A DNA stretch of 64,000 bases from Allolobophora icterica (lineage: Eukaryota > Annelida > Clitellata > Crassiclitellata > Lumbricidae): NCBI GenBank assembly GCA_963556255.1, contig OY744611.1:36128485-36192484 (forward strand), written 5' to 3'. Position 1 is the stretch's first letter. Each line of letters begins with the position of its first letter. A program made the translations under genes and the position numbers. A model generated the notes under the pieces. That model was not told the origin of the DNA. It saw nothing but the letters and a program-made list of their open reading frames with translations, and did no database searches. Shown here one piece after another: positions 1 to 64,000 of the stretch.

Positions 1-592
1 GGCTATCCATTTCGAATGTTAGAGTAATGGGTAAAAGTTTACATCCGCGCGGTCGCAAACGTGTAGGGGCCTACAGGGGAGTAGCCATACAAGGTGCGTA
101 AGGTGCGTACGCACCCTCTGTCAGATTCCGCTTTAGGGCCCTACATTCTTTCATTTCTCCATGGCGCACAAATTTTAAATCTGGCCAATAATATAATTTA
201 TTGTTCCACCTGGTGACATATTTAGCCTATGGTGTTCAAAAGTGCCACACCAACGCACGTGTAGGTGTCAGCCTCTCTGCACCATGATTCCATGAACTAT
301 ATATAGACTGCATATGTTGGATACTTCAAGTTCATGAAACATGATACACAGGGCACAGATGTAAGGGTGGTCGCTGTCTATGGGCTCGGATCCAGGGTCA
401 AATACACCGACCATCAGGGTGACCTAGACCAAGGACCCGGAATATAGAAGGCCAGATGTACATGTAGACATGTTGATTCACATGCACACTAATATACAGC
501 TACGTCTCCCTGTCAGATGTTCAACCACTGCATACAATAACGATAAATCACTCAGTTCCAGCGATCGCCTGAAATAATATCTGCCTTGTTCG

Positions 593-723
<131 letters not shown>

Positions 724-944
724 TCCTGTTTCCGTGGCAGTCTGTCTCTCAGTGTCTCTCTACCAGCCTTGTGGCCTGTACACACTACTATTTCTACACA
801 CGACTGCAGTCTTCATTCTTCTGTGATAGTAGTCCTTCATGTTCAGAATGCAGTCGTTATTTTTCTTCGTTTACGTTAGAAAAACGACTTTTTAATTTGT
901 AAGTTTAAGTGCTTCAATTAAATAAGCGTTACACAGAAACTGAT

Positions 945-1224
945 ATGTTGAACTTCTTTACCAAAAAAGCAAGCCAGTAACGACTGTGATGGTGAAAATG
1001 GGACTGAAGAAGTTTACACTGCAAATAATTCTACTGGCAACATTGTTGTTAACGAAAGCGATTTAGTAGCTGTGTGTCAGCCTGTGTCACTTAACACAGT
1101 CTCCGATGCTAAGTCAGAGAATTTAGGGGCGAGCACAGTAACAAAGGTTGGCCATCAGAATTATTTTGCACTAGCTGATGGAGCAAAGTTAACTGATGCC
1201 GGTAAATTTCAATTTCTGACTTAA
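945..1224 (+). pseudogene. Possible hAT transposase N-terminal remnant
   Basis: MLNFFTKKASQ (from the ATG at 945) resembles the start of ZMYM-type hAT transposases, which often begin with a short Phe-rich basic motif. The frame stops at 978-980, but a one-base shift opens 81 codons (979-1224), including NYFALADGAKLTDAGKFQFLT. It lies inside the 74-1822 element in the + direction. The assignment rests on position and motif only. Confidence 0.4.
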
Positions 1225-1232
1225 TCATATGC

Positions 1233-1265
1233 CAACGGTCGATGCACTACGCGCATCGACCGTTG
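1233..1265. repeat. Short perfect hairpin
   Basis: CAACGGTCGATGC (1233-1245) and its exact reverse complement GCATCGACCGTTG (1253-1265) are separated by 7 bases, inside the hAT element. CpG-rich in AT-rich surroundings. Confidence 0.85.
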
Positions 1266-1891
1266 AAAGGTAATTACATGTCGGCTACGTAGATCAGAGA
1301 TCCGGAAATATTCTTTAATGGAAAACAATACTTATTTGACTATAGGAATGGTTAAAAAAAACATGTACTTTTAATGACAGGCATAATTATTGCTCATTAC
1401 AAGTGGCCGTTTCTAAAGGTTTGATAATAACTACAGTTAGGCTAACTAAAGAGTTGTCACTGAATTGTCTCTCCCTGTATTAATTTGTCCAAGTTCTGAT
1501 TTAAAGGCTGCTGCCGAGTGCTTAGTTTGTGTTCTTTAACTTAACAGTATATTATTAGCAATTAGCCAATCGCAGTTAGCTTTTTAAGTACTCTGCTTCA
1601 CTTCGTCAAACATTAGGCCTACTAATGCCTTTTAAATAAACTTTAAACGTTACGCTGTGAATCTGTTAAAATAAGAAAGTAGTATCGAGAAAGTTGATTC
1701 CGTGATTGATATTCTATGCCTCCAGCGATCGCCCTATAATTCCCGTACCCATGTACAGCTTCTCTGAAGACTGGTGCTTCGCATTACGCACCCCCTATGG
1801 TGAAATCCTAGCTACGCCACTGGGGGCCTATACTGTATAAGGTAAACATCATGGCCATTCCAGATTGTGATATACTAGAATAGAGTGCTAG

Positions 1892-2096
1892 GAATTCTCA
1901 CAGCCTACGTCCGCTAAACTTTAAGTAAGTAAGTGCAATGCAAGAATGACGCACGTAGGCTGTGAGAATTCGCGACACACCAATTTTTCGCGACACACCA
2001 ACGACACACCAACGACACACCATGTTTACGCGACACACTCCCGGTCGATTCGCGACACACTATAGTGTGTCGCGACACACCGGTTAAGAACCACTG
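1892..2096. mobile_element. hAT-like right end with inverted repeat and CGCGACACACC repeats
   Basis: GAATTCTCACAGCCTACGT (1892-1910) and its exact reverse complement (1953-1971) form a 19-bp stem. From 1971 the motif CGACACACCA recurs, and CGACACACTATAGTGTGTCG at 2053-2072 is a perfect palindrome. The segment ends with a hAT-like terminus, CAGTGGTTCTTAACCGG when read from the right. The matching left terminus was not found, so the boundaries are partial. Confidence 0.5.
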
Positions 2097-2264
2097 CTTT
2101 AGAGAACGCGAGACCGATGAGGAAAAGCCAGTCATTAGTTTGGCCCTGAGTAGAGGGGGAAGGTCATTCCAGATCGTGGGACCCACTACAGCAAACGCAC
2201 GGTGCTGGGCCAAGGCAGTTTTAGCCCTGGGAACAAAAAGATCAAGCCGATTTACAGAGCGCAA
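2097..2264 (-). pseudogene. LINE ORF2 C-terminal fragment
   Basis: On the minus strand the translation reads RLDLFVPRAKTALAQHRAF, then VVGPTIWNDLPPLLRAK. The A-x-FxVVGPTxWNxLP signature marks the end of CR1/L2/Rex1-type ORF2 proteins. Truncated at both sides; the 2096 hAT end abuts its 3' part. Confidence 0.75.
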
Positions 2265-2629
2265 TGGGCGAGAAGAAGATGCAGATAGCGGTTTACGCAG
2301 ATATATTTTGAGAGATATTTCAACTGTACTGCATTGTCTACAATTTGAGAAGGTAATTCTTTATTAGAGAACAAAACGGCACAAGTAACTGAACAGAACG
2401 AACAACCACTGGAAAGGAATTCCAAAACCTTTGTGCAGTAACCAGAAAATCTCGTCCACTTGGAACAGTTCTAGTCTATGCATGACCAGAGATAGATTAT
2501 CAACCGACCTGGTTCAATTATAATAAGCCTGGATATAGTAAGGGCTGATTTTAAATATTGCGGAGACCCAGTATTCATTGTTTATGAACTACGGGCCCCA
2601 ATCTGATTCTGTAGAATCCGATATATAGC

Positions 2630-3183
2630 CAGTGATGGGCACTAAACTATTTTTTTTTAGTTAAACTAAAACTATTTTCCAACTAAAAAAAAGTAGTTAA
2701 ACTAAAGTTGGCAACTGATTTTGGAAATTAGTTAACTAAACTAAAAAAAAGTAGTTAAACTTTTTCCAACTATTTTCCAACTATTTACGACAAACATTTT
2801 TGCAATAAAAGACGTTAAGTGAACTGTAATAATGCTAAGCGTCAATGACAATTTCACCTTCAAACTATGCAATGTGTACTGTTCTGGCATACAGTTACAT
2901 GTGCACTGTAAGTAGTGTATGAATTTGAAAACACAGGCTGTAAATGCTAAAACCATGCAGTGTTAAAATGTTTTTTTGCTGACAGTGTTCAATGTTCACT
3001 GTGGAAAAATAGTTGCATATTGCTGATTTTTTTAGTTAAACTTTTTAGTTAGCAACTAAAATTTTTTAGTTAAACTATGGTTTTAACTAAACTATTTTTT
3101 TTAGTTAAACTTCTTCCTTAACTAAATTTTTTTTAGTTAAACTAATAGTTAGCAACTTTTTAGTTAACTATTGCCCATCACTG
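2630..3183. mobile_element. hAT-type MITE rich in AGTTAAACTA repeats
   Basis: The ends CAGTGATGGGCACTAAACTA and, inward from the right, CAGTGATGGGCAATAGTTAA are near-identical. TATATAGC is duplicated exactly at 2622-2629 and 3184-3191. The paralogous blocks at 15725 and 32430 lack it. The interior is many imperfect copies of AGTTAAACTA in both directions around an AT-rich centre. Confidence 0.9.
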
Positions 3184-3505
3184 TATATAGCCTAGGCTAC
3201 AGGTCAGCACTTAGCCAATCAGTAATTGGCGGAATATAAAAATATCGCATGGATGAAGCTCATCCTGAGCTAAGAGAAAACATCTGCAGAGCAGTACCGC
3301 TTTTTCTTAAAGCGGATTAATCAAGAAAGATGAACCCCGAATCCAAAGAGATCACCATGGCAGTTAGACATTGCTAAGTAAAGCAATGCAGCAAGCGGAC
3401 ATTACGGAGGAAAAAGTCTGAAACTTTACCACAAGATAGTATGACTGGGCATCATGAAATTCGTTTCAGACCCACGAATTTGGGTAACACGGACCATTAT
3501 ATCTA

Positions 3506-4113
3506 ACATAACATAACATAACATAACATAACATAGCGTTTTATTGTTCCAAAACAACAATTGTACATATCGATTATTTTGTTTACATCTGACCTCAGTC
3601 ATGTTTTAAACCAAAGTAGAACAAAAATAAGCAGAACAGAACCATACTGATCAAACAATCATCACTTCAGTTCGCATGTGACATAGTAAGCCACTTGGCT
3701 AAAGTCATGTCCCATACTAAAGCTTTTGGCTTTTCTTAGTTGTACATAGGAGATATACAGTGACTTATGGTCCAATGGTGGGATTCATTTAACGGAGGGA
3801 TTCATTTGGACGCAAAAGGGAACCCAGAAGGGATAAGATCCCGCTAGGAAGGGTCCCCCATTTTGCTATTAGTACATTACATGGCGGCAGTACAGGGTAG
3901 TAAAGGTAAATTCCACTGCAATCCCAATTAGGACAGGTGGTGATCAAGCAAATGTAAAAGATATTAAGTAACGTTAGCATACATTAATCTATAGTAATCT
4001 ATGTTCTAGCTTATGTACTATCTGTGACATCTTTAGAGTTCTTATCACTGTTCATTCTAGTCAGCCAACAACCAGTTTTTTAGCAGGCGCTTGAAAATAT
4101 TAATGCTAGGACT
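3506..4113 (-). mobile_element. LINE 3' end with (AACAT)n tail
   Basis: Absent from paralogous blocks P2 and P3, so an insertion, flanked by TATATCT on both sides. In minus orientation it ends with an (ATGTT)n tail at 3506-3535. It contains the hairpin GGGATAAGATCCC (3830-3842) next to AACCCAGAAG, shared with other LINE tails here. A C-terminal peptide FKRLLKNWLL is readable near 4060-4090. Confidence 0.75.
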
Positions 4114-4614
4114 GTCTTTTATATCTGCACCGAGTCCGAACAGTTTCAAACAAAGACGGAAGAGTTAAATTACTCATAATAGGCATAGGCCCATTAAAGC
4201 TCCTATAGCCTACCAGGCGAATTGTAGTTGTGATTTTAAACTGCTTCAAATATTCATTTTCGATTCGCCGCCTATCGGAGAATCGAAAATGAATAAGGGC
4301 CTATCGCCAAAAGTCGCATCTAACCCCATACTGTCTGGCATTTCGTGCAAGTTCGTTAACTTCATTTGCAAGCTAAATAACTGAAAGGATAGAGTGACTC
4401 AAATAATTAACAATTAACAACACATTATGCTCTGATCGAACTGCACAGCTATTCTCATTTTTGTTCAAAGTATAGGCTATAGTGGCTTCAAAATGTTGTA
4501 ACATTTAAAGTTCTTCTGACATGGTCACTAAACGGAACTGTCGTTGCCTATGAAAAGAGAAACTGTCATCGGCTATGAACAAAGGTGTCTAATTTCCAAA
4601 GGCCTGAATGAAGA

Positions 4615-4765
4615 TTGGTGAATAATCGTGAAAGTGCGGCACTTCTTCTGCTACTAGATTATACGATTGAGATCCTCAGCAAAGTCAATACAAACTGACT
4701 TTGTGTCATTTCAAAGATGAAGTTGAAAAACTCATCATGCAGTTAATTGCAATTGCCGAAACATG
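4615..4765 (+). pseudogene. Decayed RING-exon relic in block P1
   Basis: The GGTGAATAATCGTGAAAG... segment, then GACTTTGTGTCATTTCAAAG and GTTGAAAAACTCATCATG, can be lined up with exon 1 of the TRAF-like gene around its LCGIC and LKNP codons. The relic is cut by the hAT element at 4774. Similarity is visible only by comparing with the better-kept relics at 16540 and 33290. Confidence 0.5.
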
Positions 4766-4773
4766 CTCTAATT

Positions 4774-5723
4774 CAGCGTTTCCCAAAGTGGGTTCCGCGG
4801 AACCCTAGGATTCCGCGGGCTGATCACAAGGGTTCCGCGAAACGTTGTCATTTAAAAGAATTTTCATTGCGAAATTTCCATGGAATAAAACATTCCAATC
4901 AGTTTGAAAAAATACAGAAAAGTTTTATAAAGTTTAAAACTTCCGTCTGTCGTCTCGGCATCGGACACCCAGTGGAGGGGTTCGCGTACCCCCTTTTCAC
5001 CGCTAACATGGTGAAAATCCCCCAAAACTCTACCCAACCGACCGTCCTCACGCTTCCACTGCAAAGCGGTTCTATTTATGGCGCCGGTATTCCCCAACGT
5101 CATTAATAATGCGCATAACGCTCTTCCACTGCCAAGCGGTTCTATTTATGGCGCGGGTATTCCCCAACGTCATTAATAATGCGCGTAACGACGTTGTTTG
5201 CTTTCGCACAAAATTTAATTACGATCGATTCGAACTATATTCATCGTTTTACAGCAAAATTGTATGTTCAAAGACTCTGCTTTACTAAGGGCAGTGACGG
5301 CTAGATTTCTGGCGTTTTCTTTAACCCGCCAACGCCGGGTTCACCCTCTTCGACTGCGAAGCAGTCAGTCCACGGGAGACTGCGAAGCAGTCGTCGCCAG
5401 AGGGCGACTGCGAAGCAGTCAGTCCACGGCAGAGGTCGCAAGACGCGACAAGGCGTATACAACACTGCGAATTCGCTACAGGGATTGAAACTTATAACCC
5501 CGGGCAACGCAGGGTAAACCAGCTAGTTTTAAGTAAGAGCAAATAAATTGTATTTATAAACTGCTTATAATTATGGGAATTATGGGGGTGTGTTTAGTTA
5601 GCCTATATTAGTGTGCTTCTCAGGCGCTACGTATGCCTCATTACGTTTAGTTCAGTTTGGGGTTCCGCCATAATAAATAAAGATGAGAAGGGTTCCCTGG
5701 CCAGAAAAGTTTGGGAAACGCTG
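4774..5723. mobile_element. hAT-type element (950 bp) with internal duplications
   Basis: The left end CAGCGTTTCCCAAAGT and the right end, inward, CAGCGTTTCCCAAACT differ at one position. CTCTAATT is duplicated exactly at 4766-4773 and 5724-5731. Inside, an approximately 70-bp unit (CTTCCACTG...GCGGTTCTATTTATGGCGC) occurs twice in tandem at about 5047-5190, and GACTGCGAAGCAGTC occurs three times at 5352-5420. GGTTCCGCGGAACCC-type palindromes lie near the left end. No transposase was seen. Confidence 0.92.
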
Positions 5724-5920
5724 CTCTAATTAGTCTAATATAATATTATGTAGTTACGTAATGTTTCAGACTACGAAATTGACCAAACTCATTTAAAAAT
5801 GAGCAGAGTCGAGGCCTTATACGGTCGCCATGGCATGAAAAAACCTGTACATTTAAATAGACTCAAACTTTATGCAAATCAAATCAAATATTCGCTTATT
5901 CATCAAACCAGTTTACATAA

Positions 5921-8010
5921 GGGGCATTCCACGGTATTTAAAATGTTACGGACTCTACATTCAGAAGACTTTGAACCGTTCATACACACAGATGATTACT
6001 GTTTAAAATATTTTTATATTTTTCCCAGATACCTCTTCAATCACAGATTAGCTTGATATTATTTAGACTTGGTTAGCCTTTATGTATCATGTCTGGTGAA
6101 TCAAAGTGTTTGCGTTACGGACTCTACAACAAAGTTCCCTCAACTTTTTGATTGAATGAACGGTCTTGATTTTCTGTGAAACTATCAAACACAAAATTTG
6201 TTGAAACACCCTTATAGAAATGCCAGGTATTGCTGTTGATTTAGGCATAATTGCATTTCTTTATCATAATAAGTACTGATGTTGTTCATTCGCTTAACGT
6301 ATATACTGTGCGTTACGGACTCTACGTCACGGACTCTACGTTATGGACCATACACAAAAACTGGTTAATAATCACGAAAGCAGTTATTTTATACCATTTA
6401 CTTTCATCATTTTAATCTTTACAAGAATGCTACAGGTAGTTTCAAAGCACAAATTAAAAAAACATAATGAAGTTCCATTGTCACAAACAATTAATTAAGA
6501 CTTTTTGTTACGTTCGAAAATCAACATTGACACCGAGGCGCTTAATGTTTTAGAAGTCCCTAATTAGCTTGGATCAGTCTGTAGCACTAGCTACGGGTTA
6601 TTGAACTTGAAAAGTCCTCTTCCATGCTTTGTTGGTGCAGATAGTCTCTCTACTACCTGATCACTGGTGATCCATGACTGGTCAGGAAAGCCGAACAGAT
6701 TGCCTCCTTTGTCCTTCTTCCGCATGAACAACGTGCAGTATTCACTTTCACCTTCATTATTCAATCTTCCTTCAGTCACCTGTTCATCCAAAAGAAATTG
6801 CTCAGTGGCAATCACTGTACATTAATGTACAAAATATACATTAATGTACACAAAATCTTCACAATTATTGCCATTTTCTGTCTTGGCGACTTTGGCAACA
6901 TCTTTTCTACTCTTCGAACATCTTTGGCAATGGTTAGCGGCACTGGTAAATATTCACTGTGATCTTTATCCTTCACTCCGTGATGCTTCAGCTTTAACTC
7001 TGGCTGGCCACTTTATCTGATATTTCATTACTTGCTTCTTCCTCATTGCAGCTAGTTCACCACCTTCTAGTGCAACACCATGCCGTTCCAAGCGTTTCCT
7101 ATCCTTATCTGTCTTTTTCTTTCACTGCTACATTAAGCTCTACATTGTTGTAAACTTTCTGTCTGTGTTTTTCCACATGTTCTTTTACAGTTTTCACCAT
7201 TTCTATGAATGATAAAAGAAAATTAAATAACAAACTATTCATTTAAATGTATTGATCATGTACCCTTGTTTATAAAATATTTATAAAGCAATGAAAATGC
7301 AATAAATAAATAAATAATAAAACTCATAAATACCTTGTGCTAAATGTTGTTGAAAGCAGCTCTTTTTAACAAGAGACATGTTAAAAGGTTTGTTTCTATA
7401 CAGAATTGCATGGATACTCCTGACAAAAGCCATCAGTTTCATCAGCTGAATTTGTGCTTGTAGAGTCCGTAACACTTTTGTAGAGTCCGTAACAATATTT
7501 AACTTCACATAAAAAATATTTGTAGCAATATTAGGAAAAGTAATTTATGTTAACTAAGTAGCCTACAATGGTGAATTAGAGAATTAAAAATACCAAGTTT
7601 GCAGTGCAATTTTAAATGCCTAAGAATGAAATTAGAAGCTCCAAAATGTTACGGACTCTACAAGTCATGTTTTGCTCGAGCTAATCCAGATACATGATAT
7701 GGTGAATTTGTGATCACATAGTATTTATCACTTAACCTCACCATGGTTATGATGTCCAGCCAAAAATATTCCACATTGGCTTTACATTAAAAATTTAGTA
7801 TTTAAAAATTGCATGTAGAGTCCGTAACGCAAAAAGACCGAAAGTGCCAGTTTGAAGCAAAGCCGACACAAAACCCTAAGCGCAAAAACAAAATCCTTTT
7901 GGAATCTTATACTAGAACCATCTAGCTATTAACAGAAATTATTAACAATTTAAAATTTCAATATATTTTTTTCTTGACCTCTCCTGGACCACAATATCGT
8001 GGAATGCTCC
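5921..8010. mobile_element. TIR element of unassigned superfamily with repeated GTTACGGACTCTAC motif
   Basis: Ends GGGGCATTCCACGGTAT (left) and GGAGCATTCCACGATAT (right, read inward), flanked by ATAA on both sides (5917-5920, 8011-8014). A 14-base motif GTTACGGACTCTAC occurs seven times exactly and twice as variants, in both orientations and mostly near the ends. This is the arrangement expected of subterminal transposase-binding sites. The minus strand of the middle carries a decayed coding region (6591-7200). The superfamily is not recognised; P-like, Sola-like and Kolobok-like elements are possibilities not distinguished here. Confidence 0.65.
6591..7200 (-). pseudogene. Decayed coding region inside the 5921-8010 element
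   Basis: Read on the minus strand from 7200: MVKTVKEHVEKHRQKVYNN, then frameshifts, LERHGVALEGGELAAMRKKQ, then RVEKMLPKSPRQKMAII, then an open 74-codon stretch ending ITSDQVVERLSAPTKHGRGL. Basic, Lys/Arg-rich and interrupted by at least three frameshifts or stops. The LPKSPRQK-type motif also appears in unknown proteins of repeat families in marine invertebrates, as far as I recall. Presumably the element's own protein. Confidence 0.4.
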
Positions 8011-8014
8011 ATAA

Positions 8015-8408
8015 CGCAATTGGTAACAATCATAGATAAGAATGAATAGAAATCTAACAGCTGTCAGTATCCCATTACAATGCTAATAAAGGTGACGTAA
8101 TAAACCTTCGATATACAGTTTTTTTTTATTCTCCCTTCGTATAATCGTATAAGTAAGTAAGTATATTCTTTATTACACCATTACCAAACGCACAATGGGA
8201 CAGAAGCTAGAAGCATTGATTGTAAAACATTGAAGTAATAATTAATCGAAATAAAAATTATAAAGTAAGTAAATAAGAAAGCATAAGAAAGTATATAATC
8301 TTAGTTGGAAGGGGAAATTGTGAGCCAGATGGCGAAAAAGATAAGGAATGGGTCGGCTCTCTGGGAAGTAAGGGCAAAGAACATGTGGGTTGGAGACCAC
8401 TGCCTTAA
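8015..8408. repeat. LINE 3' tail with (TAAG)n, minus orientation
   Basis: From 8151, TAAGTAAGTAAGTATATTCTTTA leads into ACCAAACGCACA; the same arrangement recurs at 63886-63940, and at 28180 and 40000 with other bodies. It is read as the 3' end of a reverse-strand LINE with a (CTTA)n tail. No gene seen. Confidence 0.5.
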
Positions 8409-9078
8409 GGAGCCATTCATATAGGCCTATTACGTACACAAAAAATCATATTTTCATAACCCCATACTCCCTGTAGGACCTCGTACATTTTGTGGACCCC
8501 TTATGCGTACGTACAACTAAGCTTCTCTAACCCCCTTTACAAACGTTAATTAGCTAAAGTCATCTATAAGACATTTATTTTACCGTAGGCTACTATTTAT
8601 TTTTGTTAAACATCATATTTGCTAGCTAAAATTTGTTAACTGTTATGAAGAAATAAAATACTAACACCTACATTTGAAAAAGTTTTAATACTACCCGATA
8701 GCGCATTGGATAACATCTGGCGTAGAGTGCGAGAGGTACAGAGATCGAGTCCCATAGGCGGACATGCTTTGTAGGCTCCAATTTGCGCCGTGTATTGCAG
8801 GCTGTCTGTTCTGTTAGTAGTTAAAATTTATCGCATAACATGTACTGATTTGTAATCATACTGCGTTGTTAGTTTGAAGATATTAAACGAATCTTATTAT
8901 TATTACATAAAATTGATAAAGCAGGAATATAGTCAGTATACACGTCATATTTAGAAATTTATTTTGCGTACGTACAGTTTTGTTGTGACCCCTCCCCCTC
9001 GCCATACGCACCCGTACGCAAAATCGCCTAAATTCGATCACCCCTCACCTCATTGCGTACGTCATATATGGATGGCCC
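8409..9078. mobile_element. MITE with GGGGCCATCCATATAT ends, containing a SINE
   Basis: The left end (GGAGCCATTCATAT...TACGTACAC) and the right end (inward AGGGGCCATCCATATATGACG) are inverted. The same family is present at 52801-53253, including CAAAATCGCCTAAAT, GATCACCCC and ATCTATAAGACATTTATTTTACC. The copy here is longer because a SINE (8693-8905) lies inside. Its target duplication is not clear. Confidence 0.75.
8693..8905 (+). mobile_element. tRNA-derived SINE with (TTA)n tail
   Basis: tRNA-like A box (TAGCGCATTGGATAACATCTGG) and B box (GAGATCGAGTCCC) are followed by a body containing TTGCGCCGTGTATTGCAGGC and a short ATTATTATTA tail. Absent from the related MITE at 52801-53253, so it inserted there. 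Confidence 0.7.
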
Positions 9079-9910
9079 CTAAATAGACGGTCATCTGCCA
9101 AGCGAGCAAGATCATCTGCTTTCTGAATAAACGAAGGAATGTAGTCTAAGCGTATACACATAAAGAGCCAATCGACTCTTTTTTCACCTTGACCCCAGTA
9201 ACTCCACCATGATGGGGAGGCATACATAATAGGACTGTATATATATATGTGCGAATGTTCGCAATTGGTTTAATAAAGAATATTCTATTCTATTCTATAG
9301 AGGATAATGTGGTTGCCCTTGAATATCGTGCAGTATTGACGATGGAAAGATATGCGTACGAATGATTTTCAGAGTATAAAGAGATGAAGAAGAGGCCGTT
9401 AAGGACTGCATCCGGATGTGAAACCATATTTAAATCGAAACGTATAGTTATTCTTATAAGATTTCAATTGAGGAAACTCGTTCCGCCCCAGGCATATTTT
9501 GGGGGATGAGTGTCCTTGCACGCCTCATATTTGTTATAATCATCTCTTTAGTTTTCAAGGGGTTTAGGCGAAGGTTGTTATTTTTTGCCCAATCAGAGAT
9601 GTTAGCAAATTCTTCACAAGCAGTGGCATTGCGACATCACCCAATCAGGAGATAAGTGTCATCATCGAACTTAAGTCAGATGAGATCGTCGCAAATAAGA
9701 TTGGGCCCATAGCTGATCCTTGAATAACACTTGAGTTAATAAACAGTGGCCTTAAGGAATTACCATGATGCCTATTCATAAGATTATGATAAAGCCAATT
9801 GTAGATTTAGTCAGGAGTGTCAAGCTGGCTGAGTTTATGCATGACAGAATAATGCCTAACAGTATCAAAAGCCATTGAAAAATCAGTCGAGAAAATCGCT
9901 ACAATGCTAC
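9050..9910 (-). pseudogene. LINE reverse transcriptase fragment (CR1/L2-like)
   Basis: Minus-strand translation shows the RT core: DFSMAFDTVRHYSVMHKLSQ, VIQGSAMGPILF, and a palm motif FDDDTYLLIG (normally FADD), then WAKNNNLRLNPLKTKEMI. Further on it reads KKSRLAL-like and RLDYIPSFIQKADDLARLAD segments. Several stops and frameshifts. The 9230-9300 part holds an inserted (ATTCT)n tail with AATAAAG. Confidence 0.82.
9277..9298 (+). repeat. (ATTCT)n tail
   Basis: AATAAAGAATATTCTATTCTATTCTA looks like a retroelement 3' end with a poly(A)-signal-like AATAAA, inserted in the minus-strand LINE. Confidence 0.6.
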
Positions 9911-10057
9911 ATATTCATTCTCAGCAAGTAAGCGTTTTAAGAATGCTTCTTTCAGTACTCCTTGATGTATGCATGTCCGTTATAAGATGTTCAATATAAG
10001 AATGGCATCAAATTATGGAACTATACTTTTGCACCAAACAGTTTCCTTTCACTATAT

Positions 10058-10546
10058 ATGTTTCTTGACCGCATCTTGCGCTCTGCTGCACGCCTTATTG
10101 GCCAAATACCATATTTTGGCCATGTATCAGATTATATGCTGGAGGTCCTGCATTGGCTCCCTGTACGGCAGCGCATTGAGTACAGGATCGCCTCGTTTGG
10201 TTGGCGATGTCAACTGGGTCTCGCACCAAAATACCTGATGGATCTCTTCCGGCCTGTGTCTGCTTCTCGGACTGCTCGAGTCCTCCGTTCGGTGGGGAGG
10301 GGAATGCTATCCGTCCCGTTTGCCCGTACTGCTATCATGCAGACCCGCGCCTTCTCGGTGGTTGGCCCGACCATATGGAATGGCCTTCCCCCTGAGCTGC
10401 GCCTACATCCTAGGTCTTCCTCTGGTACCTTCTATGATCACCTGAAAACTGCTCTTTTTCGCCGTGCTGGAGTCGGGAGCGCCTCTGAGTAGTTCCCTTG
10501 AAGTGGCGCTATATAAATATACGAATGAATGAATGAATGAATGAAT
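10058..10546 (+). mobile_element. LINE ORF2 C-terminus and 3' end with (GAAT)n tail
   Basis: 144 open codons show the C-terminal signature LHWLPVRQRIEYRI, GLAPKYLMDLFRP, AFSVVGPTIWNGLPPELR, ending GVGSASE and a TAG at 10490-10492. The 3' UTR is very short (GGCGCTATATAAATATACGAA), then (GAAT)n at 10523-10546. It is 5'-truncated and inserted in the 5' flank of exon copy A. Its last codons and 3' UTR match the tail of the SINE at 38053 and 29450. Confidence 0.88.
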
Positions 10547-10589
10547 ATGAAAATCTACCAATCTTTTGACAACAGATTCAACGCTCATC

Positions 10590-10760
10590 ATGGAAGTAAG
10601 TTATGGAATTACAGCTTTGTCACCAAAAGGTTATCCGATTGAGATCTTCAGCGAAGTCAATGCAAAATATCTTTGTGGTATTGCAATGTGACATTGAAAA
10701 ACCCAGTCCAGAGCTTTGTGGCCACGCATTCTGCAAAGAATGTTTCGAACACAAAATGAG
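10590..10760 (+). pseudogene. TRAF-like exon 1, copy A (broken)
   Basis: Starts ATGGAAGTAAGTTAT and aligns along the full exon 1 of the 43 kb gene. Two single-T deletions break it. The first, just after the CGI of the CGIC motif, shifts the frame to a TGA at 10690-10692. The second lies in the FCGH codons. The donor GAG|GTACGT has become GAGCCACGT. Its upstream flank is split by a LINE fragment (10058-10546), and a Gypsy fragment starts about 255 bases downstream. Confidence 0.88.
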
Positions 10761-11682
10761 CCACGTTCAAAGACATTTAGCCTCTGATGAAACCCAGTGA
10801 AGCCTTTGCATGTGAAATACACTTTTCAAAGAGTAATATCGTGGCAAACTTGTACATCTGGTTCTCAGAACGACTAAAGAATCTGCTAACAGGAGAGCTA
10901 TGAGAAACTGCGGATTTTGAGATGGCAAATGATGTCATTAGCTGTAAATAGTCAAGGAGAAAAGTACCAAAAATCCGAAGAGCCATGGACTCAGACCAGT
11001 GAGGTCTCTCTATCTTTATATTTTCTAAAGTCTTGGAATTCTCTGGCACCAAACGGACTGTTGTCTGACCTCGGTTGGCACTCAGTGACGAGCGAAATAT
11101 TGAATCGCATCTGATGGCTACCTGTCAGTTTTCAAACAAACCTGACAAATGAGCAACCGTAATCAGATACTTGGCCTTGGTGCATGAAAGCGTCGACGCC
11201 TACCTTCTCAAACGGACAGCTTGGAGCCGCGTGGTGGAGTGATGGCCACTCGTCTGGTACCGGGCGCAGATGTCACATCTGGATACCATTTATTTAATGG
11301 CCGCGGCTATTCCTGGATAATTAACGGCTTCCTGCGCAAGTCTGATGCACACAAAAACTCCGATATGACTTGAGTGAAGGTGAAGACGGATATTGTCTCT
11401 GGTTGGGTGCGGTATGATCCCCCAATGCCCTTTGAATGCCAACCTACCGCTTATGGCGAGTTCATCGGAAAAGCTAGCATACGGCTTTACGGTGGGTGGT
11501 AGGGTAGCTGGGGAAGGAGGCCATCCTGTTTTGATCTGTTTCAACAGCTGTTGATATTCGCCGTCAATTGCGGCGGCCGCTAACAGGGCTTGGATAGTTT
11601 TAGGTGATGCTACGAGCAGTGGTTTAACAACCTAGTCGGGGGCCCTTGTACATTTTTAGCTTGAGGGCCGTTTTTTAGCAGT

Positions 11683-11940
11683 CATGGGCGTCCGCAGGAA
11701 TTTTGTTGGGGGCAACACTTTTGTAGGGGGAGCAAAATGACGTTTTTGCATAGCTGTTCATGAACACAGAATATGTGACAACTTTGAAAATAAATAATGC
11801 CATGGACTTATCTAATTAATTGTGTTTTTCGAATTGAAAATCGGTTGGGACTGTTCTAATAATCATAATAAACAAAAGATTTTATTTTTAGTGTGCAAAA
11901 TCCAGCGGCAAATGCACGCTTGCCCCTCAGGACGCCCATG
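11683..11940. mobile_element. hAT-type MITE (258 bp) nested in the larger hAT element
   Basis: The ends CATGGGCGTCCGCAGG and, inward from the right, CATGGGCGTCCTGAGG are inverted. The flanks TTAGCAGT (11675-11682) and TTAGCAAT (11941-11948) match at 7 of 8. No coding capacity. Confidence 0.85.
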
Positions 11941-11949
11941 TTAGCAATC

Positions 11950-12215
11950 ACTTTCTAGCCTGAGTATGAAGTATTAGCGACTTCATTTTTCTTAGCCTCG
12001 GCATATGAAGGCGGGTGGCCAGTCCTCTCCCTCACCGTCTCATCTTCACACCGACAGTGTACGGTCAGTGTACTCATTACAGCTGAGCTGGCTAGAGGAG
12101 CAGGTGGAGCAAAAATCTGGAACCAAATTTCTGCCCAAAAGGGAATTTGAACCCCAACCTCTCGTTTAACAGTACAGCCCGCTAACCACTGCACTATTGA
12201 GCGCCCCTAAGCTTG
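11950..12215 (-). mobile_element. tRNA-derived SINE, minus orientation
   Basis: Read on the minus strand: A box-like TAGTGCAGTGGTTAGCGGGC, B box GGTTCAAATTCC, then a body containing GGCAGAAATTTGGTTCCAGA and a GACTTCAT end. The same family occurs at 59494-60262. Confidence 0.75.
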
Positions 12216-12309
12216 GGGTACTTACCCATTAAAGAGTGATAATAATGAGGTAGCTCTTTAGAGCAGCAGTTAGGTATAAAACGAGTATTAAACCTTATCA
12301 CTAATGCTA

Positions 12310-13115
12310 CTGCTACATTACTGTGTATATTCAATTCAATTCAAATTCTTTTATTGTTCACCAATCTTTGAACAATTACACAATTTACATGGTAACACGA
12401 ACTTGCGTTACATTGCGATCAGTGACAAAAGGAAAAGCCAAAGGAACGATACCGTTCCGCTCTCAGGGTCGCCTATATCAGACCAATGAAGTGGCGCTTA
12501 ACAATGCAATGAAGAGTTTATTTCTAAAAAAACATCTGTAGCATAATAATCATGAACGTTCGGTGTTAACTATAGCCTACATGTACAGAATTCCTATTTT
12601 ACTTAACAGTCTAGAAAGTTTAATTTTCCATTTACATAATCATACATCTTTTGCATAATAATCTAGAATGTTTAATGAGCTCTTTAACTTATGTGCATAC
12701 ATAATACATGTGATACACATTAATCTAAAGTGTTAGACTATATAGTTACAAACACATAAAACTGTCTTTTTATGCAGCGATCAGGACTTTTACTAGATTC
12801 CGGTTTCAGGATAATAACCAAAACATGAGGATATGCAAATAAGAATATTTTATTTAGTCTATTAATCTAGTACGTTAGATAGGCTATTTAGCTTATGGAC
12901 GCTTTCAATTTTCTTTAGATAAAACTCCCAGAACTTACATGTATTCTGTTCCAGTCTTGATCAGAAACAGGTGATGAGGAGGCACTACGATTTAAACATA
13001 TCCATAAGATGAACTCTTAATCTGTTTTTAAATTGATGCACGTTTGTAAGGCTTGTGATCTCCAACGGCAGGGAATTCCATAGGCCTTTGTACTCAGTAA
13101 TGTAATGTAGACTGT
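12310..13115 (-). pseudogene. LINE C-terminal fragment and 3' tail
   Basis: The minus-strand translation near 13020-13090 reads LWNSLPLEITSLTNV and HQFKNRLRVHLMDM, the usual end of CR1/L2 ORF2. The 3' UTR reaches an (ATTGA)n-like tail at about 12330. It lies within the hAT element. Confidence 0.7.
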
Positions 13116-13160
13116 AGTGTGCATAGTTCTTCAGAGAATTGCTTCATGAATTTGGCTATT

Positions 13161-13676
13161 CTAGCTTTCGCAAAATGTGTCGATCAGGTCATCAATACTC
13201 AATTATTTTGCCCATTCGTTTTCAATCGCAAGAAGAGCAAGACCACCAAGCCTGTTTTGTGAGAGAGTGTATCTAAGATGCGCCTTAATGATTTTCAGTT
13301 TGGAGAAGGAGCGCTCTTTACTGGCGACGATGACTGGCAGAGTGGCAAACAGCTAGCAAACAGGCAGTAGCCAATTCCTGGATAGACGACGTGATGTGAG
13401 AGTTCAGTGTGAGTTTGAGTATGTCCAACACTGCAGTTTTTTAATTTCAAGTTCCTTGCTCAACTCGCATCTGAAGACCGCACCTCTGACACAATTAAAA
13501 TTGGGGCCGATAACCGATGAATAGGCTATGTTTGCTGCTAATTCCAAATCAACATCGGATGAGTGCAGCAGAGATTTGGGATAAAGAAAACGAAACGCTG
13601 CAGAAACTATAAAGCTGCCCTTCAAAACGACTCTTAAACTGTGCCATTGCTTTGTCAACAATAGCGAAACATACAC
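13161..13676 (-). pseudogene. hAT transposase C-terminal part (dimerisation domain)
   Basis: The minus-strand translation contains ATLPVIVASKERSFSKLKII, then KAHLRYTLSQNRLGGLALLA and IENEWAK, a stop, then LSIDDLIDTFCES. The LPV-x-VAS-x-ERSFSKLK-x-I motif is diagnostic of the hAT C-terminal dimerisation region in ZMYM-type transposases. The upstream part (13404-13676) is open for 90 codons but in a shifted frame. It matches the family's length pattern and is clearly inactive. Confidence 0.88.
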
Positions 13677-13689
13677 GACTCTTGAAAGC

Positions 13690-14330
13690 TACTTTGGACC
13701 TTGAAGATGTTCGTCGCTGTACAGTTCGTCAAAGATTCTGTACGTCTCTTTCTAACAGCAATGTTACAGCATTAAACTTCGGTGTAATCTTCGACATAGT
13801 TGAGATTGCTGTAGCTCTAGTAGTGACAGTAATCTCACACTCCAATCTCACATAACAAGCCTTTGCAAATCTTGTTTCTATCATATCAGGGCAATTCGTC
13901 ACATAAGATCTGCTCTTACCAGAGACATGTCCCAGACTATAGCCTGTTCTCTTGTCTGCTCTCGCCTCGATTATGCCAACTCTGTGTTTGCAGGCATTTC
14001 AGACCTTCAAGTCAACAGGCTTCAACGCATCCAAAATTCTCTGGCTCGCGTGGTGTTGCGTGCATCTTCCCGTTCAAACTCATTAACTCTGCTCCATCAG
14101 CTGCATTGGCTTCCTGTAAATTTCAGAATGAGATTTAAACTGGCCTGCTTGACATTTAAAACCCTCACAATGTGCACTCCTACCTACCTTCAACCACTAC
14201 TCTCTCCTTACATTCCGCCACGCAGTCTACGGTCTTCGGTTATGGGTCTTGTGGTTGAGCCTAGATGCAGCACTGCCATGGGCTCTCGTGCATTTCGAGT
14301 TGTGACTTTGCGCGCGTTAAAAATGTTTGT
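13690..14330 (+). pseudogene. LINE RT thumb/C-terminal fragment
   Basis: After NFGVIFD (one frame), another frame reads SLCKSCFYHIRAIRHIRSAL, CSRLDYANSVFAG, LQRIQNSLARVVL, LHWLPVNFRMRFKL, and ends GSRAFRVV. This is the classic L2/CR1-type order. It is frameshifted, lacks the RT active site, and ends near an (ATA)n run. Confidence 0.85.
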
Positions 14331-14689
14331 AATAATAATAATAATAATGGTTTCTCATGAATTACGCATGTAAGTCAGTTCACCAAATGCCGCGGAGAAG
14401 TCTGGTAGCTGCAGATAGGTCTATATTTGGACTGATTGAAGTGCACCAGATAATTGTCGGTAATATAACAATCGTTCCCAAATGATAATAAACACTATGA
14501 ACTCAAATTTTTTAGTTAACAAGGTTGGGGGCCCTTGCGACCTCGGAGCCCTTAGATTTTGTCCACCCTCGTTATATGGTTGTTACGCCACTGGCTACCA
14601 GGCTCAGGTCTTGCAACTCTTGGTCGTCCGACAACGTTGCTATCTCCGCTGGGAACTCTACTCCCGACGCGTTGGCGAGCGGGAGAGGG

Positions 14690-15303
14690 TAACTTCCGTT
14701 GGTGCGTTTTAACTCTAGAGGTAAACGTAATGCAAAATAGACGATGTTTGAAGCATGACATAGCCGGCTTGCTATATTTCTGTCTAAGACGACGGTGGGT
14801 TGAATCCCGATAGGGCCCGGACTTTAACAATCTGTGTCGAATATTGAGTAAGGAATTGACAATAGTGGTATCACAAGTGGTATCATAAGTGCGCTGATGT
14901 GTACTGCAAAGTGTTCTAACCAAGTTGTACATCAGGTTCAAGTATTCATTTCAAATATGAAAACTTGCCGATCGAGTTGACGAACAAAGCATTCATGCAA
15001 AGTGGGTTACTATCAGAGAAGGTTGGTATACTCAGCGTTTCAATGCAGTGTTTAAATATCAGCCTACAATAATGATGCCAGAGTGAAATTACCGTAAATC
15101 TGAACATACATGGTTCTGAATACGATGCACTATTAGTTCTTTCACTATACAAGTATACGGCACAAATCTGTTAATACAATGGATCTATTCGTCACTTAGT
15201 TGCTTGCTGAGGATCCATACAAGATGATGATCATCAGACGGGTTTAGGTTAGGTTAATTAGCAACTTATATCCTGCCGATGCTTAGTTCACACGTATCAA
15301 CCG
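14690..15303. repeat. Block R1 of the array
   Basis: Recurs at 25130-25760 (Rb) and 35550-35930 (Rc). Landmarks: AACTTCCGTTGG, GATGTTTGAAGCATGA, CGGCTTGCTAT, GTCGAATATTGA, GTGGTATCA, GATGAAAACTTGCCGA. No open frame conserved among copies, and nothing recognised as a gene. It sits between a RING-exon unit and the next P block. Confidence 0.7.
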
Positions 15304-15376
15304 ATATCGCACCAAAATAAAGTCATAATCTAGAAGAACAGCCCATTAAGATTATGACTTTATTTTGGTGCGATAT
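15304..15376. repeat. Perfect 28-bp inverted repeat
   Basis: The arm 15304-15331 (ATATCGCACCAAAATAAAG...) is exactly reverse-complemented at 15349-15376, with a 17-base loop. The paralogous position at 35990-36040 has the left arm but not the right, so the right arm is a new inverted copy. Confidence 0.92.
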
Positions 15377-15398
15377 ACTTGAACCTGATGTTGCTTAA

Positions 15399-15431
15399 CA
15401 TGTTCTCTATGGGCAGCCCATAGAGAACATG
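15399..15431. repeat. Perfect 16-bp palindrome with 1-base loop
   Basis: CATGTTCTCTATGGGC (15399-15414), then one A, then the exact reverse complement (15416-15431). It lies 22 bases after the first inverted repeat and is absent from the paralogous block. Confidence 0.92.
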
Positions 15432-16980
15432 CAATCTGAAAAGGTAAGTCTCAAGTAGAGAACGAAACGGCTCAGGTAACTGAAAAGAAGGGACAACCAC
15501 AGGATGGGAATTCCAAAATCTTTGTCTATACAAACCGAAAAATCTCGTTCCCTAGAACAGTTCAAGTCTATGCATGACCACAGAAAGATAATCAACCGAC
15601 CTGGTTCAAATATGATAAGCCTGGCTAATAAGTACTGATTTTAAATACTGTCGATGACCAGCATTCATTGTTTCATAAGCTACGGCCCCGATTTGAAAGA
15701 CGAGTCTCCATTCTGCAGAATCCGATTTACAAGGCAGCACTTAGCCACTCAGCAATTAGCGCAATGTAAGAATATCGCAATCTTATCTTGAGCCTCGAGA
15801 AAACATCTGTAAAGCATTGCAGCTTATTCTGAGGGCGGATTAATTAAGATAATGACAGCTCGAATCCAAAGAGATCATCAGTTAGAGATCGTTAAGTAAA
15901 GTAACACACAAGTTAAGCAACACATCTAGTGGACATTGCAGAAGGTACATCAGGAGATTCGTATCAGATAGAGTTTGGGTAACAAGAACCATTAACTAAA
16001 ATAAATAATATTTGCACTGAGTATGAACAGTTTCAAACAAAGACTGGACACTTGGATTTAAGCGACATATTATATGTAGTCCTCCTAAAACTCTCAGCTT
16101 TCCAAGCCAATTACTTGTAGTTGTGGCTTTAAACTGTTTCAAATATTCAACTTCGATTCACTATAGGCCTATTATTATATAGGCAAAAATTCACATCTAA
16201 CTCAATTCTGTCTGAGGTTTCGTACAAGTTCGTTAACATCATTTGCAAGGTGCATCACTATGACAAGATAGTGTGCTCAAATAGGTGACTTAAAATTAAA
16301 AACACATTATGCTCTGATCGAACTACACAGCAATTCTCATTCTTCGAAGTTGGCTAATAGCTTCAAAAATGTTGTACCACTTTCGTAGCAGTTAAAGTTC
16401 ATCTGATATGGTTCACTTTACGGAACAGTCTTTGCCCTATGAAGAGAGAAACTGTCACTCCTATGAAGAGAGAATTTTCAAGGTCCAGTATAAAGATTGG
16501 TTGGTAATCGTGAAAGTGCAGCAATCCTGCTGCTACTATATTATACGATAATTATTCTCAGCAAAGTCAACGCGAATTGACTTTGTGTCATTTCTAAAAA
16601 TGAGGTTGAAAAAACCATAATGCACTCCATTGCTTTTGCAGACACAGCTTCTGCAGATAAATCTTCGCACAAAGAAAGAAGCAGGGTACCAGAAGATTTT
16701 CGTCACGCGACGTTGAAAACCCAGTCTAGAATCTTAGCGGTCTCAGCGGTAACAGATTCCGGAGAAAGTTCTTCCAAACAGATGGCAACATGGTATGTTA
16801 TGCTATTCACGGCCTATGACGAGGCCTACTTACACATTTAATAGTACATTCTCTGCTAAATGCAGTTACATAATATTTTAGTACGGGAATTTGACCAAAT
16901 GCATAGAAAAATTAGAAGAGCTGAAGCCGTATAGGTCGACATAGAAAGACCTGTACATTTATAGACCTACATTTGTGTTA
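15432..16980. repeat. Block P2 of the array
   Basis: Same landmarks as P1 but without its insertions, so it serves as an empty-site reference. Leads into the flank of exon copy B. No intact gene; the minus-strand frame at 15407-15595 is not conserved. Contains the RING relic at 16500-16730. Confidence 0.7.
16500..16730 (+). pseudogene. Decayed RING-exon relic(s) in block P2
   Basis: Contains TTGACTTTGTGTCATTTC, GAGGTTGAAAAAACC, TTTTGCAGACACAGCTTCTGC and a CTTCGCACA-like end, matching the order of the LC-x2-C, LKNP, FCGH and FCKECFEH codons of exon 1. A second partial repeat (GTTGAAAACCCAGTCTAGA) follows about 100 bases later, so the relic itself looks internally duplicated. Several stops and frameshifts. 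Confidence 0.55.
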
Positions 16981-17182
16981 TTTGATGTAAGCGTTTTAAT
17001 AATGCTTCTTTACGTGCCCTTTGATATATTCAGGTCTGTTACAAGAAGTTCAGCATAAGAATGGCAGCGAATTATGAAACTAAACTTTTGCACCACACTT
17101 TTACTTTTAATTTTCGTTCCTTTTTCTTTAATAAGAAAGTTTATTAATCTGTATTATGTATACAACAGATTCAACTCTAAGC

Positions 17183-17355
17183 ACGGACGTACGTTATGGA
17201 ATTACAGCCTTGTCACCAAAAGGTTATCCGATCGAGATCTTCAGTGAAGTCAATGCAAAACACCTTTGTCACATTTGCAATGTGATGCTGGAAAACCCGG
17301 CCTAGACCTTTTGCGGCCCCAGATTCTGCAAAGGATGTTTCGAACATAAAATGAG
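17183..17355 (+). pseudogene. TRAF-like exon 1, copy B (broken)
   Basis: Aligns base for base with the intact exon (173 nt). The start codon is ACG instead of ATG, codon 41 is TAG (17303-17305), the RING histidine codon is CCC (Pro), and the donor GT has become AT. The reading frame is otherwise preserved, so these are point mutations on a formerly coding exon. Confidence 0.88.
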
Positions 17356-18860
17356 ATAATTATGTCCATTGATCTGTAACCTACGCTGAAACCCCGTTGC
17401 ATGTTTAGTATAGTTTTCAAGCAGCAATATCGCGGCAGACTTTTACATCACATTCTCAGAACGAATAAAGAAGGAATCTGTTAATAGGAAAGCTGTGAGA
17501 AACTGCCGATTTTTATATGACAGATAATGGCATCACCTTTGTCATCAAAGAGAAAAGTGCAAAAACAAAGAGCCAATGGACCTGTGATGTCTTTGTGTCG
17601 TTATATTTTCCATTTATGCCAATCAAATATTTCTATCTTTATAGTGTTTGTGGTTAATTATAGCGCTGTCATTAGAAGCAATATAAGAATCCACGGTTGT
17701 GTTATATATTGAGATTATTTTCTAAAGTTGTGCTAACTTCGGGATCCATGTTCTCGACTTTCTTATATTAAAAGTCGTGCTAATGTGAAGCATTTCACAA
17801 TGAAACTTTGGTGTCGATCCACCAAGAGGATGATTGTTCGTGTCAGAAGGTCGTACTTTTGAGTCCACACAAGAAGCTAAGTGTATTACAATCTTCCAGC
17901 ATTGACGTATGAGCGATCATGTAATGCACCTGTTATGTTTGCAGGCAAGGGATTTACGGCCGCAACAGAAGGACGACATTTACGGTTGCGGTATATTTTC
18001 ATGGCTGTATTGTAAGGTACGATTAGTGACTGGTCGAGAGGTTGCTTCTGCAGATGAACTAATAGGCGGGTCTCATGAACAAATCGAATATGATTAGGCT
18101 ATGCCCAAGAAGTGAAGCTATTCTGACTAAAAGGTGTATGGAGAGAGGCAACACGAGTGAGACAGTGGATGAGAACTTCTAAACCGCTGAGGTTCAGATA
18201 GTGACCTGATATACATGTAAACATTAAACATATCGGCGCTTTCATTTGAAGGAAGCTTATTGCCTACGATTGCAGGCTTGCCGTTCAGTAAAACAACAAT
18301 TAGGAAACAGGATAAGAAAGCATAATATATCGCAGCCATAAGTTCAAATATACAAGCGATATCTCTTTAAACACAGGCCTATAGGCCATACTATTCCAAA
18401 TATACTGGCGATACCACTTTGAACATACTGGCGACACCACTTTAGATAGCCGCGAAAAAGCTGAGGCGAGTCTCTGACACCGCTATATCTTACAGACGTA
18501 TCATTACAAGGCGCTGTTTGACGCTAAAATGGGGATCATAACAATTTCACATGGACTTGAGCAAAAATCGAGCACCTTCCCAGACAGCATGCACAACTGG
18601 ACATTTCAGAGAATAAAGTATGAGATTTGATCACAGGCGAGCGTTATTAGGCGTCAGGAGAATGTTTTCAGCAAGAGCATTTGCATCACAAAAAAAGAAC
18701 GCAACCTGCACCAAGCCTGCACATGCAGATTCAAACAAGTACTGTACGCTTTAACAGCTTTAATATGTTTTAGGGCCTACCACATTTGGAGCAGTTGGAA
18801 AGCTACGGTTACTTTGACGTGCAATAGTCACTTTACGAAACTCATATTAAGACCAATAGA
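17356..18860. repeat. Intron-1-derived and Q-type duplicated sequence after copy B
   Basis: 17356-17815 matches the intron 1 start of the 43 kb gene (AATCTGCTAACAGG..., TCATCAAGGAGAAAAGT, TTTCACAATGAAACTTTGG). 17815-18130 matches 22910-23110 (GAGGATGAT, TGTTTGCAGGCAAG, TAAGGTACGAT). 18130-18860 starts a Q block (TATCTCTTTAAA, ATTTCAGAG.ATAA). No gene recognised. Confidence 0.6.
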
Positions 18861-18869
18861 TGCTTTCAA

Positions 18870-19072
18870 AGGCCAGAATCAAGATGGCGGAGAACCGTTA
18901 AAGTACCGCAGCCCTTTGCCAAATGGATTATGCAAACAAGATCGTGAGCAAAATTCACTCAACTGGCTTTGTGCCCTTTGTAATATGAGGTTGAACAACC
19001 TAATTCATAGCTTTGTGAGCATAGGCTCAGAAGTTCTGTATGTTAAATGTTTCGCGCACAGAAAGAAGTAGG
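18870..19072 (+). pseudogene. Decayed RING-exon relic in block Qa
   Basis: An open stretch ends with NWLCALCNMRLNN, IHSFVS, then KCFAHRKK. This lines up with KYLCGICNVTLKNP, VQSFCGH and ECFEHK of the intact exon. The first zinc pair (C-x2-C) survives while the C-x-H centre is lost. It lies directly upstream of the flank of copy C. Confidence 0.6.
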
Positions 19073-19384
19073 CTGCTAGAGAATGTTCGTCAATTGACAT
19101 TGAAGGGAAAGAAGGACTATCTTCTCCCTACTGTTTATGACTATATCCGAGTAGATATGTGGATAAGACATACACTTTTGTGATAGATGGGCGTGTTCTA
19201 AGAATGCCTCTTTCAGTACCCTTTGATTTATGCAGGTGTGTTACAAGAAGTTCAGCAGTAGAATGGCAGCGAATCATGAAACCATACTTTTGCACCACAG
19301 TGTTACTTGGAATGTTCGTTCTTTTTTCTTTAGTACGTCTATAAGAAAGTCGATTAATCTTTAACAGCAGACTCAACACCAAGC

Positions 19385-19558
19385 ATGGCAGCAAGTTATG
19401 GAATTACAGCTTTGTCACCAAAAGGTTATCCTATCGAGAACTTTAACGAAGTCAATGCAAAATACCTTTGTGGTATTTGCAATGTGATGCTGGAGAACCC
19501 GGCCCATACCGTTTGCGGCCTCAGATTCTGCAATGTTTCGAACACAAAATGAAATGAG
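19385..19558 (+). pseudogene. TRAF-like exon 1, copy C (frameshifted)
   Basis: Has an intact ATG and an intact donor (ATGAG|GTACGT). A 4-base deletion lies after the FC of the GLRFC segment (about 19530), and there is a 5-base insertion near the end. The exon is therefore 174 nt and leaves in the wrong phase for exon 2. The RING histidine is replaced by Leu. Probably dead, though transcription and splicing of the 5' part remain possible. Confidence 0.85.
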
Positions 19559-19639
19559 GTACGTCTATGGATCTGTATCCTCTGCTGAAAACCCAGTGAA
19601 GCTTTTGCACGTGTAGTATAGTTCTCAAGGAGTGACATT

Positions 19640-20140
19640 GTGGCAGACTGTTACATCATGCTCTCATATATTGGAGCCAAAAGTTTAACTAGGCCTATAT
19701 ATCTCTTTAAATATATAGGTCATACCACTATAAATATACTGGCTCTTCCAGTTAAATATAGGCCTATTGGTTATACCACTTTAAATATATTTTCGAGAAC
19801 CTGGAAAAAGCTGATGCGGGTCTCTGACGCTGCTATATCTTACAGGCCTAGGCCTATCGTTGTAAAACGCCGTTTTACGCTTTTAGCTGCGTAAAATTGA
19901 GATTAAAACAATTTCACTTGGACTCGATACGAAATCGAGGCTACTTTCCCAGACAACATGCGTAACTGGACATTTCAGAGGATAAGGCATGAAACTTTAA
20001 CATAGGAGTGTGGATTGGACGTCAGGAGAATCTTTTCAGCAAGAGCATTTGGATCACACGAACCGGTTTCCAAAACAACGGAACCTCCACCAAGCCTGAA
20101 CAGTTTCAAACAAATACTGCACTCTTTAACAGCTTTAACA
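19640..20140. repeat. Q-type block between copies C and D
   Basis: Repeats the 18340-18760 sequence (TATCTCTTTAAATA, CTGGACATTTCAGAG, CAGGAGAAT, TTTCAGCAAGAGCATTTGGATCACA). No gene seen. Confidence 0.6.
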
Positions 20141-20143
20141 GAG

Positions 20144-20452
20144 GGGTCCGTAGAGTAATCGATAACACACTGGCGATGAGAGCTGAAGGTACCAAAATCG
20201 AACCCCGTAGACTCCCGTAAGGCTTACTCAGCCTTCCACTCGCTAGGTGGCAGCGGTGGTCAAATGGATAGTAGGCCATGATTGGCGCCGTGTAGCTGCC
20301 ACTTAAACAGTTATATTCGACTTCTGTAAAACTGTTATCATGTGCTTCTACTGAATACATGTATGTAAGGCGTCCTGCGTGGCTGCCGTTTCTACTATAT
20401 GTATATTCACTGTACAGCGCAGTGCGTTTGCAGGCGCTTAATTAAAGAACAG

Positions 20453-20543
<91 letters not shown>

Positions 20544-20547
20544 GGCC

Positions 20548-20584
<37 letters not shown>
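20144..20584 (+). mobile_element. tRNA-derived SINE with long (TTA)n tail
   Basis: A box (TAGAGTAATCGATAACACACTGG) and B box (AAATCGAACCCC), then a body with GGCGTCCTGCGTGGCTGCC and (TTA)n at 20453-20584. The body resembles the SINE at 42127-42380, including the GGCGxCxTGC-TGGCTGCC segment. Poly-Ile frames here are artefacts. Confidence 0.72.
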
Positions 20585-20587
<3 letters not shown>

Positions 20588-20689
20588 ATGTTGTATGGCC
20601 TACCACTTTTGGAGTCGCTACAAAGCTGCCGCTACTTTGACGTGCAATATTCACTTTAGAAAGCTCTAACTAAGAATAATGGGTGCTTC

Positions 20690-20850
20690 CAAAGGCCAGA
20701 TACAAGAATTGCGAAGAACCGCAAAAGCACATCAGCCCTTTTGCAAATGGGTTATACGAACGAGATCTTGAGCAGTAGACTCAAACCCAGTCCATTACTC
20801 TGTCAGCGCAAGTTCGTAGGTTAAATGTCTCGCGCAAGAAGTAGGCTGCT
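20690..20850 (+). pseudogene. Decayed RING-exon relic in block Qb
   Basis: Repeats the Qa relic (GAAGAACCG..., CAGCCCTTTTGCAAATGG, GAGATCTTGAGCA, CAAACCCAGTCC...) about 1.8 kb further on, directly upstream of the flank of copy D. Broken in all frames. Confidence 0.5.
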
Positions 20851-21169
20851 AGACGATTTTTGTCAATTGACAGTGAAGGGAAAGAAGGACTATCTTCCCC
20901 CTGCTGTGTACGACTATATCCCAGTATATATATGTAGATAGGACATACACTTTTGTTATTGATGTGCGTGTTTTAAGAATGCTTCTTTCATTTCCCTTTG
21001 ATGTATGCAGGTCTGTTATAAGAAGTTCAGCATTAGAATAGCAGCGAATAATAGAACTATTCTGTTGCATCACACTTTAACTTTGAAGTTTCGTTCCTGT
21101 TTCTTTCGTATAGCCTATGTAATGTATAAGAAAGTCTATTAGTCTTCAACAACAGTTTCAACACCAAGC

Positions 21170-21342
21170 ATGGTGGCAAGTTATGGAATTACAGCTTTCT
21201 CACCAAAACGTTATCCTATCGAGGTCTTCAACGAAGTCAATGCAAAATACCTTTGTGGTATTTGCGATGTGATGCTGGAAAACCCGGCCCAGACATTTTG
21301 CGGCCACAGAATCTGCAAAGAATGTTACGAACACAAAATGAG
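21170..21342 (+). CDS. TRAF-like exon 1, copy D (intact, orphan)
   Basis: Open 173-nt exon with ATG, a complete half RING (CGIC, FCGHRICKEC) and a strong donor ATGAG|GTACGT. It differs from the 43 kb copy at 12 of 57 residues, with all six zinc ligands kept. No exon encoding the last RING cysteine pair was found before the next duplicated block. It is either a recently orphaned exon, an alternative first exon for the gene at 43 kb (22 kb away), or a fragment whose partner exon was lost. Confidence 0.7.
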
Positions 21343-21799
21343 GTACGTCCAATTAGATCTATAACCTCTGCTGAAAGCCGACTGAGGCTTTTGCATGTGT
21401 GGTATAGTTTCAAGCAGTGATATCGTGGCAGACTTTTCCATCATGTTCTCAGAACGACTAAAGAGAGAATCTGCTAACAGGAAAGCTGTGAGCGACTGTG
21501 GATTTTGAGATGGACAATAACCTTTGTCATCAAGGAGAAAAGTACAAAGACAAAGAGCCAATGAGGCCAGTGAGGTTTTTGTATCTTTTTTTCATTTATG
21601 CCAATCAAATCTTTCTATCTGCAAACCAGAACTTTATTTATATCACTATCATTGGGAGGAATATAAGAAACCAAGGTTGTGTTACAATGAGATCATTTTC
21701 TGAAGTTGTGCTAAATTCGGGATTTATATTCACGATCCTTGCTATATTAAAAGTTGTCTTAATATGAAGGATTTCACAATGAAACTTTGGGATCGGGCT
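21343..21799. repeat. Intron-1-derived sequence after copy D
   Basis: Parallels 43458-44230 of the intact gene (GGCAGACTTTTCCATCATG..., GAAAGCTGTGAG, CATCAAGGAGAAAAGTACAA, TTCACAATGAAACTTTGG). No second RING exon is present where the intact gene has one. Confidence 0.65.
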
Positions 21800-22636
21800 G
21801 TAGCAAAAATCACCCTTCTGCGTACCAATGTGTCAAATCCTCAAGTGTGACAACTGTCGCAAACCTTGCTTGTCCTTCTCCAATTAACCCGCTCCTACTT
21901 CTTGTACCAGGATGCATGCCGTCCGAGTGGTAAAGAGGGGGTTTGCATTCGTTACTAGAATAGATCTCCGATAAGTGACTATGGCCTTCGTGGAATTCGG
22001 AGGACTTTATGGACATCGACGTGACACCGTGCAATAGGCATTCGACAAAAAGAACATCTTGACGTTGCTTGCAACCAATCTTCTTTAACAAACAACTCGT
22101 CGAACAAATCGTCAAGGGCACAGAGATCATACAGAGTTCAACATTTGACTACAGAACTTAAAAACTCATCAAATCGGAGCAGTTTGATACTATGCGACAG
22201 TCTCAACCTCAACAGAAAGATCTCTAACTTCACTCACGTCTTGAGAAGTTGAATTCGAAGAGTCAAATCAGGAAAGCGCTCAAAGTTCGATCGCACAAGA
22301 AAACTAAATGCTATATTCAGCACGCTCAGCTGTACTCAGACACTTAGCATGACTAGCAAACTTTTCTGATGACTGTTTAACCGACCAAACTCCATTCGAT
22401 TAATTAACTCAGTCTCTGTCTAAATAAAGTTCTGTCTATGTGCAAATCTCTGCGTAAATTTATCTATACGCATAAACTCTAAATCTGTCAATTCCTTGTC
22501 AAAAATCTAAATCTGTAAAACTCTTCTCAAAAATCTAAATCCTCAATGCTCTGTCTTTACAACAAGGAAGACCCTTTAATAGGAAAGCCACGATACTCCT
22601 CCGGTAATTGTGTCGCAAAATATGCAAATGAGCCTT

Positions 22637-22657
22637 GCGATACCTCTGCGGTATCGC
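22637..22657. repeat. GCGATACC hairpin
   Basis: GCGATACC, TCTGC loop, GGTATCGC. A similar GGTATCGCC follows at 22676, so the motif is repeated nearby. Confidence 0.8.
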
Positions 22658-22773
22658 GTCCCACGATATCCGTGCGGTATCGCCTACTGAATATGTTAAT
22701 GAACCCAATCCCTAGTGATACCTCTGCACGCAATGCTTTTGCTGCAAGCGGAAGGGAAACGGTGGGCTCAAAG

Positions 22774-22791
22774 CTATAAAAGATTACGTCA
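22774..22791 (+). promoter_or_regulatory. Possible core promoter: TATA box and CRE-like site
   Basis: CTATAAAAG at 22774 is followed by TTACGTCA at 22784, and an octamer ATGCAAAT lies 150 bases upstream (22622). The cluster fits an RNA polymerase II promoter but sits inside an unclassified insertion with no gene downstream. Weak. Confidence 0.25.
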
Positions 22792-23905
22792 TCAGCGCGC
22801 GTTGCAAATTCAATATACGACGCGCTATAAGCATGCATCGGGCCTTCTACAGTGCGGTGAATGTGAGCAGCAACTTTAAAAAAGTTATGTTACACAGCAA
22901 ATTTCTGCACAGGGCCATCAAGAGGATGATAGTTCGTGGCAAAAATTAGATGGTACTTTTGAGTCCACACAAGAACCTGAGCGTTTTGCAATCTTCCCGC
23001 ATTGACATATAAGCGATCATGGAATGCACCTGTGATGTTTGCAGGCAAGAGTTTTACGACCGCTACAAAAAGACGTAATTTATGGTTACGGTACTTTCAT
23101 GGTCGTATTTTAAGGTACGATGAGTGACTGAACGAGAGCCCATTGAATGAGTTAACCGCGGACTTAAACCCGCATGTTGTGACTGCGTGACAGTGGCGGC
23201 TACTTCAAACTAGCTCGAACTTGGAAGAAGAATAAGTTCGAGTCTCTTCCTCAGTCTCGACCCCGAAGACTTGGATGACCTCACCGACAGTTCTGATGTG
23301 GTAAAGCCTACAAATGACTGTTTGACATTAATGACTAAACATGGATAACTTAACCTAAGTTAACTGCATAACGATATCAATGCTTTCATTTGAAGGAACC
23401 TTATTCCCGATGAGTGCAGGACTACCGTTCAGTAAAGAAACTAGTGAAGCGACACGGTAAGAAAGCTTAGGCCTAATATATCGGAGTCCAAAGTTTAAAT
23501 ATATACACGATATCTCTTTAAATAGATAGGTCATATCACTTTAAATGTATTAGCTATGCCACTTTAAATATATTGGCGATAACCGGGGAAAGGCTGAGAC
23601 CATCTTACAGACAAGACGCCATTTGACGATTTTACCTACGTAACATTAACATTAGAAACATTTCACATGCAGGGACTCGATAAAAAATCGAGCAACTGGA
23701 CATTTCAGAGGATAAGGTATGACACTTTGCCAAAGGATAGTGTGATTGGACGTCGCAATAATCTTTTCAGCAAGAACATTTTCGATCACACGAGCCGGTT
23801 TCTCGAAGAACCGTAGCTGCTCCAAGCCAAAACAGTTTCAAGCAAAGGCTCAACACTTGGATAAGATACAGACAATAAACGCTCTTGGCATAGCTTAATT
23901 GTTAG

Positions 23906-24195
23906 CAGGGGCGCCCGCAGGCGGACGCACTGGACGCACGTGCGTCCACCCACCAAATAAAATCCACACAACGAATGGGCATCGCATTGATATATTTTTG
24001 TTAAACGGCAATACGGCATGTTAAAGCATTAGATGTTATCTTAATTGAATTTTTTTATGAGTCACTGTGAATCATTTCCAGTGTTTGATTACGAGCGGCA
24101 AACAGGGGACGGGTAGGGATGTGAGGGAACGGGAGGGTGTGCGTCCAATTTTTTGGGATGTTCGTCCAGTTTTTTTAAGCCTGTGGGCGCCCCTG
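23906..24195. mobile_element. hAT-type MITE (290 bp)
   Basis: Ends CAGGGGCGCCCGCAGG and, inward, CAGGGGCGCCCACAGG. ATTGTTAG is duplicated exactly at 23898-23905 and 24196-24203. The paralogue at about 34370 (GGCATAGGTTGTTAGCAGG) is the empty site. Confidence 0.95.
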
Positions 24196-24589
24196 ATTGT
24201 TAGCAGTTATATACAGCCTATGTACTTGCACATTTGAATGCAAACTGCTTCGAATATTCACATTAGAGTCACTATCACAGTTCAAGCCAAAGTTCACAAC
24301 TATCCTCGTTTCTGCGAGGTCTCGTTCAAGTTTCTTAGCCTTTCTGCGGGAAGCAGAGTCACAGTCATAGGATACTGCAGCAGATGACGCAAAACATACG
24401 AAAATATTTTCCTAAAGCCAAGCATTTTCAAGAAGTTCTGCGCTGGAGATATAGTCCACACGACTATGTTTCGTTCTTCGAATTATAACAGCTTTAATAT
24501 GTTGTATGGCCTACTACTTCTTGGAACAGTTACAAGGCTACCGTTACTTGACGTGATGGACTTTACTAAACTTTAATTAGGATCAATAG

Positions 24590-24870
24590 ATGATTGAAAG
24601 GCCAAGATCAAGAATGAGGAAGAACCGTGAAAGTGCCGAAGCCCTTTTGCAAATGGATTATATAAACGAGACCTTGAGCAAAGTCCACTCAAACCCAGTT
24701 GATAGCTTTCTGAGCATAGGCTCAAAGGTTCGGCAGGTTAAATGCTTCGCACACAGAAAGAAGTAGGCTGCTAGATGATTTTCGTCATTGAAAAATACAG
24801 TCTAAAGCTTTTGTGGGAAAAGGTTCTGCAGAGAATGCTTCGAAAGCAAAATCTCGTTATTTTATGCTAT
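24590..24870 (+). pseudogene. Decayed RING-exon relics in block Qc
   Basis: Contains the Q-type relic and then a second relic: CTAAAGCTTTTGTGGGAAAA, GGTTCTGCAGAGAATGCTTC and GAAAGCAAAATCTCGTTAT parallel AGCTTTTGTGGCC, ATTCTGCAAAGAATG and ACACAAAATGAGGTAT of exon 1. The Cys codons of the KEC segment are still recognisable out of frame. Confidence 0.55.
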
Positions 24871-25129
24871 CCGCAGCCAATGCCTATATGCATAATTATG
24901 CCTCATCATATAGGCCCTATATGTGTGAATTTATGCTGTAGGCCTATATGGAGTTTTGTAATATTTGAGGCCAGGAAACCTTATCCACTCGGGAGTCTTT
25001 GACGATGGCTCAGGCATACCGAACATTCTAGATGGCATGCAATCTAACTGCTTTAGAAATTGGAATAATAGTGTAACTCTGTAATTTTTATGAAGCAACA
25101 ATTCAGCATCAGCGATAGAAATTCCTCAA

Positions 25130-26000
25130 AAGGGCAACTTCCGTTGGTATATTTTAAGTGCAGTGGTAAATGTAATGTAAAATGGACGATCTTTGAAGCA
25201 TGATATAGACCAGTGCTTCTCAATCTTTTTAGGCTGCGAATCCTTTTGACTTGAAAATGTTTTGACGGAACCCTACCTAAACAAAGCACTTTCCGGTACA
25301 ATAAAATTATTTTTAAACATTGATCCAGGTAAGTAGAGTTTAATCGATAAACGTTACCATAGAAAATGTTTAAATAAATTTAATTTTCCCATCGAACCCT
25401 TGTCTTCACCTCGGAGTCTGATTTATAATGTAACAACACTTCAAACAACACTAATCCAATTGCTTCATGGAACCCTTGTCTTCCCCTCACGGAACCCTAG
25501 GGTTCCGCGGAACCCACTTTGGAAAACACTGATATAGACGGTTTGCTATTTCTGTTTAAGATGATGGTGGGTTGAAACCCGATAGGGAGCGGTCTTAAAG
25601 GATCTGTTTCGAATATTGAATAAGGAATTAACCACAGTGATATCATAAGCGGTATCGTATGTACGCTGTTGCTTATGGCAATGTGCTCTAATCAGTCTAA
25701 GTTATACAGCAGCTTTTAAGGCATTTACTTCAAAGATGAAAACTTGCTGAGCGATATATACGAACAAAGTATGCAGGCAAAGTGGGTTAATTTTTCGGTT
25801 AGAGTAGCATGACAAAATATATAAAGCATTTACCTTATAAAAAGGAAGCGCATAGCCTATAAGCCGCCCTTCATTTCTTAAAATAACTAATATTAATATG
25901 TTGCCATTTTTTAAAATAAGTAGGCCCTCGTATGTTTTTGGAAGCATAATAACGGTAGCATATCGATAATTGTAATTTCACTGATATGTTGAGTTTGGAC
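25130..26000. repeat. Block Rb of the array
   Basis: Same order as R1 and Rc, interrupted by the MITE at 25211-25531. From about 25770 it diverges into unassigned AT-rich sequence. Confidence 0.65.
25211..25531. mobile_element. hAT-type MITE (321 bp)
   Basis: Ends CAGTGCTTCTCAATCTTTTT and, inward, CAGTGTTTTCCAAAGTGGGT. ATATAGAC is duplicated exactly at 25203-25210 and 25532-25539. The paralogues at 14757 and 35630 lack it. Its right end resembles that of the 4774-5723 element (GGTTCCGCGGAACCC), so the two are related. Confidence 0.93.
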
Positions 26001-26520
26001 AAGAGGCAGCATTCGGTGTGGGCCCATAAGAGGAAGACTACTAAATCCGAAACTGGTTGCAAGCCTTCTAGCTCTTTGCTTTATTGTTCATCTAACCATT
26101 TTTCTTAAGCCTCTTCTGCAGTTCTTCACAGTTTGTCGTTTAGTCTTCTATATTCCTGCCTTGCATTAGGCCTATATGTACTTTGTTTTTTTTTCACTTT
26201 CTCCGTTCCTCCATCTCCTCTAACATATCTCTCTTGTTATCCACGGTTTCCAAGCCGTTATCATTTCTCCTACTTCCAACCATATCGTTCTGATGCTTTT
26301 TTTAACTTTTGTATTCTGCATTCTGTATTGTATTGCTTGATAAATGTACTCTGGAGTGCGAATCTCTTGCAACCGGTCAAATAAAGAGTATACGGTACTT
26401 ACTTACACGACATTAAAATAAGGACTTCTGTGTAACAAGCACATCTGACAGACCGTGGCAAAATCATACCGACCAATTATATGCAAAATAGCAAATGCGG
26501 GCTGCAACACACGTAACCGA
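26000..26520. other. Intergenic, nothing recognised
   Basis: AT-rich sequence with a CAATAAAG-like site near 26380 followed by TTACTTACACG, possibly a retroelement tail. No frame with recognisable motifs. Confidence 0.5.
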
Positions 26521-27790
26521 TTTGTAATTGTAACCGAGTATTTATATAGCGCCACTCATTCGGCAAAAAGAAAGGTTTTCAAGCGTCTACGGAACTGAAG
26601 AGGAGAGAGAACAAAAAGCTTTTAGCGGACGTACTGGGGAGAACTGTTCCAGGCTGAAGGACCCACATAGGTAAAGTTCCTGGATTGGGCCATGGAAGAG
26701 TGCATACGCGGAACAACCATGAGGCCACGGGACGAGGATCGTAAGGAGACCCTCTCAGGCATACCCTAAGCCGCCGCCGTTAGCCGCCGAGCCGAAAAAA
26801 TTTCTGCAAGCCGAAAAACCGCCGGAAATTTTGCGGCTTAGCCGAAAAACCGCCGACAGTTATTTCACGGCTAGCCGCCGGAAAAAAATTCGGCTAGAAC
26901 ATGCACACAGTTGTGAATATAAAGTTACCACGCTGGCTTGCTAGTTTGTACTTCGTGCGCAATGAGCGGTGAGTGCTAACGTCAGTTACATGGCCGTCTA
27001 ATCTTCTGTTAGGGCCCTGTCTAGCAGGGAGGGCCCTGTCCAGGCTGTCATATGTTGCATATATTCCGAGTTCTACTTCCGGTTTACATTCATTGTTCAA
27101 TATTTCTAATTATCTCTCATGCAGGTTAGTGCAGAGTGCACACTCTTACTACTCTGCTTCAAAAGCGGCTGCAGTCTGTTACCAGAATTTTCACTTTTTG
27201 TTTCTGTGTATCTGTTTCTTTTTTCTCCCGCTATGCGGCTAGGCCTACACCTATTACTGCATGTCTGATGGCCCTGTTATTTTGTAGTTCTAACTTACAA
27301 TCAGTATTACATACTCGTAAATCGTAATTGAATGTGAACTCAATGCAATGTAGGGCCTACGTGAATTAACTGAAAACATTAAATGTCCGTTTGTGTCTTA
27401 ACATAATTATTTGAATTTATTTCTAAAATTATTTTCAGACTGAGTGGATATTGCCCACCTTTCGGTTTAAAAGTAGGCCCTAATGTATATTCTATTACTG
27501 TGTTAATGACTGATGCACTCGTAACCGAAAAAGTTAGTTTACGCTCTTTTACGGCTAGCCGAGAAAGGTATACGCTCTTTTACGGCTAGCCGAAAAAGGT
27601 AGTTTACGCATTTTACGGCTAGCCGAAAAACCAGCCGTAAATTTTCTCAAGCCAGCCGTTAACCAGAAAAATTACGGCTTATAAGGGGTATACTCTCAGG
27701 CAGGGATGAAACCGGGGTACAGAAATCCATTAGGTAAGACGGAGCAGACCCAGTGAGGCAGTTGCACATGAGGGTGAGGGTTAAAATCCT
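26520..27790 (-). pseudogene. LINE C-terminal fragment split by a hAT element
   Basis: Minus-strand translation of 26600-26750 reads RMHSSMAQSRNFTYVGPSAW and NSSPQYVR, the A-x-FxYVGPSxWNSxP motif of LINE ORF2 ends. The 27700-27790 part continues upstream with HVQLPHWV. The hAT element 26760-27691 separates them. Confidence 0.75.
26760..27691. mobile_element. hAT-type element (932 bp) with CGGCTAGCCG subterminal repeats
   Basis: CTCTCAGG is duplicated exactly at 26752-26759 and 27692-27699. Ends CATACCCTAAGCCG and, inward, TATACCCCTTATAAGCCG. Both subterminal zones carry many GGCTAGCCGAAAAA-type repeats (26770-26900, 27540-27680). No transposase seen; the interior frame at 26973-27242 has no known motif. 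Confidence 0.88.
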
Positions 27791-29331
27791 TAAAATCGTC
27801 GAGATTCATCCCTTCAACTGCAATAAATTTCTGTTAATATCAGGGCTTAATTTAAAATAAATTTGTGATACAAAATACACTTACGATTAGGTGTAATGGA
27901 ATGCAAAAACTGTAGGGAGTGTAGGCCTACATTTTTTGGTCGGTATGATATTTACAACGATCTGCCCAGCAGTGCTTGTCTAAGGTGCTTGTTCTGTGTA
28001 TCTAACGACCTCTTTTATATAACGCGCACGTGTATCCTTGGGCGTAGTATTATATGGGTATCGTGGGTATTGGCTTAATATCAACGAGTTATAATATACC
28101 TCTGCCTAATATACGTCGATGGGTATTGGCTTAATTATTACAAGGATAAATCATCATAGTAGGAGTCCAAAATAAAGCAAGTAAGTATATCCTTTATTTA
28201 AAAAACCAACTGCTAACCGCACTTTGGTGTACATAGTTCTTAAAATTAATTATAGCATATAACATCCGAATGATAAAGGTTTTACGGGCTAAGGAGTCGG
28301 CATTGGGTATAATTCTATTGTGTGCCCTGGGACGCAGTGAGTATAGGACAGTTTTTTCTGGAGGTAACAATTAACTGATGCAGAACATATGTTGGGTTGG
28401 TTATGATGGCTCAGAAAAGGTTAGAGTCAGCTTTCTGGCAGAGTTGCTCGAAAGTAAGGTAGGATTCCGATAAGTATGCCTGAAGAAGTGTGCGTCCCAT
28501 TCCCCCATGTAGCCCCACCTCGCCGGTGCGGCATCAACACTTCGGTTGATATAGTGCCATATTTTAAAATGTACATGCAATCTGTAACTGTTGATTACTG
28601 TTTTCAGTTAGAGGCAACTTCATGACTATATTTCATGGATTTGAATCTCAGGTTAACACGAATCCGCACACGGAGACCTTAAATGGCAGGAATAGGTCTG
28701 CCACCAATTCAGACGAGCAGCGGTGGTGACGGATCTCAGTCGATAATTTCCTTACAAAGTGAACAGGGTCGAGGATATACAGCTGCTGTAGAAAAACCTA
28801 TATATATTTTATATTTCTTCATTGCGCAGTAATTAAGTGTATTGCGCAAACGCATTTAAAAATTTTACAGGTGCTAAAATTCATGAACTACATATGTGTA
28901 TTAATTTGATCGCAGGTTTTGATTCAATAAAATTATGCATAGCCACTACCCTGCCAGCATTGTTCTGGAACATCTGATGTGATCCAAATACGCCCTACAT
29001 GGAAATGTTGGGACCGTTTTTGTAGGCCTGTATGGGCATGCTGGTAGGGTATGGACTACGCAGATCAAACTAACTGCAAGATATTTGCATGGAGTTGCGA
29101 TTAGAACCGTGGATCATAAAGTAAACTGAGTCTAACTTAGACTGATTGAAAGTGACAAATTTTCAGTAAGAAAATTTCATCTGTGAGGTTTAAGTAAAGC
29201 GCCAGGAGATTCGCACAGTTTTTTGAAATTTTGTAATACACATTCAAGCGAATTGCAAACTTAGATTCACAGGGAGTTGAGAGGATATTATTACGGAGCA
29301 TGAGGTTTGTCACTCAATGGCAGACTCTTAA

Positions 29332-30010
29332 AGTTTCAATAAAAATAGTCCGGGATGAAAACAGGATCCATGTCTGTTGGCTTTTACAATACCGTGGCTT
29401 TTCCATGAAGTGCAAGTATATTAATTTTCTGTTTTCAATTTGGCTTACATTTATTTATTCATTTATTTATTTATTCCGGATATTTCTATAGCGCCTCTCG
29501 AAGTCAACTACTACTCAGAGGCGCTCCCGACTACAGCATTTTATACTGTGCCGGAATTTTCACGCCGAAGCGCCACGAGCAATTGCGAGTGAAGGACTTG
29601 CCCAAGGTCCGTACGCAGCGGCTAGAGTGGGATTCGAACCTGCAACCCTCCGGTCACAAGGCGCCGAACTTACCACTGAGCCACCACGCCATATTTTAGA
29701 TCAGCAAAGGACAAGGTGTCAGAATCATCTGAGCATGACTTTGACTTGAATACGTCTGAGCTTTTAAAGTGTTGAAGTGTAGTGCATACAACTACCAATC
29801 ACGTGGTAGTAAAGTTTCAATAAAAATAGTCCGGGATAACAGGATCCATGTCTGTTGGCTTTTACAATACCGTGGCTTTTCCATGAAGTGTAAGTATATT
29901 AATTTTCTGTTTTCAATTTGGCTAACATATTTTAGATCAGCAAAGGACAAGGTGTCAGAATCATCTGAGCATGACTTTGACTTGAATACGTCTGAGCTTT
30001 TAAAGTGTTG
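29332..30010. repeat. Local tandem duplication inside copy 1
   Basis: AGTTTCAATAAAAATAGTCC... through GAAGTGTAGTGC occurs at 29332-29790 (with a SINE in it) and again from 29813. The second segmental copy (41400-41600) has the unit once. The two units are nearly identical, so the event is recent. Confidence 0.85.
29450..29695 (-). mobile_element. tRNA-derived SINE (same family as 38053-38381)
   Basis: Minus orientation: TGGCGTGGTGGCTCAGTGGT (A box region), then GGTTCGAATCC (B box), TGCGTACGGACCTTGGGCAA, and the LINE-like tail AGTCGGGAGCGCCTCTGAGT (reverse complement at 29513-29532), ending in an (ATAA)n tail at about 29450. The tandem twin at 29930 lacks it. Confidence 0.88.
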
Positions 30011-30224
30011 AAGTGTAGTGCTTACAACTACCAATCACGTGGTAGTACAAGCAAAGTCAACAAAGGTGGATCCTTTCAAAAATTATTTTGAGTGACTGGG
30101 AAACCCTAACTGAAAGTTTTAAATTTATTATTGCGTTCCGGCTTTAGAATATTCATCTGAGTTGCAGACTTGCTGTCATATATAGCGGCGTAGCAGAACT
30201 GCGATTTTAACATTTTTTCATTTC

Positions 30225-30335
30225 ATTTATTGTTCTCCCGAAAACATTACATAATGCGGTGCACAAATATATTTCAGAGATAGAAAGGCAAACCCAGAAG
30301 GAACCGAAGTCCCGATTATTAGGATCACTTATTTG
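30225..30335 (-). repeat. LINE 3' tail with conserved hairpin
   Basis: TTTATTGTTC, then ACATAATGCGGTGCACAA, AACCCAGAAG and the hairpin GGAACCGAAGTCCC (30300-30313). The paralogue at 41780-41875 has GGGACTGAAGTCCC. The same hairpin type appears at 3830 and 62781. Confidence 0.65.
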
Positions 30336-30787
30336 TCAGCAAGTTGATTTGAAATGAGCTGTGATTAACATAATAGTCTCACAATACTTTAGCTCAACAG
30401 AATATACAGAACCAAAACCTGAAAAGCTTAACTAGCTAGAATAATAATTCATTCAGTGTTTGTTTTTTCATTCAAATATGTGGGCAGAGACTTTTAAAAC
30501 AGTCATAAATTGGTTATTTTACGAATTGTATGAGGTAAGTTATCCCAGACAGAAGGTCCAAACAGTTAATTGAAACTAGGCATATTTTAGTGCGGGCAGA
30601 AAGTCCATGACAAATTTCTGTGATCTGGTATAAAGTGCGTGCATTCAGAATTACTTATGAATTATTCTGTGAAAGCAGATGGAGTGTAGAAGACTGGACT
30701 GGGGACATATGTTTTGATTTTCGACATTGTTTCCTTTGTATGTAGGAGGACAATTAGTCGACCGTCTTCAGTTTTGCAAAAGTTAAC

Positions 30788-31276
30788 ATGGCAGAGATGG
30801 ATGGGGACTTGCTGCTAGACGAATTTCTGGAGACTTCCGAACGAGACGAAAATACCTTTCAGCTTCCTGCATCGGACGACGATGGCGACCGCGACCATCC
30901 AGAAGTGAAGCTGGAACAGGAACTCGAGGCCGGCTTGGATCCCGAACAAGACGTGTTTCTGCCGGCTGTTGGGTTTGATGATAACACCCTGGGTGCTTCC
31001 GATGCCGGTCCTTCGGGAGGGGTAGCTGATCTCGACCTGGAACAGTTCCTGGACGAACTCCTTCCACAGGACCTCGGCGGATTCGTCACGGAAGATGTTC
31101 TTCAGGACCTCGTTCGGCATGCGCGACATGCTCTCCCCTCAGATTCCTGGAGCCGATTTCAGGAAGACATGCGGATTCGTCACCCGTTCTGTCCAGATTG
31201 GGTATTGCGCGGGGTCTTCCGTGGTTTTCTGCCAGCAGAACCCCGACCCACGAACCAAGTACGCCCTTTTACCAGG
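30788..31276 (+). CDS. Candidate first coding exon of an unknown acidic protein
   Basis: ATG in a good context (AACATGGCA) opens 163 codons ending at a consensus donor CAGG|GTGAGA in phase 0; the frame would stay open to 31336 if unspliced. The stretch is clearly more GC-rich than its surroundings. Residues 1-110 are strongly acidic with Leu-Asp-Glu clusters (DLLLDEFLE, DLEQFLDELLP). The end is basic and aromatic, with HPFCPDWVLRGVFRGF. I do not recognise the family. The acidic-hydrophobic make-up resembles transactivation segments, but a transposon-encoded protein is equally possible. It begins about 100 bases after the end of the first segmental-duplication copy and is absent from the second. 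No second exon was found. Confidence 0.5.
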
Positions 31277-31600
31277 GTGAGAATTGTCGGGGGGTTGGGG
31301 GGTTCAACCCCCCTAGTCTTTCTTAGGACCCCATAGTAAAGTCTTCATTGCAAACACAAACTCCACATGAATCAAGGTCTAACCCCCCCAGTCTTTTTTC
31401 TACAATTTTCATACTGCCTTTTACTCCTGTTCCGGCGAAGTCGTGATGCTTGACTGAGGTAGGACGCTGTCAATGGATGCCTTAGGAAGATCTTGTGTGA
31501 GCCATGTCCGGACTTGAAGAACTTCAGTTGTTCGGGGTGTTGTAGAGTTCAGTATTTCTTAGTAGCATGTTTAGCATTCTTAGTCGGTAGTTTATAGTGA

Positions 31601-31604
<4 letters not shown>
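31277..31604. other. Sequence after the acidic exon
   Basis: Contains an imperfect G/C-rich inverted repeat GGGGGGTTGGGGGGTTCAACC at 31288-31315 and a partial repeat (AACCCCCCCAGTCTTTTTT) at 31381-31400. No exon recognised. Confidence 0.5.
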
Positions 31605-31662
<58 letters not shown>

Positions 31663-31676
31663 ATTATATATATATA
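31605..31676. repeat. (AT)n microsatellite
   Basis: TA dinucleotide run with a GTA and an AATTA interruption. Confidence 0.95.
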
Positions 31677-31679
31677 TCT

Positions 31680-32125
31680 TCCTTCCTAAGCTCAATTTGA
31701 AATCCAAGGCCAGTCTCATTACAGAAACCGAGACACGACCATTTGTCTCTTGATGCAATATGCAGACACGGAGACACCACTGCACCATGGACTTTCATCT
31801 GTCAGACTCTGTCTCGTCGCCCTCCCACCGCGCACCACTCCGCTGGCGCCCTGGGGTCCACGGTATCTATATGTACTAGAAATTACATTTTAAAAATTGA
31901 CTAGTTTCTTTTAAGGTCATGACTGGATAGTCTTTAATGTATTATAAATATATGCAGTGTATTTAGTTATATAAACTTGCGCTTTATAAATCTTCATATA
32001 ATAATAATATATACATCATATTATATGCCTTGGATTATTAATAATATCTTGAATATTGGTTTTTCCTGCGTAATACTGTCTCACGTCGAATTATTTTACT
32101 AACTTCAATGGTCCAGATAGGTCAC
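31680..32125. other. Intergenic, nothing recognised
   Basis: A short pyrimidine-rich part (31795-31860, with CTGGCGCCCTGG) and then AT-rich DNA. No gene or repeat assigned. Confidence 0.5.
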
Positions 32126-33535
32126 GTGTCGACCCCACAAGACCACACTTTAGGCAGGAGTAGCAGAGAACGAAGCGACACAAGTACGTAACTGAACGGA
32201 ACGAACAACCTTATGATGGGCATTTCAAAATCTTTGTTCAGCAAACGAAAAAGCTCCTTCAGTTTAGAACAGTTCCACTCTGAGTATGACCAGAGAAAGA
32301 TAATCAACCGACCTGGGTTCAATTATGATCAGCCTGAGTAACAGGGGCTGAGTTTAAATACAGTGGATAACCAGTATTCATTGTTTTATAAACTACGGGC
32401 CCCAATTTGAAAAATGAGTCTCCATTCTGCAGAATCGGATTCACAGGGCAGTGCTTAGCCAATCAGCAATTAGCACAATGTAGGTCTCAGAATATCGCAA
32501 ACTCATTTTGGGCCACGAGAAAACATCTGCAAAGTATTGCAGCTTATTCTTAAGGCGGATTAATGCAGAATATGACAGTCCGAACCCAAAGAGATCATCA
32601 GTTAGATATCGTTCAGAGAAGTAACAAACAAGTTAAGCAACACAGCAAGTGAACATTACCGAGGATAGCCTACAGTCTGAAACTTTCCCACAAGATAGTG
32701 TGATTGGACAACCAAGAGATTCGTTTCAGACAGGAGTTTGGGTAACACGAACCATCAACGAAAAGAAATAATATATGCACCGAGTATGAACAGTTTCAAA
32801 CAAAGACTGAAGAGTTGCATTTAACGATATCGCATAGGTCTACTAAAGCTCCTAGCCTGCAGGCCAATAAATTGTAGTTGTGACTTTAAACTGCTTCAAA
32901 TATTCATTTTCGATTCGCCGTCATATTATCGCCCAAAATTCACATCCAACCCCATTCTGTCTGAGGTTTTGTGCAAGTTCGTTAACTTCATTTTCAAGCT
33001 GAATCACTATGACAGAATAAGCTTAGTGTCACTCAAATAGGTGACTTAAATTAACAGCACGTAGCCTATGCTCTGATTGAACTACACAGCTATTCTCATC
33101 CTTCGAAGTAAACTGGCTTCAGAATGTTGTTCCTCTGACATGGTTCACTATACAAAACTGTCGTTACCTACGAAGGGAGAAACTGCCATTGGCTATTAAG
33201 AGAGAATTATAATTTCCAAAGACCAGAATGAAGATTGGTGACTAATCGAGAAAGTGCAGCAACCCTTCTGCTACTAGATTATACGATCAAGATCCTGAGC
33301 AAAGCCAACTGGCTTTGTGTCATTGCTAAAACGTGTTTGAAAATCATATAATGCAGTCCATTGCCTTTGTGCACGAACTTGTAACTTCTGCAGATAATGC
33401 TTCGCACACAGAAAGAAGCAGGGTACTAGACTAGATGATGTTTTTCACCCTACGTTGAAAACTCAGTCTACAGCTTTTACAGGATGACGTTCCGGCGAGA
33501 ATGCTTCGAACATAAAATCAGGCGTTTATGCTATT
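32126..33535. repeat. Block P3 of the array
   Basis: Same landmark order as P1, P2 and P4. Free of the insertions seen in P1. RING relics at its right end (33225-33535). Confidence 0.72.
33225..33535 (+). pseudogene. Decayed RING-exon relics in block P3
   Basis: GGCTTTGTGTCATTGC and AATGCTTCGCACACAGAAAG form the first relic. The second reads RRECFEHKIRRLCYS at 33493-33537, close to KECFEHKMRY of the intact exon. The two relics in tandem show an old internal duplication before the P blocks were copied. Confidence 0.6.
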
Positions 33536-34255
33536 CTCATTCCACAGCTTATGACGGTCCAGTTACATACCTTAGTACTCTTTCGGTTGCAAGTTGCGTC
33601 TATTTTGACGCTCTTGGTTTCAACTGTCTCATCGACTGTGGTCTGCATGGAACCGATTTCGGACGGGTTAGGTTGTTCTGCATACAACCTTGGGAACAGG
33701 CCATCGCTCCGTAGTTCAGCTGTGGGCGCAGAGCAGAACTATGGCATACCTTGTCGATTGCTTTGATAGTGCACGTGTACACTATTGGCTCTTCGTCACG
33801 CTGATGATAACGCTGTCACGAACCGCTTACGCTAGAAGAAGCACTATAGCGTATACGATGGGAAACTGATCAAGAGGACACTTATGCAGGTGGACGAAGA
33901 TCTGTCGGCAGAGGGAAAAAATCTTTCGGTACCACCCGCACTGGACTTGGAACCTGAACGTAGGGAGATTATTCGAGTGAGATAACTGACGTGGAATTCT
34001 AAATCAAGAAGGAGGTTCAGATAGCGACCCAATCCAATTTTCGCATTCGCTAGTTGCTTTGGAAAGCTTCTCGGACAGCCATTAAATGTAGCCTACGTAG
34101 ACCTGGGAGTCGACCCCAATAAGTCGACTTGGGTCGACTTGGTCATCCCAAGTTGAGTCGAGTCGTTTTTTGCTTGGCGCAACTGACCCAAGTCGAATTT
34201 GTAGCAGAAAAGTGACTTGAAGTTGTTTTTTCCACAAGTCGATTTAAACTGACTT
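33536..34255. other. Unassigned segment, with AGTCGACTTG-type repeats at 34100-34260
   Basis: 33540-34050 has short frames on both strands without motifs I recognise. From 34100 the motif AAGTCGACTTGGGTCGACTT and reversed, degenerate forms (GAGTCGAGTCG, CCCAAGTCGA, AAGTCGATTT) recur, suggesting a small transposon or decayed satellite. Confidence 0.4.
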
Positions 34256-34784
34256 GAGACACAAACAAATCTAAATTTATGACGTCACATTAATGATCGT
34301 GAGACCAGGGCAGTTTCAAACAAATGCTGAACACTTGTATAAGATACAGACAATAAACGCTCTTGGCATAGGTTGTTAGCAGGTATATATGGCCTATGTA
34401 CTTGCATATGTGAATGCAACCTGCTTTGAATATTCACATTCGAGTCACTATCACAGTTCAAGCCAAAGTTCATAACTACCCTCGTTTCTGCGAGGTCTCG
34501 TTCAACTTCAAGTTTCTTAACCTTTCTGCGGAAAGCAGTCACTGTCATAGGATACTGCAATAGATGATGCTAAATATACGAAACATTTTATGCTAAAGCC
34601 AAGCATTTTAAAGAAATGCTGCGTTGGAGATATAGTCCACGCGAATGTGTTTCGTTCATCGAATTATAACAGCCTTAATATGTTGTATGGTCTACTATTC
34701 CTTGGAATAGTTACAAGGCTACCGTTATTTGGCGTGACTGACTTTACGAAACTTCAATTAGGATCAATAGAATGATACAAAGGC

Positions 34785-35060
34785 CAGAATCAAGAATGGT
34801 GAATGGCCGTGAAAGTACAGCAGCCCTTTTGCAAATGGATTATACAAACGAGATCTTGAGCAAAGTCCACTCAAACCCAGTTGATAGCTTGCTGAACACA
34901 GGCTCAGAGGTTTTGCAGGTAAAATGCTTCGTACAGAGAAAGAAGTAGGCTACTAGAGGATTTCGTCAATTGACATTGAAAAGTAGTCTAGAGCTTTTGT
35001 GGGAAAAGGTTCTGCAGAGAATGCTTCGAAGGCAAAATCTCGTTATTTCATGCTATCCGC
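34785..35060 (+). pseudogene. Decayed RING-exon relics in block Qd
   Basis: A paralogue of the 24590-24870 relic pair, with the same order: CAGCCCTTTTGCAAATGG, GAGATCTTGAGCAAAG, GCTTTTGTGGGAAAAGG, TTCTGCAGAGAATGCTTCGA. It lies in the second copy of the Q-R segment and has no open frame. Confidence 0.55.
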
Positions 35061-35228
35061 AGGCAATGCCTATGCCTACTTATCATATAGGCATTATGAG
35101 AGCTTATTCTGTAGTAGGCCTACATGGAGTTTTGTATTACTTGAGGCCGGGAAACTTGATCCACTCGGGAGTCTTGACGATCGGCTCAGTGCTACAATTG
35201 TAGTATGTCTTACATTCTAGATGGCATG

Positions 35229-35445
35229 CAGTGGCGGCGATCTTGTTTGACAGGTAGGGGGGACACTTTAGAAGTAATCTGGTCAAAAAAAGAGTTTTTG
35301 ACCGGAACTGATAAAATTTGCGATAAAATTTGCTGACTTTTTTCGGTGTTTCTTCTAAATTTGGAGGGACAAATGTATGGTGTGTTCCTCCACTCTAAAA
35401 GGTGGGTGTCTTGTCCCCCTCGACCCCCCGGGATCGCCGCCCATG
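35229..35445. mobile_element. hAT-type MITE (217 bp)
   Basis: Ends CAGTGGCGGCGATCTTG and, inward, CATGGGCGGCGATCCCG. ATGGCATG is duplicated exactly at 35221-35228 and 35446-35453. The paralogue at about 25030 (CTAGATGGCATGCAATCTAA) is the empty site. Confidence 0.95.
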
Positions 35446-35935
35446 ATGGCATGCAATCTAAATGCGTTAGAATAATACTGTAGCTCTGCCCGTAATTGTG
35501 TAATTATTATAAAGCTATAATTCAGCATCAGCGATAGAAATTCCGAAAAATGGGCAACTTCCGTTGGCATGTTTTAAGTGCATAGGTAGGCCTAAATGTA
35601 AGGTAAAATCGACGATGTTTGAAGCATGATATATATAGACATATAGACGGCTTGCTATTTCTGTTTAATTAAGACGATGGTGAGTTTAAATCTGATAGGG
35701 CCTGGTCTTTGACGATTTATGTCGAATATTGAATAAGAAATTAACAACAGTGGTATCACAAGTGGTATCATATGTACGCTGTTGTGTACGGCAATGTGTG
35801 TTCTAATGAAGTTATACAAAAGCTTTCATGCATTCGCTTCAAAGATGAAAACTTGCCGAGCGATATATATGAACAAAGTATGCACTATGCAGGCAAAGTG
35901 GATTACTACCAGAGAAGTATTAGGCTAGGTTAATT

Positions 35936-36930
35936 AGCAACTTCTATTATGCCTAAGCCTATATACGAAGCCTAATGCACAAGTATCAACCGATGGCGCA
36001 CTAAAACCAGAGTCATAATCCAGAAGATTAGTCCATTAAGACTGCAAGGCAGTACTACAGTGGATATGCAGTCTGAAAAGGTATACCCTAAGCAGAGACG
36101 AAACGACACAAGTAACTGAACGGAACGAGCAACCTTATGATGGGCATTTCAAAATCTTTGTTCAGCAAACGAAAAAGCTCCTTCAGTTTAGAACAGTTCC
36201 ACTCTGAGTATGACCAGAGAAAGATAATCAACCGACCAGGTTCACTTATGATCAACCTGAGTAACAGAGGCTGATTTTAAATATTGTGGATAGCCAGTAT
36301 TCATTGTTTTATAAACTACAGGCCCCAATTTGAAAGACGAGTCTCCATTCTGCAGAATCCGATTTACAAGGCAGCACATAGCCAATCAGCGATTAGCGCA
36401 ATGTGAGAATAGGCCCTAGGCCCTATCTCAAACTCATCTAAAGCCACGAGGAACATCTGCAGAGCATTGCAGCTTATTCTGAAGGCGAATTAATCATGAA
36501 AATGACAGCCCGAATCCAAAGAGATCATTAGTTAGACATCGTTAGGTAAAGTAACACACAGGTTAATCAACACATCAAGTGGACATTACGGAGGATAGGC
36601 CTACAGTCTTAAACTTTCCCACCAGATAGTGTAATTGGACATCAGGAGATTCGTTTCAGACAGAGGATTAACAAAGGAGTAACAGAGGAGTTTGGATAAC
36701 ACGAACCATTAACCAAAACAAGTAATATCTGCACCGAGCATGAATAGTTTCAAACAAAGACTGAACAGTTGGAGTTAACTATACAGGTAGGCCTACTAAA
36801 GCTCCTAGCTTAGAAAGACAATAATAATTGTAGTTGTGATTTCAAACTGCTTTAATTATACATTTTCGATTCGCCGTCATAATTATTATCGGCCAAAATT
36901 CACATCTAACCCCATTCTCTCTGAGGTTTT
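35936..36930. repeat. Block P4 of the array (truncated)
   Basis: Same order as other P blocks up to CATTTTCGATTCGCCGTCAT and TCTGAGGTTTTGTGCA at 36930, then a switch to unrelated sequence before the RING-relic part. Marks the right edge of the array. Confidence 0.7.
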
Positions 36931-37626
36931 GTGCAGATAGCGGACGATATAGAGAGAAGACCTTCGCTATCAGAGTGCCGTTGAGACGACTTAGAGTACA
37001 CGAGTTCCAGGTAAAAGATAGATTAAATCAGACCAAGAGTAGGCCTAAGCGATACGTGAAAGTTCGGATAGTCGGGTACCCAGGCTGGGAAACGACACGT
37101 CCGTGTTTTCCTAGCCGAAGTCCAGCTAGTGAGAATCCCTAGGTGAGGAGTACGATAGTACCAGGTACGAAGGGGAAATAATAAAGCAGACCAAGAGAGC
37201 GATACGTGAAAGTCCGGATAGTCGGATACCCAGGTATAATCATATTTGCTTGTCGTAACACACACCTCTGAGAACTGATTGAAGTGCGAGGTTATGCTCC
37301 CTCGTGCGTAAGTCGGAACGAAGTGCTGTGTGCAGTGCTCGAAATGGACCGGAACGCACCGGAACGCCGTTCCGGTTCGTCAAATGCATCCGTATTATCG
37401 TTCCCTTTCGTCCAGTGAAAATACTATGAAATTAACGTTTTTATTGTCCTCTGAAATGTGAATGCTCCCATATCTTTGACTAGCGTTCCGTTTCGTAAAA
37501 TTTTCCATTTCGAGCACTGGCTGTGTGTAAACAGGAAGGTTATAGAGAGAGGACCTTCACTATCAGAGTGCCATAGAGACCCTCACCGTTATCTTTCGAA
37601 GCAAAATTCATCACCGTGAGGCAGTC
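36931..37626. repeat. Direct repeats around a MITE
   Basis: An approximately 40-bp unit (TATAGAGAGAAGACCTTCGC...ATCAGAGTGCC) occurs at 36948 and 37541. Another (AAGCGATACGTGAAAG, then GGATAGTCGG) occurs at 37050 and 37199. No gene recognised. Confidence 0.6.
37333..37519. mobile_element. hAT-type MITE (187 bp)
   Basis: Ends CAGTGCTCGAAATGGACCGG and, inward, CAGTGCTCGAAATGGAAAAT. GCTGTGTG is duplicated exactly at 37325-37332 and 37520-37527. Confidence 0.95.
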
Positions 37627-37639
37627 TTGTTGTCCTCGA

Positions 37640-37815
37640 GACCAAGGTCTTGGTCTCGAGTGCGGTCGAGTTCGTTTTTAAAAGTCTTGGTCTTGGTCTT
37701 GGTCTTGAGGTTCAAGGTCTTGGTCTTGGTCTTGAGGTTCAAGGTCTTGGTCTTGGTCTTGGTCTTGAGGTTCAAAGTCTTGGTCTTGGTTTTTCAAGAC
37801 CAAGACCAAGACCGA
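37640..37815. repeat. GGTCTTG minisatellite, first array
   Basis: Runs of GGTCTT separated by GAGGTTCAA form units of about 25-35 bases. The right end contains an inverted piece (CAAGACCAAGACCAAGACC). Frames encoding VLVL or QDQD repeats are translations of this array. Confidence 0.93.
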
Positions 37816-38052
37816 CTGAATTTTAAATTTTTCCGCAGCCATTGCGGTCAATAACGATTTTAAAAAAGGCTCACGATTAATACATTTAAATCCAGTGCTT
37901 GAAAAGCTACTGTGTGTGCCAGCGACTTCAGGCTTCAGCACCTATGAAAAGAATTTTTTTACATGACGAAATTTTTATGAGGCCCCACAAGGCACGTCTT
38001 GGTCAGAAAATTCTGAGCGAATTGGTTTTAATAAAATGCAACAGGCATTTGT

Positions 38053-38381
<329 letters not shown>

Positions 38382-38535
38382 TTGGAATAACATTTTGCAT
38401 GAAGGACTTAATTTGTGAATTCGAATTCAGAAATTCTCTGCAGTCTGCATTTAGAGTTGGTTTGCTTCATTAAAGTAGCGAGTAGTCCGACTTGACAATT
38501 TTTAGTAAGGAATAGTGTGGATATGATTGTGATTT

Positions 38536-38795
38536 TTGGGCCTTGGTCTTGGTCTTGGCCTTGGTCTTGAGGTTCAGGGTCTTGGTCTTGGTCTTGGTCT
38601 TGGTCTTGAGGTTCAAGGTCTTGGCCTTGGTCTTGAGGTTCAGGGTCTTGGTCTTGGTCTTGGTCTTGGTCTTGAGGTTCAAGGTCTTGGTCTTGGTCTT
38701 GGTCTTGAGGTTCAAGGTCCTGGTCTTGGTCTTGGTCTTGAGGTTCAAGGTCTTGGTCTTGGTCTTGGTCTTGAGGTTTAAGGTCTTGATAACAA
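38536..38795. repeat. GGTCTTG minisatellite, second array
   Basis: Same unit and same orientation as the 37640-37815 array, about 720 bases away, with a SINE in the interval. About eight GAGGTTCA spacers. Either one array split by insertion or two arrays from a duplication. Confidence 0.93.
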
Positions 38796-38799
38796 GACT

Positions 38800-39540
38800 G
38801 CCGTGAGGCCGGTATGCCGCACACGAAAATAGAGCGAGAAACACGTGACGGTAAGAAGACGCGTTGCTCAATGGATAGGCCTACGTATCTTGGACTACAC
38901 GACGTAGAGACTTTTCGTTATGTAGGCCCTATTCCTTGTCCTCGGAACTTAGAAAACGTTTGGTGTCCTATATAAATGGCGTTGGTGCAAGAGTCATGAG
39001 AACTGTAATGGTCCGTCAAAGTTGAGATCAGGTGGAGTAGAAGGAAGCCCGTAGGTAGGAAGGCATTCAAGGCACACAAGAAAGGGAAAACTCTTGCACG
39101 TAAAGGAACGAACCAGGCCTGTTCTGAGCGACGGCCATCGTCAGAACGTTGCCCATTCGGCGATCGTGGAAGAGGCAGAGTCAGACCCTGAGACACAACT
39201 TTCTAGTGTTGCTTTCTTAAGGAAGCGGCCAATCCTGAACCACCCCGATAGGAACGGTCCCTATGGGCAGAGATAGAGAACAGCCATTTTACGTTGAAAG
39301 TAGACAAGGCAGCGATTCGGGGGCTCTAGACTGGAAGCGGGCTGGCGGCTGGGTGGGCGAACGCCACATAGATTCTGCATCCATTCAAATAATTCCGTAT
39401 CACCAGTTTATTTTAAGTTAAACCCTGATATTAATAGAAATTTATTTTATTTGAAGGGATGAACCGACGAGTTTACAGGCACGCCGTGTGTTTGTTTACA
39501 TGTATGGGCGGTCAGCATTTTGCTACTTCGCATATGATTA
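38800..39540. other. Intergenic, nothing recognised
   Basis: Moderately GC-rich with short overlapping frames on both strands (38918-39276) that show no motif I can name. Ends at the start of the second segmental-duplication copy. Confidence 0.45.
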
Positions 39541-39608
39541 GGCCTAGTCAGTATGATATTTACCACGGTCTGCCCAGCAGAGAAGCACTATACACTAGTC
39601 TTCTGTGC

Positions 39609-39825
39609 TGTTGTATATCGGCTTAACGACACTTTTTCATATCGAAGATGATCAGTGTCGGAGGCAGAGTACAACCTCGTACTCCACGTTTATATTGCGA
39701 CCGAGCCACCCGCAGTAAAGATCCGAGAAATTAATCTCTGAGAAACCGACCGACCGGGAATCGAACCCGGGCCGCCGGCGTGGCTAGCGGGCTACAAACC
39801 CACTCAGCCACTCAGGATCACCTTG
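39609..39825 (-). mobile_element. tRNA-derived SINE with 12-bp target duplication
   Basis: AGTCTTCTGTGC is repeated exactly at 39597-39608 and 39826-39837. Minus orientation: TGAGTGGCTGAGTGGGTTTG, GCTAGCCACGC, B box GGTTCGATTCC, and a tail with AAAAGTGTCGTTAAGCCGAT. The first segmental copy lacks it. Confidence 0.92.
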
Positions 39826-40235
39826 AGTCTTCTGTGCATCCAACGACCTCTTTTATATAACGAGTGTAGGCCTATCCTTGGGCGTGGGTATCGTGGGTAT
39901 TGGCCATAGACATCTTATATGTACTAATAATTTAATAATAGATGTCTATGGTATTGGCTGAATTATAAAAGGATAAATCATCAGCAGGAGTCCAAAATAA
40001 AGTAAGTAAGTATATCCTTTATTTAAAAACCAACTGTTAACCGCACTTTGGTGTACATAGTTCTTAAAATTAATGTAAGCATATAACATCCAAATGAGAA
40101 AGGTTTTACGGGCTTAGGAGTCGGCATTGGGTATAATTCTATTGTGTGCCCTGGGGCGCAGTGAGTATACGACAGTTTTTCTGGGGGTAACATCTGATGC
40201 AGACATGTGTTGGGTTGGTTTTGATGGCTGAAAAC

Positions 40236-40865
40236 CGAGGCTCGTTTACAGAAAATGGGGTCCTAGGCGCAAGCATTTTTTGAGGGCCCTTCTGAATGCA
40301 TAGACTGAGTCTAAGACGCTTTTGGTGTTTAGCAAATCATGTGCAAAAACCGACGAAGTTGAACTTGAAGCCATTTTGTGAGTGTTATCATAGGCGCCGA
40401 CTTTTGCTTTTGTCTCTGTGTGCCTGGGTCCCAGTGTATATTTTAAGATAATTCTCTCCTAAAATTTTGACGACTTTTTTAAAGGAATTCATCCCCAAAA
40501 ATATAACGACCTTTTTTTTAGCAGTACCCCAAAAATGTCTGTTGTAGTTGTACTTCTCAAGTTGTGAGATTAGTTAGTTGTACAAAAATTGAATTTAAGG
40601 TCCGAATTCTTCTGGGTGCCAGGCACCCACTGAACTTTCTCTCTGGCCTAGGCACCCAAGGCCCCAAGAAGTCGGCGCCTATAAGTGTTATTGACCCTGT
40701 AAGGCTGTAACTATGATTACTTGTAGATCTATTTCAAGGAATGTGAAGTTATTTGGTTTAATGTTATATTTTATAATTTAAAAAATATTTTCATTCGTTT
40801 GGGGCCCTCCGAGATTTGGGACCCTAGGCGCGCGCCTAGTGCGCCTACCTGTAAACGCGCCTCTG
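40236..40865. mobile_element. hAT-type element (630 bp) containing a nested hAT
   Basis: Left CCGAGGCTCGTTTACAG and right, inward, CAGAGGCGCGTTTACAG match at 14 of 17. The flanks CTGAAAAC and CTGAGAAA are imperfect target duplications. The first segmental copy (28409, GGCTCAGAAAAGG) has no insertion. Contains the element at 40389-40683. Confidence 0.82.
40389..40683. mobile_element. Nested hAT-type MITE (295 bp)
   Basis: Ends CATAGGCGCCGACTT and, inward, TATAGGCGCCGACTT. AGTGTTAT is duplicated exactly at 40381-40388 and 40684-40691 within the outer hAT element. Confidence 0.93.
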
Positions 40866-42126
40866 CTGAGAAAGGCTAGTCTGCTTTCTAGCAGAGTTGG
40901 TCGAATGTAAGGTACGTAGGATTCCGATTAATATCGAGACCGGACCAATTAACTAAATATGTGTATTAATTTGAGCGCCAGTTTTGCTTCAATCAAATTA
41001 TGCTATAGCCACTACCCTGCCTAACATGTTCTGGAACATCTGATGTGATCCAAATAGCCCTATATATAAATTTAGGTCCTTGTAGGCCTGTATGGGCTGG
41101 CAGGGTATGCACTATGCAGATCAAACTAACAGCAAGATATTTACATGGAGTTACGATGAGAACCGTGGATCATAAAGTATATTGAGTCTAACTCAGACTG
41201 GTTGAAAGTGGCAAATTTTCAGTAAGAAAACTTCATCTGTGAGTTTTTAGAAGAACGCCAGGAAATTTGCACAATTTCTTTGAATTTTGGTAATGCACAC
41301 TCAAGCGAATTGCAAAGTTAGATACTGTGGTTAGACTCGCAAACACAAGAGTTTGAAGAAAAATATGGCGCTTCAATTTTATCTCAACGGCAGACTCTTA
41401 AAGTTTAATAAAAAATACTCCGGGGGATATGGCTGGGGAGTGGGGATTTTTGGCTTTTCCATGAGGTTCAAATATCATTATTGTTTTGTTTTCAGTTTTG
41501 CTGCTATATTGTAGATCAGCAAGGAGCCGGAATAATCCGAGCGTGACTTTGACTTAAATACGCTTGAGCTCTTTTAATTGTTGAAGTGTGGTGCTTACAA
41601 TTACAAATCACGTGATTGGGCAGAGTCGGCAAAAGGTGCTTCCCTTTCAAAAATTATTTTGAGTGACTGGGAAACCCTAATTGAAAGTTTTAAATTTATT
41701 ATTGCGTTCCGGTTTTAGAATATTCATCTGATTTGAAGCCATAGTCGCGTAGCAATACTGCGATTTTGACATTTTTTAATACATGTATTGCTTCCAAAAA
41801 ACAAACTACATAATACAGTGTACAACTGTATTTAAAAGTTACAAAGAGCAGACCCAGAAGGGACTGAAGTCCCACCTATTAGGATCATCTATCTGACAAC
41901 AAGTTGATTTGAGAGTACCAGTGATTAGCACAAAATGCTTTACTAACAAGAACAATAATTCATTCAATGTTTTGTTCATTCAGATATGCGCATACAGACT
42001 TAAAACAGTCCTATAGTGGGTATTTACAAATAGCATGGAGTAAGTTATTCCAGACAAGGTCCAATGCATGTAATTGAAATAGACATATGTTAGTGCAGGC
42101 AGAACATCCATAATGGGGGGGGGGGG

Positions 42127-42312
42127 GCTAGAGTAATGGTAACACTCATGGCCAGGAGAGCAGCAGTACGCGGTTCGATTCCCGCAACTCCCCTCAGGCG
42201 GGCGCCTTGCATGGCTGCCATAACGTGTGTTTAGTTAAGATATTGATAATTGTACTGTCATGTCTCAATGTAATCTTACTATGTTTGTCAGTTTGAATTA
42301 ATAAAGAAAAAG

Positions 42313-42380
<68 letters not shown>
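42127..42380 (+). mobile_element. tRNA-derived SINE with (ATT)n tail
   Basis: A box TAGAGTAATGGTAACACTCATGG, B box CGGTTCGATTCCCG, body GCGCCTTGCATGGCTGCC, then AATTAATAAAGAAAAAG and (ATT)n (42314-42380). Starts after a G run at 42114-42127. Confidence 0.85.
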
Positions 42381-42381
<1 letters not shown>

Positions 42382-42450
42382 TCCTATGATCTGGTTTAAT
42401 GTGTGTGGTATTCAGAATTACTTACGAAATATTCTGTGAAAGCAGAAAGA

Positions 42451-42999
42451 TATTGTTAAAATCAATGCATAAATTTACTAACGTGTAGTTTGTTGATATG
42501 ATCAATATTTAGAATACTGAGAGCATTAAATCTTTGATCTGTACCAAAGTATGGGAATCTTCCTGCAATAATGTGGATGGCTCGTTTCTGCAACAGAATT
42601 AACCTTTTCAGCCGGGATGTAAAATTAGAATCTTATGAAATATTAAAGTAGGACAAATAGGGGTAAATGAGCAAATAGTACAAGTTTACACGTATGTCAC
42701 AGGGTAACACGTTACTATTATGCATTGGTTATTAGTAATGAAATGAGTCGTTTAGAGATTTCTGGTTGTCAGTCATGAATAATAAAGGAGTAATTCACTT
42801 TGCCTTTATCATGGGTACATCTGTCTGAAACTAGGTGTGTTAAATCATATTCAGCCTCTGTTAAGGACTTCTATTCGTTACCTTAGAAAATATTTTAAGC
42901 TGGCATTGTGACATGGTTGATCTGTAGCATTGAAATGCCTTACCTTCAGACTTTGATTTTTGATTCTGTATGGCCTCTGCCTCATGGTGCGATAAATTG
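42451..42999. other. AT-rich upstream region of the TRAF-like gene
   Basis: No repeat or motif recognised; the short + frame at 42908-43138 has no known domain. Confidence 0.45.
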
Positions 43000-43284
43000 G
43001 AGTGAAAGAAGGACTTTCTTTCCCTCCCTACTGATTATGACTACCGGGGTATGCCCTTGTATAGATACATTATTCTTATTCGATGTAAGAGTTTTCAGAA
43101 TGTTTCATTGCCCTTTGATGTATACAGGTCTGTTATAATAGGTTCATTGTAAGAATGGCAGCGAATTATCGAACTATACTTTTGCACCAAACAGTTTCCT
43201 TTGACTATGAATGTTCGTTCCTTTTTCTTTAACACGTGTTTATGAAAATCTCCTAATCTGTTTACAACAGATTCAACTCTAAGC
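43000..43284 (+). promoter_or_regulatory. Conserved 5' flank of the TRAF-like exon 1 copies
   Basis: About 280 bases upstream of the ATG are shared, with substitutions, with the flanks of exon copies A (9930-10589, interrupted by a LINE), B, C and D. Shared landmarks are CCCTTTGATGTAT, GAATGGCAGCGAATTAT, a TTTTGCACCA block, TTCGTTCCTTTTTCTTTA, and CAACAG just before the start. The function is unknown. It may hold the promoter or 5' UTR, or may be conserved only because it was duplicated with the exon. No clear TATA box is visible. Confidence 0.4.
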
Positions 43285-43457
43285 ATGGAAGCAAGTTATG
43301 GAATTACAACTTTGTCACCAAAAGGTTATCCGATCGAGGTCTTCAGTGAAGTCAATGCAAAATATCTTTGTGGTATTTGCAATGTGACATTGAAAAACCC
43401 AGTGCAAAGCTTTTGTGGCCACAGATTCTGCAAAGAATGTTTTGAACACAAAATGAG
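43285..43457 (+). CDS. TRAF-like gene exon 1: start and first part of RING finger
   Basis: The ATG sits in a good context (AGCATGGAA). The exon encodes 57 residues plus two bases of codon 58, including AKYLCGIC and FCGHRFCKEC, which supply the first six RING zinc ligands. The donor is ATGAG|GTATGC. A conserved CAACAG just upstream (ending 43270), kept in the paralogous copies, could be an acceptor for a 5'-UTR intron. It is the only copy in the window with visible downstream exons. Confidence 0.88.
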
Positions 43458-46400
43458 GTATGCTTATAAATATGTAACCTCATACTGAAAACCCAGTGAA
43501 GCTCTTGCACGCATAATATAGTTTTCAAATAGTGATATTGTGGCAGACGTTTTCGTCTTATTCCCAGAAGTAACACAGAAAGAATCTGCTAACAGGGAGC
43601 TGTGAGAGAAATATGGATTTTGAGATGGCAAATAATTTCATTAACATTGTCATCAAGGAGAAAAGTACAAAAACAAAGAGAAGAGCCATTGAAGTCTGTG
43701 TATCTTTATATCCACTGTTTGCAGCAATCAAATTCATCTTAATAATTTGTTTGGTTCGCTGGAAATAAGACCATTGAAATGCTGTCGTTGGGAGCAACGT
43801 TTCCTCTAAGGCAAAAGTGCAAGCCTTGTCATCTGCTGTGCGGTGACTGCAAGAGATATGGGCAACAATTTTTTATCTTAACAGTGACCGTGTGCTGCAG
43901 ATGAACGTGCCATTGCTTTAAAGCACTGTATAGTGTGCAGTGCTGTGTGACTTAGTTTGTATTTAAATTTGAACTTAAAAAATGAACAACTTTTGCATGA
44001 TTTTAAAGCATTAAAAAATTCCCACCAATGAAGTCCAGTGCACGGGCGTCATAGGTGCTTTCGAGGGCGTGCGACAGCCGCTGCATGGCCACCCATGCAG
44101 CTTAGAGCGAACTTTGGTTGGGAGTAATATTAAACCCATCTTGTAACATGGTCATGTTATGATATCATTTTCAAAATATGGGATCCATGATCTTGACCAG
44201 GTTAATATGTTTCATTTCACAATGAAACTTTGGTGTTTCTCTAACAGAAACTGTTGAATATGATTGGATTTGATATGGTGAATGTTGTAAATTAATCAGC
44301 TGAGTGGCACATGTGTGATAGTGGACATTGCTGTAACTTCTGGTCTGCATCGTGGCAAGGATATAGTGATAGAGTTGTAAAAAATAATGATGTTGGTGTT
44401 TATAAATATCACTAAACAAGCTACCAGAAGTGGAATTGTATTCCCACTTTCATGCCACCGATTCATACATTTGTGAAACTTATTATTTTGTTTCAAGGTC
44501 GAGCCCTGGAGAACAAGTCAACTGCCAGCAATGTGAGTTGGAGGATTCGGTGACGGAGTACAGCCTTCTGAAGCTTGATCAGGTTTAGGATATAGTCTGT
44601 TATCTATGGGGTTTCTTTGGGATGAGGGTTTCACCAATGACTTGTAAAGTGCCAACTTCAGCTGACAGGCTACTTCGAGATGAGGCATGTTAACTACTTA
44701 ACACTTTAACGATGAGCGTATACTAAAAGTGAATGGGAAACCAGTGCAGCTCATCGTTAAGGTGTACAACTAGTGAAGAGATTTATGGAGAAATTCATCT
44801 GTATAACAGAACCACAGGGAATAGGTGGATGTGGACTGTTGGAGATTTACGCACACATTCTGCTAAACAGAAGATCTCCGAAAAATAGATTGATCCATGG
44901 TGTTATGTTTATTGGAGATTTACGGAGTAATCGATTGAAAATAAATAAGCCTTATATTTCTTAAAGTTTGTCAAGTGAAAATATATACGATGCCAGGGTA
45001 ATATTGTCGCTACCAATAAACAGAGCAATGGCAAAATATTACGAGAGCACCCCAGTTTCGCAGGCTTTCTGTAACCAGTATGCAACTGGGTTACATCAGA
45101 AGAAGGCGGTGGTCATGATTGAATGGTCTGAAGATAAAGATCGTTCAACTTCTATTCACGGAACAGAGCAAAGTACTTTTCTTGGCAGCTTGATTGGCCT
45201 ACAGAGATGGCAAAATATGACTGTTGTTATGGTATTTGTGTAGTTTCTGCAGAAGAAGTATTAGAGTTTTCCGAGTCGCTACTGACAATTGAAACTATGT
45301 ATACTTTAGTTTTGTTCAGGGTTTTAAGTGAAGCGACTACATCATTGGCATATGTGATTTGGATTTCAAGTTTTCTGGCAGCAGATGTTCTGATGGTGTT
45401 GCTGCAATGTAGCTCAGGCCATGATGAAGGCACACCACTCGAATGCAAGTAGAGTCACTGCTTCATTCACAGGGAAAGCCTTGCCACAAAGAAAATCCGT
45501 AAATTGGAACTGAACAGTCTACAAGTTGTAAACAAAACCGGTGTTTTCCTTTGACACTGTGAATCGTGATTAGCAAGTCACTTACCTGACTGGTGTATCA
45601 AAGAATTTTTGAGTTCTACTTCCAGCAGAAGAAGATCAATAGAAAGGGATTACGTAGATGGGTGTGAAAAGTTTTTCAGGCCTAGCAGGCCTAACAGGTG
45701 GCTCTGGAAGTGTTTTATGAAGTTAATATTTCTGTGTGGAAGTTGCACCACTCACCAACATCTCGCGCACTTAATTGATTTCATTGGAGAATCAGACCAC
45801 CATTTTAGACGTATCTAAAGCCAGAAAAATAAATAAATTATTAAATTTGTCAATAAAATGAATTACTGTTTAATAGGTTAAGACTAGTAAGTAATCTGTT
45901 CAGTTTTACTAGGATGAAAAACTAACTGTTTTATATTTTATACCAACAATTAATTGAGGTAAATTTCTTAAAATTCTTATTATAGTTTAGAATTAGTAAG
46001 ACTGTAAGATATAATTCTTATTTTTACTAAGTAGCAACTGTACATTGATTAGAAATAATTAACCTTCCATGTAAACGATGTTTGTCGTTTGTTGTTTCCA
46101 GATTTTTCCGGACAATGCCATCAGACGTGAGATGATGAATTCTGCTGTTCACTGTAGCTACGGCGACTGCACTTGGTCTGGAACCTTCAAGGACTACGAG
46201 GTGAAGTTCCAGATAGGTTGATGTGTTGGGTGTCCACAGTTAAGTCGTTGCTAGACATAGCTTCCGTCCAGCGGGTTCTGGATGAGTCCTACATATAAAA
46301 TTTGATTACGTTAAAACTGTGCTGGAACGCCCTTAGAGTGTTGTCTTCATTATCATGTGTATTAGATCATCTTTGTCAGCTTCACTTGCTTCCTGTCTAG

Positions 46401-49400
46401 GGATGCATTAACACTTAAACGACGAGAAGAATTTTTTCACCTAAGCTCAGATGACAAGTAATTTTATCGTAAAATGCTCTTTAAAGTAACCAGTTTTGAA
46501 CTTGTGTTATTTCAGTCAGTTCTTGACCTACAGACGTGAAGGTCAAGACTTACTGAGAGATCATAAGTTCAAAATTGAAAAGTGGATGGTCCTCTTGAAG
46601 ATGGGTGAAGTTTCCTGGATCAAATCCTCTTTCTGTCAATAGACTGGACTGAACCGTTTTGAAAGGACAAAAATTGGAACCTGCCTGAGGGTAGAGAACC
46701 GAAGAAAAAGAAGAAGATACTGACTGACACACTGCAACCGTGGACAATAACAAATTTCAGGCACACTGGATAACACATTTTCAGATTTTTAAAACCGTCT
46801 TTGCACCGTCTTCACTATACCTATTCTTAGTGTTATGTATACTCATATGCAACGTCGTCGTTTATTGGTTGTTGTTTCAGTAGCAAACTATTTGTTATTT
46901 TTGTACAGTACATATGACCCTGCCTCGGCAGTAGTCAGCGTAGGCTATATCTTAACTACGCCCTTCAACGCAAGTCGGCATATACCAACTCGATGCAAAA
47001 AGTATTTTATAGTCGTCTTTAACTTCATAGCCCGTCTGCTGGATACCTCACATAACAAACACAACCGACAGTAAAATCCAGTTTGACCGATATACACATT
47101 TATGAGTCGAATAGTTCTGTCTGTACTTACCCAAAGCCTTCACAGCGAAATTATATCACGCTCGATAGAGAGCCATAATACTATATATATAGCGCATCAC
47201 TCGAGTCTGAAGTAATTTGACCTATGGGGTGCCATGTGAACAATAATAACTTGCTCAGAAGTTATAGGATGTTAAGCTAGAGACCTGTTTTGGTAAGTAA
47301 GATGCAGTGTGTACACCATTTTATATTCGTGGTCTGGTTTGCATTTTGTTTGAGATTGATGTAGGCGAGTTTATTTAGCAAATGACCCTTTAGACAGATT
47401 TACGATTTATTTGTCTATTGTTTATTTCAGTCACACCACATTGTATGCGAATGGCTGCCGGTTGGGTGTGAAGTCTGCAAGAAGGAGTTTTCTCGTAGAG
47501 AGGTGATTTATTAACAATTAATTAATCATCCAGTTAATTGCTTTATGAGCATCTGTTTGCTTAAATGTTGGATCCTGAAGGTTAAAAAGTGGGACTAGGC
47601 AAACAAGGCTGTCCTACTTTGTTCGCCAGTTTTTCTGGGATTTATTAAGCATTGAAGTTTAGTCTTTTGGGTGACAGTTTTTTGGAGATATGGTGCTCTG
47701 TGGATGGTCATCTATTCAGATGCTAACCATTGCTTTCAATTTCACTGTTTACACCCCTATATGCAAGCAACACCAGCAGTGTGCCTAAAACATGCCCTCA
47801 GTGCGAGTCAACATATCTAATCAGAAGTACTCCCAGCCCTGGATCTTTGGGCTGAACATCATCATTAAAATACACATAGTGAGACACCTGCTTAGGTACA
47901 TACGTACACAGATGTAATGGCCTTGAACACAATACTGCAGAGTCGTAACTGCCTTAATTACCCAACAACAGTAACCCCTCGACAGTTATTGTCACAAGGT
48001 TGGATTCTGGTTAATGCTTTTAAGGTGCCCTATATATCCCTCGATGTTGTATCCTGTTTCAGTCGTTATTTACTAGTCTTTTGGTATCTGTCTCAATGTT
48101 ATATCCTGTTTCAGCCGTTTATGAAATATAGGTCCTTGAAATGTTTTGCTGAGACAAAATTCTGTGTCGCAGTCAGTTTATGTACTCTGGCCAAGCTTAG
48201 CATAGTTCAAACAGAAAAAGACTTACCTTAAAAGGCTATAATTCCTCAGTATATGTTATTCTTATTAAACTTAGTATTATTACTACATTAATTATTATTT
48301 ATTGTTACACTGTCATTAATTAGGATGCGAATTATCTGTTTTCAATGTCGATCCGATATCGTTGCACTGGAAAATCCCAGAATCGTTCTACTGCTATTTT
48401 GAGGAGCACAGAGACGCAATTGAATAGATGCTGGCACAGACATGCAACTGAGTAGATTGACAAGTCCTTATTCCGGGACAAAGTTGTAAAGTTAATTGTT
48501 GTTTCTGTTTTAGTTTGATGGGCACAGATGCAGCAGCAGAGGAGGAGGATCAAGCGACGAAACCAGTTGTCCCTATGGCTGTGGATCGAAGGTATTTCTG
48601 CAGTCATTGTTTTAAATCTCAATGGGAGCTTTGCTGCTTTGGCTTTAAAAATCTGCAGATTTCTAAAGCCAAAGCAGAGATTATTTTCTGCTTGATGTTA
48701 AATCTGCAGGAGATAAATGTCTTCTTAATCTTAAATCTGCAGGAGATTATATATGATCTTAATATTAAATCTACAGGAGATAATTGTAAATATTAAATCT
48801 GAAGGAAATAATTGACTTCGTAATATTAAACCTGAGGAGATTTTGTCTTCTTGGCCTGAAACCTGCAAGAGATTTTTTTCTGCTCTGGCTTAAAATGAAC
48901 CTGCAGAAAAGAATTTTCTTCTATGCAGATAAACTCTCCTAGGCAGAATTTTGTAGCTTGGGTTGAATCTGCAGTTTAAAAGCTGCATGTGTATTGTCAT
49001 TGCAGAGAATATCTTGTACATTTTATCTCTTCATATGAGAATAATGCTTGTGTCAGTCTGTCTAAAACCAAGGCCAAATGTATTTCTATTCAGGTTTTAA
49101 TTGAAACCAAACCAGGTAGTCTTATATATGTTTGGTTTACTGTGGTTTACAAATAGGTCACTGAGGCTGTCATGAGTAATTGATCCATTTGTGAAATCCA
49201 ATAGATTCAAGCACTTGCTCACACATGCCACCAACAGATGTTAAACATTAAAGTAAGGCTCTCATATAATTGGGGCAATGTAGGGGAGGCGCTCATTTTC
49301 TGCTTTTGGCCACTGAATGAATCACAAAGATCCTAGACATGGTAACAGTGTTATGGAGGACTGACTACCTGTTTACTCCCTAGCTTACATGTAACAGAGG

Positions 49401-50048
49401 CACCTGTTACTCTTGCCCAGGCACTGCTCTTGATCAGCAGACACTTTGGCTCTTTTTCTGCCTAGCAGCGAGACTGGGTTGGGCTATCGGGCATTCTCAG
49501 CGGCTGACAGGTTTTGACCTGATTTCCAGGTCAACCAGTATGCTCAATATACTTTAGCATGGGGCCCTCTGCTTACAGGGGGCCCTCCTGCTGGAGTCAG
49601 AATACTGCAGGACAAGCACAGAATTTATTACACCAAATAATTATTTGTTCTCAAGAAAGAGCTTAATTTTATTAGTTTCAGGGTAAGCAAGAATTTGCAC
49701 TAAGCAAATTTCAAATTTGAAACGATAGCCATGAACCAACCAACTGCTATGTACACGAATTTTTTTGGCTCAACTTCTTACAGTCAATATATAATTTATG
49801 CTAGCGTCACTTTTGTTTCTATTCCGATGCAATTTGTTTCCTGGCATACATATAGCTCAGCAAGCTCACCTTCCAAGGTAATTGTAATGTCCAAACTTCT
49901 AAGGCGCCACTTGAAGGCCAAGCACAGGCACCAGCCTATTCACACGGGTTACATCAAATCAGAAAGGGTTTCCAGAGAGCTGTCCAAAGGAGGTCCGAGT
50001 CCGGTTTCCAGCGGACCAGATCAAGAAAGGAGGCAGAGCAGCTTTTAA
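43285..50048 (+). CDS. TRAF-like RING/TRAF-zinc-finger protein, six exons (C-terminal end uncertain)
   Basis: Predicted cytoplasmic signalling adaptor and possible E3 ubiquitin ligase of the TRAF family. Exons 43285-43457, 44498-44582, 46102-46200, 47431-47502, 48514-48591 and 49878-50048 join in compatible phases (2,0,0,0,0) and give about 225 residues. RING C3HC4 ligands: C29, C32, C44, H46, C49, C52, C67, C70. The FPDNA-x-RRE sequence at residues 88-96 is typical of TRAF1/2-like proteins. TRAF zinc fingers follow: C104/C109/H121/C125, C132/C135/H147/C149, and C162/C166/H180/H185. No coiled coil or MATH (TRAF-C) domain was found downstream, so the protein is either truncated or continues past this window. 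Exon 6 runs into LINE-derived sequence. Four exon-1 duplicates lie upstream. The RING and zinc-finger calls are strong; the function and the C-terminus are inferred. Confidence 0.85.
44498..44582 (+). CDS. TRAF-like gene exon 2: end of RING finger
   Basis: The acceptor is a T-rich tract ending TTTCAAG|G, and the donor is GATCAG|GTTTAG. The first base completes an Arg codon with exon 1. The translation contains VNCQQCELED, which supplies the last two RING cysteines (C67, C70). The 85 bases restore phase 0, matching the start of exon 3. This match of ligand spacing and phase supports joining it to exon 1. Confidence 0.85.
44701..44765. repeat. 17-bp inverted repeat in intron 2 of the TRAF-like gene
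   Basis: ACACTTTAACGATGAGC (44701-44717) and its reverse complement with one mismatch (44749-44765), loop 31 bases. Could be a tiny MITE or a structured intronic element. Confidence 0.7.
46102..46200 (+). CDS. TRAF-like gene exon 3: linker and first TRAF zinc-finger cysteines
   Basis: The acceptor is TTGTTTCCAG and the donor is TACGAG|GTGAAG. The 33 codons in phase 0 read IFPDNAIRREM, then VHCSYGDCTWSGTFKDYE. The FPDNA-x-RRE stretch and the C-x4-C-x-W-x-G pattern are hallmarks of the region just after the RING in TRAF2-like proteins. This is the strongest family-specific signal in the gene. Confidence 0.88.
47431..47502 (+). CDS. TRAF-like gene exon 4: TRAF zinc finger
   Basis: The acceptor is TTTATTTCAG and the donor is AGAGAG|GTGATT. 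The 24 codons in phase 0 begin SHHIVCEWLPVGCEVC and end EFSRRE. The His and Cys at its start complete the finger begun in exon 3 (C-x4-C-x11-H-x3-C). The CEVC pair opens the next finger. Confidence 0.85.
48514..48591 (+). CDS. TRAF-like gene exon 5: TRAF zinc finger
   Basis: The acceptor is TGTTTCTGTTTTAG and the donor is TCGAAG|GTATTT. The 26 codons in phase 0 begin FDGHRC, which supplies H147 and C149 to close the previous finger. A Gly/Ser-rich stretch follows, then CPYGCGSK, a typical TRAF zinc-finger opening. The H-x-C spacing is shorter than usual for the family. Confidence 0.82.
48634..48677. repeat. 44-bp near-perfect palindrome centred on CTGCAG
   Basis: CTGCTTTGGCTTTA...TAAAGCCAAAGCAG with only one mismatched pair across 44 bases and no loop. 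Lies in the intron after exon 5. Confidence 0.9.
48650..48920. repeat. Degenerate tandem repeat AAATCTGCAGGAGAT
   Basis: The core TTAAATCTGCAGGAGAT recurs about seven times with a spacing near 30-45 bases and growing divergence to the right. Intronic. Confidence 0.8.
49878..50048 (+). CDS. TRAF-like gene candidate exon 6
   Basis: The acceptor CACCTTCCAAG precedes phase-0 codons reading VIVMSKLLRRHLKAKH, which fits the second half of a TRAF zinc finger and gives H180 and H185 after the CPYGC of exon 5. The frame stays open to a TAA at 50046-50048. However, sequence from about 49955 resembles the antisense of a LINE 3' coding end. The true exon may therefore stop at a weak GT near 49947 or 49969 and continue elsewhere. 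No clear poly(A) signal follows the stop. Confidence 0.55.
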   Translation, partial: VIVMSKLLRRHLKAKHRHQPIHTGYIKSERVSRELSKGGPSPVSSGPDQERRQSSF

Positions 50049-50440
50049 AACGGGTGTTGTTTATGGCGAAAAGAATTGAAAGGCAGAGGATCAGGTGAAT
50101 CAGGGTATGAGTACTTGAAAAGATGAGACTAAAGTTTTGAGTGGATAACCCAGGGGTGATAGATAGAGGAACATGAGGAGGAGGATGGAGGACGAGTTGC
50201 AATGATGAGGAAATGAGAATCTGTGGAATTCAGAGGAGGATCGTTCCAGAAGTGTGGTGCTGTGTTGGATATGGCTCGATTGGGGAACTTGAGATGAGTA
50301 GTGACGGGGGGTTGAGAAAGACTGAGATAGGAGGATGATCAGGTGGAACGGGTTGCCTGGATCGTGAAGAGATCACGGCAGTACTTCGGCTGAGAATATT
50401 GTAGAGAGTTGTAGGTTAGTGATAGGACAATGATGAGCCT
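49955..50440 (-). pseudogene. Probable LINE C-terminal region
   Basis: The minus-strand translation reads RAISNTAPHFWNDPPLNS, then FKSCSASFLDLVRW further on. AP-x-FWN-x-PP matches the APxLWNSLP signature of LINE ORF2 ends. Overlaps the end of candidate TRAF exon 6. Confidence 0.5.
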
Positions 50441-51379
50441 GACAAGATTTTAGAATTTTCCGTCAGGCTGGCTATGACATACATCTATAGAGATTTACAG
50501 TCTGACACATTCCCTGACGAAATGGTTCAACTTACTGATTTTGAAAAAGAAAGAGGTTGTGCCACATCTGCCGCTTTAGCTGTGCTACTGTACACCGAGA
50601 ACCTTCTGGAAATATTCTCTGTTTCTGTCACTCTGCAATCTGCATATGTTGTCACTGATGACCTCCAACTGGTCAAGTGAATGCTGTTTAAGTAAGATGG
50701 GACTTGTTTTAAAAAAACGAGAACTTCTATGACCCACAAACGTCGAACTACGTTGGGACTTCTTTTTATTGAGATTGATGTGCTTAACTTGATTTCATCT
50801 GATGACATTATTGCACAGTTTGCGGCTACTAAAAGTCGTAAATGTTTCTGAGCTGTTAAAAATATGGAGAGCAGATTCAAATTTTTATTATAATTTTACG
50901 CCGTGTGTTGTCAATATACTACAACAACATTCAAAACCACCTTAGATAGTCCCAAAAGCAAAAACGTTAAAGTTGTGTTATATGCATTGACTACTAATTT
51001 GTGCGGCGTGGCGCACAGCATGACCCATATTTACTACAACTTTATTGGCATGCCTTTACGACATCCCCATCATTCGTTTCTCAGTATGACAAGGGCCCCC
51101 TGTGTGTAATTAGCATGGAGCCCCCTACCCCCGAAAGGTTAATCCGGCCCTGGCTACTGATCTAGACCTTTGGAATTCACTGCCCTCTTCTGCGTACACA
51201 TTCTGTTTGATTTTTAATATCATTTAGGTCCTAAATTTAGACTAATCTTTTTAAACCTGAAGTTTCATCACCTAAGTAGAAAATGTTTCAAGAAACATTC
51301 TCAATTGAAATAGCTATGCTTCAATACCTTTGTGAGAAGTTCCTGAACTGTTTTCTCTGAGCGACATGTTCACTGGACC
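50441..51379. other. Intergenic, nothing firmly recognised
   Basis: Holds a 68-codon + frame (50474-50680) and an overlapping 117-codon minus frame (50527-50880), neither with known motifs. 51120-51155 (AGCCCCCTA...GGTTAATCCGGCCCTG) looks like a hAT right end without an identifiable left end. Confidence 0.45.
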
Positions 51380-51653
51380 CAGGCCCGGTAAAAGACATTT
51401 GGCGGCCCTAGGCAAAAACTTATGATTAAAACTTAACGGTGAACCCTACCTTAATAGAACATAATTTATTACATGAACACTATAATACTTCCATCTAGCG
51501 AATAATAATTAAAAAATAATCCAACGTTGTTTCATTTATGAATTTCCATAAATTTTTTTTAGGTTTATTTCCCAAAAATGAAAAATTGGCGGCCCCTGAA
51601 AATCGGCGGCCCTAGGCGGCTGCCTAGTTTGCCTAACGGACGAACCGGGCCTG
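51380..51653. mobile_element. hAT-type MITE (274 bp)
   Basis: Ends CAGGCCCGGTAAAAG and, inward, CAGGCCCGGTTCGTCC. The flanks ACTGGACC (51372-51379) and ATTGGACC (51654-51661) match at 7 of 8. GGCGGCCCTAGGC occurs in both subterminal parts. Confidence 0.88.
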
Positions 51654-52800
51654 ATTGGACCCATATACTTAGTACCCATGGTGACCGAATTCTGCTGATT
51701 GCCGATTATTTACATCTAGTAAGAACAATCAAGATCACGTCCTTTGGCCTCTTTTACCACCAGTCCATAGAACTGTATATTCATTGTGTCCCCAGAATCA
51801 CCAGTACTGTCTTCCAGTTAAAGACAATAGAGATTTTATTTCCCGAACACTATTCTCAACAGTATCTACTTCTCAAAACTCTGTCTAACTTTGTTCCGTG
51901 CTGCAGTTTGTCAGCATGTGTTTGAGTCCATAGCAGGCCACCAGTTGGCCCAGTGTATGCCAGATATGGATGGGCCCAAGGAACATGGCTGTTTGGGTTG
52001 ACATACATACATTATTATTATTATTACATACATGCATTATTATTATTATTATATTCGTTTATTACATAATAAGACTGACACACCACATCTTTGTACAGAC
52101 TGGTTCAATAAGGGGATTTAAAGACTAAGAATATTCTAAACATTAGTAGAATTGTCCGGGATGTTAGGCTGGCACATTCGTCATTTCTAACAGGAAATGC
52201 ATGTTCGTCATTTCAAGCTCACATACAGACATAAATGCATACATACATACTAACATTTGCATGCATACTTACATACTTATATGCATGCATACATACATGC
52301 ATACATACATGCATGCAAGCATACCTACATACATACATACATACATAGATGCCTTGCTTGCATGCCTTGCTTACTTACTACAACCTGTATTCTGGTTTTC
52401 CTAACATAAGTCTTCAACCCTAGCTTCGGCAGCGAATTACAGGTTTTGAGTAGGGTGGTTTCATTTGAAGTGACCAATGACCATCCATTGATGTGCCTTT
52501 GCTGTATGATAACGGCAGCCTAGAAGTCGTGATAAGATCATTAGATAAGCTGTAGCTGCTGCTGCTGATGAGTTGCAAACCCAAAGTACTTGAAAGTTGG
52601 AAGGGAATGTGCAGGGTGAGAAGATGCTGCACTGCTCTCAATGACAACAACTGTGGGGTAATTTGTTTAAGCTGTTAGGGTCAGAGCCTTGATCTGGGTT
52701 TGAAGAGCCAGATCCAGAGGCTGGGGCTATGGGTGAATGCCAGGGTCTTGGTCCAGGAGACACGACCAAGGTCTATGAGCGAAGGCAGGAGCCAATGGAT
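51654..52800. other. Intergenic with (ATT)n and (CATA)n microsatellites
   Basis: TTATTATTATTA runs at 52012-52050 and an imperfect CATACATG array at 52230-52350. The remainder shows no recognisable gene. Confidence 0.55.
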
Positions 52801-53253
52801 AGGGGGCCATCCATATGGTACGTACACAAAAATCATATTTTCATACCTCCCCCCCCCGTTGCACCTCATACATTTTGTATACATACAACTAAGCTTCTCG
52901 AACAAAACAAAATTAACAAAAGTTAATGAGCTAAAATCATCTATAAGACATTTATTTTACCATAGGTTACTATTTATTTTTTTCAAACATCCTATTTGCT
53001 AGCTAAAATTTGTTAACTGTTGTGAAGAAATAAAATACTAACAACACTAACACATTTAAGAAAATGTGAATACTACATCAAATTGATAAAGCAGGATATA
53101 TAGGAATATAGTCAGTAGACTTCATAGCCAGAAATTTATTTTGCATACGTACACATTTTGTCGAGACCCCTCTCCGTACACACCCGTACGCAAAATCGCC
53201 TAAATCCGATCACCCCCGCCCCATTGCGTGCGTAATATATGGATGGCCCCTGG
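52801..53253. mobile_element. MITE with GGGGCCATCCATATAT ends
   Basis: Ends GGGGGCCATCCATATGGTA and, inward, AGGGGCCATCCATATATTAC. Same family as 8409-9078 (shared interior ATCTATAAGACATTTATTTTACC split as two shorter matches) but without the SINE. Target duplication not clear. Confidence 0.8.
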
Positions 53254-53469
53254 GGCCTGTCTAGGACCTTTCTGAGCCAGAAATTGTGTAAACCTGTCTG
53301 CTGATGTTGAGCTGTGGACAAAAATCTGTGCTGCTGCAGAAGCCAGAACACTGACTAGTTTGTCTGCCTGTACTTGTGTTTGGCCTTCCCTGTAGGCGTG
53401 TTTCTGTGGCTGTATTTGTATGATTTCGTCAGTTAAAGGCTAACATTTGGGTAAAGTGCTGGCAATTTA

Positions 53470-53611
53470 CTAGAGAGAAAGAGAGACAGACAGATGCAGA
53501 GAGACAGATAAAGACAGAGAGAGAGAGAGACAGGGGCAGGTGTATGACACAGAGATAAAGAAATAGACATACAAAAGACACAGATACAAGGACGGAGAGA
53601 CAAAAGTAGAT

Positions 53612-53694
<83 letters not shown>

Positions 53695-53860
53695 ATATAT
53701 ATATATATGTATGTGTATATATATATATATATATAGAGAGAGAGATATATATATATATATGTATATATATGAGAGAGAGATGAGAAAAGAGGGAGAGAGA
53801 GAGAAGAGAGAGAGAAAGAGAGGTAGAGACAGAGATGGATGGATGAAGAAAAGCCTGGGA
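53470..53860. repeat. (GA)n and (TA)n compound microsatellite
   Basis: GA-rich from 53470, a pure (AG)n run at 53616-53690, then alternating (AT)n and (AG)n to 53860. The 218-codon minus frame across it is a translation artefact. Confidence 0.95.
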
Positions 53861-54950
53861 GAATGGGAGACCTTGGTGACTATGATAATTGCGTGATATC
53901 TTGTTTGGGGACGTTTTGAAGGCAACATGTGGCCCTTTTTCTGGGCCTTTATGTTGATAGTGTTAATGTTCACTGTTTTATCTAATGAAGGGCGCATTAT
54001 CAGTTGATTTAACTCTCTTGGCCCTAGCCTCTTGAACCCACGGCGCACTACATTCTGTAACTCTGTGTGTACAACCAATCCCTGGTGGTTAATGTCACAT
54101 GCTGTACCAGGGTCACACAAAGACACATTCCCAGGTATTCATACCACATTTCTAGGACAAACTATGTCATATTACCAGGTTAATGCTGTAGGTCATGCAA
54201 CATTACATTCCGATGTAATGTTTTCACATGTTTAGGTCCTGCGATGTTACTTTACCAGGTTTTGATGTTGTCACATTCCTAGGTCACACAACATCACGTT
54301 CACAGGTAATGTTGCTACATTAGGGGGGCAAATAACTTCACATTCTGTCCTGTGCAGATAGACCTCTTATAGTCGCTACATTCGTCCTATGTCTCAGAAT
54401 TCATCCTATCCTTTCCTTGGATACCTTCCTCAGATCCTCTCTCGACTGGAAATCGTCTCTGGCGTACAGGTATCCTGCTGCTTCCCATCGCAAACGAGGT
54501 TCCTGATATCCTATCCAGCTGTCTTACCTCACCTGTCTATGTTTCTCTTTTCCTGACACTGTATAAACAGCTATTTTTAATAGTACTTTCATTTATCCTT
54601 GGTGGTGTCTACTCCATTCTCACGCTCCCTGTGGCTAACCTTACCAGGGCTGTAGAGGATCTACACTCGGTACCCTTGATTCTGATGTGTTTATGCTTTC
54701 TAGAAGTAGTTCAGCAAATACTGTTTTAGCCATCTCTGTATGCATTCAATACTGTCCGGATCTTCTGTGCATATCTGTCAGCGCATATGTAGCTGTGTAT
54801 ATTTGTTTCTAGGCATCTACTATGGTGCCCGATGTTCGAAGTTTTCATTCGTAACGTTTCTGTCCTTAATCACTCCTCCTTACTTCTTCACTTTAGTAAT
54901 GCCCAATTTCTCTCATGCGCTAAAGCACTGCTTTTAACCCATCCTTATAA
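53861..54950. other. Intergenic with a recurring TCACATT-x-x-CAGGT phrase
   Basis: At 54090-54330 phrases such as CACATTCC.AGGT and TTACCAGGTT recur about every 30-40 bases (at least seven), a very degenerate tandem repeat. Nothing else recognised. Confidence 0.5.
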
Positions 54951-55345
54951 CAGCAATAATAATAATAATAATAATAATAACAATAATAATAATAATAATG
55001 ATAATAATATTGCTAGCAATAGTATTAATAGTAGTATTAATAATAATATTGCTAGAAGTGGTAGTAATAATAATAATGCTTTGTAATTATTTAGTAAATA
55101 GTACTAGTAGTTAGACTTAAAGGAAGACTAGCAATTCCAGAAAAACTAATATTCAGAATTTCTTTAGTCATGGGGTATCTTATGTACCTCAGGTGAAGAT
55201 TAGTAGTAGTAATTACAATGATGTTAATAAGAATGATGGTAATAACAATATTTTAGTAATGTTAGAAATAAAAGTAAGTGTACTAGTAGATGAGGTAGCA
55301 ATAATAATAATAATAATTATAATAATAATAGGTAATATAATTGGG
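54951..55345. repeat. Imperfect (AAT)n tracts
   Basis: AAT/AGT trinucleotide-rich zones at 54951-55085 and 55195-55340. Confidence 0.9.
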
Positions 55346-56085
55346 TTAAGATACTTAAAATAAGTATTCAATTACAGTGACCATAACTGATTTCCCTGAC
55401 CTTGTGTAAACAATTGTTCTTGTGTGTGCATGTGATGCAGGTAAGGCAACATTTATCCAGGTTTCTTTACATGCCACTAAGTCGTCACAGGTCCACCTTA
55501 TTAAAAAACCTTTTCATGCTTGACTGCACTGCTTTTGCGGACGGTGACGTCTAACAGTCAACACGGTTGAGTAAAAACTTTTCGAACGTAGAGCACACCA
55601 TACCACAGATGCGGTTTAGATTAAAACGTTTGGCTGATTGTGGGCTACTATGAAATAGACATGGTTGTCCAAAAATCGATCCACAACATTGGGTTTTTTC
55701 TGTTGCGGGAATTTTGAGGCATCGTTTTCCAAAAGCGAATAGATTTCTTCGTATTCTGTGGTGACAGCCTGCGCTGTTTACCTATCGGTATGGAGATATG
55801 GATTATATGGGTGAAGTGTTTGTGCATGACCATCTGATATGCAATTTATGTAGGACAAACACTGTATGGCCTTGAGCATCTGTAAACATGCATACGCTTG
55901 CGTCTGAGCATTTGTACAGCGCCATTTACAAAACTCACGAAGGCACTGGAATATGGCCGTTGAGAGATAGCTGTGGATGGACTGAAATGTTGACTGCAGG
56001 ATGTGCTTTTGGAGGTATTGTCTCCTAAGCCACTAGAGGTCGTACTTCTTCAAAAGTGATTTCTGATAATTTTTTGGGTGTACAA
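55346..56085. other. Intergenic, nothing recognised
   Basis: No motif or repeat assigned. Directly precedes the foldback element. Confidence 0.5.
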
Positions 56086-56089
56086 TATG

Positions 56090-58613
56090 GGGTCATTCCG
56101 TGTGAAATCAACCAATTTTTTAACATTTTCCCACCTTCAACTTTAGATTTGGCTGAAAATTTTTCCATCTGTTTGGACACCATTTTGAGGCACAAATGCC
56201 AACTTTTATTAAAATATTCACAAATTTGACCGAGATATACCATCTTAAAGCGAGGTGGGGTAGGCGAAAATTCGTATCCGATTTCGCGAAATGTTCTCTG
56301 AGGCCATATTCAATATGAAATAACTCAAGAAGTAGAGCAGATAGAGGCATGAGGTTTTCACTGCTATATTCAGAAAGTTGTTGGTAACTCACTGAGCCTA
56401 TTATAATGACTGTGTCTTGAGCAGACACTTTACACGACAGCTGCCAATATGCCATCTCAGAAATCGCAAACTGTGTTTTCTTGAATTTGCCAGACCAATA
56501 TGAGGAAAAGCAGCAGCAGCAACATTTTAATCTGTTCATATTTTGAAATTGCAAGTAATTGGCTCCTACTGGATGTATTTTACTGTGGTGTATATTTGCA
56601 AATGAATTCATACTGACATGCTAAACTTGGTCGAACTGATGAACGGGGGTCAACTTCACCAGCAGATATTGGGAAATTGGACAACTGGAATTTATCTGAA
56701 TTTCATATTTCTGAAAAGTGCATGCCATAAGCTTTCTGGTGATATAAATATTGTGTTGGTGCTCAGAAGCAATCAGGAGTAATGCTCTGTTGAATATTAG
56801 CATTTTTCGATGTCGCAGAAGGGTCAGTCCATGTGAAATCAAAGAGTGACCTATCTCAGATTTGGCTGTAATTTTGCTAGTTTGTAGTTTGATATGTTTG
56901 TACATTATATTGAAATTTTCAGAAGCCTATCACCATGTATCTGCATTGTATGGCTGATGGTAATGTAGGGGGTTTGAAGCACTCGCGACACGTTTTTGAA
57001 CTTCGTGACATGTTCAGAGGCCAGTATCTCAGGAAAAGATCCACATAGGCCTGCAATATTTGATGATTTTGTACAACTTTTTGTGTACTTTCTGATTCTG
57101 TAAATCGTTGTGAATTGAAACAAATAGTTTCCCACTAATATTGGTGTAAAAGTGACCAAAAACGCAGTTTCCAGTTTTAATCTGTTGTAGCAGTGAAGAC
57201 AACAAAAGCTATTGCAAATATTTTACACTTCTGTTATCTGCATATAGTTCACGAGTCTGTATGTAACAAATCTTAACCTTATTACTCTATGTCTTCATGG
57301 TGACAGGAGTCTTGAAATTTGGTCTGTGAGGTAAACTGCTGCATCTTCGGCTGCAAGTATGCACAGGTGGGACAACAGATAGTTGTCTGAATGCTTTTAG
57401 CTTAGTGTTGTAGATGTCATAGAGTAATAAAGTTAAGATTTGTTACATACAGAGTGAACTATATGCAGATAACAGAAGTGTAAAATTTTTGCAATAGCTT
57501 TTGTTGTCTTCACTGCCATTAATATTACAGATTTAAACTGGAAACTGCGTTTTTGGTCACTTTTACACCAATATTAGTGGGAACCTATTTGTTTCAATTC
57601 ACAATGATTTACAGAATCAGAAAGTACACAAAAAGTTGTACAAAATCACCAAATATTGCAGGCCTATGTGGATCTTTTCCTGAGATACTGGCCTCTGAAC
57701 ATGTCACGAAGTTCAAAAACGTGTCGCGAGTGCTTCAAACCCCCTACATTACCATCAGCCATACAATGCAGATACATGGTGATAGGCTTCTGAAAATTTC
57801 AATATAATGTACAAACATATCAAACTACAAACTAGCAAAATTACAGCCAAATCTGAGATAGGTCACTCTTTGATTTCACATGGACTGACCCTTCTGCGAC
57901 ATCGAAAAATGCTAATATTCAACAGAGCATTACTCCTGATTGCTTCTGAGCACCAACACAATATTTATATCACCAGCAAGCTTATGGCATGCACTTTTCA
58001 GAAATATGAAATTCAGATAAATTCCAGTTGTCCAATTTCCCAATATCTGCTGGTGAAGTTGACCCCCGTTCATCAGTTCGACCAAGTTTAGCATGTCAGT
58101 ATGAATTCATTTGCAAATATACACCACAGTAAAGTACATCCATTAGGAGCCAATTACTTGCTATTTCAAAATATGAACATATTAAAATGTTGCTGCTGCT
58201 GCTTTTCCTCATATTGGTCTGGCAAATTCAAGAAAACACAGTTTGCGATTTCTGAGATGGCATATTGGCAGCTGTCATATAAAGTGTCTGCTCAAGACAC
58301 AGTCATTATAATAGGCTCATTGGGTTACCAACAACCTTCTGAATACAGCAGTGAAAACCTCATGCCTCTATCTGCTCTACTTCTTGAGTTATTTCATATT
58401 GAATATGGCCTCAGAGAACATTTCGCGAAATCGGATACGAATTTTCGCCTACCCCACCTCACTTTAAGATGGTATATCTCGGTCAAATTTTGAAATATCC
58501 TAATAAAATTTTGAATTTGTGCCTCAAAATAGTGGCCAAACAGATATAAAAATTTAGAGCCAAATCTAAGGTTGAAGGTGTGAGGGTCTGGTTGATCTCA
58601 CATGGAATGACCC
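56090..58613. mobile_element. 2.5 kb foldback (palindromic) element
   Basis: The left arm 56090-57291 and right arm 57418-58613 are near-identical inverted copies, with a 126-base spacer. The flanking TATG on both sides (56086-56089, 58614-58617) may be a target duplication. Each arm begins GGGTCATTCC and carries a second inner copy of the GGGTCANTCC-TGTGAAATCAA phrase (56821 and its mirror at 57871-57892). Mirrored open frames of 84, 94 and 163/130 codons occur in both arms and differ by very few residues. No known protein motif, and the superfamily is unknown. Confidence 0.88.
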
Positions 58614-58617
58614 TATG

Positions 58618-58680
58618 ATAATAATACTAATTTAGTATAATAATAATAATAATAATAATAATTATAAAAATAATAATTTG
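58618..58680. repeat. (AAT)n tract
   Basis: ATAATAATAATAATAATAAT run with interruptions, immediately after the foldback element. Confidence 0.85.
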
Positions 58681-59493
58681 ATGATATATATGGTGCCATA
58701 GGAGAGCACGATATAGTCTGTGAGCATATTGTGAGCCACACTAGTCTTTGCTATAATAATGTATCTCCTCTTCTCGTTCCTCTGTTATTTTCTCACTGAT
58801 TGTTTTATTAGTTAAGTTTAAATCTGTTAATGATATTGTGTTTAGTGATTACGTATATAGTTTTGATATTTAAGAATCTTGGAGATTGATTTCTTGCAAA
58901 GCCAACAATAATTCTACTTGCTTCGTCACGTTCTGACTCTGATGAGACCACCGGGGAGGGGTCCTACTTAGCGGAATATTATCCCTTCTGTATACCTCCC
59001 AGTTGTATCCCATCCGACTGATACATCTACCGAATTAAGGTAAACTCGACCATTATTGGCTGGTTGGAGATTGTTTTCACCTCCTGTATTAAATAACATA
59101 TGATGAGATACAATGAAGAGCTATGTTATGTTATAGTCTCTGGATGCTTAATAGTCAAGTGATCTCTTATTATAAAGCCGACATGTTCGAAGCATGTTTG
59201 GTTTATAAAAACGGAACCAAAGCGTCTTAGGTACACTCCAGAAACTGTAGTGTCTGCACGAGCAAAGACTAGTGTGGCTCACAGTATGCTCACAGACATT
59301 AACTGTCTGGTATCAAATCAAGTTCAGTGTTGTCTACCGCCAGCCAGCTTTGCCTGACCACTAAAAAAGGCTGCAGTATTTTATGTCTGGGTGAAAGCCA
59401 CAGCTGCTGTTTATTGCCAGACAATTGATGTCTGCACATCACGCTAATAGTATCTTCATCTTCCAGACATTATTTTTAAAAAGTACTTGTGTA
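58681..59493. other. Intergenic with an inverted pair
   Basis: CTGTGAGCATATTGTGAGCC and CACACTAGTCTTTGCT at 58718-58753 recur inverted at 59263-59298 (AGCAAAGACTAGTGTGGCTC, ACAGTATGCTCACAG). The 580-base segment is thus bounded by inverted repeats of about 35 bases. No gene. Confidence 0.6.
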
Positions 59494-60262
59494 TGTATTT
59501 ATGTATGTAGCTATTTATATAGCGCATGTATGCAACCTCACTAAGGTGCTAAGGCACCGCTGTCTAACAGTTGCATCTTAAGAAGAAGATGGAGCAGTTC
59601 CGAGAGGCAGCCATGGGTATGAAGTGTTAGTGACTTCACAAGGGGTCATCCATAAAGGACGTCCGCAATGAGGGTGGGAGGGAGAGGTCATCGAAATGCG
59701 GACAAATGCGGACAATGGGGAGGGAGGGTTATGACCAGTGCGGACGTCCGCATGTAAACTTTTAAATTTTATAGTTTTTTAAACACCACATTGTTTCAAC
59801 ATTCCACGAAAGACAAAAAGGTCAGTGAAGTGATTGCCTAAAACCTGATGCATGGTATAATCTTTACTGCGACTTTAAAGAGGCTTTTATTACTGCACAT
59901 CCTGCGATATGAAACCTGAACTTTCACTTAAAGTGCACAGAAACTGTGGAATAATTGTAAAAATAATGATGACATTAAAAATTGGCTTAGGCCTGCGGAC
60001 GTCCGCAAAGGGGAGGGAAGGAGGGCAAGGTCAAATGCGGACAAATGCGGACAGAGGGAGGGAGGGGTCCAAAGTGGGTCATATTTTGCGGACGTCCGTT
60101 ATGGACGACCCCTAAGGTCAGTGTATTCATCGCAAGTCACGCAAGTGAGTCAGCTAATGGGCATAAGTGGAGCCAAAATCGTGAAACAAATTTCTGCCAT
60201 GGCGGGGATTTGAACCTATGATATTTTGATTGAGTCTAGCATGCTAACCGCTAGGCTATTTT
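59494..60262 (-). mobile_element. tRNA-derived SINE split by a MITE
   Basis: The right part (60115-60262) reads on the minus strand as TAGCGGTTAGCATGC (A box) and GGTTCAAATCCCC (B box), then TGGCAGAAATTTG. The left part (59494-59640) ends with GACTTCAC. Same family as 11950-12215. The MITE 59641-60114 separates them. Confidence 0.72.
59641..60114. mobile_element. MITE with palindromic GCGGACGTCCGC repeats
   Basis: Ends AGGGGTCATCCATAAAGGAC and, inward, AGGGGTCGTCCATAACGGAC, each followed by GTCCGC. The 12-base palindrome GCGGACGTCCGC, or 10-11 bases of it, occurs near both ends and at 59740 and 59998, with AAATGCGGACAAATGCGGAC direct repeats between. Target duplication unclear. Confidence 0.8.
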
Positions 60263-61255
60263 TTAGAGTGTCTGAAAATAAGCAGAAAATGATCGGTTTG
60301 TGGCTGGGGTATTTCCCGTTAATGAGACTTCCTGGATGGGGCATTTTACGAGGGAACTTCTCTCTTACTGGGTCTGCCCTTTCCCGATTTGGAGTGTATT
60401 GTTTCGAAAATCTTGGCTCTCTGCTCAGTGCTCACCGCAGAGTACAACCAACCGGATCAGAATGAAATCTAATCAGATCAGAGCTACGATGATCCAGTGA
60501 TCTTAAGAAGAGCGATCCAAGAAGAGCCACTCTGCATGTCATGTCACCGCCTCACCCTGACACCGATAGGCGGATGGGGTATGACGACCGTGCCCCCCTT
60601 TCTCCCTCAGAAAGTGCCTGGTCTTACCTTTGAACCCGTCTGTCCGTTTTCTCTCGACGCTTAACGTATTCCTCTGAAGTCGAAATGCGCGAACTTCGAC
60701 CCTGTTAAATACGGCATACAACGCGTATTCCCTGTACTATCTGTTTGAACGTCTAATGCTCTTAAATAACTCTTATCACGCCTTTGCGGAACTCCGTTTG
60801 AACTTTCACCTTTCATGTCCTGGTTGCTGGTAGTAAAAAAAATTGCACCAAGTGTTTGTTCCTGTTGCACGTTCCTGTTGCAAGTTGTATCCAGATATTG
60901 ACAGCAACACGAGCGCCTTGAGAACTGAGCGTCGAAGGTCGATTAGTCGTATCTCTGAAGCGATTGAAGTGTCGTACTATAGTGACCGTGTGCTTCGTTT
61001 AATTAATCGATTATGGACTACTGTATTATGAAGGCTATGATGACTGCGTTGACTAGGGAGCGCGTGGATTATTCCCATCACTTGTTGTTTGAATTCGTTC
61101 GAAGAGGCTCGAACTGCGAAAATATCCGTGGCACTTTGCCAAGAGAGGTCTGACTGCCGTTTTTTTTTATTACGGCTCTACGGGATCTGCTTAGACTAGT
61201 CGTAATACAGAGTCGAGTACTTGTAGTTTGTACGTTTACGTGTGGGTGTTTCTAC
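60263..61255. other. Intergenic, nothing recognised
   Basis: Short frames on both strands lack known motifs. GATTAGTCG/CGACTAATC-like matches at 60938 and 61190 are too short to interpret. Confidence 0.45.
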
Positions 61256-61258
61256 TTC

Positions 61259-61259
<1 letters not shown>

Positions 61260-61327
<68 letters not shown>
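61260..61327. repeat. (GT)n microsatellite
   Basis: Pure TG dinucleotide run. Confidence 0.97.
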
Positions 61328-61328
<1 letters not shown>

Positions 61329-61527
61329 CGTATATGTTTGTATACGTGTACTTGTGCGTGTTGGTTATGTATGGTGCCTAGACACTTTATTAGTGCAGTT
61401 AAGTAATTACTAAAGTGCTAGCTATATGACGCTCCAGATGATTTTAGTGTTCATTGAAACAAAGTGTTACCCATTATGTAAACACTGCCCCAATGACTGT
61501 AGAAGCCACCGCTGACCAAAGAACGCA

Positions 61528-61634
61528 CGCACACCTACACACACACACACACACCACCACCACCACCACCACCACCACGACTGTGCACCACACATACACC
61601 ATCACCACACATACATACACACACACACACACAC
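61528..61634. repeat. (CA)n and (CAC)n microsatellites
   Basis: CACACACACA, then (CAC)n/(ACC)n, then CA again to 61634. Confidence 0.93.
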
Positions 61635-61689
61635 GGGCAGTCCAGCTGACAGATTCCCATCCAGGTTTGACTTATACCCCGGTGTAAAG

Positions 61690-61815
61690 ACTTCAGGCTA
61701 TCCCCAATTTCAGGTTACCCCCGGTAATCTGAAATCGATTTCACATTACCCCCGGGGGTAACCTGAACGCGATTTCAAGTTACCCCTGCGCTGTTCACAT
61801 TACCCCCGACCTGAT
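61690..61815. repeat. TTACCCC-containing repeat with a GGGGGTAA inverted copy
   Basis: GGTTACCCCCGG, CATTACCCCCGG, GGGGTAACCTG (inverted), GTTACCCCTG and CATTACCCCCG are spaced 20-35 bases apart and linked by GATTTCA words. ATTACCCCCGGGGGTAA-type palindrome at 61746-61763. May be the end of an unknown transposon. Confidence 0.6.
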
Positions 61816-61979
61816 TTAGCTAAAGTGATAAATTCTTACGCTTACAACTCATGATATAGGTTTATTGAATAAAACACGTGAAACATACAAGATTGAAAGC
61901 TAGTTTCAATATCTGCCCTGAAGCCATGTGCCTCCCTTGTCCCGCTCTCCCCTTCTGTCTTCTCTCCACATCTCTCTCG

Positions 61980-62211
61980 CTCCGTCTCTCGTTATCGTAC
62001 TCTCGAACTCTCTACAGCGCCCATAAAAGCGAAGTCGCTGGAACCAGCCTATATTCACAGGCGCTTAAGGTGGATGGTGTTTTGAGTTGAAACGGCAGGT
62101 CGATGGTGTTGAGAGTTGAAACGGCGAGGGAAGTATGGGGAAGAGGAGGAATCTGGATAGGATTTGTGAAAGAGCAGTGTTTTCAGTTTTGAGTGAAAGA
62201 CCTGTGGAGAT

Positions 62212-62248
<37 letters not shown>

Positions 62249-62315
62249 GACACAGAGAGAGAGACACACACAGAGAGAGACAGAGACAGAGACACACAGA
62301 GAGAGACAGAGAGAG

Positions 62316-62399
<84 letters not shown>

Positions 62400-62640
62400 C
62401 AGGCTTTGATGAGTTCGTAGGATGGATCTGATATTTGTCGTTCCAGAGAGATGGAACAGCTATGGCTATGGAGCGATTCCGAAATTTTAGTGATGAGGTG
62501 ACGGAGGAGCGGAGAAGCGTTAGACGGAAGAGGAGCTGGTTGAGCGAAGTAGTTGGACCGTGAACAGCTGATGGAGATAGGAGGGCTGGGCTGTCTCACT
62601 CGAGACTTGATAGCACACTGTGTAAATGCCTCTCAGAACT
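61980..62640 (-). pseudogene. LINE C-terminal fragment interrupted by microsatellites
   Basis: Minus-strand translation of 62410-62480 reads SIAIAVPSLWNDKYQIHPT, matching the A-x-PxLWN signature. 62070-62190 reads SKLKTLLFHKSYPDSSSS. An (AGAC)n (62212-62248) and (AG)n (62320-62397) run lies between. Confidence 0.6.
62212..62397. repeat. (AGAC)n and (AG)n microsatellites
   Basis: Tetranucleotide run, then AC/AG-rich, then a pure AG run of about 78 bases. Confidence 0.95.
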
Positions 62641-62664
62641 CTTCAAAGAAAGTATCAGTCAATC

Positions 62665-62880
62665 CACAGATCAATCAATCAATCAATCAACGCTATTTAT
62701 TGAGACACACGAAGCCAGAACCAAAACACTTCAGTCTTATTGTTTACAGTTCGTGTCAATGCTCAACAGGTCACTCAAACGGGACAAGTCCCGCTAAGCC
62801 GAAGTCTCGATTTACAATATTTATTACGCAGGCTGTTTTAAGCGTTAGCCTACTATGGCTAATTACATAAACAGTAGACA
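62665..62880 (-). repeat. LINE 3' tail with (AATC)n and conserved hairpin
   Basis: AATCAATCAATCAATCAA (62672-62690), then CTATTTATTGAGACACAC, and the hairpin GGGACAAGTCCC at 62781-62792. Reads as the 3' end of a reverse-strand LINE; the (ATTG)n tail is the same unit as at 63516. Confidence 0.65.
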
Positions 62881-62989
62881 GAAACTATTAACAGTGTAAC
62901 GTGTACAGAGGAAAAATGAAATAGTTATTGCATACTCAGTTACCTATGTTTCAACAGACGAAACTCTCCATCAACACTAGACAACATCA

Positions 62990-63516
62990 GCCCGCATCAT
63001 ATGCTCCGGAATCTGCTCCCGGCCACACGACGCTACAACTACGATCCCCGCCCCCATGCGTTCACCCTCCCCTTAAAGGACGACCGCGATTTCATCTCTC
63101 GAATGGTCTATAAGAATGGTTCTAGAACTTTCCGCCCCCGGAAGATTCGCCCCCGACATTTCGCCCACCGGAAGTTTAGGCCCCGTCGATCCTGCTTCTA
63201 TAGTCTTAGTTATATTTTCATCATAGATCCCGCTTCTAGTCTTCTAGTTACATTTTCATCGCTAATCCAGCTTCTAGTCTTAGTTACATTTTCATCATAG
63301 ATCCCGGAGGCGAAACTTCTGGGGGGCGAATCTTCCCGGGGGCGAATCTTCCGGGGGCGAAATTTCCGTATCCCTATAAGAATATATTCCGATAGTCTCC
63401 TCTCAGTAATACGCGAACCTCTCTCCCCTCCAGCCCCTTAATTAGTCTTTCATCTAGCTTCTAAAATGTTAAGTGTTGCGTCAGTGTCAACTCTGTTTCC
63501 TTTCTGAATAAACGAA

Positions 63517-63604
<88 letters not shown>
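62990..63604 (+). mobile_element. LINE C-terminus and 3' end with (ATTG)n tail, split by a MULE-like MITE
   Basis: 63001-63117 encodes LLPATRRYNYDPRPHAFTLP and KDDRDFISRMVYKN, a common CR1/L2 ending. After the insertion (63118-63373) the 3' UTR continues to GAATAAACGAATATTG and (ATTG)n at 63516-63604. Confidence 0.75.
63118..63373. mobile_element. MITE with 10-bp target duplication (Mutator-like)
   Basis: CTATAAGAAT is repeated exactly at 63108-63117 and 63374-63383. The inverted ends share TTTCxGCCCCCGGAAGATTC and CGCCCCCG motifs. An internal unit of about 38 bp (GATCC-GCTTCTAGTCTTAGT, ACATTTTCATCA) occurs three times at 63186-63305. A 9-10-bp duplication fits Mutator-like elements. Confidence 0.85.
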
Positions 63605-63885
63605 AACACTAGCCATGGGTTACAGACTCACAGCGAATGTTTCAGACAATCGATTATGGCTGCAACAGACAGTATCTGCTGTTTCCAGAAATTCATTATC
63701 TTGTTCAGTGTCTAGTAGAGAGAACTTACCCGCCGAGTTCTGTGCGTTTCTGCTCCTTGACAGTTGATCCGTACAAGCATTTAGGCCACATTACGGCCTC
63801 GTATATCCAGTCACCGGTCTTGAGAGTGTATTCGTAACACAGTGCGAATGACCTTTCATCTCGGTTGTTTGCAGTCACTGTGCTT
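63605..63885. other. Intergenic, nothing recognised
   Basis: A 66-codon + frame (63637-63837) has no known motif. Confidence 0.4.
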
Positions 63886-64000
63886 TAAGTAAGTAAGTAA
63901 GTATATTCTTTAGTAAGAAGCGCTAGCAAACGCACAGCGCTGCCACACAGTTTGCGTCGATGCGTATTTTCATGTGACTGCTAAATGTTCTGAAGAGACC
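63886..64000 (-). repeat. LINE 3' tail with (TAAG)n, cut by window end
   Basis: TAAGTAAGTAAGTATATTCTTTAGTA then GCAAACGCACAGCGC, parallel to 8151-8200. Continues beyond the window. Confidence 0.55.

Follow-up and report, generated by a model that had tools for sequence, protein, structure and literature searches.

A 2.5-kb palindrome with internally repetitive arms in Allolobophora icterica, a probable non-autonomous foldback-type transposon

The DNA analysed here, referred to as the window, is a stretch of 64,000 nucleotides from Allolobophora icterica (assembly GCA_963556255.1, contig OY744611.1, positions 36,128,485 to 36,192,484 of the forward strand). It contains an element of approximately 2.5 kb made of two terminal inverted repeats of 1.2 kb each: a left arm at 56090-57296 (plus strand) and a right arm at 57413-58613 (minus strand), both delimited by arm alignment and BLASTN. 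Between them lies a spacer, or loop, at 57297-57412, placed by reading the sequence and by folding; its length is 116 nt and not the 126 bases given in the first-pass annotation. The global alignment of the two arms has 1,214 columns, of which 1,194 are ungapped and 20 contain gaps, and shows 40 mismatches. A scan for inverted pairs with arms no more than 5 kb apart gave 115 pairs, and among the 25 longest, which were the ones considered, the arm pair ranked first as the longest inverted repeat of the window (1,057 nt at 97%); the remaining 24 were ATT/AAT microsatellite pairs or the palindrome's own inner part. The palindrome is not a product of chance. When the element was compared with the window by BLASTN (E <= 1e-3), only the element itself and its mirror image were matched, which means that the window holds a single copy.

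The window is microsatellite-rich, with a GC content of 34-47% per 2-kb bin, and gave no Rfam match at gathering scores and no tRNA under bacterial settings. Of 20 frames compared with Pfam, 17 of which lie outside the palindrome, none reached the cut-off. Self-comparison of the window by BLAST, with no limit on distance and rows of at least 100 nt, returned one other inverted pair only, of 221 nt and 94.6% identity, located at 29471-29690 and 38055-38275, 8.4 kb apart. Beside the palindrome, at 58716-59297, there is a MITE-like unit with 37-nt inverted ends (GTCTGTGAGC...) that are 97% complementary and 508 nt apart, and by eye it has no clear flanking duplication. Many diverged direct repeats, most of the listed rows being about 68-86% alike, occupy the region from about 2300 to 44000 (for example 24197-25013 with 34373-35189, 15454-16728 with 32162-33470, and 32162-32975 with 36091-36935), a pattern suggestive of an old local array, either segmental or of a gene family. 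At 37682-38788 there are tandem arrays whose units, 27-33 nt long, consist of GGTCTT repeats, and one frame there is open for 169 codons (QDQDLEP...). The frames at 9986-10492 and 13804-14373, neither of which has a Pfam match, resemble the terminal parts of reverse transcriptase genes of LINE retrotransposons (WNGLPPEL...).

Mirrored open frames are present in the two arms, as the first-pass annotation had described: in each arm, a frame of 84 codons overlaps one of 94 codons at TAATG (57553-57807 and 57807-58091, plus their mirror), and a third frame of 163 codons in the left arm has a counterpart of 130 codons in the right arm. The longest frame of the right arm is thus the shorter one, and its outer block contains further stops. 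The same annotation had proposed a dN/dS analysis of these frames. This comparison, made between the left and right arms over 84 + 94 + 130 codons, gave 2 synonymous differences in 198.7 sites and 13 nonsynonymous differences in 725.3 sites; with 13 of 15 changes nonsynonymous, the arms behave as expected without selection (78.5%; p = 0.75), and a role of the frames as genes is not supported. In the three element frames scanned, no Pfam family was found above the cut-off and no THAP domain was detected, a domain that a non-autonomous copy would not carry anyway; no transposase was found in the element. A RING-like match covering residues 21-72 of a 166-residue frame, including its cysteine run, was taken as chance (E = 0.0069; 17.2 bits versus a cut-off of 26.6). 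Given the inter-arm substitutions, the lack of a Pfam family and the fact that the search with the 94-codon frame returned one candidate and no confirmed relative, a coding function was rejected, and the frames show no sign of purifying selection or of being genes.

The same results bear on the proposal that the arms are functional mirrored genes, or that the locus is maintained as a source of small RNA from a long hairpin. Open frames do occur in both arms, a similar frame is open in relatives, and the central 331 nt, taken as RNA, have a very stable predicted fold (z = -21.75), as any palindrome would. However, neither the substitution pattern, nor the shorter right-arm frame with stops beyond it, nor the Pfam result, nor the 94-codon frame without relatives is in line with this proposal; moreover, a protein search retrieves only those copies that happen to be open, so open relatives are no evidence of coding. 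We therefore regard it as the least credible of the explanations considered.

Relatives were sought by protein search with the 163-codon frame, and 10 of 1,730 candidates were confirmed (7 of 27 in a smaller set, these 7 being among the 10). They are proteins in other public records that represent diverged relatives of the outer arm, with a best local identity of 63-77%. In the viral and prokaryote collections, three scans produced pattern matches in 4, 23 and 58 stretches, none of which was confirmed as a relative, and DNA patterns found no match in these collections.

The arm itself has a composite structure. When the left arm's outermost 731 bp were aligned with the 592 bp that follow (56821-57412, spacer included), the score was 72, against a mean of 33.6 and a maximum of 51 in 300 dinucleotide shuffles; with the first 24 nt of each removed, the score was still 64.5 versus a shuffle maximum of 50. 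As the score exceeds those of all 300 shuffles, this alignment indicates that one arm is made of two diverged tandem units derived from an old duplication, where the inner half of the left arm (56821-57296, plus strand), which starts with GGGTCAGTCCATGTGAAATCAA, would be the diverged tandem copy of the outer half. From the arm alignment and the matches to relatives, three blocks can be distinguished in the outer half of the left arm: an outermost block T (56090-56262, plus strand), which differs more than the others from its counterpart in the right arm and has an approximate, analyst-set inner boundary; a block A (56263-56611, minus strand), the part present in relatives via the 163-codon frame and without evidence of coding; and a block B (56612-56804, minus strand). 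One relative, P0005, aligns on the minus strand with both of the latter blocks: its residues 1-116 fall on block A (56611-56264), and its residues 112-179 on block B (56804-56601), the second match being at 78% over 68 residues (E = 2e-30). Since P0005 runs from A straight into B, while in the window B lies on the inner side of A, this relative has the blocks joined head to tail, the unit measuring about 0.53 kb, and repeat unit lengths range from about 0.53 to 0.73 kb. The same junction is weak in P0007, where block B follows by 12 residues only (9/12 identical, E = 0.11). For P0001 and P0003, block A continues into the outer block T, in the same order as in the window. All these junctions were read at the protein level and not from the relatives' DNA. 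The earlier description of the arm as composite is thus supported both by the alignment of its halves and by the A-to-B junction in a relative.

At both ends of the element the outermost 22 nt read GGGTCATTCC(G/A)TGTGA(A/G)ATCAA, with 20 of 22 bases alike between the left copy, GGGTCATTCCGTGTGAAATCAA (56090-56111, plus strand), and the right copy (58592-58613, minus strand). The motif repeats inside the arms as GGGTCAGTCC..., 731 bp inwards on the left and 722 bp inwards on the right (57870-57891, minus strand, in the right arm), and the 22-nt pattern is found at these four places of the window and at no fifth. In agreement with the recurrence noted in the first-pass annotation, the exact phrase GGGTCANTCC occurs four times in the window, twice per arm; when one mismatch is allowed, this 10-mer is found 7 times against 7.15 expected by chance, and is not enriched. 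Directly outside both ends, at 56086-56089 and 58614-58617, the sequence reads TATG, which we propose as a target site duplication. Two 4-mers drawn at random from the window are identical in 0.46% of cases; the match is, however, 4 bp long only and was picked after it had been seen. A further observation comes from P0003, whose match to the left arm stops at base 56090, to within a residue, the precision of a local protein alignment, although its frame continues for 22 unaligned residues past the end of the match. This supports a real element end at this base independently of TATG. The foldback structure claimed at first pass is therefore sustained: the inverted repeat is present, and its anatomy, the terminal motif with TATG and the relative whose match stops at 56090 all support it.

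A different origin can be considered, namely template switching during repair or replication that produced an inverted duplicate of part of a dispersed or satellite-like repeat; in that case the palindrome would not be mobile and TATG would be a coincidence. The blocks joined head to tail in one relative or more, the single palindromic copy in the window and the mere 4 bp of TATG are compatible with such an event. What makes it unlikely, in our opinion, is that the same 22-nt motif stands at both outer ends and that the match of a relative with a different flank also ends there, as a random event would hardly hit a repeat terminus on both sides.

The differences between the arms are unevenly distributed. 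Of the 40 mismatches, 19 fall within the outer 160 columns, whereas 10,000 permutations gave a mean of 5.3 and a maximum of 15; beyond these columns there are 21 mismatches in 1,034 columns (19/160 versus 21/1,034, p = 1e-7). The inner arm includes a mismatch-free run of 328 columns, a length reached in 0.55% of permutations. The description of the arms as near-identical over 1.2 kb must be qualified accordingly. Mismatches and gaps cluster towards the outer end and beside the spacer, and each arm has private states in both blocks A and T. These features were compared with two further explanations. One is that the palindrome is an artefact of sequencing or assembly, either a fold-back read or a chimera. 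Long near-identical palindromes are a known type of artefact, but 40 mismatches and 20 gap columns with such a distribution, together with private residues in both arms, leave this explanation only a very slight chance. The other supposes that two separate single-armed elements were inserted head to head, since GGGTCATTCC can be taken as the beginning of a unit in either arm. Against it, no inner end motif or duplication was seen by eye at the spacer boundaries, the similarity of the arms fades towards the spacer by small indels, and residues absent from relatives are common to both arms; we consider it highly improbable.

These common residues also bear on how the arms evolved. In block A (116 residues), 9 residues are common to both arms and missing from relatives, and 8 differ between the arms; the corresponding figures for block T (45 residues) are 1 and 11 (Fisher p = 0.019; this protein-level contrast uses few sites and 9 of the 10 relatives, treats stops as states and depends on an analyst-set boundary for block T). 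Together with the uneven mismatches, these counts are most simply explained by copying from arm to arm after the split from these relatives, the outer block excepted. The inner arms were probably kept alike by gene conversion. Alternatively, block T may simply change faster, or the outer block may have been exchanged with another copy. Of the origins listed in the first-pass annotation, gene conversion is suggested, although not proven, by the uneven divergence, whereas recent origin or active mobility is not borne out.

Taking into consideration that: (i) the element has long inverted arms with a shared terminal motif, (ii) TATG flanks both ends, and (iii) the match of a relative ends at the same base; we consider that it is probably a non-autonomous foldback-type DNA transposon of about 2.5 kb, with internally repetitive terminal inverted repeats. 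A transposase made elsewhere would cut and paste the element, recognising GGGTCA(T/G)TCC boxes, both the terminal ones and those within the arms, and its insertion would leave the 4-bp TATG duplication. Pairing of the arms would allow one to be copied onto the other, by which the inner ~1 kb would stay alike and which the outer ~160 bp would escape, and a transcript would form a long hairpin. Because the window contains one copy and no second insertion site was seen there, we only infer mobility. Against the transposon reading stand the failure to find a transposase and the duplication itself: TATG is short and was noticed post hoc, and the duplications of Galileo and Tetris are longer (7 bp and 8-10 bp).

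The sequence family may be new, whereas the kind of element is already known and ordinary. Among the literature matches listed, the family was not recognised by title, and the matches listed for the GGGTCATTCC string did not include, by title, a transposon paper; repeat libraries (Repbase, Dfam) lay outside the scope of this search. As a tentative and rather doubtful possibility, the element could represent an undescribed foldback family, apparently outside Drosophila, with 4-bp duplications, inner arms homogenised by conversion and blocks that also form head-to-tail arrays elsewhere. If this were true, it would add a further case of foldback arms seeding tandem repeats. An outer block that escapes homogenisation, next to an inner arm that does not, would make arm-to-arm conversion measurable within a single element, and those relatives that have head-to-tail blocks would offer a test of whether foldback arms give tandem arrays elsewhere; as a single copy, the element is of modest interest.

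Compared with known systems, the element has the long inverted arms with a short central part, or none, that define the foldback class, and also its internally repetitive arms, here in the form of an old tandem duplication and of the A-to-B junction in a relative. The foldback form is common to Tm1 of root-knot nematodes, which is reportedly a Mutator-like foldback element and is likened here by title only, not by sequence. Mutator elements make long duplications of 8-11 bp, unlike the flanks described here, which are alike over 4 bases only, provided that the ends are placed correctly. Duplications of 4 bp are made by Chapaev and other animal DNA transposons; however, their termini are CAC, in contrast to those found here, and the element contains no transposase.

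Galileo, a member of the P superfamily in Drosophila, was first classed as foldback-like, its lack of coding capacity being among the reasons, and makes 7-bp duplications with the consensus GTAGTAC (PMC2775673). The element differs from it, as its flanks are alike over 4 bases (TATG) and not 7, if the ends are as placed, and no Galileo transposase was seen in it. The tandem repeats in the long arms of Galileo are described as holding extra transposase binding sites (PMC3688188). Tetris of Drosophila virilis is an apparently non-autonomous foldback element with arms of up to 1,735 bp, in which a flanking domain lies outside internal tandem repeats of ~220 bp that also occur as satellite-like arrays, and with duplications of 8-10 bp (PMC4079207). 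Compared by description and not by sequence with Tetris and DAIBAM, the element differs in its 4-bp match and in its units of ~0.53-0.73 kb. By its anatomy the element would work as Galileo and Tetris do, but since the duplication (if TATG is one) and the repeat lengths differ, we do not assign it to either of them. It does resemble Tetris in that one relative or more carries the blocks head to tail. Foldback elements can cause inversions, as Galileo copies gave rise to a natural one via ectopic recombination (PMC2775673), and Tetris shows that such elements can seed satellite repeats (PMC4079207).
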